From positions 1 to 56,774 of the forward strand of contig JAFTVU010000013.1 of assembly GCA_017465665.1 (NCBI GenBank): a stretch of DNA of 56,774 nt. The letters are read 5' to 3'. This DNA comes from Oscillospiraceae bacterium (GTDB lineage: Bacteria; Bacillota; Clostridia; Oscillospirales; Ruminococcaceae). The translations under genes and the position numbers were made by a program. Under the pieces are notes generated by a model, which worked only from the letters and a program-made list of their open reading frames with translations, was not told the DNA's origin and made no database searches. The stretch's first letter is position 1. Each line of letters begins with the position of its first letter. Below, piece after piece: positions 1 through 56,774 of the stretch.

Positions 1-594
1 GGTATTGCTGAGAAGGCAAACAAGGTTCGTCAGAAGCCCCTCCGTGTTATTCTTAACGGTCTTGGTAAGGACGCTGCTCAGATCATCGCTCGTATCAACG
101 GCTTCACATACGTTGAAACTGAAATGGATTACTATACAGGCGAAGTTAAGGAAGTATTCCGCAAGGCTTACTCCGACGGTCTTCGTGCAAAGGTTAACTG
201 CTACGGCGCTAACGACGTAACAGAGGGCGTTGCTATCATGTGGAAGGAAGGCGTTGACGTTTCCATCACAGGTAACTCCACCAACCCCACACGCTTCCAG
301 CACCCCGTTGCAGGCACCTACAAGAAGGAGTGCACAGAGAAGGGCAAGAAGTACTTCTCCGTAGCTTCCGGTGGTGGTACAGGTAGAACTCTGCACCCTG
401 ATAACATGGCTGCAGGTCCTGCTTCCTACGGTATGACTGATACAATGGGCCGTATGCACTCTGACGCTCAGTTCGCAGGTTCTTCTTCCGTTCCCGCGCA
501 CGTTGAGATGATGGGTCTGATTGGTGCAGGTAACAACCCCATGGTTGGTATGACTGTTGCTTGCGCAGTTGCGGTAGAAGAGGCTATGAAGTAA
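1..594 (+). CDS. GGGtGRT protein, 3' part only
   Basis: The reading frame is open from base 1 to the TAA at 592-594, giving 197 residues; the start lies upstream of the window. The diagnostic motif GGGTGRT is at visible residues 124-130, inside a glycine-rich stretch followed by LHPDNM. This names the GGGtGRT family (Pfam), a conserved cytoplasmic family of unknown biochemical function common in anaerobic Firmicutes. No signal peptide or membrane segment is visible. The reading continues above the internal ATG at 124, because the frame before it (ending NGFTYVETE) is clearly coding. A strong terminator follows 58 bp downstream. Family assignment is certain from the motif; function is unknown. 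Confidence 0.9.
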   Translation, partial: GIAEKANKVRQKPLRVILNGLGKDAAQIIARINGFTYVETEMDYYTGEVKEVFRKAYSDGLRAKVNCYGANDVTEGVAIMWKEGVDVSITGNSTNPTRFQHPVAGTYKKECTEKGKKYFSVASGGGTGRTLHPDNMAAGPASYGMTDTMGRMHSDAQFAGSSSVPAHVEMMGLIGAGNNPMVGMTVACAVAVEEAMK

Positions 595-651
595 GCAGCA
601 ATTTGCTGTACGTTTTCCGCCTGACGGCGGGAGATTGAATAAAACAACCGA

Positions 652-680
652 GGCGGTCGCTGCAAAGTGACCGCCTTTTT
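652..680 (+). terminator. Rho-independent terminator of the GGGtGRT gene
   Basis: A 7-bp perfect GC-rich stem (ggcggtc at 652-658 with gaccgcc at 669-675) is followed directly by five T residues. A second small hairpin, ccgcc-tga-cggcgg, lies just upstream near 618-631. Confidence 0.85.
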
Positions 681-683
681 ATG

Positions 684-712
684 TTGACTTTTATAGTAGA
701 GAATGGTATAAT
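684..712 (+). promoter_or_regulatory. SigmaA-type promoter for the GNAT gene at 752
   Basis: TTGACT at 684-689 and TATAAT at 707-712 are separated by exactly 17 bp. This predicts a start of transcription near 719 and a leader of about 33 nt that includes the ribosome binding site AAGGAGTG. Confidence 0.75.
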
Positions 713-751
713 TTAGCCAATGATAAACAGTAATTCACAAGGAGTGTCACA

Positions 752-1252
752 ATGGAAATCAGATATATCAATCAGGACGACGATTTATTTGAAATAAGCA
801 ATATATACGAAAGTAGCTGGAAGTTTGCCTATAAAGATATTATTCCGCAAAGTTATCTCGACAGCATTCCAAAAGGTCGCTGGGCCAACAGCATAACCAG
901 AGAAGGAATGAACAATCTCGTTTTGATTGAAAACGGAATTGTTATAGGTACTGCAAGTTTCTGCAAATCGAGATGGGAACAGTTTAGTGATTATGGCGAA
1001 ATAGTGTCAATATACTTTTTGCCAGATTTTATGGGAAAAGGATACGGAAATCATCTTCTGCAAAGATGTGTTACAGAATTAAATTCCATAGGCTATGACA
1101 AACTACTTTTATGGGTTTTAGAGGATAATATGAGAGCAAGAAAATTCTATGAAAAGAATGGATTTGTTTGTTCCGATGAATATTTGGACGATAATATTGG
1201 AGGAAAAGAATTAAGAGAAATAATGTACACTTATTGCTGTAATCAATTATAA
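752..1252 (+). CDS. GNAT-family N-acetyltransferase
   Basis: A 166-residue single-domain protein of the GCN5-related acetyltransferase fold. The acetyl-CoA pyrophosphate-binding loop appears as FMGKGYGNHLL around residue 95, followed by the typical C-terminal signature N-x-R-A-x-x-FYEKNGF near residues 127-140. Substrate cannot be inferred. The start ATG at 752 is set by AAGGAGTG at a good distance. The gene is monocistronic: its own consensus promoter precedes it and a long bidirectional terminator follows. The coding sequence is clearly more A/T-rich at third positions than the flanking housekeeping genes, which suggests later acquisition. Confidence 0.88.
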   Translation: MEIRYINQDDDLFEISNIYESSWKFAYKDIIPQSYLDSIPKGRWANSITREGMNNLVLIENGIVIGTASFCKSRWEQFSDYGEIVSIYFLPDFMGKGYGNHLLQRCVTELNSIGYDKLLLWVLEDNMRARKFYEKNGFVCSDEYLDDNIGGKELREIMYTYCCNQL

Positions 1253-1269
1253 TTTATCATTTCTACATC

Positions 1270-1306
1270 AAAACAACCTGTGAGCCCACACCTCACAGGT
1301 TGTTTT
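1270..1306. terminator. Bidirectional terminator between convergent genes
   Basis: A perfect 15-bp stem (1270-1284 with 1292-1306) and a 7-nt loop, with AAAA on the left and TTTT on the right. It serves both the GNAT gene (plus) and the regulator ending at 1323 (minus). Confidence 0.9.
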
Positions 1307-1322
1307 GATATACCTCCTATTG

Positions 1323-2360
1323 TTACATACACGAATACTTCTCGGCAAGCAGCCTGAACTCCTCAACCATGTCACCCTCGGTGACAGAATGATCCTCTCT
1401 CAGCACAGCAAGCGTCCTTTCATAATACTCCGCTGCCTTGCCGTAACGCTTCTGTATCAGCGCAACGTGTGCAAGGTCAAGCAGATCGTCGATAAGGCGA
1501 GGCATGGGCTGCAGCTCATGCGAATGCAGCCAGCACTCGGATGCCTTGTCGTATTCTGCCACACAAGCGTACACATCGCCCTTGTACGACCACGCAAGCC
1601 AGTCATCCGCAAACCGCTCCGTCATCCTGTTTAGCGTCTGCTCTGCCAGAGCAGCTTCCCCACGCAGATAATGCAGCTTTGCCTCGTACATCATCGGGCG
1701 GCATGAATCATCCGTGCTTTTCAGCTTTGCGAGAATATACTCGCCGTCCTCTGCCCTGCCGTCTGCTATGAGATTATCCAGCAGCTGCTGAAGTGCGTGA
1801 AGATTGTCGGGATGCTTCTCAACGAAATCCATGTAGTAGCTTATAAGCTCGCTGTGATTGGAAGCATACCAGTCACGGTCTGCGCCGTTCCATGCCAGAT
1901 TCAGCTGTCGGTGATTCATCTTCTCGTCAGGGTCAAATTCAATACCCTCCTGAGCGTACCTTGCCGCCGTCATGCGGTAGCTTATCGCCTGTTGGTTGTA
2001 CAAGCCTGCAAGCGCTGTGAGGATTCGGCCTTTTAACGCAGGATCGTCCTTATGCTCGGTAAGAAAAGTACGGTAGCTCTCGAAGTCCTTTTCGGAAATG
2101 ACGGTATTCTCGCTGCTGCTTCCGATAAGATTTTCAATGCGTTTCAGCTTTGCCTCATCTGTCATGGAGAACAGCTCGTCTATGGTAACTCCAAGCTCCA
2201 TGGATATCTGCGGCAGCAGTGAGATATCGGGTGCAGTAACGCAGTTCTCCCATTTGGAAACTAACTGTGCAGTAACGCAGAGCTTCTCTGCAAGCTGCTC
2301 CTGTGTCATTCCCTTGCTGAGACGTAAGAGCCGTATCTTTTTTCCTATATCAAAATTCAT
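1323..2360 (-). CDS. XRE-family HTH regulator with TPR-like repeats
   Basis: 345 residues. Residues 4-60 form a lambda-repressor-type helix-turn-helix (GMTQEQLAEKL...VSKWENC), a Cro/C1 XRE domain that binds DNA. The rest, from about residue 75, is alpha-helical with tetratricopeptide-like features (LAWNGADRDWYA, WLHSHELQPM, YGKAAEYYERTL), which usually sense a peptide or partner protein. The start is preceded by AGGAGG with good spacing. It stands alone, convergent with the GNAT gene, and has its own promoter. Targets are not visible; XRE-TPR proteins often control a neighbouring or their own gene. Likely cytoplasmic. Confidence 0.85.
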   Translation of the reverse strand: MNFDIGKKIRLLRLSKGMTQEQLAEKLCVTAQLVSKWENCVTAPDISLLPQISMELGVTIDELFSMTDEAKLKRIENLIGSSSENTVISEKDFESYRTFLTEHKDDPALKGRILTALAGLYNQQAISYRMTAARYAQEGIEFDPDEKMNHRQLNLAWNGADRDWYASNHSELISYYMDFVEKHPDNLHALQQLLDNLIADGRAEDGEYILAKLKSTDDSCRPMMYEAKLHYLRGEAALAEQTLNRMTERFADDWLAWSYKGDVYACVAEYDKASECWLHSHELQPMPRLIDDLLDLAHVALIQKRYGKAAEYYERTLAVLREDHSVTEGDMVEEFRLLAEKYSCM

Positions 2361-2405
2361 TGCAATTCCTCCTGTTTACATTATTTCTTAGAAGCTTCTG
2401 TATAT

Positions 2406-2434
2406 ATGATAGCATCAGTTAAAAGAAAAAACAA
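2406..2434 (-). promoter_or_regulatory. Candidate promoter of the XRE-TPR gene
   Basis: Read on the minus strand: TTGTTT (2434-2429), 17-bp spacer, TATCAT (2411-2406). Four and five matches to the two sigmaA consensus boxes, located 45 bp before the start codon. Confidence 0.5.
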
Positions 2435-2506
2435 TAACCCGGACGGATAGCCTGCTAAACCGTACTGCAAACGGATGAAAACGATTAAAAATTCCTTGCA
2501 AACTTA

Positions 2507-2535
2507 TTGACAATACCGCCTGTTGGATGTATAAT
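2507..2535 (+). promoter_or_regulatory. Perfect sigmaA consensus promoter of galE
   Basis: TTGACA at 2507-2512, 17-bp spacer, TATAAT at 2530-2535: a full consensus match, indicating strong constitutive expression. The galE start follows 37 bp later, with GGAGG at 2558-2562. Confidence 0.88.
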
Positions 2536-2571
2536 TAAAGTGTATCATTTATTAAACGGAGGTCATACATC

Positions 2572-3582
2572 ATGGCTATTTTAGTTACTGGCGGCGCAGG
2601 CTTTATCGGCTCACATACCTGTGTTGAGCTTCTCAACGCCGGCGAAGAGATCGTTGTAATGGACAACTTCTACAACTCCAATGCAAAGGCTCTGGATGGC
2701 ATCAAGGAGATCACAGGCAAGAATTTCAAGTTCTATGAGGCTGATATGCTGGATATGGCGGCTGTGGATGAGATATTCGCAGAGAACGATATCGAAGCTG
2801 TTATCCACTTTGCAGGCTACAAGTGTGTTCCCGAGAGCGTTAAAAAGCCGCTGATGTACTACTCCAACAATCTTCGCGGTACTTTTAATATTCTTGAGTG
2901 CATGAAGAAGTACGGCTGCACAAAATTTGTTTTCAGCTCCTCCGCTACTGTTTACGGAATCCCCGAAACAGTTCCCGTAAAGGAGGATTTCCCTCTCTCC
3001 GCTATCAATCCCTACGGCAGCACAAAGCTCATCATTGAGAATCTCTGCCGCGAAATGGCTGCTGCAAGCGACAAGTGGAGCATGATCCTGCTGCGCTACT
3101 TCAACCCCGTAGGTGCTCATGAGAGTGGAAAGATCGGTGAGGATCCCAACGGTATCCCTAACAATCTCATGCCTATCGTACTCGACAAGGCAACAGGCAA
3201 GCGTGAAGTGCTCAGCGTTGCAGGTAATGATTATCCTACCCCCGATGGCACCTGCGTTCGTGACTACATCCACGTTGTGGACCTCGCAAAGGGTCACGTT
3301 GCCGCTATCAAAAAGGCAAGAAGCTCCAACGGTGCGCTGGCATATAACCTCGGCACAGGAAACGGCTACTCTGTTCTGGAGATACTTGATACATTCCAGA
3401 GAGTGAACAATATCGATCTTGGTTACACCATCGGTGAGCGCCGTCCCGGCGACGCAGCCGCTACATACGCTGACCCCACCCTCGCAGAAAAGGAGCTGGG
3501 CTGGAAGGCTGAGAAGACTCTTGAAGAGATGTGCAGAGACGCATGGAACTTCAGAAAGCTTCGTGAGGAAGAAAATAAGTAA
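2572..3582 (+). CDS. galE: UDP-glucose 4-epimerase
   Basis: 336 residues, the usual length for GalE, which interconverts UDP-glucose and UDP-galactose using tightly bound NAD (Leloir pathway and surface polysaccharide precursor supply). It is an extended short-chain dehydrogenase: the NAD-binding GGAGFIGSH starts at residue 7, and the catalytic Tyr148-x3-Lys152 is in the motif PYGSTK. The substrate-binding segment LRYFNPVGAH is typical of GalE. Start ATG at 2572 follows GGAGGT. It is monocistronic, between a consensus promoter and a terminator, and no other galactose gene lies nearby, so a general role in nucleotide-sugar supply is as likely as galactose use. Confidence 0.95.
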   Translation: MAILVTGGAGFIGSHTCVELLNAGEEIVVMDNFYNSNAKALDGIKEITGKNFKFYEADMLDMAAVDEIFAENDIEAVIHFAGYKCVPESVKKPLMYYSNNLRGTFNILECMKKYGCTKFVFSSSATVYGIPETVPVKEDFPLSAINPYGSTKLIIENLCREMAAASDKWSMILLRYFNPVGAHESGKIGEDPNGIPNNLMPIVLDKATGKREVLSVAGNDYPTPDGTCVRDYIHVVDLAKGHVAAIKKARSSNGALAYNLGTGNGYSVLEILDTFQRVNNIDLGYTIGERRPGDAAATYADPTLAEKELGWKAEKTLEEMCRDAWNFRKLREEENK

Positions 3583-3590
3583 TTCAAAAA

Positions 3591-3616
3591 GCGGAGTTTT
3601 GAAACTCCGCTTTTTT
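3591..3616 (+). terminator. Rho-independent terminator of galE
   Basis: Stem gcggagttt (3591-3599) pairs with aaactccgc (3602-3610), followed by TTTTTT. The upstream A-run makes it usable in the minus direction for the convergent sigma factor gene as well. Confidence 0.85.
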
Positions 3617-3618
3617 CA

Positions 3619-5250
3619 TTATGTGAGTATATAAAGTCCTGCGGCTGATCTTGAATAATCCTCAGGTTTTGTCAATGCCTTATCCCAGCCGTAATCAAAC
3701 AGCGAACATATCTGCTGGAAAAACATCCGCATATCCCAGTGGATAAAGTTGCTCATCAGATCCTTGCGGACATAAGGCAGAAGAATTTTTTCAACACCTG
3801 CACCAACCTTATCGGCATATTCTTCAGCAAGAGGCTTTATTTCAGCGCTTACAAGGTTGCGGATCTCATTGTAGATCTCACGCCTGAAGATCGGAAGCTG
3901 AACGATAAGCCTGTCATTTTCCTTTTTAAGCAAGCCTTTTTTAAGGAAATCAGCTGCCATAGCTTCCTCGTGAACAGACAGCTTTTTATCGGGATCTTCC
4001 GATAATGCCACAAGCAGAGCAATATTGTTTCCATCGATCCACTTGTCACGACCTCTGCGCCAGTCGGTTTCATCATCATTGTCATCGGGAAACGGTTCAG
4101 TTTCAAAATCGTTCACGAATTCGAGCTTTCCGTATTCTGAGGTTGTAAAATCCTGATGAAGATTTGACCAGCTGACCGCTCTTAGCCTGCTCAGCATTGA
4201 ACTGTCAAATGTTTCATCGGGCAGCGTATATTGCATTGTCAGGCGGTATTTTCTCTCGGCTTCATCCTTGATACTGTATTTTCCGATATAATGGTCTCTT
4301 CCGTGGCTACCGAAAAAGTCACCTGCAATAACGTATAAGATCCACATAAGATAACCATAATCAAAGTCATTTCCATAAAAATCAAGAGCTGTGATCTTAT
4401 CCTTTAAACTTAAAAGAATATTGATGATCTTTTCTGCATAGCCTTCATCATGAAATATATCGCAGGCATAAACATCTGCCTCTACATACTTTTCGCGAGG
4501 GAATATGCAGTGGTTTGCAATATACTTGCCCTTTGCAGGAGAAACAAGCAGATTTGCGCTTATCATTTTTTCTATCATATCTTCAAGATAAAGTGGCGCT
4601 ACTCCCATTTCGTCTGCAATTTCATTTACCGTTTTAGCTTCGCTACGGCAGATTACCATGACCTGCGGACATATTTTAGAGCTGTCCATAACAAATATTG
4701 CATTCATTGCCGAGAAGCCACAGAACCAACTTACATCAGCAGGTGCATAAGCAGTTTTTCCTATATTATTCATATTTTCAAACCTCTCTTTCAGATTCTT
4801 CTTTGCGTCAAACAAACGGCGCTTTACCGTTCCCTCAGGAATGTCAAGCTCGTTTGCGATTTGTCTTACAGTCTGCTCTTTGAGGTAAAAGCGTATGATG
4901 ATCTCACGATAGATCGAAGCAAGCCTTGATAAAGCGAAATTCAGCTGTGAGATATCCTCTGTAGCGATAAGATTTTCAATAGGCTGAGGATGTTCAGCCG
5001 CCATACCGCCTGCCATTTCAATGGGCAAAGTTGAATTCTGCTTGCTTGAAATATAATCGGCATACTTGTTTCTTGCCATTTTCCAGTACCAGGAATAAAA
5101 GCTGACAAATTCCTTGCCGCTTGCGATAACCCGCAAGGCTTCATACAGAATATCCTGCGACAGATCCTTTGCCGCTTCGGTATCGGAGATCCGCTTTACG
5201 CAGAACAAATATGTAGCTTCGATCAGCTCATTTGTGATAAATTCGTTCAT
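3619..5250 (-). CDS. ECF-like sigma factor with ~370-residue C-terminal extension
   Basis: 543 residues, about three times an ordinary ECF sigma factor. Residues 1-75 match region 2 (DLSQDILYEAL, then a helix ending WKMARNKYADY). Residues 103-158 match region 4 (YREIIIRFYL, then IANELDIPEGTVKRRL, the -35-recognising helix-turn-helix). The rest is an extension with a likely second winged helix at about 205-250 (TVNEIADEMGVAP...NLLVSPAKGKYI) and a long helical tail of no recognised family. No anti-sigma gene or membrane protein is adjacent, so the extension may itself regulate activity. It is separated from the transketolase genes by a 225-bp gap containing a hairpin. Target promoters cannot be predicted. 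Confidence 0.82.
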   Translation of the reverse strand: MNEFITNELIEATYLFCVKRISDTEAAKDLSQDILYEALRVIASGKEFVSFYSWYWKMARNKYADYISSKQNSTLPIEMAGGMAAEHPQPIENLIATEDISQLNFALSRLASIYREIIIRFYLKEQTVRQIANELDIPEGTVKRRLFDAKKNLKERFENMNNIGKTAYAPADVSWFCGFSAMNAIFVMDSSKICPQVMVICRSEAKTVNEIADEMGVAPLYLEDMIEKMISANLLVSPAKGKYIANHCIFPREKYVEADVYACDIFHDEGYAEKIINILLSLKDKITALDFYGNDFDYGYLMWILYVIAGDFFGSHGRDHYIGKYSIKDEAERKYRLTMQYTLPDETFDSSMLSRLRAVSWSNLHQDFTTSEYGKLEFVNDFETEPFPDDNDDETDWRRGRDKWIDGNNIALLVALSEDPDKKLSVHEEAMAADFLKKGLLKKENDRLIVQLPIFRREIYNEIRNLVSAEIKPLAEEYADKVGAGVEKILLPYVRKDLMSNFIHWDMRMFFQQICSLFDYGWDKALTKPEDYSRSAAGLYILT

Positions 5251-5323
5251 AGATTTTTACCTCTTGCAAAACGTTTTACGCTTAATAAGTCTGAAAGATC
5301 GCAAAAAGGTTCGGTATAATTTT

Positions 5324-5353
5324 AAAGGCTGTGCGGAATTCCACACAGCCTTT
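5324..5353. other. Intergenic hairpin downstream of the transketolase genes
   Basis: A 10-bp stem (aaaggctgtg at 5324-5333 with cacagccttt at 5344-5353) with an internal gaattc. There is no T-run on the minus strand, so terminator function is uncertain. The rest of the 5251-5475 gap holds a second wobble-rich stem near 5409-5440 and no ORF. Confidence 0.5.
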
Positions 5354-5475
5354 GCTGTTATTGTACATATCCAAGGCGAACAAGAAAGTATCAGATACTA
5401 GGAAACCATCCTACAGCCAGGCTTTGTGCCAGCCGTAGGGTAGTTGACGACGTAGATGATGCTTTATTGGCAGCC

Positions 5476-6411
5476 TTACTTACCGAGTGCAGCCTTTGCG
5501 GTAGCCACGATATTCTCGGCGCACAGACCGAACTCCTTGAGCAGATCAACTGCAGGACCGGAGTGACCGAATACATCCTTTACACCGATCTTGATAACGG
5601 GTACAGGGCACTCCTCTGTAACCACGTCAGCAACTGCGGAGCCGAGACCGCCGATAACGCTGTGCTCCTCAACAGTGATGATCTTGCCTGTTTCCTTGGC
5701 AGCCTTGATGATGATATCACGATCGATGGGCTTGATGGTGTGGATGTTGATGATACGAGCGTCAATACCCTGCTCTGCGAGAGCCTTGCCTGCCTCGATA
5801 GCCTCTGCTACCATCAGACCTGTTGCGATGATGGTGATGTCCTTGCCGTCCTTGAGCTGGATGCCCTTGCCTACTTCGAACTTGTAGGTTGCGGGATCGT
5901 TGAAGATGGGAGCAGCAAGTCTGCCGAATCTCATGTAGGTAGGACCAACATAGTCAGCCATTGCAAGAACCGCAGCCTTAGCCTCAACATCGTCAGCAGG
6001 GTTGATAACTGTCATTCCGGGGATGGTACGCATGAGTGCGATATCCTCGTTGCACTGGTGGGATGCGCCGTCCTCACCAACGGAGATACCTGCGTGTGTT
6101 GCGCCGATCTTTACGTTGATGTGAGGATAGCCGATGCTGTTTCTTACGATCTCAAAAGCTCTGCCTGCTGCGAACATAGCAAAGGAGCTTGCGAATACCA
6201 GCTTGCCTGTTGTGGCGATACCTGCGGCAACGCCCATCATATTAGCCTCTGCAATACCGCAATCGAAGAAACGATCGGGATATGCAGCCTTGAATGTACC
6301 TGTTTTTGTTGCAGCAGCAAGGTCAGCGTCCAGAACAACGAGATCGGGGCGCTTCTCAGCGAGCATTACAAGAGCTTCGCCGTAGCTGTCACGGGTTGCT
6401 TTCTTTTCCAT
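5476..6411 (-). CDS. Transketolase C-terminal subunit
   Basis: 311 residues from the internal ATG at 6411; the longer frame to 6441 overlaps the upstream gene and lacks a ribosome binding site, whereas AAAGGAA precedes 6411. Contains the pyrimidine-binding half (DADLAAATKTG, CGIAEANMMGVAAG, with the conserved Glu that activates thiamine diphosphate) and the C-terminal lobe (HTIKPIDRD, EEHSVIGGLG). Many Clostridia encode transketolase as two chains, and the N-terminal half is the next gene upstream, 26 bp away, so the two should form the active heteromer. Acts in the non-oxidative pentose phosphate pathway, important in pentose fermentation. Confidence 0.93.
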   Translation of the reverse strand: MEKKATRDSYGEALVMLAEKRPDLVVLDADLAAATKTGTFKAAYPDRFFDCGIAEANMMGVAAGIATTGKLVFASSFAMFAAGRAFEIVRNSIGYPHINVKIGATHAGISVGEDGASHQCNEDIALMRTIPGMTVINPADDVEAKAAVLAMADYVGPTYMRFGRLAAPIFNDPATYKFEVGKGIQLKDGKDITIIATGLMVAEAIEAGKALAEQGIDARIINIHTIKPIDRDIIIKAAKETGKIITVEEHSVIGGLGSAVADVVTEECPVPVIKIGVKDVFGHSGPAVDLLKEFGLCAENIVATAKAALGK

Positions 6412-6437
6412 ATCTATATAATTCCTTTCAGTTGTAA

Positions 6438-7280
6438 TCAAGCTTCAAGAGCTGCGAGGTGAGCGTTAAGCTCCTCCATTGCCTTTGCGTACTCCTCAGC
6501 GTTGGGAGCCTTACCGTGCCAGCCGCACTGGTTCTCCATGTAGGAAACGCCCTTGCCCTTTGTGGAGCGCTGGATGATCACTGTGGGCTTGTTGATAACT
6601 GTCTCAGCCTCGTTGAATGCCTTTTCGATCTCATCAAAGTCATGACCGTTGATGCAGATAACATGCCAGCCGAATGCTGCGAACTTCTCATCGATGGGGT
6701 AGGGACTCATAACGTCACCGATCTTACCATCGATCTGCAGGCCGTTGTTATCCACAACAGCTACAAGGTTATCAAGCTGGTAGTGAGCTGCGAACATAGC
6801 AGCCTCCCAAACCTGACCCTCCTGGATCTCACCGTCACCGAGAACTGCGTATACCTTGTAGGTGTCGTTAGAGATCTTACCCGAAAGAGCCATACCGCAG
6901 GCTGCGGAGATACCCTGTCCGAGAGAGCCTGTGCTCATATCTACACCGGGAACCTTGCCCTTAACTGGGTGACCCTGAAGTCTGGAATCGATCTTACGGA
7001 GAGTCTTGAGCTCCTCAACAGGGAAAAATCCTCTGTGAGCAAGACATGCATACAGCGCAGGAGCTGTATGACCCTTGGAGAGCACCAGTCTGTCGCGGTC
7101 TGCCATTTCGGGATTTGCGGGGTCAACGTTCATTCTGTTCATATACAGATAAGTCAGAGTATCTGCAACGGAAAGAGAGCCGCCGGGATGTCCCGCCTTA
7201 GCGTTATAAACGCCCTCGATCACGCCCATTCTGACCTTTGTTGCAGCTATTTCAAGCTGCTTTTTCAGTAGTTCGTCCAT
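6438..7280 (-). CDS. Transketolase N-terminal subunit
   Basis: 280 residues, covering the thiamine-diphosphate-binding half of transketolase. The cofactor motif is visible as GDGEIQEGQVWEA, about 27 residues before NNG (VAVVDNNGLQIDG), the Mg/diphosphate site. The early segment GHPGGSLSVADTLTYLY and SKGHTAPALYA are further transketolase signatures. Start ATG at 7280 is preceded by GGAGG. It is the first gene of a two-gene operon with the C-terminal half and has a consensus promoter 54 bp upstream. Function: two-carbon transfer between ketose and aldose phosphates. Confidence 0.93.
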   Translation of the reverse strand: MDELLKKQLEIAATKVRMGVIEGVYNAKAGHPGGSLSVADTLTYLYMNRMNVDPANPEMADRDRLVLSKGHTAPALYACLAHRGFFPVEELKTLRKIDSRLQGHPVKGKVPGVDMSTGSLGQGISAACGMALSGKISNDTYKVYAVLGDGEIQEGQVWEAAMFAAHYQLDNLVAVVDNNGLQIDGKIGDVMSPYPIDEKFAAFGWHVICINGHDFDEIEKAFNEAETVINKPTVIIQRSTKGKGVSYMENQCGWHGKAPNAEEYAKAMEELNAHLAALEA

Positions 7281-7333
7281 GTTTAGTCCTCCTGTGATTT
7301 TAAATCGGTCATCCGATATTAATTTCCTTATTT

Positions 7334-7362
7334 ATTATACAGTGTATTCGTAAAATAGTCAA
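7334..7362 (-). promoter_or_regulatory. SigmaA promoter of the transketolase operon
   Basis: On the minus strand TTGACT (7362-7357), 17-bp spacer, TATAAT (7339-7334). Eleven of twelve consensus bases match. It gives the transketolase operon its own promoter, independent of the genes upstream. Confidence 0.8.
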
Positions 7363-7380
7363 TATCAATACTATACAAGA

Positions 7381-7773
7381 TTAATGCGACTTATCATCGT
7401 CTATTACGCCAACCTGATAGTCATCCTCATAAACAATCTTTCCGACATAATTGCTGTATACGATATCATACGGAATATCATACTTTTCAAGCAGATCAAT
7501 AAGCGGCTGAATATGCTCCAGCATTTCAGCACTGTTTTCGGTCTTGAACCATGTTACTGCACCCTGCGGATTTTCGTTGTCATTGCCGTAAAAAGGCGGC
7601 TCTGGCAAATTATCAAGAAACCACTGGTGAGTTTCCTCGTATATTTTAGCATCTTCGGGAGAATAGATACCATCCCGTATCCTGCGCCAGTTGAGAATAA
7701 ATACACCCACTGGCTTCTGAGTGCGATAAGCAATCTCTCTGCCCTGAATACGCATATACTTTGGTAACTTCAT
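7381..7773 (-). CDS. Conserved hypothetical protein, 130 aa
   Basis: I do not recognise a family. The product is a soluble acidic protein without signal peptide or membrane helix. It contains short aromatic-rich segments (FILNWRRIRDGIYSP, WFLDNLPEPPFYGND) and a C-terminal block predicted to alternate helix and strand (MLEHIQPLIDLLEKYDIPYDIVYS). It lies only 3 bp downstream of another unknown gene and is probably co-transcribed with it and the HAD phosphatase. Coding is supported by the tight spacing and sensible composition. Confidence 0.65.
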   Translation of the reverse strand: MKLPKYMRIQGREIAYRTQKPVGVFILNWRRIRDGIYSPEDAKIYEETHQWFLDNLPEPPFYGNDNENPQGAVTWFKTENSAEMLEHIQPLIDLLEKYDIPYDIVYSNYVGKIVYEDDYQVGVIDDDKSH

Positions 7774-7776
7774 ACC

Positions 7777-8457
7777 TTACTCCTTATCGCACAGATATCC
7801 AACACCGTATTCGTAATCGCCATCCGAGAACATAGGGTCTACGCCCCATGCTGCGGCTATCTCGATCACTGACTCCTCATCGGGGAACTCCACGCTATCC
7901 CAGTCGTCATCATCGCTCTGAATAAAACCATCAAAGCCAAGCTCATCCTCCTCGGGTGTGATATCTCCCTGATTGAGGTACACCTCTCCGCTCTCGCCAA
8001 GCCAGCCGTAAGCTCGTACAAGCTCGCCATCCACAAACTTCGCCCATGTGTGGAAATCCACCACGCGATGCGTTGCAAAGCACTGCATTTCTGTGAAATT
8101 CCTTGCGGCAGCCGTGAGCGCTTCTATCTCGCTGTCAGCGTCGCCGCCCTGAAAGGTGTCGTAGCCAATAACCAGAACATATCCCCTCACCACGGGAGAT
8201 ACGAACAGCTTGTCACGAAGCTGCGCCATTCCGCTTGCCCAGTTTGCAGGAATGGAGTTTTTAAGTCCCAGCGCAGATATGACCTGCTCAGGCGTCGTAC
8301 CCTTTATACACAGCCAGCTTGATTTATAGCCAAAGGGCTGAGGCTTGTCGGGAGTAGTATCTGTAACAGGCTCAGCGCTTTCCAAAGCAATCGGAACAGC
8401 CGCAATTACAGGCTGCTCGTTCTTCTTTTTGCCAAAAAGGAAATCCAGAAATCCCAT
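7777..8457 (-). CDS. Conserved hypothetical protein, 226 aa
   Basis: Unknown function. The start is placed at the ATG at 8457 (MGFLDFLFGKKK), preceded by GAGAGG and 1 bp after the stop of the HAD gene; a frame start at 8472 would overlap that gene without need. Residues 1-12 are hydrophobic-then-basic, followed by a low-complexity linker (about 15-45) and a globular domain. The C-terminal part has an acidic run (SDDDDWDS) and a segment WLGESGEVYLNQGD. Co-transcribed with its neighbours by spacing. It could be an antitoxin- or immunity-like protein, but nothing proves this. Confidence 0.65.
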   Translation of the reverse strand: MGFLDFLFGKKKNEQPVIAAVPIALESAEPVTDTTPDKPQPFGYKSSWLCIKGTTPEQVISALGLKNSIPANWASGMAQLRDKLFVSPVVRGYVLVIGYDTFQGGDADSEIEALTAAARNFTEMQCFATHRVVDFHTWAKFVDGELVRAYGWLGESGEVYLNQGDITPEEDELGFDGFIQSDDDDWDSVEFPDEESVIEIAAAWGVDPMFSDGDYEYGVGYLCDKE

Positions 8458-8458
8458 A

Positions 8459-9262
8459 TCATAACCTCTCAATATAATCGATTATCTCTGCCATTGCGCC
8501 GCTGTTGTTATCGCACACAACAAGATCAGCCGCCGCTTTCACAGCGTCCTGTGCAGACGCAACCGCCACACCTAGGTCTGCTTTCTGTATCATTGTAAGA
8601 TCGTTCATGTAATCTCCTGCGGCAACGGAATAAAACCCACGCACACCCAGCTTTTCCTTAAGCATACGGAAGCCTGTGGATTTATCCACACCCTCAGGCA
8701 GGCACTCATAATATACGGGAGCGCTTCTCACCCACTGCGCCTGCTGCATATCAGAAGCCTCGATGTAGCGCTGAATCTCATCCATCCTGTCAGGCTCATG
8801 AGCCAGCAGCACCTTGAGCCAGCCGCTTTCGGGAAGCTCGTCTATAGTGCAGGGGTGCGGCTCTATGCCCTCAAGCGCGAGGTGGTCAAGCTCCGTCTGA
8901 TTGATGAACGGGGTATAGATGGTCTGCTCGTGCAGCACCTCAATGCCGAGGTCAGGGAACTGCTCGTGCAGTCTGCGGATATAATCACGCGCGTGCATGC
9001 CTATCTCACACTGCCACACGAACTTTTCTTCATTGAAATCGTATATTGCCGCTCCATTGAACACCACCGCAGGGATATCAATACCCAGCTTCTTTACGAT
9101 ACCTCTTGCCATTCCGCAGCCGCGTCCCGTAGCAACGGTAAACCATCCGCCGCCTGCCACGAAGCGCTGTATAGCCTCCATATCCTCAGGCAGTATCTGC
9201 TTATCGTCTGTCAGCAGAGTGCCGTCAAGGTCGGTCATGATTATTACTTGACTGAAATCCAT
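8459..9262 (-). CDS. HAD-superfamily (Cof-type) phosphatase
   Basis: 267 residues. Motif I is MTDLDGTLL with the nucleophile Asp11 and general acid Asp13. Motif IV is SVAAGDYMNDLTMI near residue 215, which binds Mg2+, as in Cof/YidA-type sugar-phosphate phosphatases. The large cap domain between them is the IIB type, usually acting on small phosphorylated metabolites. Substrate is unknown. It is 1 bp from rluD upstream and 1 bp from the next gene downstream, so it is embedded in an operon. Confidence 0.9.
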   Translation of the reverse strand: MDFSQVIIMTDLDGTLLTDDKQILPEDMEAIQRFVAGGGWFTVATGRGCGMARGIVKKLGIDIPAVVFNGAAIYDFNEEKFVWQCEIGMHARDYIRRLHEQFPDLGIEVLHEQTIYTPFINQTELDHLALEGIEPHPCTIDELPESGWLKVLLAHEPDRMDEIQRYIEASDMQQAQWVRSAPVYYECLPEGVDKSTGFRMLKEKLGVRGFYSVAAGDYMNDLTMIQKADLGVAVASAQDAVKAAADLVVCDNNSGAMAEIIDYIERL

Positions 9263-9263
9263 T

Positions 9264-10160
9264 TTAATCCTCTATCGTTTTCAGGAATTTTGTGAAGTAC
9301 TCGGGCAGCTCGCTCTCAAACTCCATGTACTCTCCCGTTCTGGGATGTACAAAGCCCAGCTTCTTTGCGTGCAGGCACTGACCGTTAAGCCACTTCGGCT
9401 TGCCGTTACCATATACCTCGTCACCTGCCACGGGATTGCCCTTGTACGCCATGTGTACTCGTATCTGGTGTGTTCTGCCTGTTTCAAGCCGCACCCTGAG
9501 GTGAGTATATCCCGCATATCTTCTTAGCACAGAATAATGCGTTACCGCCTCGCGGGAGTTTTCAAGTGTAACGCACATGCGCTTACGGTCGGTCTTGTGT
9601 CTGCCTATAGGAGCATTCACTGTGCCATCCTCTTTCACTGCGCCACATACCACAGCTTCGTACTCTCGCGTGAAGCTGTGATCCTTTATCTGCTCGGATA
9701 ATCCGATATGTGCAAAGTCATTCTTAGCCACCATCAGCAATCCGCTGGTGTCCTTGTCGATGCGATGGACTATTCCGGGACGTATCTCGCCATTTATTCC
9801 CGAAAGGCTGTCGCCGCAGTGGAACATCAGCGCATTCACCAGAGTACCGCTGTAATGCCCTGCTGCAGGATGCACGACCATTCCCTTTGGCTTGTTCACC
9901 ACAAGAAGATCATCATCCTCATATACTATCTCTATCTGTATATTTTCGGGGAGGATATCCACGCTCTGAGGCTCAGGCAGATCTATCACTATCACTGCGC
10001 CTGCTTTGGGCGTATCCTTTTTATTTGCAGGCTTTCCGTCCACCGTCACTGCGCCATCCTCGATAAGACGTGCAGCGGCGCTGCGTGAAAGCTCCGTCAT
10101 ATCCGCAATGAGCTTGTCAAGCCTTGCTCCGCCCTGTGATATCAGCTCAATCGTTTCCAT
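9264..10160 (-). CDS. rluD: RluA-family 23S rRNA pseudouridine synthase (RluD-like)
   Basis: 298 residues. The N-terminal S4 RNA-binding domain spans about residues 12-60 (SRSAAARLIEDGAVTVDG). The catalytic motif HRIDKDTSG is at 132-140 with the nucleophile Asp135. It isomerises uridines in structured rRNA; RluD-type proteins act on helix 69 of 23S rRNA, although the exact site cannot be read from sequence. It overlaps the lspA end by 14 bp, the common Firmicutes lspA-rluD arrangement, which implies coupled translation. Confidence 0.9.
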   Translation of the reverse strand: METIELISQGGARLDKLIADMTELSRSAAARLIEDGAVTVDGKPANKKDTPKAGAVIVIDLPEPQSVDILPENIQIEIVYEDDDLLVVNKPKGMVVHPAAGHYSGTLVNALMFHCGDSLSGINGEIRPGIVHRIDKDTSGLLMVAKNDFAHIGLSEQIKDHSFTREYEAVVCGAVKEDGTVNAPIGRHKTDRKRMCVTLENSREAVTHYSVLRRYAGYTHLRVRLETGRTHQIRVHMAYKGNPVAGDEVYGNGKPKWLNGQCLHAKKLGFVHPRTGEYMEFESELPEYFTKFLKTIED

Positions 10161-10725
10161 CTTGTTTCACTTCTTCCGCGGTATCATCATTTGCTGTCCC
10201 CTGTTTTGCTGCGCGCTTTTCCGCCGCCTCATCAATGATCACCAGCACGCACAGCAGTATTCCGCCGCAGACAGCGCAGATATCCGCAAAATTGAATATA
10301 GCAAAGTTTATCATCCGCACATCTATGAAATCCACCACCAGTCCGTCATTGAACAGCCTGTCGATAAGATTTCCCACACCGCCCGCAATGATAAGCGAGA
10401 ACGATATGATATACGGCAGAGTCTTTACCTTTTTCAGCACCATAGCACACAGCATAGCGCCCATCATAAGTGAGGTAACACAGATGAGCATTTCCGTCTT
10501 GCCGCCGAACATACTGAACGCAGAGCCGTCATTGAGGTAATAGGAGAAGTTCAGTACCTCCAGATCTCCTATCTTAATGAGCTGGATAGATTCATGCAGC
10601 TGCATATTGGATACCACCAGCCACTTTGTAAGCTGATCTATACCAACCAGTACCGCTGCACCCAGCAAACCCAGTATAACCATTATATTCACCCTTTTAT
10701 CGGTGAGCTTTTTGTTTTCTTCCAA
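10147..10725 (-). CDS. lspA: Signal peptidase II (prolipoprotein)
   Basis: 192 residues with four membrane helices (about 13-33, 76-95, 104-120, 140-162). The two catalytic aspartates are Asp122 in GNLIDR and Asp148 in FNFADI. The enzyme cleaves the signal peptide of diacylated lipoproteins such as the one encoded at 54.6 kb. A charged C-terminal tail (from about 168) extends beyond the usual length of ~160. Sits between ileS and rluD in the conserved Firmicutes order, translationally overlapping rluD. Confidence 0.95.
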   Translation of the reverse strand: MEENKKLTDKRVNIMVILGLLGAAVLVGIDQLTKWLVVSNMQLHESIQLIKIGDLEVLNFSYYLNDGSAFSMFGGKTEMLICVTSLMMGAMLCAMVLKKVKTLPYIISFSLIIAGGVGNLIDRLFNDGLVVDFIDVRMINFAIFNFADICAVCGGILLCVLVIIDEAAEKRAAKQGTANDDTAEEVKQDGND

Positions 10726-10745
10726 TAGAAACTCCTTAAAACAAC

Positions 10746-10771
10746 AGGGGAAGGGTTCGGACCCTCCCCCT
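10746..10771 (-). terminator. Terminator-like hairpin between ileS and lspA
   Basis: An 11-bp GC-rich stem with one mismatch and a 4-nt loop, followed on the minus strand by gttgtttt. The tail is weak, so it probably allows partial read-through from ileS into lspA. Confidence 0.5.
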
Positions 10772-10780
10772 ATATTTATT

Positions 10781-13597
10781 TTACTTCAGATCGATAACTG
10801 CTGCACAGCGTGCACACAGATGAGGATGAGCAGCAACAGAGCCAACAGTTGCATCATGGCTCCAGCAGCGCTCGCACATCTCGCCTGCTGCCTTCTCAAC
10901 AGTTACGGAAACGCCCTCAACAGCGCCCTTGAACTCGCCTTCGCCGCTCTCTACTGTTACATAGGAAACGCCGAATACTGCAGCAAGCTCAGTGTATGCG
11001 GAAAGCTCAGCTACGGTCTTTTCGTCAGCGTACAGCTTAACACCTGCGTCAAGAGCCTTACCGATAACGCCTGCGGTTCTCTTCTCCTCAAGAGCCTTCA
11101 GAACATCATCGCGTACAGCGTGGATACGGCTCCACTTAGCCTCGAATGCAGCGTCAACAGTAACACCTGTCTTTTCAGCCATTGTGTTGAAAGGAACGCC
11201 ACGGAGATCATCGGTGGACTTGTGAGGCATATACTGCCAGATCTCGTCACCTGTAAATGTCAGGATAGGAGCGATCAGCTTAACGAGAGAATCAAGGATG
11301 ATGTACATTGTTGTCTGTACAGCCTTTCTTTCCTCGCTCTTCTCAGCGGAGCAGTAAAGCGTATCCTTAACGATATCCAGATAGAAGTTGGACATATCTA
11401 CAACGCAGAAGCTGTGGATAGCGTGGTATGCGAGGTAGAAGTCAAAGCTCTCGTAGGATGCTCTTACCTTCTCGATAACAGCGTCCAGACGGGACAGAGC
11501 CCACTTATCGATATCGCTGAGCTTATCCAGAGCTACCATCTCGGTATCGGGATTGAATCCGTCACCGTTGCCGAGGTTGCCGAGGATAAATCTTGCGGTG
11601 TTTCTGATCTTTCTGTATGCCTCGGACAGCTGCTTGAGCATGTCCTGAGATACTCTCATATCATTGTGGAAGTCAAGAGAAGCGACCCACAGACGGAGCA
11701 CATCAGCACCGTACTGGTTGATTACCTCCTCGGGGAGGATAACGTTGCCCTTTGACTTATGCATCTGCTCGCCCTTGCCGTCAACTACCCAACCATGTGT
11801 GCAGACTGCCTTGTAAGGAGCCTCGCCTGTTGTAGCAACGGAAGTCAGCAGAGAGGACTGGAACCAGCCTCTGTACTGATCGCAGCCTTCGAGGTAAAGG
11901 TCAGCAGGCCAGCTGAGCTCAGGGCGCTCCTGCAGAACAGCAGCGTGAGTAACACCGGAATCGAACCATACATCGAAGATATCCATTTCCTTGCGGAACT
12001 TGTTGCATCCACACTCACACTTAACGTCAGCGGGGATGAACTCGGAAGCATCCTTGCTGTACCATGCATCGGAGCTCTCAGCTCTGAACAGATCAGCAGT
12101 TGCCTTGATGGTAGTATCATTTACAACGGTAGCACCGCAATCCTCACAGTAGAGCATGGGGATCGGTACGCCCCATCTTCTCTGACGGGAGATACACCAG
12201 TCGGAACGCATGGAAACCATGTTCTTGATACGCTCCTCGCCCCACTCGGGGATCCACTGAACGCCTTCAATAGCCTTGATAGCCTCATCCTTGAACATAT
12301 CAACGCTGCAGAACCACTGGTCTGTTGCGCGGTAGATGATGGGCTCGTGGCAGCGCCAGCAGTGAGGATAGGGATGGACGATCTTCTGCATAGCAAGCAG
12401 AGTGTTGTCATCCTCCAGACGCTGTGCGATGACCTTGTTAGCATCGCCTGTCTTGAGGCCCTCAAAAGGACCTGCCTCGTTTGTGAGGATACCCTTCTCG
12501 TTTACGGGAACAACTATCTCAAACATTCCCTTATACTTCATGCAGACCTCAAAGTCCTCCACACCGAAGCCGGGAGCTGTATGAACGCAGCCTGTACCGC
12601 TGTCAAGTGTAACGTGATCGCCAACGATAACGGGAGACTTTCTGCCCATGAAAGGATGATCGGTCTCGATGAGCTCCAGCTCAGCGCCTGTGAAGCTGCC
12701 GATAGTGGAGTAATTCTTGATACCAACGGCGTCCATTACTGTGGAAACCAGATCTGTTGCCATCAGCAGGTACTCGCCGAAAGACTTGCTCTCCTCGTCC
12801 TCGACCTTTACAAAGGTGTACTCATAGTTAGGACCGAGACAGATAGCAAGGTTACCGGGCAGAGTCCATGTGGTGGTTGTCCAGATAACAACATAAGCCT
12901 TGGAAAGATCGATGCCCAGATCATCAAACTTGCCCTTGCTGTCAGCCAGCGGGAACTTTACATAGATAGAATAGCAAGGATCATCCTGGTACTCGATCTC
13001 AGCCTCTGCGAGAGCAGTATTACAGTCAGCGCACCAGTAAACAGGCTTCAGACCCTTGTAGATGTAGCCCTTCTTTACCATCTCACCGAATACCTCTACC
13101 TGCTTTGCCTCGAAAGCGGGCTTGATGGTGAGATAAGGATCCTCATAGTCGCCCCATACGCCAAGTCTCTTGAACTGTGCCTTCTGGTCATCCAGGCAGG
13201 ACAGAGCAAACTCACGGCAGCTCTTTCTCAGAGCAACGGGATCGATAGTACCGCTGTCAGCGCCCATCTGCTTGATAGCCTTAAGCTCGATAGGCAGACC
13301 ATGGCAGTCCCAGCCGGGAACGAAGCTTGCATTGAAGCCTGTCATGCTCTTGTACTTAACGATAATATCCTTGAGGATCTTATTCAGTGCAGTACCGATA
13401 TGGATATTTCCGTTTGCATAGGGAGGGCCATCGTGCAGCGTGTAAGAGGGCTTACCCTTATTCTTCTCGGAAAGTGCATAGTAGATACGATCCTCCTCCC
13501 ACTTTGCGAGCATATCAGGCTCTCTCTTGGGGAGGTTGCCTCTCATAGGGAACTCGGTCTGTGGAAGATTAAGTGTGCTGTTGAAATCTTCTGACAT
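10781..13597 (-). CDS. ileS: Isoleucyl-tRNA synthetase
   Basis: 938 residues, class I synthetase. The first signature is HIGT (66-69) in place of HIGH; the second is MHKSK (612-616) in place of KMSKS. The editing domain has the TTTWTLPGN threonine-rich motif, so it should hydrolyse Val-tRNA(Ile). The C-terminal zinc finger CxxC...CxxC (MCERCW ... LCARCA) is intact, as in the bacterial eubacterial-type enzyme. It starts 31 bp after divIVA, so no T-box leader precedes it, and expression depends on the division operon. Confidence 0.95.
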   Translation of the reverse strand: MSEDFNSTLNLPQTEFPMRGNLPKREPDMLAKWEEDRIYYALSEKNKGKPSYTLHDGPPYANGNIHIGTALNKILKDIIVKYKSMTGFNASFVPGWDCHGLPIELKAIKQMGADSGTIDPVALRKSCREFALSCLDDQKAQFKRLGVWGDYEDPYLTIKPAFEAKQVEVFGEMVKKGYIYKGLKPVYWCADCNTALAEAEIEYQDDPCYSIYVKFPLADSKGKFDDLGIDLSKAYVVIWTTTTWTLPGNLAICLGPNYEYTFVKVEDEESKSFGEYLLMATDLVSTVMDAVGIKNYSTIGSFTGAELELIETDHPFMGRKSPVIVGDHVTLDSGTGCVHTAPGFGVEDFEVCMKYKGMFEIVVPVNEKGILTNEAGPFEGLKTGDANKVIAQRLEDDNTLLAMQKIVHPYPHCWRCHEPIIYRATDQWFCSVDMFKDEAIKAIEGVQWIPEWGEERIKNMVSMRSDWCISRQRRWGVPIPMLYCEDCGATVVNDTTIKATADLFRAESSDAWYSKDASEFIPADVKCECGCNKFRKEMDIFDVWFDSGVTHAAVLQERPELSWPADLYLEGCDQYRGWFQSSLLTSVATTGEAPYKAVCTHGWVVDGKGEQMHKSKGNVILPEEVINQYGADVLRLWVASLDFHNDMRVSQDMLKQLSEAYRKIRNTARFILGNLGNGDGFNPDTEMVALDKLSDIDKWALSRLDAVIEKVRASYESFDFYLAYHAIHSFCVVDMSNFYLDIVKDTLYCSAEKSEERKAVQTTMYIILDSLVKLIAPILTFTGDEIWQYMPHKSTDDLRGVPFNTMAEKTGVTVDAAFEAKWSRIHAVRDDVLKALEEKRTAGVIGKALDAGVKLYADEKTVAELSAYTELAAVFGVSYVTVESGEGEFKGAVEGVSVTVEKAAGEMCERCWSHDATVGSVAAHPHLCARCAAVIDLK

Positions 13598-13627
13598 ATT
13601 AGTTATCTCCTTAATATTTATATGTAA

Positions 13628-14569
13628 TTATTTGTTTTTACCAAACTGAAGATCGCCACGGCGCTTCTTCTCTGTGTTAGCATTGAAGAAAGGCAGATCA
13701 AACTCGCCTGTGGTAGCGGTATCCTCGCTTGCGGGAACAGTCTTGAAAGGCTCCTCAGCGGGCTTCGCTGCAGACTTTTCAGCCTCGGCGGGCTTCTCTG
13801 CGGCTTTCTCTGCAGGCTTTGCGATCTTTATATCCTCATCCTCTGCCTTTTCGGTATCAACAGGCTTTGCAGCGGGCTTTTCAGCAGCCTTAGCAGCAGC
13901 TTCCTTCTGCTTTGCAGCAGCGGCAGCCTTTGCACGCTCAGCCTCACGCTTCTCTACCTCGGCAGCGGCATTTTTCACAAATTCATTCTCGCAGGCTTCA
14001 GGGAGCTTGTTGATAAGCTCGATCTGTGCCTGGTATGCGGAGATTATCCTGTTACGGTACTCATCGGCTTCCTTGCGGGTCCTCTGGAGTATAGTCTGCT
14101 GGAGCTCCGTCTGGCGCTGCATGAGAGCATTGATCTCATCAGCCTTGTTTCTTGCATCCTTAACGAGCTTGTCAGCTCTCTCGTTGGATTCCTTGGTCAT
14201 GCGCTTAGCATAATCATCGGCATCCTTTATCATCTTCTCGGACTTTTCCTTGGAATCTGCCAGCTGCTTTGCCACAGCCTCGTCAGTCTCCTTCTTAAGC
14301 TTATCAGCAGCGTTCTTTGCGTCGCTGATGATCTGGTTACCCTGCTTCTGAGCCATCAGCAGAGCATCCTTCAGAGCATCCTCATCATCGCGATATTCGC
14401 GGATCTTATCTGCGAGTACCTCCAGCTTGCGCTCCAGCTCGCTCTTCTCCTTCTGAAGCTGTGCAAACTCGCTGGAAAGCTCTCTGAGAAACTCATCAAC
14501 GTCCTCTGTCTTGTAGCCGTTGAAAGTTGCCTTTTCAAACCGCCTTGCCAAAATATCCTTTGCGTTCAT
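13628..14569 (-). CDS. divIVA: DivIVA-domain cell division / pole protein
   Basis: 313 residues from the ATG at 14569, which follows AAGGAAG; the frame is open to 14692, but that part overlaps ylmH in another frame and is not DivIVA-like. Residues 1-60 are the DivIVA membrane-curvature domain (ARRFEKATFNGYKTEDVDEFL) continuing into a long coiled coil to about residue 190. The tail is low-complexity, rich in Ala, Lys, Pro and Glu (about 210-290). In Firmicutes it recruits division and pole proteins to negatively curved membrane. Directly follows ylmH, as in the classical dcw-adjacent order. Confidence 0.92.
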   Translation of the reverse strand: MNAKDILARRFEKATFNGYKTEDVDEFLRELSSEFAQLQKEKSELERKLEVLADKIREYRDDEDALKDALLMAQKQGNQIISDAKNAADKLKKETDEAVAKQLADSKEKSEKMIKDADDYAKRMTKESNERADKLVKDARNKADEINALMQRQTELQQTILQRTRKEADEYRNRIISAYQAQIELINKLPEACENEFVKNAAAEVEKREAERAKAAAAAKQKEAAAKAAEKPAAKPVDTEKAEDEDIKIAKPAEKAAEKPAEAEKSAAKPAEEPFKTVPASEDTATTGEFDLPFFNANTEKKRRGDLQFGKNK

Positions 14570-14642
14570 TGGTATTACTTCCTTCCGTAAGAATGGCGGT
14601 CTGTCCGCGGGGAACCGACTCGCTGTGTCACCCGAGTATATG

Positions 14643-15398
14643 TCAGATGTACTTTTCAATAACGATGCGGATCCTGCCCTTGCGGGTCTCACCGCTTATT
14701 TCCGACAGGCGGAACCTGCCGTGGCCGCGAACGGAGATAACAGTGTTCTCCTTCATCTCGGCACTTACATTTAAGCATGGAGAAAAGTCCGCATTTACCA
14801 TGCCCGATTTAACGAGCGATGCGGATCTCTCTCGTGATATATTCACCGCAGCACTGACTATGCAATCAAGCCGCAGAGAAGATACAGTTGCGTCTATACG
14901 TTTCGTCTGCTGTTCGGGAAGAGGCTTTGTAATGCCCCTTTCACAGCGGACGCCAACCTTGCCTATCTTATCAAGTGCGGATACAAGCTCCGCCGCAGTT
15001 TCATGAACAAACACCACAGCATAGCCATCCGCTGTCAGGATATCCCCCACCAGCTCACGCTTGATCTCCAGCGAAAGCAGAGCCCCGAGAAAATCCCTGT
15101 GTGTGAGTTTATCGCGTTCCCGATAAGTAAAGGTAAGCGGAATTATCGGAAAAATGTCCGACGGTGGCAGCTCCGAGGCATAGGTATCCTCTATGAAGCC
15201 ACAAACAACTCTTGCGGCACCGTCGTACCCTCCGAAAAAGCAGGGGCTTCCCTTCACCGCATTATCCGCTACAACAGCCTCACGCTCATTCAGGAACTGA
15301 GAAAACCTCGGTACTCCCGATTTTATGCTGAGCCGCTGAAGATCAGCGATATGGGCGGAGAGATAACGCTCCTCCTCATTTAAAAGCGAAAATGCCAC
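14643..15398 (-). CDS. ylmH: YlmH-family RNA-binding protein (S4 domain)
   Basis: 251 residues. The C-terminal S4 domain lies at about 178-235 (LRLDCIVSAAVNISRERSASLVKSG...VNADF). The N-terminal two thirds match the YlmH fold (HRDFLGALLSLEIKRELVGDIL, a hallmark). The family binds stalled 50S subunits with peptidyl-tRNA in ribosome quality control, and the gene is classically linked to division genes. Start at 15398 lies 3 bp after the sepF stop, so translation is coupled. Confidence 0.92.
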   Translation of the reverse strand: MAFSLLNEEERYLSAHIADLQRLSIKSGVPRFSQFLNEREAVVADNAVKGSPCFFGGYDGAARVVCGFIEDTYASELPPSDIFPIIPLTFTYRERDKLTHRDFLGALLSLEIKRELVGDILTADGYAVVFVHETAAELVSALDKIGKVGVRCERGITKPLPEQQTKRIDATVSSLRLDCIVSAAVNISRERSASLVKSGMVNADFSPCLNVSAEMKENTVISVRGHGRFRLSEISGETRKGRIRIVIEKYI

Positions 15399-15401
15399 TT
15401 A

Positions 15402-15845
15402 TCAGTCCAGCTCGTACTCTACCAGATCACCCTGAAGACTAACGTTTCTGGGAGTTACTGTGTATGTGCAGCTAGCGATCTTTTCCATCTTGCCGTCGAT
15501 AACAGCGATAACGCCTGTCATGAAATCAACGATTCTCATTCTTGCCTCAGCAGTAACATTGTCGAGGTTGAGGATAACGATAGCGTTCTCCTTCAGGAAT
15601 CTTACAGCTTCCTTCATGATCTCGTCGTAATTCTTGGGCTTGAGAACCACCAGAGTAGTGCCGCCGATAGAAGCGCCGTGCATGTTGATGACCTTCTCGC
15701 TTCTTGTGGAAGTGAACTTGGGAGCGGGCATATCAGCCTCTGCCTCTGTCACTGCGGAAGAAGAAGTGTCTACATACTCCTCGTAATCCTCTGCGTACTC
15801 GTCGTCTGCCTGACGGAATCTTGCCAGTAAATCTGTGAATGCCAT
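15402..15845 (-). CDS. sepF: Cell division protein SepF
   Basis: 147 residues from the ATG at 15845, which follows GGAGGAAAATATC; the TTG at 15860 overlaps that ribosome binding site and is rejected. An N-terminal amphipathic helix (MAFTDLLARF) for membrane attachment is followed by an acidic linker, then the SepF core from about residue 55 (KVINMHGASIGGTTLVVLKPKNY, ending DFMTGVIAVIDGKMEKIA). SepF anchors and bundles FtsZ and acts with DivIVA at the septum. Precedes ylmH, which is a strongly conserved neighbour. Confidence 0.93.
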   Translation of the reverse strand: MAFTDLLARFRQADDEYAEDYEEYVDTSSSAVTEAEADMPAPKFTSTRSEKVINMHGASIGGTTLVVLKPKNYDEIMKEAVRFLKENAIVILNLDNVTAEARMRIVDFMTGVIAVIDGKMEKIASCTYTVTPRNVSLQGDLVEYELD

Positions 15846-15957
15846 GATATTTTCCTCCAATTTTTCTTTTTGAACCTGTTGTCACTTCAGCTTCATTCGT
15901 ATGCCGACCGCCACAGCGTTTCAGCTATGCTCCCCGATCGGTTATCCGAACAGCTTT

Positions 15958-16695
15958 CTACGACTCCTGATTCTTGTATTTTCTATACCCGAACAGGCCT
16001 GAACCTACCCGGATAATTGTGGACCCGTACCTGATGGCTGCCGTATAATCCCCCGACATACCCATCGAAAGTGTATCGAATAAAAAGTTGGTGCTGTTTA
16101 TGTTTTCTGCACCGTTATCCCTGATGTCGATGAAGATCTTCTGCATCTCAGCAAATATCTCCTCTGAGCATCCCGGTGGCGGTATGGTCATAAGACCTCT
16201 CAGTCTTATATTCGGCAGCGCCAGCACCTCGGAACAGAAATCTCTCACGCTCTGCACTGAGATACCACCCTTTGTTGCTTCGTCGCCTATATTGACCTCT
16301 ACCAGTATATCCATGACCAGTCCGTGCTGCCCTGCCCGACGGCTTATCTCCTGCGCCAGACGGATACTATCCACGGAATGTATCATTGTGACCTTATCAA
16401 TAATGTACTTGACCTTGTTGGTCTGAAGACCGCCGATGAAATGCACCTCAGCGGGAGCATAGCTGTCACGCTTGTCCAGAAACTCCTGCACACGGTTCTC
16501 ACCGAGAAGCTCCACTCCCAGCGATACGGCATGATTGATACGTTCGGGCGATACGGTCTTTGTGACCGCCATCAGCCTGACCTCATCCGTCCTGCCTGCT
16601 TCAGCCATTGCTTTCTTTATATCCTCGCAGATGCGCTCATAGCTTTCGCTGATATCATCAAAGCTCGTCTGCGTGTTACTCAATAATTCTTCCAT
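15958..16695 (-). CDS. YggS-type pyridoxal-phosphate homeostasis protein
   Basis: 245 residues of the PLP-binding barrel family (YggS/PLPBP, YlmE in Bacillus). The lysine that binds PLP is in MAVTKTVSPE near residue 45, and the phosphate-binding segments LRGLMTIPPPG and LSMGMSGDYTAAIRYGSTIIRVG are clear. It buffers cytosolic pyridoxal phosphate and has no known enzyme activity. Overlaps the upstream HlyD-like gene by 20 bp; AAGGA precedes the start. ylmE is adjacent to sepF (ylmF) in Bacillus as well. Confidence 0.92.
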   Translation of the reverse strand: MEELLSNTQTSFDDISESYERICEDIKKAMAEAGRTDEVRLMAVTKTVSPERINHAVSLGVELLGENRVQEFLDKRDSYAPAEVHFIGGLQTNKVKYIIDKVTMIHSVDSIRLAQEISRRAGQHGLVMDILVEVNIGDEATKGGISVQSVRDFCSEVLALPNIRLRGLMTIPPPGCSEEIFAEMQKIFIDIRDNGAENINSTNFLFDTLSMGMSGDYTAAIRYGSTIIRVGSGLFGYRKYKNQES

Positions 16696-17896
16696 CGTAA
16701 AGATCCTTGCCCTCTGTTACTATCTCATCGTACAGCTTGAGGTATTCGTCATCATCCTCCTGCGAGCAGATAACATAATCCTCACCCCAGTATATGACAT
16801 TGATCTTCTTGAATGCCAGACTACTGCCTCGCACGATGTATACACCGCGCTCCTCCGTTTCGTTGTAACGGATCGCCTCACGGGAAACTCTCAGACCGCC
16901 GTAGCTGCTGACTACCAGCTTGAAATTCTCCACACGACCGCCGACAACAACAGGTGTCAGTCTGTCACACTCGAAAACATACACCGCAGTGCCATCACCC
17001 TCGCCTGTATCGTTGATGGAAACGATAGTAGCTTCAAGCTCGGCATTCTCCGAACCTACTCGGAGAGTCACCTTGCTGCCCTCGTACATACCGAACAGCT
17101 CATCACTGTCCAGCACAGCCGCAACACGCCAGCGGTAATCCGCAATAAGCTTGCCGACAGCAGTGCCCGATGCCGAGATATCTGGGTTTTCGATGATATT
17201 TTTTATCTTCATGGCAGTGATAGTCTCACTGTCGTCAAAGGTAAGCTTGTCCTCATAGCCATCCACGCTGCTGACAAAATAGCCTGTGCCGCCTGCATAG
17301 ATGCTCTGTACATCGCCTGTGAGCTGAGATTCAAGGCTCTTGCGCTCTGCACGGAGCTGGCTTATCTTTTCGGAATAGCCCTCGCTCTCGCCCTTTGCTA
17401 TCTCACGCTTGCACAGCGATTCCAGCATCTGGTTTTCATAATCGTCAGCCGCATCGTAATCGCCGCTGATGATGCAATCCACCAGAGAGGAGTGAACGAG
17501 ATTTATCTGGCTGGTTATAGTCTCCAGCTGGGAGTTGTCCGTACCTACGAGCTTTTCCGCCTCCACAAGAACTGCTATCTGCTCATCCAGCGCCTCTATC
17601 TGGCGGCGGACCTCGATATCGCTCTCATTGCGGTAGCGGTATGCTATAACGGAGCTCTGTCCCACCTTGGAGCTATCCTCATGCTCATAGCTGAGCACAC
17701 CTGTTCCTGCGCTGTGAACGACTGATTCATCCCTCAGGTACACGCCCTCAAAAGGGATATCCTCCGTCATATCGTAAACGTATGCGGTCTCGGTGCGGAG
17801 AGCATCTCCCCCCGAAAAAAACACCTGACCCATAAAGAATACGATCACGAACGCCGACAGCACCAGAACTATCGCGGTAGTCCAGCGGGATTCCAT
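16676..17896 (-). CDS. HlyD-like membrane-anchored adaptor protein
   Basis: 406 residues. One membrane helix near the N-terminus (about 8-28, IVLVLSAFVIVFFMGQVFF) leaves the rest outside. A coiled-coil hairpin spans about 90-195 (IEVRRQIEALDEQI... SQLRAERKSLESQL) flanked by lipoyl/barrel-sandwich strands (GTGVLSYEHED, GGTGYFVSSVDGYED), the layout of HlyD-family membrane fusion proteins. No ABC partner is adjacent. It overlaps the hfq stop by TAATG and leads into yggS-sepF, so it may have an envelope or division role instead of efflux. Function is inferred only from the fold. Confidence 0.75.
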   Translation of the reverse strand: MESRWTTAIVLVLSAFVIVFFMGQVFFSGGDALRTETAYVYDMTEDIPFEGVYLRDESVVHSAGTGVLSYEHEDSSKVGQSSVIAYRYRNESDIEVRRQIEALDEQIAVLVEAEKLVGTDNSQLETITSQINLVHSSLVDCIISGDYDAADDYENQMLESLCKREIAKGESEGYSEKISQLRAERKSLESQLTGDVQSIYAGGTGYFVSSVDGYEDKLTFDDSETITAMKIKNIIENPDISASGTAVGKLIADYRWRVAAVLDSDELFGMYEGSKVTLRVGSENAELEATIVSINDTGEGDGTAVYVFECDRLTPVVVGGRVENFKLVVSSYGGLRVSREAIRYNETEERGVYIVRGSSLAFKKINVIYWGEDYVICSQEDDDEYLKLYDEIVTEGKDLYDGRIIE

Positions 17897-18141
17897 TACT
17901 CTTCTTCGGACTTATCGTAAGCGTCCAGAATGGAAATGGGCTTCAGGGGAGTTACCGTGGAGATAGCGTGCTTATAAATAAGGTTCTGCTTGCCATCGGT
18001 ATCAAGGATAACTGTGTAGTTATCAAAGCCCTTGACGATGCCCTTGAACTGGAAGCCGTTTGTTATATAGATCGTAACAGGGATCCTGTCCTTTCTCGCC
18101 TGATTAAGAAAAACATCCTGTAAGTTAATATCTTTTGCCAT
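17896..18141 (-). CDS. hfq: RNA chaperone Hfq
   Basis: 81 residues, the normal length. The Sm1 motif is [26 protein letters not shown] (split here: [10 protein letters not shown] then the strand with NGFQFKG) and the Sm2 motif YKHAIS is at about 56-61. Forms a hexamer that binds small RNAs and mRNA; in Clostridia its roles are less defined than in enterobacteria. The miaA-hfq order is conserved across many phyla. The 157-bp A/T-rich gap to miaA may hold a separate promoter. Confidence 0.93.
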
Positions 18142-18298
18142 ATTTAACCACCTTTTCTAGTCTTTGTAATCAAATACGCTGGTATCCCCAACTATATAGA
18201 ACCAGTATAACATACTTTTTCGAAAAAAGCTATATTTTTTTAAGATTTTTTTGAAAAAATCATGAAATATTATGGAAACTGCTGTATTTTTATGGCTG

Positions 18299-19240
18299 TT
18301 ACAGTTCATTTTGCCGACAGTCGTCTATTATTTTCTGTGCCTTTGTCACAGCTTCTGCCAGTCCGTCCGTATCGGAAAGCAGTATTTTATGGATGCGTGG
18401 ATCTCTTCTGAACCATGTCATCTGCCTTTTTGCATACTGTCGTGTACGCAGCTTCAGCTCCTCCACGCAGTCTTCCAGCGTTCTCTCGCCGCGGAAATAC
18501 GGATACAGCTCCTTGCAGCCGATAGCCTGTGCAGCCGTAGGTCTGTCAGGCTGGGAAAAGCACTGCTTCGCCTCCTCAAGCAGACCCATTTCCAGCATAC
18601 GGTCAACGCGGAGGTTTATGCGTTCATGCAGCTTTTCGCGGTTTTCGTACTCAAGCGTCAGCATGATGAACTCATACGGCGATGGAACTCCCCTACTCAT
18701 CCGCTTAGCCTCACTTATGGTGTGACCCGTGATATGGTGCACCTCAAGCGCACGGATAACACGTCCGATATTGTTCTCGTGCAGCGTTTCTGCTGTTTCA
18801 GGGTCTATTTTACGGAGCTTTTCCAGCAGCACTGCGCCGCCCTGCTCCTCAGCAACCTTACGCATCTCCTCACGGAAAATGGGGTCACTGCCCGAATCAT
18901 CAAACTGCAGATTATCCACAAAGGATGAGATATACAGCCCCGTGCCGCCGCAGATAACGGGCGTTTTTCCGCGGCTGAGGATGTCCCTTACACGTTCATC
19001 GCACAGCTTCACATAATCCGCAACAGAGAAAGCCTCGGACGGGTCAAGAAAGCCCAGCAGATGGTGCGGAATACCCTGCTGCTCCTCCGGAGTCGCCTTG
19101 GCGGAGGCTACGTCCATATCTGTGTATATCTGCATCGAATCGGCAGAGATGACCTCTCCGTCATACAGCTTTGCAAGCTCCACTGCAAGCGCGGTCTTGC
19201 CCGAGGCTGTCGGTCCGCAGACTACTATTACTTTGTTCAT
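18299..19240 (-). CDS. miaA: tRNA dimethylallyltransferase
   Basis: 313 residues. P-loop GPTASGKTALA starts at residue 9; the family motifs DSMQIYTDMDVASAK and the substrate segment CGGTGLYISSF follow. It adds dimethylallyl to A37 of tRNAs reading U-starting codons, and MiaB, encoded at 26.2 kb in the same block, then adds the methylthio group. Located directly upstream of hfq. Confidence 0.95.
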   Translation of the reverse strand: MNKVIVVCGPTASGKTALAVELAKLYDGEVISADSMQIYTDMDVASAKATPEEQQGIPHHLLGFLDPSEAFSVADYVKLCDERVRDILSRGKTPVICGGTGLYISSFVDNLQFDDSGSDPIFREEMRKVAEEQGGAVLLEKLRKIDPETAETLHENNIGRVIRALEVHHITGHTISEAKRMSRGVPSPYEFIMLTLEYENREKLHERINLRVDRMLEMGLLEEAKQCFSQPDRPTAAQAIGCKELYPYFRGERTLEDCVEELKLRTRQYAKRQMTWFRRDPRIHKILLSDTDGLAEAVTKAQKIIDDCRQNEL

Positions 19241-19265
19241 GAGGTCACCTCACTTTTTCACCGTT

Positions 19266-19700
19266 TCAGATATTCTTTCTGAAACATATAATGCGGTTTG
19301 CTTCGTCAAATCCCATCGCCAAATGAAATTTAAGGCTGTTTACATTTGTCAGCTCGCAATCGCTTGCAAATTCAATGCAGCCTTTGTTCTTCGCCCACTT
19401 TTCACAAGCCATAAGCAGTTCCTTTGCGTAACCTTTATTCCGATATTCTTCTTTGACGAATACGCCCTCCAGATACCCCACAGGCGAGCTTTCCGCGCCT
19501 TCAACATAATCTGTTCTCAGGCTGCACTGAGCAAAGCCTATAGGTATATCTTCTGAATATTTGATAAAACACACCTCATTCTCGCCAGTTATGAGCTTTG
19601 AAAACTCTTCTTCCAATTCAGCCAATGAAGCGTTGTCCCACAGCTGAACAGCCAGCGCTGCCAAAATGCCGCAATCTTTATTTGTTGCTGTTTTTATCAA
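19266..19700 (-). CDS. AAC(6')-like aminoglycoside acetyltransferase family protein
   Basis: 144 residues, GNAT fold. Acetyl-CoA loop RNKGYA is at 87-92 in the segment GYLEGVFVKEEYRNKGYAK, and the C-terminal stretch WAKNKG, FASDCEL, SLKFHLAMGF and RIICF follows the pattern of the short aminoglycoside 6'-N-acetyltransferases. Whether it modifies aminoglycosides is unproven; some chromosomal members are weak or have other substrates. It is 25 bp upstream of miaA on the same strand, so it is probably expressed with it. Confidence 0.75.
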   Translation of the reverse strand: MIKTATNKDCGILAALAVQLWDNASLAELEEEFSKLITGENEVCFIKYSEDIPIGFAQCSLRTDYVEGAESSPVGYLEGVFVKEEYRNKGYAKELLMACEKWAKNKGCIEFASDCELTNVNSLKFHLAMGFDEANRIICFRKNI

Positions 19701-19748
19701 GGTCTGTCACCGTCCTGCTGAATATATCTCTCTTTGGCACGCCGAGAT

Positions 19749-20171
19749 TTACCAGTTAAATTCATCGATTTCCGCTTTTATCTCTTGTGAAACGGAGCTA
19801 TCTTCTTTCAGCTCCATAATCAACTCTTTAAACTTTTCACGCATTGGATTATTGATATCATTATAGCAGCGATGTATCATCCAGATGTTATGTGCAGTCG
19901 GATTCTTTTTCACAGAAGCGATCAGCAATTCTTCGTATCCTTTTTTATAAAAGCTCTCAACAAAACGAACCAGACCTCCGGGCATACCGAAATCAACGGT
20001 TGGATTTGTACCGATGATCTCCAGTATAGGCTCAACCAGATCAAAGGGGTTTGAAAGCCGCATCATAGCTTCTCCCACTTCATCATCTATGTAATAGCTT
20101 TCATACGGCTTTGCGGCAGCTTTCAATGCTGCAATGATTTGTTCCTTGGTCATATTCATTACCTCTGTCAT
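19749..20171 (-). CDS. Hypothetical protein, 140 aa
   Basis: Small soluble helical protein of no certain family. The central segment GMPGGLVRFVESFYKKGYEELL followed by NPTAHNIWMIHRCYND resembles in style small immunity-like proteins seen next to toxins, but no toxin gene is nearby. The start is ambiguous: ATG at 20171 has AGGAAA about 10 bp upstream; the ATG at 20153 has AGAGG about 8 bp upstream. Lies between two acetyltransferase genes. Confidence 0.6.
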   Translation of the reverse strand: MTEVMNMTKEQIIAALKAAAKPYESYYIDDEVGEAMMRLSNPFDLVEPILEIIGTNPTVDFGMPGGLVRFVESFYKKGYEELLIASVKKNPTAHNIWMIHRCYNDINNPMREKFKELIMELKEDSSVSQEIKAEIDEFNW

Positions 20172-20223
20172 TTTTCAATCTTTCCTGCTAACACTTCGCA
20201 ATAATACTGCCAAAAACGTCCTC

Positions 20224-20676
20224 TCAAAACGCAAGCTTAAACAGCAGCTCACCGCATATCTCCATATCAAGGCAGACAAAGCCAGCCTGTTCATATATAT
20301 GTCTTGCGCGCTCGTTCTCAGGCTCGATCGAAAGGTACACTGCGTTGCAGCCGTCGAGCTGTTTCATCTCGTCAAGTATCAGCTTCAGTGCTTCTTTTCC
20401 ATACCCCTTTCCCTGTGAGCGGATATCTATCATAAACCTGCAAAGCTGAAATACTGTTTCGCCGTTAAGATCCGTCGGCCCGTACATGGCAAAACCGATG
20501 ATGCTTCCATCCTGCTCCACAGCCTTTGTTATCCACTTATCGGAATACTTTGACTGCGCCATGGAAAATGCATTTGATGTAACGTACCTCTCCAGCACGG
20601 TAGGCTTCATATCCTCATTTGTGGTAAGCATCGCCACCTGAACGTAATTTTCTTTTGTAATGTCAATAAGCTTCAT
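20224..20676 (-). CDS. GNAT acetyltransferase, spermidine/polyamine type
   Basis: 150 residues. The CoA loop is RSQGKGYGKEAL near residue 88, preceded by QLCRFMIDI, and the C-terminal half has YLSIEPENERARHIYEQAGF. This combination resembles the diamine N-acetyltransferases BltD and PaiA of Bacillus. Substrate not proven. The start at 20676 is 1 bp after the mutL stop, so it rides on the mutS-mutL transcript. Confidence 0.75.
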   Translation of the reverse strand: MKLIDITKENYVQVAMLTTNEDMKPTVLERYVTSNAFSMAQSKYSDKWITKAVEQDGSIIGFAMYGPTDLNGETVFQLCRFMIDIRSQGKGYGKEALKLILDEMKQLDGCNAVYLSIEPENERARHIYEQAGFVCLDMEICGELLFKLAF

Positions 20677-20677
20677 A

Positions 20678-22654
20678 TCACACTATCCTGCTGAAATACT
20701 TCTCTATCTGCCTTTTGGTTATCTGAGTGCACACGGGACGTCCATGCGGGCAGAAGCGGATATCCTTGTTGTTCACCACTTCGTCTGCAATTACCTGCAG
20801 CTCTCTGATATCGTTGATATCATTAGCCTTGATGGACATCTTGCAGGCTGCTGTGTGCAGCATATCGTCAAACAGCTCGCCCTTGATGTTATCGTTGCCC
20901 TTTGCAGCGACCTTTGCAATGCTCTCCACGATATCCACGGGATTCTCCCTGTCAAGAAGCTGCGGTAGCGCCATTACATTCACCTTGCCGCCGTCACAGA
21001 GATCAAGGATTATTCCCACATCCGCCAGCTTTTCTGCAAACTCGCTCAGCGCGTCATATTCCGCAGGGCTGAACCACACCACGGCAGGCTCTATAAGGAA
21101 CTGTGCGCTGCTGTTGAAGCCTTTCTTCAGCTTCTCGAAGTTGATACGCTCATGCGCAGCATGCTTATCTATGAGCAGCATGCTGTCCTCGCCCTCACAT
21201 ACGATATAGGTGCGGAAAAGCTCCCCCACGACACGTACTCGTTCGGGAACATATTCAGGCTCCGCAGGCTTTACAGGCTCAGGCGGCTGCTCTTTTTTCA
21301 CAAATGATTTATCAGATAGGAACGCAAATCCAGGCAGCTCGGAAAGCGGAGTCTCCTTTTTCTCGGGAGCAGGCTTCGGCTGTGGTATCTCCGCCTCGGG
21401 GATGACCTGCTGCACTGCCTGTACTGGCTCGCTCTTCATAACGAACGGCTGCTCCTGACGAAGCGTGAACTTCGTGGGCTCTGGATTGGTCTTAGGATAT
21501 ACTATCTCAGCTCTTGGCTTTGGCATCGGTACTGTCTTAGGCTCGTCATAGACCACTGTCACCTTTTGGGGCTGAGGCTGTGGCTGCTCTGAAACAGGCT
21601 CAACAGGAGCAGGCTTCTGCTCCTCAGCCCTCTGAACAGGAGGCAGCTTTATCTCACGGCTCTCATCATAGCCCATCAGCGCATTCTTTACAGCGAAATA
21701 CACCGCGTCAAACACAGTCTTTTCTTCAGTGAAACGCACCTCGGTCTTTGTAGGGTGGATATTCGCGTCTATCTTTGCGGGGTCGGTATTTATACACAAT
21801 ACGCACGCAGGGAATTTTCCTACCATTATGGTGTTGCGGAACGCTTCCTCAAGCGCTGCACAGCACAGCGGACTGCGTACACTTCTGCCGTTGACGAAAA
21901 AGTGCTGCATGGTGCGGTTTGCACGGGTGAACAGCGGCGAAGAAACATAGCCCGTCACCGAAGTATCACGGTAGATATTCTCCACAGGGATAAGACCTGC
22001 CGCAAACTGCTTTCCGAAAACCGCATACACGGCGCTGTAATACTCACCGTTGCCCGGGGTCATCATAGTCTGTCTTCCGTCACGGATAAAACGGAACGAG
22101 ATATCAGGATGTGACAGCGCCAGCTTTTCCACCACAGAGGAACAGTAGTTACCCTCGGTCACGTCCTTTTTAAGGAACTTCAGGCGTGCAGGTGTATTGA
22201 AGAACAGATCACGGATGATTATTGTAGTGCCGTCGGCGCAGCCTGTGCGGTCATACTCCACGCTCTCGCCGCCCTCGATACGATAGACCGAGCCGAGCTG
22301 CTCCTCCGCCTGCTTAGAGATACACTCCACCCTGCCTACAGCGCAGACAGAGGCAAGCGCCTCGCCGCGGAAGCCGAGGGTGTTGATATTCTCAAGGTCG
22401 TCAGCGGTGAGCACCTTACTTGTAGCATGGCGCAGGAAAGCAGACGGCATATCCTCGTAGGCTATTCCGCAGCCGTTATCCGTTACACGGATGTAGGATA
22501 TTCCGCCGCGCTTTATCTCCACAGTTATGGATGTAGCGCCTGCGTCGATGGAGTTTTCGCATAGCTCCTTTATGACAGAGCTGGGGCGCTCGATGACCTC
22601 GCCCGCCGCTATCAGCTCATATACGCTCTTATCAAGAAGATTTATCTTTGGCAT
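20678..22654 (-). CDS. mutL: DNA mismatch repair endonuclease MutL
   Basis: 658 residues. N-terminal GHKL ATPase: ENSIDAGAT, DNGCGI, and GFRGEAL. A proline-rich, Gln-rich linker spans about 345-455. The C-terminal endonuclease domain carries DKHAAHERINFE (the DQHA-x2-E-x4-E metal site), ACKMSIKA and CPHGRP, so this is a nicking MutL, as expected in bacteria without MutH. Works with MutS encoded 400 bp upstream. Confidence 0.95.
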   Translation of the reverse strand: MPKINLLDKSVYELIAAGEVIERPSSVIKELCENSIDAGATSITVEIKRGGISYIRVTDNGCGIAYEDMPSAFLRHATSKVLTADDLENINTLGFRGEALASVCAVGRVECISKQAEEQLGSVYRIEGGESVEYDRTGCADGTTIIIRDLFFNTPARLKFLKKDVTEGNYCSSVVEKLALSHPDISFRFIRDGRQTMMTPGNGEYYSAVYAVFGKQFAAGLIPVENIYRDTSVTGYVSSPLFTRANRTMQHFFVNGRSVRSPLCCAALEEAFRNTIMVGKFPACVLCINTDPAKIDANIHPTKTEVRFTEEKTVFDAVYFAVKNALMGYDESREIKLPPVQRAEEQKPAPVEPVSEQPQPQPQKVTVVYDEPKTVPMPKPRAEIVYPKTNPEPTKFTLRQEQPFVMKSEPVQAVQQVIPEAEIPQPKPAPEKKETPLSELPGFAFLSDKSFVKKEQPPEPVKPAEPEYVPERVRVVGELFRTYIVCEGEDSMLLIDKHAAHERINFEKLKKGFNSSAQFLIEPAVVWFSPAEYDALSEFAEKLADVGIILDLCDGGKVNVMALPQLLDRENPVDIVESIAKVAAKGNDNIKGELFDDMLHTAACKMSIKANDINDIRELQVIADEVVNNKDIRFCPHGRPVCTQITKRQIEKYFSRIV

Positions 22655-22673
22655 CTTTTCTCCGTTCTGTTAT

Positions 22674-23057
22674 CTATTCGCTTATGACATAACAGCCACT
22701 GTATTGCTGCAGCATAAAAACACCGTAATGGCTATCATAGAACACAGGCTTTCTTTCACCATTCTTCATCACAAGCACACATTCAACAGGCGACCATACC
22801 AATATTCCGCCTGCGTCATACCTGCAATTTTCCTGCGCTATATCGATACGATAAAGTTCTCCGCCCTGTGCTGTGACCTCGATATAGTCCATAGACCTTA
22901 TCTCATTCTGCGGTGCAATAAATATCTTCACCGCAAACAAGCCAATAAGCAACAGCACCAGAATTATCAGCACCGTCACATTGCGGATGGTGCGCTTTCT
23001 CGTTTTCTCTCTCCTGCGCTCCTGATAGGCTCTGCCCTGCTCGTCCATATTTTCCAT
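22674..23057 (-). CDS. Single-pass membrane protein between mutS and mutL
   Basis: 127 residues, unknown family. A basic N-terminus (RRREKTRKRT) is followed by one hydrophobic helix at about 26-46, and the rest is beta-rich and presumably outside. Its ATG overlaps the mutS TAA by one base (TAATG), so it is translated by coupling. No link with mismatch repair is known for such a protein; it may be a passenger in the operon. Confidence 0.75.
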   Translation of the reverse strand: MENMDEQGRAYQERRREKTRKRTIRNVTVLIILVLLLIGLFAVKIFIAPQNEIRSMDYIEVTAQGGELYRIDIAQENCRYDAGGILVWSPVECVLVMKNGERKPVFYDSHYGVFMLQQYSGCYVISE

Positions 23058-25654
23058 TACAACGTATCCTTCAGATCCTTTACAAACAGCAGCGCATCCA
23101 TCGGGGACATGGAATTGATATCCGCCGCACGCAGCCTTGCAATAGCGTTCTGCTCGTTTATTGCAGAGAAGCTGAACTGATTCTCCGCGGTCTTTTCCAG
23201 AGTTTCCGCAAGCTTCGTCTTGCCCATTACCTCAAGACCTTTCAGTTCCTCCTTGGCACGTGTGATAACTGCCTGAGGAAGTCCTGCGAGCTTTGCTACC
23301 TCGATACCGTAGCTGTCGTCAGTGCCACCCTCGACTATCTTATGCAGGAACTTGATATCATCGCCGCGCTTTGATACCGCAACACTGAAATTACGCACGC
23401 CCTCGCACTCCTTTTCCATTGCGATAAGCTCATGGTAGTGGGTTGCAAACAGCGTCTTGCAGCCTATCTTATTGCCGCTGATATACTCTGCCACCGCTCT
23501 TGCGATGGAAATGCCGTCAAAGGTGGATGTGCCTCGTCCTATCTCGTCAAGGATAACAAGGCTGTTCTTGGTAGCGTTCTTGAGGATATCCGCCACCTCA
23601 TTCATCTCCACCATAAAGGTGGACTGTCCGCTGGTGAGATCGTCAGACGCTCCCACACGGGTGAATATCTTATCCACCACGCCTATCTTCGCATATCTCG
23701 CAGGAACAAAGCAGCCTATCTGCGCCATGAGCACGATAATAGCGGTCTGGCGCATAAAGGTGGATTTACCAGACATATTCGGTCCTGTAATGATTATAAG
23801 CTTGTTTTCTGCAAGATCAAGATAGGTATCGTTCGGGGTAAACGGTCTGTCTGTCAGCATCTTTTCTATGACAGGATGACGTCCGCCCTTGATATCGATA
23901 ACGCTGTCAAGCGTCATTTCAGGCTTGACATAGCCGTTTTCTATAGATACCGTAGCATAGCTGCACAGTGCGTCAGTCTCCGATACAGCGGCTGCGGTGT
24001 TCTGGATCACCTCCAGCCTTGTGCCGATATAATCGCGCACCTCTGAGAACACAGCCTGCTCCAGCGCCATTATCTTCTCGTTTGCACCGAGTATCTCGCC
24101 CTCGATCTTCTTCAGCTCCTCGGTGATATAGCGCTCACCGTTGGCAAGCGTCTGCTTTCTTATGTAGTGGACAGGCACCATGTTCATAAAGCTCTTGGAT
24201 ACTTCGATATAATATCCGAAAACGCGGTTATAACCCACTCTGAGAGTCTTTATGCCCGTGGCTTCCTTTTCGCGCTCCTCTATTTCCCTCAGGATGCTCG
24301 CACCGCCGTTTGCTATCTCACGCAGACGGTCTATCTCCTCATTGAAGCCGTCACGGATAACTCCGCCGTCTTTCAGGGTAAGGGGCGGATCATCGTTGAT
24401 GGCGTTCTCCACAAGGCTTGCCACATCCGCAAGCTCATCGATACGGGCGTTGAGGGAATTGAGCAGCGGAGAATCCGCCCTGCCCAGACATTCCTTTACA
24501 AGCGGCAGGCGGTTACATGTCTGACCAAGCGCATAGATATCCCTCGGAGACGCCGAGCGATACATAACTCTCGTCATAAGGCGCTCAAGGTCGTAAATTC
24601 CGTTAAGGGATTCACGGATATCATACAATACAGACGGGTCTTTCACCAGCTTGTCCACTGCGTCATGGCGGCGGAGTATCTCCGCAGCATTTATCAGCGG
24701 CTGCTCCAGCCATGTCTTCAGACGGCGCTTGCCCATTGAAGTAACGGTCTTATCCAGTACCCACAGCAGAGAACCGCGCTTTTCCTTGTTACGCATTGTC
24801 TCTGTGAGCTCCAGATTGCGGCGTGTGGTGAGATTAAGCCCCATGAACTCGCCTGCTGAATGTATCTTCATAGTAACAAAGCGCTTGACGGTGGTCTTCT
24901 GAGTCTCACCGAAATAACGGAACATAGCGCACAGAGCGCGCTTTGACATCGGCATATCCGAAATGCCCAGCTCATCCTCAGAGCCCGCTTCGAACTGAGC
25001 CGTGATGATGCCCGTATCGTCTCCGTTGAATTCGGAGCTGTTCAGCAGCTCGCACACGCATTTTTTCAGACGGTCACGCACAAAGGAGTGGGCCTCTCTC
25101 AGAGACAGAAAACCCTCCTCTATAAGCAGCTCAACAGGGTCGAAGCGTGAAAGCTCGGAGATTATCTCCTGCTCCATCGTCTTGCCGCTCTTTTCGAAAA
25201 CGTGCACCTCTCCCGTGGAGATATCCGCAAAAACGAGCGCTGCACGCTTGTCTCCGTTATCCACGCAGATACACGCGATATAGTTGTTGGTCTCCTCGCT
25301 GAGCATGCTTGCCTCGATAACGGTACCTGCCGTTACAAGACGGATGACATCACGCTCAACAAGACCTTTTGTTGTAGCAGGGTCGCTCATCTGCTCACAG
25401 ATGGCAACCTTGAAGCCCTTGTCGATAAGCTTCTTTATGTACACCTCGCTGCTGTGATAAGGAACTCCGCACATGGGCGAGCCTGCTCGTGCAGTAAGAG
25501 CCAGCTCCAGCTCACGGGATACTGTCTCCGCATCGCTGAAGAACATCTCATAGAAATCTCCCAGACGGAAGAACAGGATGTATTCGCTGTACTTCTCCTT
25601 TATATCAAGATACTGCCGCAGCATGGGAGATATCTTTTCTGTTTCCTGTGCCAT
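23057..25654 (-). CDS. mutS: DNA mismatch repair protein MutS
   Basis: 865 residues from the ATG at 25654, which has AAAGGAA at proper spacing; the track frame begins 11 codons earlier without one. The mismatch-binding Phe-x-Glu is in RLGDFYEMFF near residue 30. Walker A GPNMSGKST starts at residue 624, followed by the Walker B DEIGRGTSTFDG and ATHYHEL. Recognises mismatches and recruits MutL. Full length for a MutS1. Confidence 0.95.
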   Translation of the reverse strand: MAQETEKISPMLRQYLDIKEKYSEYILFFRLGDFYEMFFSDAETVSRELELALTARAGSPMCGVPYHSSEVYIKKLIDKGFKVAICEQMSDPATTKGLVERDVIRLVTAGTVIEASMLSEETNNYIACICVDNGDKRAALVFADISTGEVHVFEKSGKTMEQEIISELSRFDPVELLIEEGFLSLREAHSFVRDRLKKCVCELLNSSEFNGDDTGIITAQFEAGSEDELGISDMPMSKRALCAMFRYFGETQKTTVKRFVTMKIHSAGEFMGLNLTTRRNLELTETMRNKEKRGSLLWVLDKTVTSMGKRRLKTWLEQPLINAAEILRRHDAVDKLVKDPSVLYDIRESLNGIYDLERLMTRVMYRSASPRDIYALGQTCNRLPLVKECLGRADSPLLNSLNARIDELADVASLVENAINDDPPLTLKDGGVIRDGFNEEIDRLREIANGGASILREIEEREKEATGIKTLRVGYNRVFGYYIEVSKSFMNMVPVHYIRKQTLANGERYITEELKKIEGEILGANEKIMALEQAVFSEVRDYIGTRLEVIQNTAAAVSETDALCSYATVSIENGYVKPEMTLDSVIDIKGGRHPVIEKMLTDRPFTPNDTYLDLAENKLIIITGPNMSGKSTFMRQTAIIVLMAQIGCFVPARYAKIGVVDKIFTRVGASDDLTSGQSTFMVEMNEVADILKNATKNSLVILDEIGRGTSTFDGISIARAVAEYISGNKIGCKTLFATHYHELIAMEKECEGVRNFSVAVSKRGDDIKFLHKIVEGGTDDSYGIEVAKLAGLPQAVITRAKEELKGLEVMGKTKLAETLEKTAENQFSFSAINEQNAIARLRAADINSMSPMDALLFVKDLKDTL

Positions 25655-25750
25655 GTTCACGTTCCTTTCTGACAGCGCAAAGCGCAATTCGGTACACCGC
25701 CATCGTCTGGCGGCATACCGTTCATAATTAATTTGTTCGGTTGCTTGTAA

Positions 25751-26167
25751 TTATCCGCAGCCACCGCAGGTGCTGCAGCTGCCGGAGCAGGAGTGTGCAG
25801 CTTCTGCAGAGCAGGTCATGGGATCATCACCCTGAATGGAAGCTGTAAGGATAGTGTTCACCTGACTCATCATCTGATCCATTCCTGCCTTTGCCATGGT
25901 GTAATCAGCCATGTTCTCGTTTGTCATAACTGCATTGTATGCAGAATGCATCTTCTTATTGAGCTCTGCCAGCTTCTCGGCATTCTGCTCCTCCTCGGGC
26001 TTGCTCTGCTCCATCATAAGGTTCTGACGGATAAGGTTGAACTCACCGATAAGCTCCTGCAGAGCCTCGTCCTCATCGTTCTTCTTGCTTGCCTCTGCGT
26101 AAGCGATGTAACGCTCATCCTCCTGAATAGCCTTTCCGAGCTGTCTTGCCAGTGCAATAACGTCCAT
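25751..26167 (-). CDS. YlbF-family regulator with cysteine-rich tail
   Basis: 138 residues. The helical core (residues 1-110, VIALARQLGKAIQEDERYIAYAEA, with LIGEFNLIRQNLMMEQ) is the YlbF/YmcA fold. The last 20 residues contain CSAEAAHSCSGSCSTCGGCG with six cysteines. In Bacillus subtilis the YlbF-YmcA-YaaT (Ric) complex controls RNase Y-linked RNA processing and carries Fe-S clusters on such cysteines; that is known for the family, and applying it here is inference. It lies between miaB and mutS. The 96-bp gap after it contains a wobble-containing 12-bp hairpin near 25700-25730. Confidence 0.85.
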   Translation of the reverse strand: MDVIALARQLGKAIQEDERYIAYAEASKKNDEDEALQELIGEFNLIRQNLMMEQSKPEEEQNAEKLAELNKKMHSAYNAVMTNENMADYTMAKAGMDQMMSQVNTILTASIQGDDPMTCSAEAAHSCSGSCSTCGGCG

Positions 26168-26186
26168 AATGATTATCTCCTTTGAA

Positions 26187-27584
26187 TTATTTTAATTTTC
26201 CTCTGAGTGCCCATGCAAGAGCCTCAGTTATCTCAACGTCAACAAAGCTGCCGATAAGCGACCTGTCGCCGTCAAAGTCAACAATGATGTTCTGTCTGCT
26301 CTTTCCTGTGAGCAGCGCGGGATCTGTCCTGCCCTCTCCCTCGCAGAGAACGCGCAGGGTCTTTCCTATATAGTCTTTGTAGCTGCTGCAGCCGATATTC
26401 TGCTGTACCTCCAGCAGTTCACGGAACCATCTTCCCTTTTCCTCAGCGGAAATGGGATCAGGCATTTCGGCAGCCTTTGTGCCCTTTCTCGGACTATATA
26501 TGAATGTGAACAGCGAGTCGTATCTCACCTGTTCGATAAGGCTTACTGTTTCACGAAAATCCTCGTATGTCTCTCCCGGGAATCCAACGATTATGTCAGA
26601 GGTCAGTGCCACATCGGGCAGCTTCTCCTTTACGTAGTCTATGAGCTCCAGATAACGCTCCCTTGTATAGCCACGGTTCATCTGCTTAAGTATGCGGTTG
26701 CTGCCGCTCTGAACAGGGAGATGGAAATGCCTTGTTACCTTTTCACAGGATGCTATGGTATCCACAAGCTCTCTTGTGGCGTCTTTCGGATGGCTGGTCA
26801 TGTAGCTTATGCGGAACTCTCCGTCGATATCATTTATGCGCCTGAGCAGCTCAGAGAAATTCGTTCCCTGATCCTTGCCATAGCTGTTGACATTCTGACC
26901 GAGTAGCAAGAGCTCCTTGCAGCCATTCTGCACCAGACCCCTGCACTCTGCCAGGATATCCTCCATATCACGGGAGCGTTCCCTGCCGCGCACATACGGA
27001 ACTATGCAGTAGGTGCAGAAGTTATTGCATCCGTACATTATCGGTATGCTGGCCTTAAGAGCGCTTTCACGGCGGAGCGGTATTCCCTCTGCGATGACTC
27101 CGTCACACTCAGGAATGGATATCTGCCTTTTACGGGTGGTAAGCGCCTCATATATTATCTGCGGCATGGTATGCAGAACATGCGTTCCGAAAATTATATC
27201 CACATTCGGATAGCTGCGGCGCATCTTCGCTGTTATGTGCTCCTGCTGCACCATACATCCGCATACGCCTATGAGCATATCGGGATTTGCTTTCTTAGCC
27301 TTTTTCAGTGCACCGACATTGCCGAACACTCTGTCCTCCGCATTCTCACGGACAGCACAGGTATTGTACAGCACAAGATCTGCGCCGTCAGGGCTCTCGG
27401 AAAAGCCATACCCCATCTGTGCAAGCATTCCCTTTATCTTCTCGCCGTCGCTGACATTCTGCTGGCATCCGAAGCTGTGTACATGAGCTATCGGCGGATG
27501 CTCACGCTGTGAATTCAGCGCTGCGACTTTTTCCATGTATTCATTTTGCTTCGCCATTTCAGCGGAGGAAATCTTTGTAGTCAT
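26187..27584 (-). CDS. miaB: tRNA-2-methylthio-N6-dimethylallyladenosine synthase
   Basis: 465 residues. The N-terminal UPF0004 domain has three conserved cysteines (FGCQQN, NTCAVRENAE, GVCGCM). The radical SAM site is C186-x3-C190-x2-C193 (CNNFCTYC), and a TRAM domain ends the protein. Completes ms2i6A37 on tRNA after MiaA. Start overlaps the comF stop as ATGA, with AAAGGAAAG upstream. Confidence 0.95.
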   Translation of the reverse strand: MTTKISSAEMAKQNEYMEKVAALNSQREHPPIAHVHSFGCQQNVSDGEKIKGMLAQMGYGFSESPDGADLVLYNTCAVRENAEDRVFGNVGALKKAKKANPDMLIGVCGCMVQQEHITAKMRRSYPNVDIIFGTHVLHTMPQIIYEALTTRKRQISIPECDGVIAEGIPLRRESALKASIPIMYGCNNFCTYCIVPYVRGRERSRDMEDILAECRGLVQNGCKELLLLGQNVNSYGKDQGTNFSELLRRINDIDGEFRISYMTSHPKDATRELVDTIASCEKVTRHFHLPVQSGSNRILKQMNRGYTRERYLELIDYVKEKLPDVALTSDIIVGFPGETYEDFRETVSLIEQVRYDSLFTFIYSPRKGTKAAEMPDPISAEEKGRWFRELLEVQQNIGCSSYKDYIGKTLRVLCEGEGRTDPALLTGKSRQNIIVDFDGDRSLIGSFVDVEITEALAWALRGKLK

Positions 27585-28306
27585 ATCATCTTTCCTTTGT
27601 TTACTGCTGCCGCACGATCTCCCATGCGGATATAAAACTTCCTGGATGGTCGGGAATATCTGACCTTTGCAAAGGTCAGTGCATATACCCTTGCCGCTCC
27701 CGCAGCTTTTAATTCTGCGGCTATTGCAGATAATGTAGCTCCTGTTGTGGATACATCATCTACTAAAAGTATATTTTTATTCAAAATATACAGTTTGTCG
27801 ATAATTTTATATGAATTCCGAGCATTTTCATAGCGCTCCTTACGGCTGAGCTTTTTCTGCTCCTGCTTATTTTCCGTGACTCTCAGCAGCCGCTTATACT
27901 TATAACCCCTGCGCCCTGATATATCCCTTGCTATCCTTGCGGCATGATCGTAGCCTATCTCCAGCCTGCGCTTGTAGGAGCACGGCACGGAGGTCACCAC
28001 ATCGATCCGCTCAGAAATATCAGTGGAAAGCTCGGTCATAAGCACCGCGAAAGCATCAGGCGCATAGCTGTACAGACCATTCTTCATTCTATGCACCGCC
28101 TCAACGACCTTGCCTTTATACTCACAGCAGGCGTACATTCCGTCAAGATTACCTGTCGGCTTTAGCGTACCCTGCAGGAATGGCAGCGCACTGTAACACT
28201 CATCACACCAGTATTCCGCCGCACCGATGATACCGTCACAGAACGGACAGCGGTTAGGAAGCAGCAGCGAAAGCACTGCACGACTTATTTCTCTGAGCTT
28301 ATACAA
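27581..28306 (-). CDS. comF: ComF-family phosphoribosyltransferase-like protein
   Basis: 241 residues. The N-terminal CxxC pair (RCPFCDG ... YWCDECY) is a zinc site. The PRTase-type motif NILLVDDVSTTGATLS is near residue 155-175. ComF proteins act in DNA uptake in Bacillus, and their exact chemistry is unclear. The start is a TTG (28306), not an ATG: GGAGG inside the last codons of recD2 lies 6 bp before it, and the frame overlaps recD2 by 8 bp. Also overlaps miaB at its end. Confidence 0.88.
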   Translation of the reverse strand: MYKLREISRAVLSLLLPNRCPFCDGIIGAAEYWCDECYSALPFLQGTLKPTGNLDGMYACCEYKGKVVEAVHRMKNGLYSYAPDAFAVLMTELSTDISERIDVVTSVPCSYKRRLEIGYDHAARIARDISGRRGYKYKRLLRVTENKQEQKKLSRKERYENARNSYKIIDKLYILNKNILLVDDVSTTGATLSAIAAELKAAGAARVYALTFAKVRYSRPSRKFYIRMGDRAAAVNKGKMI

Positions 28307-30497
28307 AATGATCCTCCAGCATCGGTCTTAAGCAGGAATATCTCAGCATGCGACGGTCATTCTCGACCATGCTCTGCACCTTTCGGGGCGAACCGATAAC
28401 TATCAGTATATTTTTCGCTCTGGTTACCGCTGTGTATAATAAGTTGCGGTATGTAAGCCTGTCCATACCATTCGGTAAAGGTATGATAACAGCAGGATAC
28501 TCGCTGCCCTGGCTCTTATGTATCGTCACAGCGTAAGCGTGCTCGATACGTTTGAGCATATCCGTATCATATACGGCAGTGCGCCCGTCAAAATCTATCT
28601 CAAGCTGGTCATTTGCTCTGTCAGCGCTCCTTACCAGCCCGATATCTCCATTGAATATACCATGGGATTTCTCTGCACCCCTGCGCCATTCCACATCATA
28701 ATCGTTCTTGGTCTGCATTATCTTATCGCCCGTGCGGAAAAGCTGATTGAAATACTTCAGCTCCTGCTTGTTCCTCGCAGGTGGATTGAGCGCCAGCTGT
28801 AATGCCTGATTTATGCTCTGCGTTCCCACAGTACCCAGCTTTGAGGGGCACAGCACCTGTATATCCTCAATGGAGGAATAGCCGTAGGTATTCGGCAGGC
28901 GTGTCTTGCAAAGCTCAATAACAAGGCGGAGCGTTTCCTCCTCGCTGTCTGTTGGCATGAAGAAAAAATCGCTCTTTCTGTCGTTGAGCACAGGCATCTC
29001 GCCTCGTACTATCCTGTGGGCATTGGTAACGATAAGGCTCTCCGCCGCCTGACGGAAGATCTCCTTAAGCTCCACCATAGGCACTCTGCCGCTTGCTATC
29101 AGATCACGGAGTATATTTCCTGCGCCCACAGAGGGAAGCTGATTGCTGTCACCCACCATGATAAGCCTTGTGCGGCTTTTCACAGCTTTCAGCAGCGAGC
29201 TCATCAGCAGCGTATCCACCATGGACATCTCGTCTATCACCAGCACATCGCAGGAAAGAGGATTATCCTCACCACGCTTGAAGCCATGTCCGCCCGAGCC
29301 GAAATCCACCTCCAGAAGACGATGGATCGTCTGTGCGGGGCAGCCTGTAAGATCTGCCATGCGCTTTGCAGCTCTTCCTGTTGGCGCTGCAAGCTTTACT
29401 TTCAGACCACGCTGCTTGCTGAGAGAGATTATCGCGTTCAGGGTAGTGGTCTTTCCCGTACCGGGTCCGCCTGTGAGTATGAAAACATGATTGTTCATGC
29501 TGGCGTTTATCGCCTCACGCTGAAGCTCCTCATACTGTATACCCTCCGTCCATTCTATGGCGGCTATCTCATCGGCATAGTTTACATTTCCGCTGTCGCT
29601 GCGCTTTATCATCTCAGCCAGCTTTTCGGCAATGAAGCACTCCGCGCGGTAATATTCCGTAAGGAACACAAAGCGGTCATCATATTTATCATCAAGGATG
29701 ATATCCCCTCTGCTCTCCGCGATACGCAGAGCGTCCCAGAAGATATCCTCGCTTATCTCCAGCTCATAGCAGACAGTATCTGTCAGCGCTATCTCACGCA
29801 CGCAGGTATGTCCGTTTGCTGCATTCACTCTCAGACACCATATAATACCTGCCAGCACGCGCTCCTCGCTGTTCTTCGGGATACCGAGAGCCTCGCCCAG
29901 CCTGTCCGCCTCATGGAAAGGCAGATCTATGCCGTTCTCGCACAGGATGTACGGATTGTCCTTGATGACCTTCATCGTCCTGCCCTCATACATCTTCCAC
30001 ACGGAAGCGATGGTGATGGGCTGTATGCCGTACTTTGAAAAATACGTCATTGCCTTGCGGAGTCCCGTTATCTTGTTGAACTCCTTGCCGATGGATATCG
30101 CACGCTCTGTTGTGATGCCCTTGATGGCGGCAAGCTTCACGGAATCGTTCTCCATGATCTCCAGCGTATCCTCGCCAAATGCGGTAACGATGCGCTTTGC
30201 CACCGCAGGGCCGATGCCTGCGATAACGCCGGAGCCGAGATACTTGCGTATAGCCTCCTTGCTCTTTGGCAGAGAGCGCTCGAACACCTCAGCCTTGAAC
30301 TGACGTCCGTACTTGGGAGAATTTACATAATCTCCCCATAAGGTCAGCTCCTCGCCCTCGTGAACATCTCCGAGCATACCCACGGCAGTAACCAGAACAT
30401 TGTCGCAGTCCATATCAAGAACGACATAGCCGTTATCCTCGTTATAGAACACGATATCCTCCACCGTTCCGCGAATGGAGATAAGGTTTTCCGCCAT
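28299..30497 (-). CDS. recD2: RecD2-type ATP-dependent DNA helicase
   Basis: 732 residues from ATG 30497, set by AGGGGG upstream. N-terminal helix-hairpin-helix-like segments (YLGSGVIAGIGPAVAKRIV) precede the SF1 helicase core: Walker A GGPGTGKTTT from residue 343, DEMSMVD, GDSNQLPSVG, and a C-terminal AYAVTIHKSQGSEY motif. RecD2 is a 5'-3' helicase not tied to RecBC, associated with replication fork and repair tasks. Directly precedes comF with overlap. Confidence 0.93.
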   Translation of the reverse strand: MAENLISIRGTVEDIVFYNEDNGYVVLDMDCDNVLVTAVGMLGDVHEGEELTLWGDYVNSPKYGRQFKAEVFERSLPKSKEAIRKYLGSGVIAGIGPAVAKRIVTAFGEDTLEIMENDSVKLAAIKGITTERAISIGKEFNKITGLRKAMTYFSKYGIQPITIASVWKMYEGRTMKVIKDNPYILCENGIDLPFHEADRLGEALGIPKNSEERVLAGIIWCLRVNAANGHTCVREIALTDTVCYELEISEDIFWDALRIAESRGDIILDDKYDDRFVFLTEYYRAECFIAEKLAEMIKRSDSGNVNYADEIAAIEWTEGIQYEELQREAINASMNNHVFILTGGPGTGKTTTLNAIISLSKQRGLKVKLAAPTGRAAKRMADLTGCPAQTIHRLLEVDFGSGGHGFKRGEDNPLSCDVLVIDEMSMVDTLLMSSLLKAVKSRTRLIMVGDSNQLPSVGAGNILRDLIASGRVPMVELKEIFRQAAESLIVTNAHRIVRGEMPVLNDRKSDFFFMPTDSEEETLRLVIELCKTRLPNTYGYSSIEDIQVLCPSKLGTVGTQSINQALQLALNPPARNKQELKYFNQLFRTGDKIMQTKNDYDVEWRRGAEKSHGIFNGDIGLVRSADRANDQLEIDFDGRTAVYDTDMLKRIEHAYAVTIHKSQGSEYPAVIIPLPNGMDRLTYRNLLYTAVTRAKNILIVIGSPRKVQSMVENDRRMLRYSCLRPMLEDHFV

Positions 30498-30516
30498 GAG
30501 TATACCCCCTTTCAGT

Positions 30517-30636
30517 TTATCTTTTATCTTTATCGTTGCGCTTATTCCCGAATAGCTCCTCTGCCGCACATCTCAGCAGCATTACGAGCCCGAATATGGA
30601 AAGGAACATCCACGCCATCACATACAGGAACTCCAC
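30517..30636 (-). CDS. 39-residue membrane peptide (GTG start)
   Basis: A short frame that fills the gap between recD2 and the next gene. GTG at 30636 follows TAAGGAGG (30645-30652) by 8 bp, a near-perfect ribosome binding site. The product starts MEFLYVMAWMFLSIFG, a single hydrophobic helix of about 18-20 residues, then has an acidic-cysteine stretch and ends in a charged tail KRNDKDKR. The stop TAA at 30517-30519 is 19 bp before the recD2 start. There is no other function for such a strong ribosome binding site here. Unknown role. Confidence 0.6.
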   Translation of the reverse strand: MEFLYVMAWMFLSIFGLVMLLRCAAEELFGNKRNDKDKR

Positions 30637-30682
30637 ATATACCGCCTCCTTACGGCAGTATATGCAGGAGAATTTTGTTTTG

Positions 30683-31231
30683 CTATTCAGCTTTCTGCGC
30701 CGCTGTCATAAGAATCGTTGCGATAGTTGGAAGCAGCGGTGTGGCAGGCATCCACGGATAAAAAACGGTGATCAGCATGCCCAGCCCGAGCGGAGTATAC
30801 ACAACGATGAACCACAGCTCCACAGCAGACATTATCACACCCGCCAGAGAAATAATAACGCACATCCACTTGAAATTCAGTTTTTTACGCAGCAGCGTTA
30901 TCACAAGGATAACGGCGGCGCACAGGGCAAGCGTTCCGCAAAAGCCGAGCACCTCCATGCCGCCAATCAGGACAGTCGCCATAAGCTCAGCGATAAGCAC
31001 AGACCAATAGACCGCCATAAGCACATTGCCCTTTGCCCTGCATATTCCAATAAGAAACAGCATTGATACTATCACAAAGACAATATGTATCGGCAGGCTC
31101 AGCACCAGTATGACCGACATATCCGCCATATCCGATAAGCCGTTACATAACCAGAATATCATCACCGCCGCAGCATACAGCAGATCGACCGTTGCAGTTA
31201 CTACCGCCGCATTGTGAAGCCCCTTTTTCAT
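30683..31231 (-). CDS. Multi-pass membrane protein, 182 aa
   Basis: Five or six hydrophobic helices (about 8-28, 40-62, 72-92, 94-112, 121-142, 150-172) with short polar loops. No recognised motif. It starts 18 bp after prmA and precedes the small peptide gene, so it lies within the prmA-recD2 run. Integral membrane protein of unknown function. Confidence 0.7.
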   Translation of the reverse strand: MKKGLHNAAVVTATVDLLYAAAVMIFWLCNGLSDMADMSVILVLSLPIHIVFVIVSMLFLIGICRAKGNVLMAVYWSVLIAELMATVLIGGMEVLGFCGTLALCAAVILVITLLRKKLNFKWMCVIISLAGVIMSAVELWFIVVYTPLGLGMLITVFYPWMPATPLLPTIATILMTAAQKAE

Positions 31232-31249
31232 AACCTTACCCTCAGAAGA

Positions 31250-32221
31250 TCACACTCTATTCAGCAGTATGCAGTTCCAGCCCTCTTCGTTCTCCTGAGA
31301 TACAACAGCGAAGCCGTTCTCATTCAGAGCTGCCAGCACCTCGTCAAGACGCTCGTCGATGATGCCCGATACGATAAGCTGTGCTTCGGGCTTCATGAAG
31401 CGTGCGAAGATGCCGCTCATGCCGATGATGACATCTGCAACGATATTTGCACATACCACATCATAGCCTGTACCGATCTTCTCACAGAGAGCCTCATCCT
31501 CTATGACGTTGCCGCAGTAAGCCTTGTACTTATCAGCAGAGATATTGTTCTTCTCCACGTTCTCAGAGGCTGTCTTTACAGCGTTCTCGAAGATATCGCA
31601 CATGGTTATCTCGGAAGCGCCGAACAGCATGGATGCAATGGAGAGGATACCGCTTCCGCATCCGAGGTCAAGCACTCTTTCGCCGCCCCTGATCACATTC
31701 TCAAGAGTTTCCATTACAAGCTTTGTGGTATGGTGCTGTCCCGTGCCGAATGTGGAGGCAGGGTCTATCTCCAGTATCCTGTCGCCGTCCTTTGCCTGTA
31801 CATCCTCCCAGGATGGCTTTACGACCAGGCTTCTGCCTACGCGGAAAGGCTTATAGTACTTCTTCCAGTTGTTAGCCCAGTCCTCTTCCTTTACGTTTGC
31901 ATACTCCATACGGATGTTGCCGTAGTAGCCGTCCGCATTGTTCGCCTTGTACTCCTCGATGAGTGACTTTATAGCCGCGCTCATTTCTGCGCCCTGCGCG
32001 TTATCATGCACATAGATGGTGATGTGCGGCTCAACTGTCTTGAGCCCCATCAGCTCATCATCAACGTAATCCCAGTTTGCATCCTTGTCGGCAAGGAAGT
32101 CCTCAAAATCCGCACTGTCACAGATGATGAAGCCTGTGATGCCGTAGTCTGTAAGCGCGCCTGTTATTCCGTCGATCGCCTCGGATGATGTGTAGATGTC
32201 TATCTGAATAAAGTTATCCAT
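31250..32221 (-). CDS. prmA: Ribosomal protein L11 methyltransferase
   Basis: 323 residues from ATG 32221 after GGAGGAG; the extra frame to 32326 is hydrophobic and unrelated to PrmA. The N-terminal L11-binding domain (residues 1-95) is followed by the SAM-binding VLDLGCGSGILSIAS near residue 180 and the conserved VCANIVADV. Methylates ribosomal protein L11. Probably begins a transcript, since a terminator lies just upstream. Confidence 0.93.
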   Translation of the reverse strand: MDNFIQIDIYTSSEAIDGITGALTDYGITGFIICDSADFEDFLADKDANWDYVDDELMGLKTVEPHITIYVHDNAQGAEMSAAIKSLIEEYKANNADGYYGNIRMEYANVKEEDWANNWKKYYKPFRVGRSLVVKPSWEDVQAKDGDRILEIDPASTFGTGQHHTTKLVMETLENVIRGGERVLDLGCGSGILSIASMLFGASEITMCDIFENAVKTASENVEKNNISADKYKAYCGNVIEDEALCEKIGTGYDVVCANIVADVIIGMSGIFARFMKPEAQLIVSGIIDERLDEVLAALNENGFAVVSQENEEGWNCILLNRV

Positions 32222-32332
32222 AATCTCCTCCATAGTCCATGGTGCAACACTTGCCCATAATAATCTAGTATATATTATACTATAAATACATAAATAAATC
32301 AAGGATAAAATGATACAATTTCGCAAATGAAA

Positions 32333-32358
32333 ACCGCCGTGTTTTTTCGCACGGCGGT
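32333..32358 (-). terminator. Terminator after the CE2 esterase gene
   Basis: A 9-bp stem (accgccgtg at 32333-32341 with cacggcggt at 32350-32358), read on the minus strand into a T-rich tail (tttcatttg). It separates the esterase and prmA transcription units. Confidence 0.8.
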
Positions 32359-32365
32359 GTGAATA

Positions 32366-33418
32366 TTAAAGAATATCAGAACGGAAATAGCGGTAAAGCT
32401 CTCCTGCCATCTCTTCCTGCTCGGTAGCGCGGGGATGTCCGTTTGTGCCACGACCGCAGCGCTCGAATGTGTAATGTGTAACATCGGGAGTAGCCATCTC
32501 CTCAACGATCTCATCCAGAGCCTCGTCCCATGTCGGGTCATGACCCAGTACAGTGAGTATCAGCACGAACTTCGCCTTAGGATACTTACCACGCAGATCG
32601 TTCAGCATACCGATGTACGCGTCCTTCCACTTGCGGCGGTAATCGGGACGCTTGATAGCGTCGGGATCGGGGTGAGCATCGTTCTGTCCGATAGCTACGA
32701 TCACCGCATCGGGAGTGAAGCGGCTGAAATCCCAGTCCTTGCGGGGCTTGTAGGGGCTGTACTCCATCTTGTCGTAGCAGCTAAGCATACCTGTAAGCTG
32801 ATCCGCACAGAAATAACCTGTACCATCAAACAACGAGATACCGCCCTGTCCCATGATGTGCGCCTCGGCATTGAGCTTTCTTGCGAGCATTGCCGCATAG
32901 CTGAAATGGGAATTATCAAACTGGCTGTGATGTGCGGGATCGCACTGACCCTCATAGCCGAGAGCTTCTGTCACCTCGCCTGCGGTAACGCTGTCACCGT
33001 AGACCTCCAGCTTATAATCATACTTGTGCTCCGGATTACGCACCTGTGCGCCCTCGTCAACAACGATGCCTGTGAACTCGATATAGTTCGCAGCCGCCAT
33101 ACGCTTGTAGATACGCAGTGTGTGCTCTGTATCCTCAAGATCCTCTGCAAGCATCCAGAGCTTGTCCTCTGCGTCATCACCGAGATCGAGAGTTACCATC
33201 CTGCCGTCTACCTGAGCACCCATGTAGGTATGATCCTGCATTCTGATGTTCTTGATTATCATTCCGACAGATGTTCCTGTAAATATAGTGTCTATGTAGG
33301 AATAAGGCCAGATAAGCACAGGGCGCTTGGGATCGTCAAAATCGATTCGTCCCACATACTGGAATGCGTCGCTGTCCGCAGGAATGAGCTTTTTGTTTTC
33401 GGGAATAGTGTAAGCCAT
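32366..33418 (-). CDS. SGNH esterase, carbohydrate esterase family 2 type
   Basis: 350 residues in two domains. Residues 15-125 form a beta-sandwich (jelly-roll) domain. Residues 137-350 are an SGNH hydrolase with the nucleophile Ser143 in VYGDSVTAGE, the GQND block at 244-247 and the catalytic His328 in NGHPRATE. The two-domain order matches CE2 acetyl esterases, which act on acetylated plant sugars. There is no signal peptide, so it is cytoplasmic, unlike the secreted ruminococcal members. Ends at a terminator; starts 19 bp after hemW. Confidence 0.82.
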   Translation of the reverse strand: MAYTIPENKKLIPADSDAFQYVGRIDFDDPKRPVLIWPYSYIDTIFTGTSVGMIIKNIRMQDHTYMGAQVDGRMVTLDLGDDAEDKLWMLAEDLEDTEHTLRIYKRMAAANYIEFTGIVVDEGAQVRNPEHKYDYKLEVYGDSVTAGEVTEALGYEGQCDPAHHSQFDNSHFSYAAMLARKLNAEAHIMGQGGISLFDGTGYFCADQLTGMLSCYDKMEYSPYKPRKDWDFSRFTPDAVIVAIGQNDAHPDPDAIKRPDYRRKWKDAYIGMLNDLRGKYPKAKFVLILTVLGHDPTWDEALDEIVEEMATPDVTHYTFERCGRGTNGHPRATEQEEMAGELYRYFRSDIL

Positions 33419-33436
33419 GATATTCTCCTTATGTTT

Positions 33437-34486
33437 TTATAGTTCTGATATTAGTAACGCGATTATTTCATTGGAGAGCAGAAATCCCTCCGCAGTAAGC
33501 CTGAGTCTGCCATCGGTTATGCTGTAATAGTTCTTAGGTATACGCTTCAATGCAGCTTCAAGGGGCTTCCACAGCTCCTCAGTGATACCCTCGGCAAGCC
33601 GCAGTCCCAGCATGATACGCTCCTCTGTCGGATCGGGTGCTTCTTCTGTGAGCTGCTCCTCCTGCTGCGCTGATGTCAGAAATGCGTTCAGATCACGCGG
33701 AACTCCAAAGCGCCGCCCGTCAAGGAATGAATGAGCCGCAGGACCTATGCCGAGATACTCCTCAGCATGCCAGTATTTGAGATTATGCAGACATTCACAG
33801 CCATCCTTTGCAAAGTTGCTTATCTCGTACTGATGAAATCCATATTTCTCAAGCGTCCGCACCGTCTGCAGGTACATATCCGCAGTAGCGTCCTCATCGG
33901 GAAGCAGCGGTGTGTTCCGCCCGAACGGAGTGTTCTCCTCCACTTTCAGCATATACGCTGAAATATGCGTAACAGGCAGTTCGGTCATCTGACGCAGCGT
34001 TGTCTCAAGGCTGTCCGCATTCTGACGCGGAACTCCCAGCATAAGATCAGCCGAGATATTATCAAAGCCAGCTGCCTTTGCACGAAGTATCGCCTGTACT
34101 GCGGTATTGCTGTCATGCCTCCTGCCTAACGCCTGCAACTCGTTGTCACAGAAGCTCTGCACACCTACGGAGATGCGGTTCACGCCTGCTTTCAGCAGCA
34201 TTTCAAGCGATCCATCCGTCATTTCGCAGGGGTTCGCCTCTGCGGTTATTTCAGAACCCTCTGCAACATCAGCTACTCTGAGCATCTTACCGAGATAAGG
34301 CGCAAGAAGTATCGGAGTTCCTCCGCCGAAATACACTGTATCAAATCCTCCGCCATATGCTTTTATATTGCGGATGACTGCGGAAGCGTAACGCTCCGCA
34401 AAGCCCTCCTCCAGAGCCACGGAATAGAAATCACAATATAGGCACTTCCTGCGGCAGAACGGGATATGGATATACAGACCACGCAT
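33437..34486 (-). CDS. hemW: Radical SAM heme chaperone HemW
   Basis: 349 residues. The radical SAM site is C11-x3-C15-x2-C18 (FCRRKCLYC). The HemW segment GGGTP near residue 56 and the C-terminal domain are present. Earlier annotated as anaerobic coproporphyrinogen oxidase, it lacks the extended HemN N-terminus and belongs to HemW. It follows lepA, the usual Firmicutes order. Confidence 0.9.
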   Translation of the reverse strand: MRGLYIHIPFCRRKCLYCDFYSVALEEGFAERYASAVIRNIKAYGGGFDTVYFGGGTPILLAPYLGKMLRVADVAEGSEITAEANPCEMTDGSLEMLLKAGVNRISVGVQSFCDNELQALGRRHDSNTAVQAILRAKAAGFDNISADLMLGVPRQNADSLETTLRQMTELPVTHISAYMLKVEENTPFGRNTPLLPDEDATADMYLQTVRTLEKYGFHQYEISNFAKDGCECLHNLKYWHAEEYLGIGPAAHSFLDGRRFGVPRDLNAFLTSAQQEEQLTEEAPDPTEERIMLGLRLAEGITEELWKPLEAALKRIPKNYYSITDGRLRLTAEGFLLSNEIIALLISEL

Positions 34487-34547
34487 TACCGCAGACCTCC
34501 TAACAAAAATACCGGATCACAATTGGCATGTGCTGTGCGTCACCGAG

Positions 34548-36365
34548 TTATTCGTCCTCCAGCTTCAGCACAGACATGAATGCCTCCTGCGGTACTTCAA
34601 CAGTACCAAAGGCTCTCATGCGCTTCTTACCTTCCTTCTGCTTTTCAAGCAGCTTCTTCTTTCTTGTGATATCGCCGCCGTAGCACTTTGCAAGAACGTC
34701 CTTACGCATAGCCTTGATGGTCTCACGGGCGATTATCTTTCCGCCCACAGCCGCCTGAATGGGTATCTCAAACAGCTGACGAGGAATGTGCAGCTTAAGC
34801 TTTTCAGCCATCTTTCTTGCACGCTCGTATGCCTTTTCGCTGTGAACGATGAAGCTCAGCGCATCGATGATATCACCGTTGAGCAGTATATCCAGCTTAA
34901 CGAGCTTAGATGGAGCAAAGCCCATCATCTCATAATCGTAACTTGCATAGCCGCGTGTACGGGATTTCAGCACATCAAAGAAATCATACACTATCTCGTT
35001 CAGCGGCAGCTCGTAATGCAGGTCTACTCTTGTCTCGTCGATATACTTCATATCACGGAACACACCGCGCCTGTTCTGGCACAGCTCCATGATATTGCCC
35101 ACATAATCCGACGGCGCATATACATGCGCGTTCACCATCGGCTCATACGCCTGTGCGATAGTACCTGGATCGGGGTAATTCGTGGGGTTGTCTATCATTA
35201 CGGTAGAGCCGTCTGTCAGCTCTATCTTGTACACTACCGACGGAGCGGTGGTGATGATATCAAGATTATATTCACGCTCGATTCGCTCCTGAATTATCTC
35301 CATGTGGAGCAGTCCGAGGAAGCCGCAGCGGAAACCGAAGCCCAGTGCGATAGAAGTCTCAGGCTCAAAGGTCAGGGACGCGTCGTTAAGCTGAAGCTTT
35401 TCCAGTGCCTCTCTGAGATCAACATACTTTGCGCCGTCCGCAGGATAGATACCCGAGAACACCATCGGATTTACGTCGCGGTAGCCTGCAAGAGGCTCAG
35501 CAGCCGGGCGGTCAACACCTGTCACAGTGTCGCCCACCTTTGTATCTCCGATGGACTTGATGGAAGCAGCGATGTAGCCTACCTCACCTGCAAGAAGCTC
35601 CTTGCAGGGCACGAGCTCTGTAGCACCCATGTATCCTACTTCAACAACGGTGAACTCAGCACCACTCGCCATCATGCGTATCTTATCGCCTGCTCTGACA
35701 GCACCCTCCTTGATACGGATGTATACGATAACGCCCTTGTAGCTGTCATAATAGCTGTCAAAAATAAGTGCTTTTAACGGAGCCTCGGGATCGCCTGTCG
35801 GTGCAGGCACAGCCTCCACTATGCGCTCCATTACCGCATGGATATTGATACCCATCTTTGCGGATATCTCGGGAGCGTCCATTGCTTCTATGCCGATGAC
35901 GTTCTCTATCTCCTCCTTGACCACCTCAGGTCTTGCAGAGGGCAGATCTATCTTGTTGACGATAGGAACTACCTCAAGATCATTCTCCACTGCGAGATAG
36001 GTATTGGCAAGAGTCTGCGCCTCGATACCCTGAGATGCGTCCACTATGAGCAGCGCTCCCTCACAAGCAACAAGAGAACGGGATACCTCATAGTTGAAGT
36101 CCACGTGACCTGGGGTATCGATAAGGTTGAAGATATAGTCCTCGCCGTTATCCGCGTGATACTTCAGGCGCACAGCACGTGCTTTGATAGTGATACCACG
36201 CTCGCGCTCGATATCCATGTTATCAAGCAGCTGTTCCTCCATGTCGCGCTTTGCGACAGTTTCGGTCTGCTCAAGGATACGGTCAGCCAGAGTAGACTTG
36301 CCGTGATCTATATGTGCGATTATGCTGAAATTTCGTATTTTGGAAAGATAGCTTGTGTCTGCCAT
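34548..36365 (-). CDS. lepA: Elongation factor 4 (LepA)
   Basis: 605 residues, full length. The G1 motif AHIDHGKST is at 17-25, followed by DTPGHVD (G3) and NKIDLP (G4). The unique C-terminal domain with the block [24 protein letters not shown] confirms LepA. It is a ribosome-associated GTPase that aids 30S assembly or translocation. AAAGGG precedes the start. Confidence 0.96.
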
Positions 36366-36414
36366 TTGTGTGTCCCTTTCAAAGCATGATAATGCAGATG
36401 TATTTTATGATCAT

Positions 36415-36439
36415 ACTCACGGGTTCGATTCCCGTAAGT
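36415..36439 (+). other. Isolated tRNA T-arm-like hairpin
   Basis: ACGGG-TTCGATT-CCCGT at 36419-36435 is a canonical 5-bp T-stem and 7-nt T-loop. The flanks extend the stem (ACT...AGT) with one mismatch. The rest of a tRNA is absent: the preceding 60 bases give no D- or anticodon arm, nor a partner for the following aagtgta. It may be a remnant from an old tRNA-targeted integration, or chance. Confidence 0.45.
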
Positions 36440-36469
36440 GTAGTAATAACTTTTATGCCCGAACAGCGG

Positions 36470-37159
36470 TTACTGGTCCTCTATATACTCGGTATCCAGC
36501 TGCCATTCCAGCTTTTCAAGTATCTCCAGAAACTCCTCGCCGGTCTTGCCGTCGGGAAGCTCGTAGCCGAGATATCTGTCCTTTTTCATAAGCTGGCGGA
36601 TGACGTAAAGATCATTCTTTCTGGAAGTGGTGCTCTCGCCGTAATCCCTCAGCGGAGCGAATACTCCGTACTGACCCTCAAGGCGGTACAGCACGAACTC
36701 ATCAAACTGGAATACCACCAGTCCATTACCCTCGCACAGCTTTTTGAACGTGACAGTCTGTGCATCCAGAGCAGTCTCATTGAGGATAAAGTAGACCTCA
36801 GGCACATGAGCGAAATGTGCGTCCTCATGATCTGAGCCCACATCCTCATACTCCGTTTCAGCGAACACGAAGCTGTCTGTATAAACATAATAAGTGCTGG
36901 ATGGATTCTGATAGCAGTGGACTATCCTGTAGCTCTCACCCGCGTCGGTACGTTCATACAGCGTGTCCTCAGGCATATAGAAGATGCCTGCCACCCACTT
37001 GATACCAAGCGCGAACAGCCCCACGCAGGCAAGGGTGATAATAAGCGGCAGAGCCTTGAACAGGTTCTCCTTCCACTTTGGCATACCCTCGTATTCAGTG
37101 ACTGTATCATCAGCATTCACGTCCTGTGATGCGATCATTTCCTTTTCGTTGTCGTTCAT
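36470..37159 (-). CDS. Single-pass membrane protein, 229 aa
   Basis: Start placed at ATG 37159 (MNDNEKEM), preceded by AGAGGAC; the upstream extension has no such site. An acidic cytoplasmic N-terminus of about 35 residues, one membrane helix at about 37-57 (FKALPLIITLACVGLFALG), then an acidic extracellular domain with beta-strand character. No recognised family. Its own promoter is at 37202-37231. Confidence 0.75.
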   Translation of the reverse strand: MNDNEKEMIASQDVNADDTVTEYEGMPKWKENLFKALPLIITLACVGLFALGIKWVAGIFYMPEDTLYERTDAGESYRIVHCYQNPSSTYYVYTDSFVFAETEYEDVGSDHEDAHFAHVPEVYFILNETALDAQTVTFKKLCEGNGLVVFQFDEFVLYRLEGQYGVFAPLRDYGESTTSRKNDLYVIRQLMKKDRYLGYELPDGKTGEEFLEILEKLEWQLDTEYIEDQ

Positions 37160-37201
37160 TTTGTCCTCTTTATTATAGTGCCGTTCATCGTTAATCATAT
37201 A

Positions 37202-37231
37202 ATTATAACACACTTAGTCTGAATTATTCAA
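37202..37231 (-). promoter_or_regulatory. Promoter of the membrane protein gene
   Basis: On the minus strand TTGAAT (37231-37226), 18-bp spacer, TATAAT (37207-37202). A small palindrome TGAATTATTCA (37220-37230) overlaps its -35 region. Confidence 0.6.
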
Positions 37232-37326
37232 GTACCTGAGTGAAATTTTCTCACAGTTAGTCACACAAAAAAGCGACTACCAATACAATTCTGACGAAAA
37301 AATATTAAACTGTCCCTAATTTATAC

Positions 37327-37355
37327 TTGATAAATAAAGAATTATATGGTAAAAT
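37327..37355 (+). promoter_or_regulatory. Promoter of fabV
   Basis: TTGATA at 37327-37332, 17-bp spacer, TAAAAT at 37350-37355. It gives a leader of about 107 nt carrying a 7-bp hairpin (gttttca / tgaaaac, 37410-37431). The 310-bp gap from 37160 is thus a divergent promoter region. Confidence 0.7.
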
Positions 37356-37469
37356 AGAAAAGTACGCTTTAAATTTTACCTATTGGCAAAAGGCGGAGTT
37401 CTGCCATTTGTTTTCATCCGTGTGTGAAAACGAAACAGAACGCGCCGTGTGAAAGGAGTTAATCAAAAA

Positions 37470-38633
37470 ATGATCGTTAAACCTAAGGTCAGAGGATTTA
37501 TATGCACCACTGCTCATCCCGTGGGCTGTGAGGCTTCCGTTAAGAAGCAGATAGAATACGTAAAGGCTCAGCCCGAAACCTCAAACGGCCCCAAAAAGGT
37601 GCTTGTTATCGGCTCTTCCATGGGCTACGGACTTGCAAGCCGCATCTCCGCTGCGTATTCCTGCGGCGCTGCCACCCTCGGTGTGATGTTCGATAAGCCT
37701 GCTTCAGGCAACAAAACAGGCACATCAGGCTGGTACAACACAAAGGCATTTGAGAAATTCGCACAGGCTGACGGACTGTATGCAAAGACCGTCAACGGCG
37801 ACGCTTTCTCCGATGAGTGCAAAAAGGAAGTCATCGATATTATCAGGGCTGACCTCGGCAAGGTAGATATGGTGGTATACAGCCTGGCTTCTCCCCGCAG
37901 AGCTGTGGGCGAGACCGTATACAGCTCCGTGCTGAAGACAACAGGCGAAAGCTACACCAACAAAACTATCGATCTCAGAAACAACACAGTTTCCGAGATC
38001 ACCATCGAGCCTGCGACTGAAGACGAGATCGCCGCTACCGTAAAGGTAATGGGCGGCGAGGACTGGGAGGCGTGGATAGACGCGCTCAAAGCCGCAGACG
38101 TTATTGAAGACAACGCCGTTACCGTTGCATATTCCTACATCGGACCGAAGCTCACTCATCCGATGTATTTCGATGGCTCTATCGGACGTGCAAAGGCACA
38201 TCTGTACGAGACCGCAAACAAGCTGTCCGAAAAGTACAAGGACAGCGGCATAAAGGCGTACATTTCCGTCAACAAGGCACTGGTAACACAGTCAAGCTCC
38301 GCTATTCCGATCGTACCGCTGTACATTTCCATCCTGTACAAGGTAATGAAAGCAAAGGGCGTGCACGAGGGCTGCATCGAGCAGATGTACCGTCTTTTCG
38401 CACAGAAGCTGTATGCAGGCGAGCCAGTTGTTGACGAGCAGGGCATGATCCGTCTTGACGACCTCGAAATGACAGAGGATATCCAGACGGAGGTAAGCAG
38501 CATCTGGGAGAAGCTCGACACAGAGAACTTCAAGGAGTTTACTGATATCGACGGCTACTGGAGCGACTTCTATGAGCTGTTTGGTTTTGGTTTAGAGGGC
38601 GTGGACTACGAAGCTGACGTTTCCGTAGAGTAA
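37470..38633 (+). CDS. fabV: Enoyl-ACP / trans-2-enoyl-CoA reductase FabV
   Basis: 387 residues from ATG 37470, with GGAGTT upstream; the GTG at 37449 is rejected. NADH-binding GSSMGYGLASR is near residue 46. The catalytic Tyr-x8-Lys is at 233/242 (YFDGSIGRAK). FabV/TER is the single-protein, long-type enoyl reductase of fatty acid synthesis or of butyrate-type fermentation. No fab cluster adjoins it. Confidence 0.93.
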   Translation: MIVKPKVRGFICTTAHPVGCEASVKKQIEYVKAQPETSNGPKKVLVIGSSMGYGLASRISAAYSCGAATLGVMFDKPASGNKTGTSGWYNTKAFEKFAQADGLYAKTVNGDAFSDECKKEVIDIIRADLGKVDMVVYSLASPRRAVGETVYSSVLKTTGESYTNKTIDLRNNTVSEITIEPATEDEIAATVKVMGGEDWEAWIDALKAADVIEDNAVTVAYSYIGPKLTHPMYFDGSIGRAKAHLYETANKLSEKYKDSGIKAYISVNKALVTQSSSAIPIVPLYISILYKVMKAKGVHEGCIEQMYRLFAQKLYAGEPVVDEQGMIRLDDLEMTEDIQTEVSSIWEKLDTENFKEFTDIDGYWSDFYELFGFGLEGVDYEADVSVE

Positions 38634-38666
38634 CACCGTTGTCCCCGTCCCGAAAAAGGACGAACA

Positions 38667-40565
38667 ATGTTTATTTTCAAAGCAAAAAAGAAAGAGCAGA
38701 CGGATGAGCTGCACCGTGAGTACGGCGTCATCCGCAACTGCGCGTATATACTGCGCGCATACAAAAAATACCGCCCCTCGATGATATTCTATCTCATCCT
38801 GGGCGGCATAACAGGTGCTTCTATGTCGTATATCTGGACGGTCATAGGAAAGCTCGTTATCGATATGATAGAAAAGCAGTCAGCAGCGGGAACACAGGAT
38901 ATTAAACCGCTGCTGTATCTTATCCTGGGCACTACCGTCGTGGAGCTTGTGATGATGTGGCTGAATACACTTGTCACAAAAAATCTCGATCTGGGATTTA
39001 CCTTTACGCGCCTGAAGCTCACCAAGGAACGCATCGCGAAATCCATGCAGATGGAATATGAGCAGCTGGAGACTCCCGATATGCTGGACCGTCTGCAGAA
39101 AGCAAAGCGCGCCACGGGCTTCCAGTACGGCGGCGTCGAGGGACTCATGCGCGATATGTGGCAGTTCATGATACAGTTCACCTCGGTAATAACCGCGGTG
39201 GCTATCATTTCCACGCTGGATATCCGTCTGGTGCTGATAATACTTGTACTCTCGCTGATACAGTTCGAGTACTTCGATTACATACGCATAAAGGATAAGG
39301 AGATAATGTGGGACGCCATGGCAGGCACATGGCGCAGGCTGGAATACATGCAGACTGTCTCCACTGACTTCACCTATGCAAAGGATATCCGCCTTTACGG
39401 CATGAAAGACTGGCTCAACGAAAAGCACAGGCAGGTAAATCTTGAAGAGCTTGCACGCTGGATACAGAGCCGCCGCTACTGGCAGTACAACAGCCTGTTC
39501 TCAGGCGGAATAGCACTTATCCGAAACGTCATCATCTACGGATGGATGATATACGATATGCTTTTCGGCGGGATGAGCATAGGCGATTTCACTCTGTATG
39601 TGGGAAGCGCCATTTCCATGTCCACTGCGATAAACGCTTTCCTGCAATCCGTAGGAGGTATGAGAGAGCGCTCCAGCAGAATGGATGATTTCCGCACCTT
39701 TATGGATATCGAATTTGCCGACGAGGGAAAAAAGACGATACCCGTACCCAAGTGCGACAAATACACATTCGAGTTCAGGAACGTATCTTTCCGCTATCAG
39801 GGACAGGAGACCTATGCACTTAAGGATCTCGATCTCACCCTTGAGGCTGGTCACAGACTTGCTGTAGTGGGTCTTAACGGCGCAGGTAAAACAACATTCA
39901 TAAAGCTGCTGCTTAGGCTGTACGATGTCACCGAGGGGCAGATACTGTGTAACGGTATCGACATCCGCGAGTTTGACAGGAACGAATACTTCAAGCTGTT
40001 TGCGCCTGCATTCCAGGAGGTGGAGGTGTTCGCGTTCCCACTTTCCGAGAACGTCAGCATGACTACAGCCGACGAGACAGACAAGGCAAAGGCGGAGCAA
40101 TACATCCGTGCCGCAGGTATGGGCGAAAAGCTGGATAAGCTCCCCGATGGCATGGATACGGAGCTGCTTAAAGTCCTGTATGATGACGGCGTAGATCTTT
40201 CGGGCGGCGAAAAGCAGAAGCTGGCGCTTGCCCGTGCGCTGTACAAGGGCGCGCCCGTGGTAGTCCTTGACGAGCCTACCGCCGCTCTTGACGCACTGGC
40301 AGAGTATCGCCTGTATCAGAGCTTCAACGGAATGATAGGCGACCGCTCTGCGGTGTATATCAGCCATAGGCTCAGCTCTACACGCTTCTGCGACAGCATA
40401 GCGATGTTCGTTGCAGGAAAGATGGTGGAGCACGGAACACACGAGGAGCTGCTTGCAAAGGGCGGCGCTTATGCGGAAATGTTCCGTGTACAGGCACAGT
40501 ATTACATCGAGGATGACGACACAACCGCATCTGTAAATGCAGAGGAGGTGAGCGTCAATGGCTGA
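38667..40565 (+). CDS. ABC exporter half-transporter, first subunit
   Basis: 632 residues. An N-terminal membrane domain with about six helices (first near residues 38-60) is followed by an ATPase domain: Walker A at 402-410 (GLNGAGKTT), signature LSGGEKQKLALARAL, and VVLDEPTAALD. The H-loop ISHRLS is present. Substrate is unknown; no peptidase domain. The stop overlaps the next gene by 8 bp (shared frames at 40558-40565), so a heterodimer is likely. Confidence 0.9.
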   Translation: MFIFKAKKKEQTDELHREYGVIRNCAYILRAYKKYRPSMIFYLILGGITGASMSYIWTVIGKLVIDMIEKQSAAGTQDIKPLLYLILGTTVVELVMMWLNTLVTKNLDLGFTFTRLKLTKERIAKSMQMEYEQLETPDMLDRLQKAKRATGFQYGGVEGLMRDMWQFMIQFTSVITAVAIISTLDIRLVLIILVLSLIQFEYFDYIRIKDKEIMWDAMAGTWRRLEYMQTVSTDFTYAKDIRLYGMKDWLNEKHRQVNLEELARWIQSRRYWQYNSLFSGGIALIRNVIIYGWMIYDMLFGGMSIGDFTLYVGSAISMSTAINAFLQSVGGMRERSSRMDDFRTFMDIEFADEGKKTIPVPKCDKYTFEFRNVSFRYQGQETYALKDLDLTLEAGHRLAVVGLNGAGKTTFIKLLLRLYDVTEGQILCNGIDIREFDRNEYFKLFAPAFQEVEVFAFPLSENVSMTTADETDKAKAEQYIRAAGMGEKLDKLPDGMDTELLKVLYDDGVDLSGGEKQKLALARALYKGAPVVVLDEPTAALDALAEYRLYQSFNGMIGDRSAVYISHRLSSTRFCDSIAMFVAGKMVEHGTHEELLAKGGAYAEMFRVQAQYYIEDDDTTASVNAEEVSVNG

Positions 40566-42366
40566 GATGTCAAAAAAGGAAATGCCCAGAACAAAGGGCG
40601 TTGTATGGAAAACGCTTAAATACTTCTTCCCTATCGCATGGAAGTTCGATAAGATGTACTTCATCCTGTCTGTAGTGAATGTGATAGTAGGCGCAGCTCT
40701 TCCGTTTGTGGATATCCTGCTGCTGCCGCTGCTGGTGGATTCGCTGATATCCCCCGAAAGAGATATCCCGATGATACTCACCTATGCAGCACTGATGGTT
40801 GGTCTTGATGTTATCGTGGGGCTTATAAACTCCCAGATAACCATCCATCTTGAAAAGTACGAGGACAAGTTCCTGAACTTCCAGGCTGAACAGATCGCTG
40901 ACCGCTGCATGAATATCGACTTTGCGCTCACCGAAAACAAGGAGTGTCTTGACCAGATAAACAAAGCACGCGAGGGCAAGGACTGGTCTGGCGGAATACA
41001 CGGTATTTCAAAGGCGTTCTTCACGATAATCCAGAATGTCATCAAGATATTCGGTGTGGTGACAGTGCTGGCTGTAAGCGCTCCGTGGCTTCTGCTGATA
41101 ATCGGCGCACTGCTGGCGGTGTCTACGCTTATCAACGCAAAGAAAAACAAGATAGAAGTAAAATACTTCAGCGATCTCGCAAATATCAACCGTGTGCTGT
41201 GGTATGTCACACATGAGATAGAGGATTTCCGCTTCGGCAAGGATGTCCGTCTTTATGGCGCTGCAGGCACGCTGATAAGCCGTACACAGCAGCAGATGGA
41301 CAGGCTCAACGCATTCTTCAAAAAGAAAGCCGACGAGCGTTATCCTCTGGATATTCTTGATGTCATCGTAGGCGCGCTGAGAGATTTCGGAACGTATCTC
41401 TACCTCGGCGCACTGGCGATACTCGGAAAGATAACCATCGGTACATACTCGCAGCTCACCACCTCTGGTGGAGTACTGAACAGCTCCCTGCAGGGTGCAA
41501 TATTCGGTCTGCAGGATATAGTAAAGCGCTGCAATTACGGCTATGAGATAGTGAAGCTGATGGAGTATCCTCCCATGCTGCAAAAGGGAAACAGAGAAGT
41601 TCCTGCCATTGACAGACCGCATGAGATAGAGTTCCGAAATGTTTCATTCTCCTATCCCAATACAAAGGTAAAGGTGCTGGAGAACGTCTCTATCACGATA
41701 AAAGCAGGCGAGCGCCTTTCCGTTGTAGGATTGAACGGCGCAGGCAAGACCACATTCATAAAGCTGCTGTGCCGCCTTTACGATACCGACGAGGGCGAAA
41801 TACTGATAGACGGCGTAAACATCCGAGAATATGACTATGATGAATACATGAAGCTGTTCTCCGTAGTATTTCAAGATTTCCGACTGCTCTCCTTTACAGC
41901 GCAGGACAATATCCTGCTCGGCAAGGAAGACAGCAACGAAACTGTCGATGAGCTTTTCGACAAGGTAGGTCTGCTGGATAAGATAAACTCGCTCCCAAAG
42001 GGCAGGGATACCATGATGTTCCGTCAGTTTGACAGGGACGGAGTTCAGCTTTCGGGAGGAGAACAGCAGAAGCTGGCTATCGCAAGAGCACTGTATAAAA
42101 ATGCGCCTGTGGTGATACTCGATGAGCCGACAGCGGCTCTTGACCCCGTTGCGGAATATGATATCTACTGCAAGTTCAACGAGCTTGTTGAAAACAAGAC
42201 TGCCGTTTACATCTCACACAGGCTGTCAAGCTGTAAATTCTGCGACCGTATAGCTGTTTTCAGCGGCGGCACGATAAAGGAGCTCGGCACGCATGACGAG
42301 CTTGTAAAGCTCAAGGACGGCGTTTATGCAGAGATGTTCAGTGCTCAAGCACAGTATTATGTTTAA
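40558..42366 (+). CDS. ABC exporter half-transporter, second subunit
   Basis: 602 residues with the same layout: membrane domain (helices around 35-55, 70-90, 150-185, 255-300), Walker A at 391-399, signature LSGGEQQKLAIARAL, and VVILDEPTAALD. Both subunits keep the signature and the Walker B glutamate region, so neither ATP site looks degenerate by eye. Overlaps the first subunit, and is followed by a structured repeat and then the BrxD-like gene on the same strand. Confidence 0.9.
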   Translation: MAEMSKKEMPRTKGVVWKTLKYFFPIAWKFDKMYFILSVVNVIVGAALPFVDILLLPLLVDSLISPERDIPMILTYAALMVGLDVIVGLINSQITIHLEKYEDKFLNFQAEQIADRCMNIDFALTENKECLDQINKAREGKDWSGGIHGISKAFFTIIQNVIKIFGVVTVLAVSAPWLLLIIGALLAVSTLINAKKNKIEVKYFSDLANINRVLWYVTHEIEDFRFGKDVRLYGAAGTLISRTQQQMDRLNAFFKKKADERYPLDILDVIVGALRDFGTYLYLGALAILGKITIGTYSQLTTSGGVLNSSLQGAIFGLQDIVKRCNYGYEIVKLMEYPPMLQKGNREVPAIDRPHEIEFRNVSFSYPNTKVKVLENVSITIKAGERLSVVGLNGAGKTTFIKLLCRLYDTDEGEILIDGVNIREYDYDEYMKLFSVVFQDFRLLSFTAQDNILLGKEDSNETVDELFDKVGLLDKINSLPKGRDTMMFRQFDRDGVQLSGGEQQKLAIARALYKNAPVVILDEPTAALDPVAEYDIYCKFNELVENKTAVYISHRLSSCKFCDRIAVFSGGTIKELGTHDELVKLKDGVYAEMFSAQAQYYV

Positions 42367-42368
42367 TG

Positions 42369-42455
42369 GCATACGGAGTGGTTTCGCGCAGCGAAATCCA
42401 ATTCCCTTAAGGGGAATTGGAAACAGAGTATGCAGGGTGACAGCAAAGCTGTCAC
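42369..42455 (+). repeat. Multi-hairpin repeat, copy A
   Basis: An outer stem gcatac (42369-42374) / gtatgc (42428-42433) encloses hairpin 1 (tttcgc-gca-gcgaaa, 42382-42396) and hairpin 2 (42398-42420, around ttaa). Hairpin 3 follows (gtgacagc-aaa-gctgtcac, 42437-42455). The same architecture recurs at 49421, 49611 and 49890 with compensated base changes. Confidence 0.85.
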
Positions 42456-42483
42456 TCCCTCAAGCGCAATATTATATATGACG

Positions 42484-42502
42484 GCATACGGCATGGTTTC
42501 GC
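42484..42502 (+). repeat. Truncated copy of the multi-hairpin repeat
   Basis: Begins gcatac and continues ggcatggtttcgc, the first arm and hairpin-1 half of copy A, then stops. It lies 115 bp downstream of copy A in the same orientation. Confidence 0.6.
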
Positions 42503-42539
42503 AAAGATAATAAAGCATAATTAAAAAAAGGAACGCGTG

Positions 42540-42618
42540 CGGAGCAATAATATAGTTGCTCCGTCGTGTATAAGAAAAGGATAAAACAGAATACAACATA
42601 CTTTCCTCAGCAGGAAAG
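42540..42618 (+). other. Two leader hairpins before the BrxD-like gene
   Basis: Hairpin cggagcaa / ttgctccg (42540-42563, 8-nt loop) and hairpin ctttcct-cagc-aggaaag (42601-42618). The second ends 23 bp before the start codon, close to the ribosome binding site AAAGGAGAG, and could affect translation. The 275-bp gap from 42367 contains only these and the repeats. Confidence 0.5.
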
Positions 42619-42641
42619 CTTTTCAGAGAAAGGAGAGAGCC

Positions 42642-44027
42642 ATGAAAGTACCAAAGCGGATAGCATCATCCGTAATAAATGCGCTCAAGGGCGGTGTTGT
42701 GCCGAGAACAGGTCTCGGATATATCGCAGTGGGCAGAACAGCAGAGATAAACGCACTGCTGCACGATGTTGATATCACCGAGCAGGGCGGTGCATTCTTC
42801 CGTTTCATAGTCGGACGCTACGGCAGCGGTAAGAGCTTCCTGTTGCAGACCATGCGCAGTCACGTCATGGACAGAGGCTTTGTCACCGCTGACGCTGACC
42901 TCTCCCCCGAGCGCCGTCTGATGGGGAGCAAGGGACAGGGTCTTGCTACCTACCGAGAGCTCATCCGAAACCTCTCGGTACGCACAAAGCCTGATGGCGG
43001 TGCGATATCACTCGTACTGGAGCGCTGGCTCACAGGCGTACGAAACGAAGTCATAGAAAGCGGCACAGCACCCTCGGACGAGCATTTCAACGAAGCCGTG
43101 GAGCGCCGCATCCATCTGAAGATAAACGATCTGCGTGATATGGTTCACGGCTTTGATTTCGCAAAGGCTCTGGACACATATCATAAGGCATACACTGATG
43201 GCGATGAGGAAAAGCAAGGCTGCGTCATCCGCTGGCTGAGAGGCGAATACGCCACCCGAACAGACGCAAAAAGAGATCTCGGTGTAGATACCATCATAAC
43301 CGATGACAACTGGTACGACTACATCAAGATACTTACCGCGTTCTTTGTCAGCGCCGGCTACAAGGGCTTTGTCATAATGATAGACGAGCTTGTAAACATC
43401 ATGAAGATACCTCATTCCGTTACCCGTCAGTACAATTACGAAAAGATACTGATGATGTATAACGATGTGCTTCAGGGCAAGGCTTCGCACCTTGGCATAA
43501 TCATGGGCGGAACTCCGCAGTGCATTGAGGATACAAGGCGTGGTGTATTCAGCTATGAGGCTCTGCGTTCACGTCTTGAAAGAGGCAGGTTCGCAACAGA
43601 CGAGACCCACGACCTGCTTGCGCCGATAATCAAGCTGCAGCCCCTCACCTATGAGGAGCTTACAGTGCTCACAGAAAAGCTTGCAGATATCCACGGACAG
43701 CTCTACGATTACACTCCGCGCATAACGCTTGACGACCGTATTGCGTTCATCAAGGCTGAATTCGGACGTGTGGGCGCGGAACAGAATATGACTCCACGTG
43801 AGATGATACGGGATTTCATAGAGCTGCTGAACATGGCTATGCAGAATCCGCAGAAGAGCATAATGGAGCTGATGGGCTGTGAAGAGCTCAGCAAGCCTGT
43901 TCTTTCTCCTCATGAAGCGATGGCGGCACTTCCGCATATCACCGCAAAGGACGGACTGGATTTCACCGAAGACCCCAACGAGGCTGGCATTACTCTGCCT
44001 GAGGGCTTTGAGGATTTCGAGCTTTGA
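42642..44027 (+). CDS. BrxD-like ATP-binding protein (DUF2791 type)
   Basis: 461 residues. P-loop GRYGSGKS at 58-65, Walker B-like VIMIDELVN near 245, then the family signature MGGTPQCIEDTRRGVFSYEALRSRLE near 285-310. This is the BREX ATP-binding/BrxD family (DUF2791), found in type 2 BREX (Pgl) systems with BrxHI helicase and also as isolated pairs. Start ATG follows AAAGGAGAG. The next gene, 61 bp later, is the helicase partner. PglX methyltransferase, PglZ, PglY and PglW are not in the window. Role inferred: ATPase of a defence or DNA-maintenance module. Confidence 0.8.
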   Translation: MKVPKRIASSVINALKGGVVPRTGLGYIAVGRTAEINALLHDVDITEQGGAFFRFIVGRYGSGKSFLLQTMRSHVMDRGFVTADADLSPERRLMGSKGQGLATYRELIRNLSVRTKPDGGAISLVLERWLTGVRNEVIESGTAPSDEHFNEAVERRIHLKINDLRDMVHGFDFAKALDTYHKAYTDGDEEKQGCVIRWLRGEYATRTDAKRDLGVDTIITDDNWYDYIKILTAFFVSAGYKGFVIMIDELVNIMKIPHSVTRQYNYEKILMMYNDVLQGKASHLGIIMGGTPQCIEDTRRGVFSYEALRSRLERGRFATDETHDLLAPIIKLQPLTYEELTVLTEKLADIHGQLYDYTPRITLDDRIAFIKAEFGRVGAEQNMTPREMIRDFIELLNMAMQNPQKSIMELMGCEELSKPVLSPHEAMAALPHITAKDGLDFTEDPNEAGITLPEGFEDFEL

Positions 44028-44042
44028 TAATTGACAACGGGC

Positions 44043-44067
44043 GGATTGACGGCTTAGCCGTCAATCC
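44043..44067 (+). other. Hairpin between the BrxD-like and helicase genes
   Basis: A perfect 11-bp stem (ggattgacggc / gccgtcaatcc) with loop tta, followed by tgctattttt. It could be a partial terminator that adjusts the ratio of the two products. Confidence 0.55.
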
Positions 44068-44088
44068 TGCTATTTTTACGAGGTAAAA

Positions 44089-46284
44089 ATGAGTACATTC
44101 TATCGTTATGCGCCATTTATTCAGGAATACATCTACCGCAACAAATGGGAAGAGCTGCGTGAGATACAGATACGCGCCGCTGAAGCCATCTTCGATACAG
44201 ACGAAAACCTGCTGCTGTGTTCAGGTACTGCAAGCGGTAAGACAGAAGCCGCATTCCTGCCTGTGCTTACTCAGCTGTGGGAAAATCCCTCAGCAAGCGT
44301 GGGCGTACTGTATCTTTCGCCGCTGAAAGCACTCATCAATGACCAGTTTGAACGACTTGAGGGACTTCTTGAGGAAGCCGACATCCCCGTCACAAAATGG
44401 CATGGCGACGCTTCACAGGCAGCTAAAAAGCGTGTACTGAAAAGACCGCAGGGCGTTATCCAGACTACTCCCGAATCACTGGAGAGTATGCTGATGCGTA
44501 ACTCCGGCGGCGCACACAGGCTGTTTTCCGATCTGCGCTACGTCATCATAGACGAGGTACACTATTTCATGGATAACGACCGCGGAGTGCAATTAAGCTG
44601 CCTGCTGGAACGTCTTGCACGCCTTATAGGCTACCATCCGCGCAGGATAGGACTTTCCGCCACACTGGGCGACCCGACCAACGCAGAGCTCTGGCTCACC
44701 CGCGGCACAGGCAGGAGCTGCATCACTCCCTCCACCAAAGAAAAAGGCCGCAGCATACGGCTTTCGGTGAAGTTCTTTCCCATAAAGCAGAAGATACCCA
44801 ACTCTGACAGCAAGGTACTGCTTGAAAATTACTATTCATATCTTTACGAGAGCACCGCAGGCAGGCGCTGCATACTCTTCTCCAACAGCAAGGGCGAGGT
44901 AGAGGAAAACATCGCGCATATGAAACGTCTCAGCGAGCTGCGCCACGGCAACGATTGCTACCTTGTCCATCATGCGAACATCTCACCTGCCCTGCGTGAA
45001 TTCACCGAGCAGCGCATGAAATCGGGCGAGCTGCCTGTATGCACAGGCGCTACTGTGACCCTGGAGCTCGGCATCGACCTCGGACACCTGGAACGCATCG
45101 TCCAGACGGGCTGTCCGCTGACGGTATCGGGACTTGTCCAGAGGCTTGGCAGAACAGGCCGCAGAGGCGGCACAGCGGAGATGCGCTTCGCATTCCGCCA
45201 TGATATGAGCCTGCCGCCGCAGGAGTTCTACAAAGAGGTCAACTGGGATTTCGTTGCCTGCACTGCGATGATACTGCTCTACACCCGTGAACGCTGGATA
45301 GAGCCTATGTATATCCCGAAACTGCCATACAGCCTGCTGTACCACCAGACGATGAGCTATCTTGCGTCCTGCGGCAGCGTCCAGCCAAAGCAGCTTGCAG
45401 CATATATCCTTACCCTTGAAGCATTCAGAAATGTATCCCAGGAGGACTACCTCACACTGCTGCGGTATCTGCTTAAAAATGGCCAGATAGAGCGCGGTGA
45501 GGACGGCGGTCTGATGGTCGGTGAACGAGGAGAGGCGGCTGTGAACAATTACGAATTTCTCGCAGTATTCTCTGTCCCCGACGAATACTCCGTGCGCTGC
45601 AACGGCGAGGAGATAGGTACGGTACAGTCGCCATTTCCCGAGGGCGCACAGTTTGCTCTTGCAGGACAGGCATGGGAGGTAACGGAGCTGGATAAGCAGG
45701 AACGGCGCATCTTTGTCAAAAAAGTGCCCGGTATCTCTGCGAATATGTGGCAGGATACAGGCAATGAATATGTCCACACAAAGGTAATGAAGATGATACG
45801 GGATGTACTGCGCTCGGATGAGCAGTACGCATTCCTTGACGAGATGGCACAGAGCCGCCTTAACGATATCCGCAAAGCCTGCCGCACAGCAGGTCTTGAG
45901 GGCAGGGGCAGCGTTGTGCCGCTCACTCCCACAAGCTATGCAGTGTTCGAATTTCTCGGCACACGGGCAACTGCAGCACTGTGCTACGCACTGCGACAGC
46001 AGGGCTTTGATGCAACTGTATATCTCAGCAGATACTTCCCTGTATGCATCGAAGTACGCACTTTGAGAGGCATCGATGAGCTGTGCGAGGCTCTTTCGTT
46101 CATACGCACCCAGGGCGCAGATAAATATTCTTTCTCCATCCCCGACAACTGCGAGATATGCGGCAAATACAATGACTATATCCCCAGAGAGCTTCTGAAA
46201 AAGCAATATATCGAGGATTATCTTGACATAGAGGATATGATGCGCAACATGGAGATAAACAGCGATACACTGCTGAACGAATAA
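44089..46284 (+). CDS. BrxHI/Lhr-like DEAD/DEAH helicase
   Basis: 731 residues. SF2 motifs: Walker A CSGTASGKTEAA (about 44-55), QTTPESLESML, motif II DEVH at 155-158, motif III SATLG, and motif VI QRLGRTGRRGG from residue 351. The arrangement with a unique C-terminal half fits Lhr-like helicases, including BrxHI of type 2 BREX, and not RecQ or RecG. A CxxC...  pair (NCEICGK near 695) could bind a metal. Downstream of the BrxD-like ATPase on the same strand; the two ends match a two-gene operon ended by a terminator. Confidence 0.82.
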   Translation: MSTFYRYAPFIQEYIYRNKWEELREIQIRAAEAIFDTDENLLLCSGTASGKTEAAFLPVLTQLWENPSASVGVLYLSPLKALINDQFERLEGLLEEADIPVTKWHGDASQAAKKRVLKRPQGVIQTTPESLESMLMRNSGGAHRLFSDLRYVIIDEVHYFMDNDRGVQLSCLLERLARLIGYHPRRIGLSATLGDPTNAELWLTRGTGRSCITPSTKEKGRSIRLSVKFFPIKQKIPNSDSKVLLENYYSYLYESTAGRRCILFSNSKGEVEENIAHMKRLSELRHGNDCYLVHHANISPALREFTEQRMKSGELPVCTGATVTLELGIDLGHLERIVQTGCPLTVSGLVQRLGRTGRRGGTAEMRFAFRHDMSLPPQEFYKEVNWDFVACTAMILLYTRERWIEPMYIPKLPYSLLYHQTMSYLASCGSVQPKQLAAYILTLEAFRNVSQEDYLTLLRYLLKNGQIERGEDGGLMVGERGEAAVNNYEFLAVFSVPDEYSVRCNGEEIGTVQSPFPEGAQFALAGQAWEVTELDKQERRIFVKKVPGISANMWQDTGNEYVHTKVMKMIRDVLRSDEQYAFLDEMAQSRLNDIRKACRTAGLEGRGSVVPLTPTSYAVFEFLGTRATAALCYALRQQGFDATVYLSRYFPVCIEVRTLRGIDELCEALSFIRTQGADKYSFSIPDNCEICGKYNDYIPRELLKKQYIEDYLDIEDMMRNMEINSDTLLNE

Positions 46285-46290
46285 CATAAA

Positions 46291-46313
46291 AAAGCCCCCG
46301 TAACGGGGGCTTT
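46291..46313. terminator. Bidirectional terminator between helicase and rlmH
   Basis: 10-bp perfect stem aaagcccccg / cgggggcttt with loop taa. A-run to the left and T-run to the right fit the convergent gene ends. Confidence 0.9.
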
Positions 46314-46318
46314 AAAAT

Positions 46319-46798
46319 TTACTTATGATACTTTGAATTATTCAGTATCGAAAATGCACGGTATACCTGTTCCATCAGCATTACCCTTGCAAGACTGTGC
46401 GGAAACGTCATTGGTGACATCGAGATACGCAGATCAGCGGATCTCTTCAGCCCCTCGTCCAGTCCATGTGAGCTGCCCACAAGGAAGTTCACTGTACTGA
46501 AGCCGCGGTTGCCGATATCGCTCAGCTTTTCAGCAAGCTGCTCGCTGGAGATAGTCTTGCCCTCAATGCACATGGCAACCGTGAACGAAGCGGGTCTGAT
46601 ATGCTCACGGATACGCTCGGCCTCCTGTGCAAGCGCCTTATCTATCTGCGCCTGATTGGGGTTCTGCGGGAGATCAACGGGATTCGGCTCTATCACCTTT
46701 GGTGTTACAAATGCGCCCATACGCTTCATGTACTCTGCGCACGCTTCCCTGTACCAGCTCTCCTTTAGCTTTCCCATCGCTATGAAATTAACGTTCAT
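46319..46798 (-). CDS. rlmH: 23S rRNA pseudouridine-1915 N3-methyltransferase
   Basis: 159 residues, full length for RlmH (SPOUT/trefoil-knot methyltransferase). Conserved parts are MNVNFIAMGKLKE, LCIEGK followed by S-E-Q-L-A, and the knot NFLVGSSHGLDEG...FPHSLARVMLMEQVYRAF. Modifies helix 69 of 23S rRNA after RluD-type pseudouridylation. 1 bp after the D,D-carboxypeptidase gene. Confidence 0.95.
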   Translation of the reverse strand: MNVNFIAMGKLKESWYREACAEYMKRMGAFVTPKVIEPNPVDLPQNPNQAQIDKALAQEAERIREHIRPASFTVAMCIEGKTISSEQLAEKLSDIGNRGFSTVNFLVGSSHGLDEGLKRSADLRISMSPMTFPHSLARVMLMEQVYRAFSILNNSKYHK

Positions 46799-46799
46799 G

Positions 46800-48305
46800 T
46801 TATCTCCTGAATACGTTATTCTTCTTTTTCTTCTGGGGCGCCATGCTTATCTTGCGGCGCTTGTTCAGCTCAGAAACACGTCTTTCGTGGCTCTTTCTGA
46901 TGGCTCTTGTGAAGATGAACAGGATAATGAGAAGCACCAGCGCACCAACCAGCAGCTTGAACTGAGTGGTGGAGATGATGTTCATTATCTTTTCCTTGTA
47001 GTACTCTGTCATATCCAGCTCAATGCGCTGTTCCGTGATGAGCGGAATGTTCGCCAGCACCTCGCCGTTCAGCTTCAGACGGAGGTTTGCAACAGCCATA
47101 TCCTTTTCAACGGGAGCTTCCAGCATCACCTCTGCCATATCTGTCTTGCCGTTGCCATTGGCGTCCTCACCTGTGATAACAGGCTCCAATATACGCTGGA
47201 TAGTGGAGCGGTCAAGGGACTTCGGAAGCAGAGTGTAATATTCCTCTGTTACGATTATTCCTACGGTATCAGCATCTTTCCCTTTATCCACCGCAACCTG
47301 AGTTATCTGCTCGTTCTTTTCAAGCACCTTGGTGTACTCAAATTCAGCAAACGCCCAGTCATACAGATTGATGTGATCTGTCACAGAAAGCTGGGTATCT
47401 GTAGGAGAGCCGTCCTCATTGCAGTATGGTGCGCCCATAGATACCACTATGTAGTGGAAGCCGTCCTTTTCTGCGGTGGTTACAAGGCAGCGCGTGCCGT
47501 ACTCAAACACAGAGGTATCATACAGACCGTTCTCCTGCACGAAATAGTATTTATCTATACTACCTGTCTTTACGCCGTGAACACCCTCGTAATAGTAATC
47601 GCTTGTGGGCTTCATCATAGCATTCGTATGGGTTATGTAATAACCATCGGGATTATATTCGTTTGCAGGCATCTCATAAGAATATGTATCGCATATCTCC
47701 ATGAAGAGGGGATAATTATCGATAGCATACTTCGTGATAAGGTACATATCGTAGGCTGTGGTGTAGTTATTGGGATCGAACAGGCCGTGAGCATTGGTGA
47801 AGTTTGTGTTCTTACAGCCTATCTCCTTAGCCTTATCATTCATCATCTGGACGAAATTCGGTATGCTTTCGCCACCGAGGTTATACGCAAGGATGTTTGC
47901 CGCCTCACAGCCTGAGGGAAGCATGAGTCCGTACAGCAGATGCATGTATGTGATGTTCGTCTGGCGCGGCTCTATCGCTGCATTGGACGGGCCCCAGAAA
48001 TTGGGGTTATCCTCGTTGAACTCATTAAAAGCAGTGTAAGGCACAAGAACATAAGAGCTGAAATCCTTGATCTCCTCCAGAGCAACCAGACAGGTCATGA
48101 TCTTTGTCAGCGATGCAGGATACATCTTCTCTTCCGCGTTCTTGGATACCACAACGATATCAGTATCTGTATTTACCATGTAGACTGCTTCACTGTTCAG
48201 CGCAAATTTCGGCGTAAAAGCCGCAGAAGCGTGCAGAGAAGCCGCAAAAGTCGTCCATAGTAAAATTATCGACATAAATAATGCAAATTTTTTAGCTTTT
48301 CGCAT
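46800..48305 (-). CDS. D-alanyl-D-alanine carboxypeptidase (peptidase S11)
   Basis: 501 residues. A signal peptide (residues 1-28) precedes the S11 domain: SxxK as S65-L-T-K68 and KTG at 246-248. The middle motif, normally SxN, reads S131-G-C133. A C-terminal membrane helix at about 454-472 and a basic tail (RRKISMAPQKKKKN) anchor it inside-out, as in clostridial DacF-like proteins. It trims peptidoglycan pentapeptides at the cell surface. Confidence 0.88.
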   Translation of the reverse strand: MRKAKKFALFMSIILLWTTFAASLHASAAFTPKFALNSEAVYMVNTDTDIVVVSKNAEEKMYPASLTKIMTCLVALEEIKDFSSYVLVPYTAFNEFNEDNPNFWGPSNAAIEPRQTNITYMHLLYGLMLPSGCEAANILAYNLGGESIPNFVQMMNDKAKEIGCKNTNFTNAHGLFDPNNYTTAYDMYLITKYAIDNYPLFMEICDTYSYEMPANEYNPDGYYITHTNAMMKPTSDYYYEGVHGVKTGSIDKYYFVQENGLYDTSVFEYGTRCLVTTAEKDGFHYIVVSMGAPYCNEDGSPTDTQLSVTDHINLYDWAFAEFEYTKVLEKNEQITQVAVDKGKDADTVGIIVTEEYYTLLPKSLDRSTIQRILEPVITGEDANGNGKTDMAEVMLEAPVEKDMAVANLRLKLNGEVLANIPLITEQRIELDMTEYYKEKIMNIISTTQFKLLVGALVLLIILFIFTRAIRKSHERRVSELNKRRKISMAPQKKKKNNVFRR

Positions 48306-48366
48306 ATAGACAAATCCCCCTTAATGCGGTATTATATATATTAGGTGTTTTTATCCCCATGTAACT

Positions 48367-48396
48367 ATTATATCAAATTACATGGACGATTGTAAA
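48367..48396 (-). promoter_or_regulatory. Promoter of the D,D-carboxypeptidase gene
   Basis: On the minus strand TTTACA (48396-48391), 18-bp spacer, TATAAT (48372-48367). It gives a leader of about 55 nt. Confidence 0.6.
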
Positions 48397-48458
48397 GACC
48401 TTTTGCGAAATTGTAACCAATTTGTTAATTATTGCAGGAAAACAAAGGAATTTCACTT

Positions 48459-49169
48459 ATGATCTACATAACAGGAGATATCCACGGCGATCTCTCGCGT
48501 TTTAAAGACCCTATGCTGAAAAAGCTCAAGAAGCAGGATGCGCTCATAATATGCGGCGATTTCGGCTTTATCTGGGACGGAAGCCCGAACGAAAAGAAGC
48601 TGCTAAAAAAGATCGGCAGGATGCGCTGCAATGTGCTGTTCGTTGAGGGCTCGCATGAGAATTACGATCTGCTGGAGCAATACGAGACCGAGGAATGGTG
48701 CGGCGGAAAGACCCGACACATCAGCGGCAGATTAAGACAGCTGATGCGCGGTCAGGTGTATGAGATCGCAGAAAAGACGGTATTTGCATTCGGCGGCGGC
48801 CAGAGTGATGAGAGCATGGAGCTCATCGAGGGTCAGAACTGGTGGCAGCGTGAAATGCCCTCCGAGGAGGAGCTTTCCGAGGGTGTGAAAAATCTCGAAA
48901 AGGCAGGCAACAAGGTGGATCTTGTAGTCACCTATGAGCCGCCCGCAAAGCTGCACGACTTCATCAACGGCAGTACGGACGCTATCGTGAACAGCGTCAA
49001 TACATATCTGAACGACGTGTACGAAAATACCGAGTTCAGCAAATGGTTCTTCGGCAAGCTTCATCTCAACAAGCTGATACCTCCGAAGTACCATGCGGTG
49101 TATGATAAGATCGTCATCGCAGACTCTACAAAGATCAAAAAGAAAAAAGCAAAGAAAGAGGTAAAATAA
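48459..49169 (+). CDS. Metallophosphoesterase-fold protein with altered metal ligands
   Basis: 236 residues from ATG 48459 (AAAGGAA upstream). Motif I is intact (GDIHGD, Asp7/His9) and so is motif II (CGDFG, Asp34). Motif III reads GSHEN (65-66) for the usual GNHEN, motif IV reads VTYEPP (Tyr159 for His), and the last motif reads GKLH (Lys200, His202) for GHxH. These three changes are at positions that bind metal or phosphate in calcineurin-like phosphoesterases, so activity is doubtful or altered. The stop precedes the next gene by one base. Confidence 0.85.
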   Translation: MIYITGDIHGDLSRFKDPMLKKLKKQDALIICGDFGFIWDGSPNEKKLLKKIGRMRCNVLFVEGSHENYDLLEQYETEEWCGGKTRHISGRLRQLMRGQVYEIAEKTVFAFGGGQSDESMELIEGQNWWQREMPSEEELSEGVKNLEKAGNKVDLVVTYEPPAKLHDFINGSTDAIVNSVNTYLNDVYENTEFSKWFFGKLHLNKLIPPKYHAVYDKIVIADSTKIKKKKAKKEVK

Positions 49170-49170
49170 C

Positions 49171-49407
49171 ATGGCAGAACTGAAATTTGAGATCACAAAG
49201 GAGCTCGGCGTTATCTCTGAGAACGCAAAGGGCTGGACAAAGGAACTGAACATGGTAAGCTGGAACGACAATGACCCCAAGTTCGATATCCGTGAATGGT
49301 CTCCCGATCACACCCGCATGAGCAAGGGCATTACACTGACAGAGGAAGAGATGCAGCAGCTCGTTGAGCTGTTCAACGCCCGCGACGAAGAGGACAGCTT
49401 TGAGTAA
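49171..49407 (+). CDS. PC4/YdbC-like ssDNA-binding protein
   Basis: 78 residues. Pattern LKFEITKELGVIS...GWTKELNMVSWND...KFDIREWSPDHTRMSKGITLTEEE matches the bacterial YdbC family, small homologues of the transcription coactivator PC4 that bind single-stranded DNA as dimers. Translated by coupling to the metallophosphoesterase gene (1-bp gap). Its last 29 codons, from 49321, are repeated twice downstream. Confidence 0.85.
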   Translation: MAELKFEITKELGVISENAKGWTKELNMVSWNDNDPKFDIREWSPDHTRMSKGITLTEEEMQQLVELFNARDEEDSFE

Positions 49408-49420
49408 TGCCCGCAGCGAA

Positions 49421-49507
49421 GCAGACGTAATGGTTTCGCGAAGCGAAATCGATTTTTCTTAAAGGAAAATCGAAATGAAGTCTGCGCCTGTGTAAGCGAA
49501 GCGTCAC
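49421..49507 (+). repeat. Multi-hairpin repeat, copy B
   Basis: Outer stem gcagac (49421-49426) / gtctgc (49480-49485), hairpin 1 tttcgc-gaa-gcgaaa (49434-49448), hairpin 2 at 49450-49472 (all paired, with a T-A pair where copy C has C-G), and a decayed hairpin 3 (49490-49507). Confidence 0.85.
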
Positions 49508-49510
49508 CGG

Positions 49511-49597
49511 AGCAAGGGCATTACGCTGACAGAGGAAGAAATGCAGCAGCTCGTTGAACTGTTCAACGCCCGCGACGAAGAAGACAGCTTTGAGTAA
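49511..49597 (+). pseudogene. Second copy of the ydbC-like 3' end
   Basis: 29 in-frame codons ending in TAA, with no start codon or ribosome binding site of its own. It differs from the gene at 4 positions, all third-codon and synonymous (ACA to ACG, three GAG to GAA). Confidence 0.85.
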
Positions 49598-49610
49598 TGC
49601 CCGCAGCGAA

Positions 49611-49697
49611 GCAGACGTAATGGTTTCGCGAAGCGAAATCGATTTTCCTTAAGGGAAAATCGAAATGAAGTCTGCACCTGTGTAAGCGAAGCGTCAC
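49611..49697 (+). repeat. Multi-hairpin repeat, copy C
   Basis: 190 bp after copy B. Same outer stem (49611-49616 / 49670-49675) and hairpin 1; hairpin 2 (49640-49662) is perfect, with C-G where copy B has T-A. The linker to hairpin 3 differs by one base. Confidence 0.85.
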
Positions 49698-49700
49698 CGG

Positions 49701-49787
49701 AGCAAGGGCATTACACTGACAGAGGAAGAGATGCAGCAGCTCGTTGAGCTGTTCAATGCCCGTGACGAAGAGGACAGCTTTGAGTAA
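49701..49787 (+). pseudogene. Third copy of the ydbC-like 3' end
   Basis: 29 codons and TAA, no start. Differs from the gene at two positions, both synonymous (AAC to AAT, CGC to CGT). It is followed by the terminator that presumably belonged to the original gene, so it may be the ancestral 3' end. Confidence 0.85.
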
Positions 49788-49803
49788 TACATAACATACA
49801 CGC

Positions 49804-49834
49804 AAAAAGACACGGTCAGTCCGTGTCTTTTTTT
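49804..49834 (+). terminator. Terminator after the tandem array
   Basis: 12-bp stem aaaaagacacgg / ccgtgtcttttt with 5-nt loop and a T-run. The remaining sequence to 49889 has no ORF. Confidence 0.9.
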
Positions 49835-49889
49835 GTTTTTACGGCGTAGCTTTGCAATCTCCGCCACCAATCCCTTAACCGCGCCCATG

Positions 49890-49976
49890 GCAAACGGAGC
49901 GGTTTTGCGAAGCAAAATGAGTTTTCCTTAAGGGAAAACTCAAGTGTAGTTTGCAGGGTGACCGCTTTGCGGTCAC
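49890..49976 (+). repeat. Multi-hairpin repeat, copy D, in the asnB leader
   Basis: Outer stem gcaaac (49890-49895) / gtttgc (49949-49954), hairpin 1 ttttgc-gaa-gcaaaa (49903-49917), hairpin 2 at 49919-49941 and hairpin 3 gtgaccgc-ttt-gcggtcac (49958-49976). TATAAT at 49982-49987 follows directly, and GTGACC at 49958 is 18 bp before it, so the repeat may provide a -35 box. Confidence 0.85.
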
Positions 49977-50020
49977 TCGCATATAATGTCTCAGACCTAC
50001 TATGAAAGGAGTTGCATTAT

Positions 50021-51436
50021 ATGTGTGGAATAGCAGGCTGGGTAGATTTCGGACGTGATATGCGCCGCGAACAGAAGATAATGTCGGAGATGAGTGCAGT
50101 GCTTGCGCCGAGAGGCCCTGACGCCTCGGGTGAATACTCGGACAGCACGGCATATCTCGTTCACCGCAGGCTCATTGTAGTAGACCCCGAAAACGGCAGG
50201 CAGCCCATGAGCGCAGGAGACCTCACACTCGTATACAACGGTGAGCTGTACAACACCGAGGAACTGCGTACAGAGCTGATATCCCGAGGTATGAGCTTCA
50301 ACGGGCACTCGGATACCGAGGTAGTACTTAAATGCTTTATGGAATACGGCGAGGACTGCGCGTCAAAATTCAACGGCATCTTTGCCTTTGCCGTGTGGGA
50401 CAGCAGAAAGCGTCGGCTGTTTCTCTGCCGTGACAGGATAGGCGTAAAGCCACTCTTTTATTCATTTGCGGCAGGCGGTATCGCATTTGCAAGCGAGATC
50501 AAATCGCTGCTGAAAAATCCTCATATCAGACCTGTCATCAACGCGGAGGGCGTGATGGACATCATGCTGATGGGTCCTGCCAAAAGAGTAGGCGGCGGTG
50601 TATTCCGTGATATCTCCGAAATACCTCCTGCTTGCTGTGCATGGTTTGACGAGGATGGCTTCACGCTCTCCCGTTACTGGGAACTGAAAGCCGCCCCGCA
50701 CACCGAGAACTTTGAAGAGACCTCCGCCCATGTGCGTGAGCTCATCACAGACTCCGTAAAACGACAGCTCATCAGCGATGTGCCGCTGTGCTGCTTCCTT
50801 TCGGGTGGTCTGGACAGCAGCGTTATCTCCGCCATTGCCGCTGAGGAGTTCAGAAAGCGCGGTGAGCAGCTTCACACATGGTCGATAGACTACAAGGATA
50901 ATCACAGGAACTTCAAAGCGAGCTCCTTTCAGCCCGATGAGGACGCACCGTGGATAGTGCGCATGGCAGAGCATATCGGCTCGCTGCATACAGATGTGGT
51001 ACTGGATACACCCGCACTTACAGCGGCTCTGGATGATGCTGTGCTCGCCCGTGATCTCCCTGGAATGGCGGATGTGGACAGCTCACTGTACCTGTTCTGT
51101 AAAGAGATCAAAAAGCAGTTCCCTGTTGCGCTTTCAGGAGAATGCGCGGATGAGATCTTCGGCGGATATCCGTGGTACCACCGCATGGATGTGCTGTTCT
51201 ATGACGGCTTCCCGTGGTCTGTGGCAGTTCCCGAAAGAGCCGCTCTGATGCGCATGAATATAAGCTCTGCAGAGGCCGAAGCACACGTCCGCACGGCATA
51301 CGATGAGTGCCTGTCACACACGGCTTACCTTGACGGTGAAAGCCCCGAGGACCGCCGCATGCGCGAGATGTACCACCTCAACCTTGATTATTTCATGGCA
51401 ACGCTTCTTGAAAATAGTGATACAAAGGTAATTTAA
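50021..51436 (+). pseudogene. asnB: Asparagine synthetase B, 3'-truncated
   Basis: 471 residues from ATG 50021 (AAAGGAG upstream); intact enzymes have about 610. The glutaminase domain (Cys2 nucleophile, MCGIAGW) and the ATP pyrophosphatase loop SGGLDSS (261-267) are present. The similarity ends at DYFMATLLE near residue 464, where the normal protein continues KDRMSM; instead the frame reads NSDTKVI and stops. Roughly 140 C-terminal residues of the synthetase domain are missing, so it cannot make asparagine unless rescued. The break coincides with the start of the accessory island. Confidence 0.85.
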
Positions 51437-51440
51437 TAAG

Positions 51441-51473
51441 AAAAATGGTTCAACTGAGGTTGAGCCATTTTTT
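51441..51473 (+). terminator. Terminator at the island boundary
   Basis: 14-bp stem aaaaatggttcaac / gttgagccattttt with one G-U pair and a T-run, just past the asnB break. It was probably carried by the inserted DNA. Confidence 0.85.
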
Positions 51474-51549
51474 ATGCTTAAAAAAGATAAGAGGGTAGTT
51501 ATATTTTATATATCAAAAACAGATGAATAAAATGTAAAAAAAGGACTTT

Positions 51550-51577
51550 AATTGAACAGAAACAAGGTTGTTCAATT
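51550..51577. promoter_or_regulatory. Inverted repeat upstream of the recombinase
   Basis: Perfect 9-bp arms aattgaaca / tgttcaatt separated by 10 bp, 39 bp before the start codon. It could be an operator, a recombinase-binding (res/att-like) site or a leader hairpin. Confidence 0.5.
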
Positions 51578-51615
51578 AGGGTGTAGCCAAAATCAACAGA
51601 TGTAGGAGGTCTATT

Positions 51616-52185
51616 ATGAAAGTAGCTTATGTAAGAGTAAGTACAGTTGAGCAGAACGAGGCTAGACAGGTGGAGGCACTGAAAGTCTATGGTATCGAGA
51701 AATGGTTTATCGAGAAAACCAGTGGCAAGGACACCAACAGAGCCGAGTTCCAGAGTATGATGAATTACGTCCGAGAGGGCGATACAGTGTACATACTGGA
51801 TTTCTCCCGATTGACAAGGAGCGTTAGCGACCTGCTCCACACCATTGAGGAACTTGACCGCAAGGGTGTGAAACTGGTATCACTGAAAGAAAATCTTGAT
51901 ACAAATACCAATACTGGCAGGTTGATATTAACGATTATAGGTGCGATAAATGAATTTGAAAGACAGAATATCCTTGAAAGACAGCGTGAGGGTATCGCCC
52001 TTGCCAAGGCAAAGGGAGTTTATAAAGGCAGACAGCCGAACAAATATGACGATGATTTATTGAGAGAAGTCCTTATCGGCATCGAGAGCAAAACAATGTC
52101 CGTGTCAGAGGCTTCACGAAGATTGGGTGTTACTCGTGCAACAGTGTATAATCTTTTGAAAAGAAACGGTACATCATCTTATTAA
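51616..52185 (+). CDS. Serine recombinase (resolvase/invertase type)
   Basis: 189 residues. Resolvase N-terminal catalytic domain with Ser9 in YVRVST, then the conserved EKTSGKD and DFSRLTRS blocks, and a C-terminal helix-turn-helix from about 145 (MSVSEASRRLGVTRATVYNLL). This is the small Tn3-resolvase/DNA invertase class, not the large integrase class. AGGAGG precedes the start. It could resolve or invert DNA, or mobilise the island; targets are not identifiable here. Confidence 0.93.
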   Translation: MKVAYVRVSTVEQNEARQVEALKVYGIEKWFIEKTSGKDTNRAEFQSMMNYVREGDTVYILDFSRLTRSVSDLLHTIEELDRKGVKLVSLKENLDTNTNTGRLILTIIGAINEFERQNILERQREGIALAKAKGVYKGRQPNKYDDDLLREVLIGIESKTMSVSEASRRLGVTRATVYNLLKRNGTSSY

Positions 52186-52262
52186 ATTTAATAATCGTGT
52201 CCGTATACATTCTTGTTATATAGGTTTTGTAATTGAAAAATTACGAAAAACTTATGAAAGGA

Positions 52263-52281
52263 TACCGACATATAGTCGGTA
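52263..52281 (+). other. Hairpin in the leader of the first HNH-like gene
   Basis: Stem taccgac / gtcggta with loop atata, 14 bp before the ATG at 52295 and directly after GAAAGGA; it could sequester the ribosome binding site. Confidence 0.45.
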
Positions 52282-52294
52282 ACGGTGATTTGCT

Positions 52295-52972
52295 ATGCAG
52301 ATACTAACAACAGCAAAGCTACACAGGCTTCTCCCCACAGGACAGATGACACGATTGGTGAGCTTCAAGGAGTTCAAGAAGTACCACCAAGAATATCCCA
52401 TGACAAACTGCCCCACTTTTGAAAGGGTCATTGCAGAGATAGATGATGTCGATGTAACAAAGTCTATGGTGAGCATCTACTTTGATGATGGTTCGTCTAT
52501 GAATATCTTCTATGACGGATATTATGAGAGGTACAACAGGTCAGGCAAATGCCAGAGTACAGGCGGCACAGGTACTATGAGAGGTATCAACTGGAAAAAT
52601 CATCATCTGCAGATAAGGATCTACGGCAAAGCAATTCTTCTGGAAAGACTGGTTGCGGTCTGCTGTGATATCTTCAATGATACAATGCCGCTGTCATATA
52701 ACGGTCTGGTGGCAAATGTCATGGACGGTACAGGGTCGCTGAAAACAGCAGAGTGGTTTAACTGTCCCCTGAATATCGAGCCTGATAACATCGAATGGTG
52801 TTCGTTCAGCGGTAATTCATCACACGGATGGTTAAGCAAGCGGTTATATAAAATAACCCATCATGTTTACAGATTTAGTGCTGAGGATGCTAAATTGGCT
52901 GATGTCATGAGAAACGGCAACAAGCAGATGATAACCGATTATTGCAACAGCAGTCTGTACAGAGTAGATTAA
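52295..52972 (+). CDS. HNH-related protein with altered active site (paralogue 1)
   Basis: 225 residues. It parallels NUMOD4-HNH homing endonucleases in outline: GYYERYNRSGKC (75-86) for the sheet with Tyr-x-Ile-x-x-x-Gly, then the second domain with LLERLVAVCCDI (116-127), ANVMDGTGS (140-148) and NIEWCS (165-170). In true HNH enzymes these read HRLVA, NHxDGN and NLEWCT; here both histidines are replaced (Glu for the first, Val for the second). So it looks like an HNH fold that has lost or changed the cleavage site. It is 52 bp upstream of its paralogue. Confidence 0.55.
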   Translation: MQILTTAKLHRLLPTGQMTRLVSFKEFKKYHQEYPMTNCPTFERVIAEIDDVDVTKSMVSIYFDDGSSMNIFYDGYYERYNRSGKCQSTGGTGTMRGINWKNHHLQIRIYGKAILLERLVAVCCDIFNDTMPLSYNGLVANVMDGTGSLKTAEWFNCPLNIEPDNIEWCSFSGNSSHGWLSKRLYKITHHVYRFSAEDAKLADVMRNGNKQMITDYCNSSLYRVD

Positions 52973-53023
52973 GTGTAATCGGTGTGGTGGGTGGGTATTT
53001 AAGAAACAGAAAGGAAGATTATC

Positions 53024-53683
53024 ATGAGAAAGCTTACAGCCAGAGAGTTTAACAGCTGTCTGTGTCCTGAGGCAAGAACACAGATAGTAGATTTCAAGAC
53101 CTTTAAGAAATGGCACACACGAACAAAGTCGGCAAGTATAGAGTGCTTTTTCTCGCAAATAGAAAGAGTGACCCAGTGCAAAGACCACATTACAGCAAGG
53201 TTTACAAGCGGAACGGTCATAAAGGCTTATTTCGGCGGCTACTATGAGAGGATAGACCCGAACGGAAAAATTATAGTCAAGGGTGATTCCAAATCCAAAT
53301 GTATCGACAGCAATCATATCCGCATATTTGTTAAGGGCGGCAGTGTTCCGTTGGAGTTGTTTATAGCTGTATGCTCGGATATCATGAGGAATGAAATGCC
53401 GCTGTCATATAAGGGTTGGACGGCAAATGTTATGGATGGCTCGGGTTCTGTGGATAACGCAAAGCAACTGGGAATATGTCCTAATTTTCACCCTGATAAT
53501 ATCGAGTGGTGCTTGTACGCTGACGGCAATACTCATGAGGGAATGGCAAGGCTCATATTTCATCTGACAAAAAGAGTTTACAGGTTCAGTGCAAATGACA
53601 GAAAGCTTCGGGAAGTTGCACAGACAGCCAGTCCAGAGGTTTTGAGAAGATTTTGTGATGAGAGATTGGATGTTGTAAAATGA
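53024..53683 (+). CDS. HNH-related protein with altered active site (paralogue 2)
   Basis: 219 residues, homologous to the previous gene over most of its length. Shared blocks are FKxFKKxH (24-31), GYYER, MPLSYxGxxANVMDGxGS (125-142), PDNIEWC (157-163) and VYRFSAxDxKL. The second HNH-type segment again lacks the histidine. The N-terminus is clearly different, and there is no signal peptide. Tandem duplication inside the island is likely. Unknown function; a DNA-binding or inhibitory role is possible. Confidence 0.55.
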   Translation: MRKLTAREFNSCLCPEARTQIVDFKTFKKWHTRTKSASIECFFSQIERVTQCKDHITARFTSGTVIKAYFGGYYERIDPNGKIIVKGDSKSKCIDSNHIRIFVKGGSVPLELFIAVCSDIMRNEMPLSYKGWTANVMDGSGSVDNAKQLGICPNFHPDNIEWCLYADGNTHEGMARLIFHLTKRVYRFSANDRKLREVAQTASPEVLRRFCDERLDVVK

Positions 53684-53691
53684 GTTTTAAA

Positions 53692-53775
53692 GGGGTTTAT
53701 TAAAGGGTTTGTGGTTTGATAGGGTTAGGATATGGGTTTGATGTAAAAAGGGCTAAAATGAGGGGTTTTCGGGGG
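53692..53775 (+). repeat. G-run array with iteron-like GGGTTT units
   Basis: Seven runs of three or more G at 53692, 53705, 53722, 53734, 53750, 53762 and 53771, spaced 9-17 bp, mostly as GGGTTT. The strand carries almost no C. Candidates are a G-quadruplex, a protein-binding iteron cluster or a replication/transfer origin. Noncoding on both strands as far as I can see. Confidence 0.55.
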
Positions 53776-53857
53776 TGTTTTGATGAAAAAATATATGTGG
53801 GTTATTAAGATTTATTAAATTCGGGATTATCAAATTTGATAAGGGGAGTAAGTATAC

Positions 53858-54226
53858 ATGAATGAACTTTTGGAGATACAGGAAAAGCTGAACATGGTAG
53901 TTCAGCTTTGTAAGGCAAATATGAAGTTGAGCAAAAACATGGTGGAGTATATCTCCAACAGCAGTATGAACACCGACAAGAAGATTGAAAGTGTCGGTCG
54001 TAAGGTTGACGAGCTGAAAGACCTCGCCAAGAAAGCGGACAAGCGGAAAGTGCCTGAAATCCATGTTTATACCGATGAGGAGTTATATAAGCTGAAAAAA
54101 ACAATGAGTTGGAAACAGCTAAACCAGAAAACAGGTATTCCGCTCTCTACCCTGCAGTACAGGCACAAGCGGTATGTGAAAGAGACTATGGATTTCGAGT
54201 ATGAGGAGGATGAGGTCAATCCCTGA
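53858..54226 (+). CDS. Coiled-coil protein with C-terminal HTH
   Basis: 122 residues. Residues 1-65 are helical and heptad-rich (IQEKLNMVVQLCKAN, KKIESVGRKVDELKDLAKKA), and residues 75-105 form a likely helix-turn-helix (YTDEELYKLKKTMSWKQL, KTGIPLSTLQYRHKRY). It could be a small DNA-binding oligomer. Ends 11 bp inside the convergent XRE gene. Accessory gene with no recognised family. Confidence 0.7.
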   Translation: MNELLEIQEKLNMVVQLCKANMKLSKNMVEYISNSSMNTDKKIESVGRKVDELKDLAKKADKRKVPEIHVYTDEELYKLKKTMSWKQLNQKTGIPLSTLQYRHKRYVKETMDFEYEEDEVNP

Positions 54227-54443
54227 AATCAAAAAGCTCCTTAGGTGTGATGTCAAGCACCTCGCAAATTCTGAACATGACATCAAAGGAAACACCGACC
54301 TTGCCGAGTTCTATCGCACTGATATGGGAGCGGTCAATGTCTACAAGTTCTGCAAGCTGTAACTGGGTCAGCTTTTTTCTTTTACGGTAGTACACGACAT
54401 TCAGACCGAATTGTTCATATTTTTCCGAGTATTCAGGTTTCAT
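54216..54443 (-). CDS. XRE-family repressor, 75 aa
   Basis: Nearly the whole protein is one helix-turn-helix: LNVVYYRKRKKLTQLQLAEL, then DIDRSHISAIELGKVGVSFD. This short Cro/C1 class typically represses its own promoter and an adjacent operon. GAGGTG precedes the start. The divergent promoter and inverted repeat at 54503-54535 face the lipoprotein gene, the likely target. Confidence 0.85.
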   Translation of the reverse strand: MKPEYSEKYEQFGLNVVYYRKRKKLTQLQLAELVDIDRSHISAIELGKVGVSFDVMFRICEVLDITPKELFDFRD

Positions 54444-54466
54444 TACATCACCTCATATTTTTGTCT

Positions 54467-54495
54467 AATATAAGATTAATGTTTTTTGAACGCAA
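54467..54495 (-). promoter_or_regulatory. Promoter of the XRE gene
   Basis: On the minus strand TTGCGT (54495-54490), 17-bp spacer, TATATT (54472-54467). Confidence 0.55.
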
Positions 54496-54502
54496 AGTAA
54501 AC

Positions 54503-54535
54503 CTTGTGTGAGTACCGTAACGCTATTGACACAAG
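54503..54535. promoter_or_regulatory. Operator-like inverted repeat
   Basis: Perfect arms cttgtgt (54503-54509) and acacaag (54529-54535), 19 bp between. The right arm overlaps the -35 box of the divergent lipoprotein promoter. Best candidate operator for the 75-residue XRE protein. Confidence 0.5.
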
Positions 54536-54554
54536 TCATTTATTGATGTATAAT
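54526..54554 (+). promoter_or_regulatory. Consensus promoter of the lipoprotein gene
   Basis: TTGACA at 54526-54531, 17-bp spacer, TATAAT at 54549-54554: a full consensus match, expected to be strong unless repressed. Confidence 0.85.
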
Positions 54555-54618
54555 TGAAAAGTAGCAGAAAATATGATATAATATGGTTTAGTGTTATAAA
54601 ATATCGGAGGAAATATTC

Positions 54619-56271
54619 ATGAAATACAGAAGAACATTGAGTTGTATTCTGGCTTCGGCAATGATAGCTAGTTTAGCGGCAGGCTGTTCTGGTGAGGAAA
54701 CACCCTCGGCAGTGAGTTCATCGGAAACAACAGCATCTGAAACCACATCCGCAACCACAACCACATCCCCCAAAGAGCAGGAGCCTGACATAGTCTTTGC
54801 ACTTCGTTGGTGCAGACTTGACAAGAACTTCAGCTATGCAGGCTTGAGAACAGCAGTCAACGGAACCCTTGGACTTGAGAACGGAACAGGTGTTCTATTC
54901 GTGAACCTTGAGGGCAAGAACGATGGAAACAATACCCTGTACAATGCTTTAAGAAACAAGGAATTTGTTGAGAACATTCTGAATGACAGTTCCATTACAG
55001 ACACACTTAAAGCGGCTGCTTCTGATGAATTCGTTGACGTTGAGGGCGCAGACAGCATGAACGCATTCTTCTACGGCTACTGGGATTTACTTCCAGTTGG
55101 TGGTGATGAGCGTGACGAGGAGTTCAATGCAGATAAGAGTTTAACAAGAGGTCAGGCTATGACACTTGTTATGAGAGCGATAACCCCTGTTGAAAAGAGT
55201 GGTTTACCTAACACTGATAGCGAGTTTACCAAGTGTGTAGGTGAAACACTTTACACGGATTTCGCAAGTTACATGAACGACAAGGCATACATGAACACCA
55301 GTGACAAGAGTCTGAACAGTTCTTCGTTCAACAGTAGCATGACTAAGGCTGAATATGTTTACATGGTAATGAATACGGTTTACACAGCAGACGAGCTTGC
55401 AACCATTGACACAAGTGAGGCTGTTCTTGATAACTGTATTGACGGTGGAGATATTGCGGCTAATCAGAATTTCACTGGTGATAACGCAACCAATTACGAA
55501 GTTGAGCTGATGATGAAAAACCCTGACGGCGGTGCTTCTACAAAGCTTTACGATGTAATGCTTAAAGCAAGTGCGATGGGAATAATCAGTTCCGATATCG
55601 AGTGGTCAGACCCCATCACCAAGAGTGAAGCGGTTGAGATGTTTGTTGACGCTGTAAAGGTTTATAACAATCTCTCTGATTTCGCATCCACTGAAGAACA
55701 GGGTGAGATTGAGGAAACCCCAATTGACATGGAAGCCTTGAAAGCAATAGCACTTGGATACTATGAACCCATTGCAGATAATCTTTCTTGTACAGAAGAT
55801 ACTTATGTAAAGGAGTTTGTAGACAAGCTTCTCATTGACGAGCCAGAACAGAGAATTGCAGACTACCTGTCAGACAAATACTGGATACAGTATGTTTACA
55901 CTCCAGACAACACCGAGGGTGAAGTTGCAACACCAGTTTACACTGAAACAACACCATCCACTACAACAACATCCAAACCCGTTGAAGATGATGAACCCAC
56001 AGAAACCAAACCCACAGGCGGCAAGCTTTACAACTCCCTTGAAGAAATTCCCCCATACACACGTATAGGTGTAACAACCTATGATCCTGGGGCAGTTAAA
56101 GGCTATGTTGAAATGCCTGGTGGAACCTTCTGGCAGATGGGTAGAAGCTGCTGGTACAGTGTAGACGACTTCCTCGCAGGAAAAGACCCCGTTGACCCAC
56201 AAATAGTAGAGGGCATATCTGATGAAGAAATGCAAGAAATTCTTGAAAATCTTCCTGACGAGATACACTGA
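54619..56271 (+). CDS. Large lipoprotein with SLH-like segments
   Basis: 550 residues. Signal peptide (1-22) with lipobox LAAGC, lipidated Cys23. A Ser/Thr-rich linker (about 29-53) leads to a globular body that contains SLH-like repeats (LTRGQAMTLVMRAI near 170, MTKAEYVYMVMNTVY near 245, ITKSEAVEMFVDAVKVY near 335). A second Thr/Pro-rich linker (about 440-475) precedes a C-terminal domain ending with acidic residues. Signal peptidase II at 10.1 kb would process it. GGAGG precedes the start. Accessory surface protein of the island. Confidence 0.82.
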   Translation: MKYRRTLSCILASAMIASLAAGCSGEETPSAVSSSETTASETTSATTTTSPKEQEPDIVFALRWCRLDKNFSYAGLRTAVNGTLGLENGTGVLFVNLEGKNDGNNTLYNALRNKEFVENILNDSSITDTLKAAASDEFVDVEGADSMNAFFYGYWDLLPVGGDERDEEFNADKSLTRGQAMTLVMRAITPVEKSGLPNTDSEFTKCVGETLYTDFASYMNDKAYMNTSDKSLNSSSFNSSMTKAEYVYMVMNTVYTADELATIDTSEAVLDNCIDGGDIAANQNFTGDNATNYEVELMMKNPDGGASTKLYDVMLKASAMGIISSDIEWSDPITKSEAVEMFVDAVKVYNNLSDFASTEEQGEIEETPIDMEALKAIALGYYEPIADNLSCTEDTYVKEFVDKLLIDEPEQRIADYLSDKYWIQYVYTPDNTEGEVATPVYTETTPSTTTTSKPVEDDEPTETKPTGGKLYNSLEEIPPYTRIGVTTYDPGAVKGYVEMPGGTFWQMGRSCWYSVDDFLAGKDPVDPQIVEGISDEEMQEILENLPDEIH

Positions 56272-56296
56272 TACAAAATAAGTAACTACATATCCA

Positions 56297-56450
56297 GTAC
56301 CCTCACTTCAAAGTGAGGGTACTTTTATTTAAGCATTCAGATATGTTTTAATATAAAGATAAAGAGGATGTTGTGACCATCCTCTTTACCTTACGATATC
56401 ATGTCGGAAACACTTATTTCCTCAGAAAAAAGTAAATGACAAGATAAGTA
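56297..56450 (+). repeat. Structured repeat, copy 1 (first hairpin also a terminator)
   Basis: Hairpin 1 gtaccctcactt / aagtgagggtac (56297-56322), followed by TTTT, ends the lipoprotein transcript. Then tatttaagcattca, hairpin 2 aaagaggatg / catcctcttt (56361-56387, 7-nt loop) and a third structure with outer stem tatc.tgtc / gaca.gata (56397-56446) around tttcctcagaaaa. The same order recurs at 56602. Confidence 0.8.
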
Positions 56451-56601
56451 ATGAGCTGCTTATAAGTCATCCAAGACACCCCATTTCTTTAGTGATGTCT
56501 GTTTATACTAGGACGTCTTAAAACCACGTTCTAAAGAAAAAGTGATACGTCATAACCCCATTCGACACGTCACAACAAATTCGACATGATACCAAAACAA
56601 A
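56451..56601. other. Noncoding spacer with inverted motifs
   Basis: No ORF. Inverted repeat ttctttag (56485-56492) / ctaaagaa (56531-56538). Also ttcgacatgata (56580-56591), the reverse complement of the tatcatgtcgaa box found in both structured copies, and a related ttcgacacgtca at 56561-56572. Could be binding sites for one protein. Confidence 0.5.
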
Positions 56602-56774
56602 GTACCCCACTTCCATAGTGGGGTACACTTATTTAAGCATTCACATATATGTTAGTGAAAAAGATAAAGAGAGTGTTTGCGGCACCCTCTTTAATATTTA
56701 GCAGACTATATTAACCTGTTTATCATGTCGAAACAATTATTTCCTTAGGAAAAAGTATATGACAAGATACATAA
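56602..56774 (+). repeat. Structured repeat, copy 2 (may continue past the window)
   Basis: 305 bp after copy 1. Hairpin 1 gtaccccact / agtggggtac (56602-56626), the same atttaagcattca segment, hairpin 2 aaagagagtg / caccctcttt with one mismatch and again a 7-nt loop (56666-56692), and the third structure tatcatgtcg ... tgacaagata (56721-56769) with inner stem tttcc-tta-ggaaa. Bases differ from copy 1 while pairing is mostly kept. Confidence 0.8.

Follow-up and report, generated by a model that had tools for sequence, protein, structure and literature searches.

The window (the whole stretch of 56,774 nucleotides analyzed here) carries four copies of a folded repeat, all on the forward strand. 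Copy A (42369-42455), which lies behind an ABC transporter gene, has a core at 42369-42433 that is defined by its sequence and fold and is matched by our covariance model at 42367-42437 (85.5 bits); in it an outer stem (42369-42374 paired with 42428-42433) surrounds hairpin 1 (42380-42397, loop GCA) and hairpin 2 (42398-42420), and a third hairpin, GTGACAGC AAA GCTGTCAC, follows at 42437-42455. A 44-nt direct repeat, D1 (42344-42387; 82% identity, spacing 115), is made up of the final 23 nt of the ABC gene (42344-42366) and the start of the element; its second copy (42459-42502) again contains the 3' end of the gene and then a truncated element start, so that a truncated fifth copy begins near 42483. 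Farther downstream, a PC4-family gene (49171-49407, stop codon at 49405-49407; Pfam PF02229, E-value 7.2e-13) is followed by copy B (49421-49485; model match 49419-49489, 83.3 bits) and its tandem duplicate, copy C (49611-49675; 49609-49679, 88.6 bits). Tandem Repeats Finder assigns both to an array at 49320-49788 in which gene 3' end, B, gene 3' end, C, and gene 3' end succeed one another; with the unit starts checked, B and C are a single 190-bp unit present in 2.5 copies with 95% matches, and this unit also takes in the last 88 nt of the PC4 gene, repeated between the copies. A terminator-like hairpin behind the PC4 gene (49804-49832; inverted repeat I5, compared by eye with relatives) precedes copy D (49890-49976), with its core at 49890-49954 (model match 49888-49958, 83.8 bits), outer stem at 49890-49895/49949-49954, hairpin 1 at 49901-49918 with loop GAA, and hairpin 3, GTGACCGC TTT GCGGTCAC, at 49958-49976.

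The first-pass annotation described these as four copies of one architecture whose stem bases change in pairs. The outer stems GCATAC/GTATGC, GCAGAC/GTCTGC, and GCAAAC/GTTTGC, the C-G or T-A pairs of hairpin 1, and a hairpin 2 of 9 bp can all be seen in the window sequences as it stated. The common architecture is complete in A and D only: B and C are without hairpin 3 and GCAGGGTGAC, both of which had been listed as features of the copies, and at that place B reads GCCTGTGTAAGCGAAGCGTCACC and C is almost identical. Fold energy falls far below that of shuffled sequences for A (z -5.88) and D (z -5.85), and less so for B (z -2.30) and C (z -2.81), while GGTTTYGCRNAGCRAAAT has four occurrences in the window (0.06 expected), a number reached in 0/100 shuffles. 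B and C are not independent and count as one, which leaves three independent elements in the window; taken by themselves, the four sequences would therefore be weak evidence for covariation. The observation made in the window, a repeat with covarying stems, is thus real and partly confirmed, with the corrections given here.

We define family E by its 71-nt core, the outer stem with two hairpins on which the covariance model was built; the unit is an ~71-nt three-way junction, and the third hairpin follows in part of the copies. The seed set comprised 19 of 28 pattern matches. Five were left out for incomplete architecture (L013, L017, L022, L023, and L027), an omission that raises the paired percentage in the 19-seed test; the others were L011, which is cut by IS-like ORFs, the near-duplicates L007 and L019, and L021, the other strand of L020. 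Over 102 distinct copies, 22 of the 24 pairs are altered on both sides, paired positions amount to 96.4% (69.5% in shuffled controls), and the covariation score is 0.627, compared with 0.158 for shuffled and at most 0.104 for slid alignments; the 19 seeds likewise score far above both controls. Scanning the genome and its relatives with the model, as the first-pass annotation had proposed, was strongly positive, and its claim of a new family holds: there are many genomic copies, their covariation is far above controls and beyond that of simple palindromes, and Rfam has no family at threshold in the window or, the tRNAs themselves apart, in seven element loci. Selection on the structure, in DNA or in RNA, is supported by this family-wide covariation.

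In the genome of the window, a draft with 8.8% contamination, the model finds 30 matches at an E-value of ≤0.01, distributed over about 21 distinct places; three of the matches, at 20.5-24.5 bits, are weak or partial. Within the genus, E occurs in 29 of the 37 genomes searched (28/36 besides the window's own); across the order, at an E-value of ≤1e-5, it occurs in 5/13 listed genomes of the same family and 3/183 others. One of these order-level carriers, G102, has 12 copies, and G042 from the same genus as G102 has none. Two further families of the order also have multi-copy relatives of E; the 11 copies read there have an outer stem around two hairpins and, in nine, the triloop C(GNA)G or C(AAA)G. 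We found no description of family E among the open-access papers listed for Ruminococcus and Clostridia repeats, structured-RNA surveys, REPIN, attC, group IIC introns, or mini-hairpins.

E is strongly enriched behind tRNA genes. With three partial or wrong-strand matches dropped, 30 of 72 fetched loci have E just past the 3' end of a tRNA gene, on the opposite strand in all 30, and over all tRNA-linked loci the sense strand of E is opposite to the tRNA in 30/33. In the window's genome, eight of the 36 tRNA genes are followed by E at a distance of up to 150 nt, again always on the opposite strand, where drawing 20 places genome-wide would give 0.04. Copies are also seen close to the 3' ends of protein-coding genes. 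At 15 loci, a gene lying at most 150 nt upstream reads into E in sense, and five CDS and one tRNA gene point away. The earlier placement in 3' flanks or leaders on the plus strand needs revision, since the usual position is past a gene 3' end and often on the opposite strand, and the tie to the sense strand of the neighbors does not hold outside the window. The family is palindromic, multi-copy, and extragenic: most of the 30 matches fall between ORFs in a simple ORF list, and some overlap listed ORFs of 96-371 codons, which may not be genes. At tRNA-Arg(CCT), a three-armed structure is present in most genomes read and could represent vertical retention of a function. No recurrent neighbor gene was seen by eye, and the four neighbors that were scanned are a large serine recombinase (L042), a DNA methylase subunit, a DUF58 protein, and a MatE protein.

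Integron attC sites lie at gene 3' ends, and their core sites, RYYYAAC...GTTRRRY, form the outer stem. The position of E at gene ends, its folded strand opposite the adjacent tRNA gene, and the array unit of gene end plus E in the window would suit a related site, at which a tyrosine recombinase recombines the folded strand opposite the gene and the gene end with E forms a cassette-like unit. We regard this as very improbable, because the core motif is not kept (RYYYAAC in 0/19 seeds, GTTRRRY in 1/19) and because attC is one hairpin with extrahelical bases, whereas E is a three-way junction. What the two may share is recognition of one folded strand, which the sections of PMC3053210 available to us describe for attC and which for E is a proposal.

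Hairpin 1 ends in C(GNA)G in 74/87 triloops (N is A in 54, C in 10, G in 6, and T in 4), a count that is partly by construction because the seed pattern demanded R-N-A in the loop, with two mismatches allowed; excerpts of PMC9828363 and PMC4686876 attribute exceptional stability to GNA loops in DNA mini-hairpins. Further, mispairs on the sense strand are G·T in 60 cases and A·C in 10 (p 8e-10; representatives of 65 clusters, with the conserved G·T pair 18-54 excluded), and in the seeds they are G·T in 19 and A·C in 2. Hairpin 3, used as a control, is without bias (G·T 9, A·C 5), although hairpin 3 and E do not differ significantly (Fisher p 0.12). We infer that it is the sense strand whose ability to fold is maintained. 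Tolerance of G·T is also expected from RNA folding, and this counts against a DNA-level reading.

The same one-sided intermediates, of G-U type when read as RNA, would fit an RNA element, either part of a 3' UTR between convergent genes (serving mRNA 3'-end protection or, with hairpin 3, bidirectional termination) or a small RNA, encoded by some of the copies, that runs into a shared terminator. Consistent with this are the 15 loci read in sense from upstream and the symmetric T-run terminator that follows E at many of the tRNA genes listed; in addition, G-T pairs in REPs have been taken as a hint of RNA function (PMC3733652, in the portions available). By eye, this terminator beside E is a GC hairpin with a T-run, a form that is found neither in A and D nor in the core of E itself. 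Individual copies have good -35/-10 boxes upstream (e.g., L075 and L065), and some tRNA-linked units among those listed are preceded by the motif CTAACCTTTACAAAAAAGATTTT, in some cases with a TATAAT-like box. Across the set, however, a dedicated sigma-70 promoter is unsupported: in the 79 of 107 regions scored, upstream promoter scores on the sense strand do not exceed those of the opposite strand (p 0.83) and are borderline against shuffles (p 0.05). The orientation opposite to tRNA genes and the DNA-type triloop in most copies of hairpin 1 also speak against an RNA element, as does Rfam, which at its gathering threshold yields nothing in the window and only tRNA in seven element loci, and gives nothing below an E-value of 0.36 for 49350-50010. 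We consider an RNA element a real but rather unlikely explanation.

The sites of E in the window are empty in most relatives examined. In the 21 relatives whose flank could be read, the PC4 gene has no E behind it, and in five relatives the ABC gene has none, among them G028, which keeps the ABC-BrxC order with an intergenic gap of 69 nt vs. 275 nt in the window. This absence is incomplete: the ABC gene is followed by E in SIG524 as well, and the D site of G022 gives a weak opposite-strand match (23.8 bits) that reads like a terminator hairpin. Between A and the SIG524 copy, 4/24 pairs differ at both bases and no pair differs at just one, and 9/23 unpaired positions are changed. Because A is closer to copies of its own genome (0.87) than to the SIG524 copy (0.76), conversion or re-insertion is as likely as vertical inheritance of A. 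The search for flanking repeats at 51 solitary loci revealed no clean target-site duplication and no defined ends for E: seven loci exceed the 99th percentile set by 1500 mismatched pairs, but only L115 is verified as a gene end, and those at L079, L095, and L118 appear to be repeats of neighboring hairpins. Copy A scores 14, above the 95th percentile (13) and below the 99th (20).

Tandem arrays that include their flanks, direct repeats around E, the exclusively two-sided changes at the ABC site, and a hairpin 3 without strand bias are what one might see if E were a passive satellite, that is, hairpin-prone DNA duplicating by replication slippage, with stems perfected through quasi-palindrome correction (template switching) and without selection. 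Correction should presumably treat G·T and A·C alike, contrary to the excess of G·T in E; moreover, the G and A of the loop are kept while N varies, and the spread to about 21 places with a preference for tRNA genes counts against passive duplication. A satellite of this kind thus appears improbable, and selection rather than template-switch correction is the likely source of the covariation.

Y1 transposases (PF01797) occur in 8/37 genomes and are absent from several copy-rich ones, and only one of 11 Y1 loci has E, in G028, 139 nt past the 3' end of a gene very similar to the IS200-like gene in G006 (a comparison that leaves out L173) and, by eye, to the Y1 gene of the window's genome. The latter gene, which we take to be IS200-like, is in two pieces and has no E at its locus. 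We therefore reject a Y1/RAYT mobilizer. On contig C54, ORFs presumably of IS3 type start behind an E that is without its 3' outer arm, an arrangement that is probably an IS inserted in E. No mobilizer for E was identified among the Y1 transposases of 37 genomes, the 11 Y1 loci, and the four scanned neighbor genes.

Other structured, multi-copy intergenic repeats of ~100 bp, such as BOX, ERIC, RUP, and Correia, are each confined to some genera and are like E in general character (compared by description); none is known to combine a three-way junction and a GNA mini-hairpin with a position beside tRNA genes. The closer likeness is to REPIN/REP sequences, which, in the parts of PMC3116915 and PMC3733652 consulted, are short, palindromic, interspersed, extragenic, and non-autonomous, have alternative stem residues that remain complementary, along with G-T pairs and short loops, form arrays in tandem with flanking sequence, and fold into hairpins or "clover" shapes. 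REPs are defined there by a GTAG or CGTC tetranucleotide at one hairpin end (PMC3733652, as far as available), a tag not kept in E: GTAG is present in 3/19 seeds at three different positions, the complement of CGTC in B and C only, and neither in 14/19 seeds. E also has two different hairpins within an outer stem, whereas a REPIN is two inverted copies of one; Y1 genes are too sparse and too seldom flanked by E for a REP/RAYT partnership; the preference for tRNA 3' ends belongs to E; and the REP survey, in the part available, names other phyla (PMC3733652).

Our leading, still tentative reading is that E is a REPIN-like non-autonomous interspersed repeat that spreads as DNA and is recognized as one folded strand. 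An enzyme acting on single-stranded DNA would read the sense strand by its shape and mini-hairpin, perhaps in the manner of REPIN/REP or attC sites, and would move or duplicate the unit at hairpins at gene ends; once in place, the hairpins would promote local tandem duplication, and selection for recognition would preserve stem pairing as the sequence drifts. A more speculative version, which we think unlikely as a whole, would see in E a new class of clostridial mobile element: a GNA-capped three-way junction that is moved as single-stranded DNA by an enzyme other than a Y1 transposase, homes to hairpins behind tRNA and protein genes, and is able to insert together with a copy of a gene 3' end that leaves the gene whole.

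Structured interspersed repeats are best known in Proteobacteria, where a relative of transposases is thought to move them. New here are the one-strand G·T preference, the C(GNA)G triloop, the placement at tRNA 3' ends, sites that are mostly empty in relatives, and arrays that include gene ends. Family E adds a case from gut clostridia with unusually clear covariation, one-sided mispairs, a DNA-type mini-hairpin, and a preference for tRNA ends, for which no matching transposase was found. It cautions that many copies and strong covariation do not by themselves imply a non-coding RNA, and it makes two matters testable: the factor that reads the folded strand, and whether selection on a covarying element acts at the level of DNA or RNA.

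The first-pass annotation had read four plus-strand copies (A to D) in the window as a repeat family with covarying stems. In this repeat, here called E, a core of about 71 nt forms an outer stem around hairpins 1 and 2, with hairpin 3 downstream and outside the core. The window is contig C38 of a draft genome of 2.87 Mb and 155 contigs (completeness 97.9%, contamination 8.8%); in the window, GGTTTYGCRNAGCRAAAT occurs four times against 0.06 expected. Copies A (42369-42455) and D (49890-49976) have the outer stem and all three hairpins; in copies B (49421-49485) and C (49611-49675) only the outer stem and hairpins 1 and 2 are present. B and C are parts of a single tandem array (49320-49788; period 190, 95% matches), in which E alternates with the 3'-terminal 88 nt of a gene of the PC4 family (49171-49407): three such gene ends enclose first B and then C, and a terminator-like hairpin follows the last of them; the window therefore holds three independent elements. 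Behind A, a 44-nt stretch made of the last 23 nt of an ABC gene and the start of E is repeated at 82% identity. The neighboring region 42642-46284 encodes a BrxC/BrxD-type ATPase (PF10923, E-value 7.9e-163) and then a DEAD-box helicase whose match to the Lhr winged helix is weak; the two may form a pair that serves in defence or repair. In genome G028 and in the relative SIG524, too, this ATPase gene lies downstream of the ABC transporter. At 51616-53683, a serine resolvase gene (PF00239) is followed by ORFs 52295-52972 (no Pfam match) and 53024-53683, which look alike by eye.

The structure of E is conserved while its bases change. A motif search allowing up to two mismatches gave 28 matches, 19 of which were aligned with MAFFT as seeds of a covariance model, R1; five of the nine left out were without the full architecture. 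Among the seeds, 95.4% of cells pair in the named structure, itself drawn from the MAFFT alignment being scored, against 76.7% when shuffled and at most 50.7% when slid; 16 of 24 pairs show two-sided change, and the covariation score is 0.548 against 0.188 when shuffled. Among 138 matches, 102 of them distinct, at loci fetched from the compared genomes and from 14 named stretches labeled as Oscillospiraceae, Ruminiclostridium and Bacillota MAGs, these values were 96.4% against 69.5% paired, two-sided variation in 22/24 pairs, and a score of 0.627 against 0.158, in an alignment fitted to R1 and hence biased towards the model structure.

The family is widely spread. R1 has 30 matches in its own genome at E-values ≤0.01 (the weakest three at 20.5-24.5 bits) and matches 33 of 61 genomes searched: 29/37 within the genus, own genome counted, and 4/24 outside it (best E-values 1.5e-4 to 0.004). 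Order-wide, at ≤1e-5, nine of 197 genomes have matches: the own genome, five of the 13 same-family genomes listed and three of 183 in the rest of the order. Genome G102 carries 12 copies and G042, of the same genus, none. Of the 19 copies in G102 and G123, 11 were read; all have the outer stem around two hairpins, and nine have a C(GNA)G or C(AAA)G triloop. No Rfam family was matched at threshold in the window or, tRNA apart, in seven element loci, and E was not found in open-access literature on Clostridia repeats, structured-RNA surveys, REPINs, attC sites, group IIC introns or mini-hairpins; one survey of structured RNAs from human microbiomes refers to palindromic candidates in general terms (PMC8040213).

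Mispairs are biased towards one strand. On the sense strand, on which E is read, representatives of 65 clusters have 1293 Watson-Crick cells, 60 G·T, 10 A·C and 43 other (G·T versus A·C, p 8e-10, pair 18-54 left out); the 19 seeds have 19 G·T and two A·C. A G·T mispair reads as A·C on the complementary strand, so the excess suggests that it is the sense strand whose folding is maintained. The downstream hairpin, outside the model, has nine G·T and five A·C in 55 distinct hairpins (p 0.42), and is a weak control since E and this hairpin do not differ significantly (Fisher p 0.12). G-U pairs are tolerated in RNA too; the DNA reading turns on transcription, as judged from promoter scores and from the sense strand being opposite to the tRNA beside tRNA genes. 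Across 79 upstream regions, promoter signal on the sense strand was not above that on the opposite strand (p 0.83), and stood at p 0.05 against shuffles. Hairpin 1 has C(GNA)G in 74 of the 87 copies having a triloop (otherwise AAA in eight, AGA in two, TCA in one, and GNA with a different closing pair in two), and 15 of 102 distinct copies have no triloop on a 5-bp stem. DNA mini-hairpins with a GNA loop and two or more G-C pairs have been called extraordinarily stable (PMC4686876), and GAA the most stable triloop known in DNA (PMC9828363); the seed pattern demanded R-N-A in the loop, so the GNA excess is supportive, not deciding.

E is absent from most related sites. Behind the PC4 gene, no E was seen in the 21 relatives whose flank could be read (by eye in 230 nt, and with R1), and behind the ABC gene none in five; G028 has the two genes in the same ABC-BrxC order, 69 nt apart against 275 in the window. 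Upstream of asparagine synthase, sequences from six relatives (one mostly N) had no clear E. Across 35 relatives' loci for the window sites, the only R1 match was L128 of genome G022 (23.8 bits), which sits at the D site in the opposite orientation and is by eye a terminator-type hairpin. SIG524 (L115) has E directly behind the orthologous ABC gene, with flanks 80% and 77% identical, and 34 bp of the gene end recur past E; compared with the window copy, four of 24 core pairs changed two-sided and none one-sided, and nine of 23 unpaired positions changed. Flanking direct repeats exceeded the 99th percentile of 1500 mismatched pairs at seven of 51 solitary loci (drawn from 103 distinct loci), reaching 77 columns; that at L115 is the gene end, and those at L079, L095 and L118 seem to be repeats of hairpin units. 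Several relatives carry arrays of three to six units with periods of ~113-173 bp. A four-element composite array (L030, G000:C76:17120-17561) has changed outer stems, an alternative hairpin 3 and shared spacers. By eye, a second hairpin module adjoins E in relatives' L068, L069, L072, L081, L084 and L085, with an outer GCAAAG/CTTTGC-type stem, a long inner stem and a GNA loop on the E-sense strand.

E favors gene ends. Among 72 distinct loci, comprising best matches and chosen stretches rather than a random sample, 33 carry a tRNA gene 3' of E at a distance of up to 150 nt: in 30 the tRNA lies on the opposite strand with its 3' end towards E, and in three E lies 24 nt upstream of tRNA-Lys. At none of the 72 is there a tRNA gene within 150 nt 5' of E whose 3' end points to it. 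Protein genes, called with a simple ORF caller, lie 3' of E at 13 loci, nine with their 3' end towards it; of those 5' of E, 15 have the 3' end towards it and five away, and one tRNA gene there also points away. In its own genome E lies within 150 nt behind eight of 36 tRNA genes, always on the opposite strand, against 0.04 expected when 20 places are drawn anywhere in the genome, a figure that an intergenic-only draw would raise. The 33-47 nt gap there contains a hairpin, in many cases a T-run terminator; several relatives have a longer gap with two hairpins, and in some the unit begins directly behind the encoded CCA of two tRNA-Pro, tRNA-Gly and tRNA-Leu genes. tRNA-Arg(CCT) was matched in 11 of 37 genomes and its 3' flank read in 10: R1 matches G000, G017 and G008, and more weakly G003; G004, G012, G015, G022 and G030 have three-armed variants by eye; and G028 has neither. 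The block CTAACCTTTACAAAAAAGATTTT, with variants, lies ~45 nt before E in L062-L066, L091, L092, L034 and L035, and behind hairpin 3 in some copies away from tRNA; it may delimit the unit on its outer side, or mark a promoter. By eye, fragments resembling the 3' part of a tRNA lie in the 3' flanks of L034, L063 and L064, next to E and its hairpin, where ARAGORN called no full tRNA gene. Single copies also lie near transposase, recombinase or IS-type genes: L172 (G028:C23, 1216-1286) lies 139 nt downstream of an IS200-like Y1 transposase gene, on the opposite strand; at L042 (G000:C53), a large serine recombinase gene (PF07508, 1-1305) lies 195 nt upstream; and IS3-type ORFs (by eye) directly follow a copy without its 3' outer arm (L029, G000:C54:6123-7441).

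REPINs likewise have tandem arrays with flanking sequence and a 'clover' fold (PMC3116915), and REPs show complementary stem alternatives and G-T pairs, which those authors read as a hint of RNA function (PMC3733652). Unlike REPs and REPINs, E is without a conserved GTAG/CGTC tag, and no RAYT/Y1 gene correlates with it: Y1 genes occur in eight of 37 genomes, and E adjoins one of 11 Y1 loci. E can therefore be said to work like a REPIN, not to be one. Its structure, mispair bias, spread, arrays, gene-end preference and absence from most related sites are observed, while the enzyme and the single-stranded intermediate are postulated. Tentatively, and at slightly less than even odds, we regard E as a REPIN-like non-autonomous element recognized as folded single-stranded DNA, on which an enzyme would act through a single-stranded intermediate.
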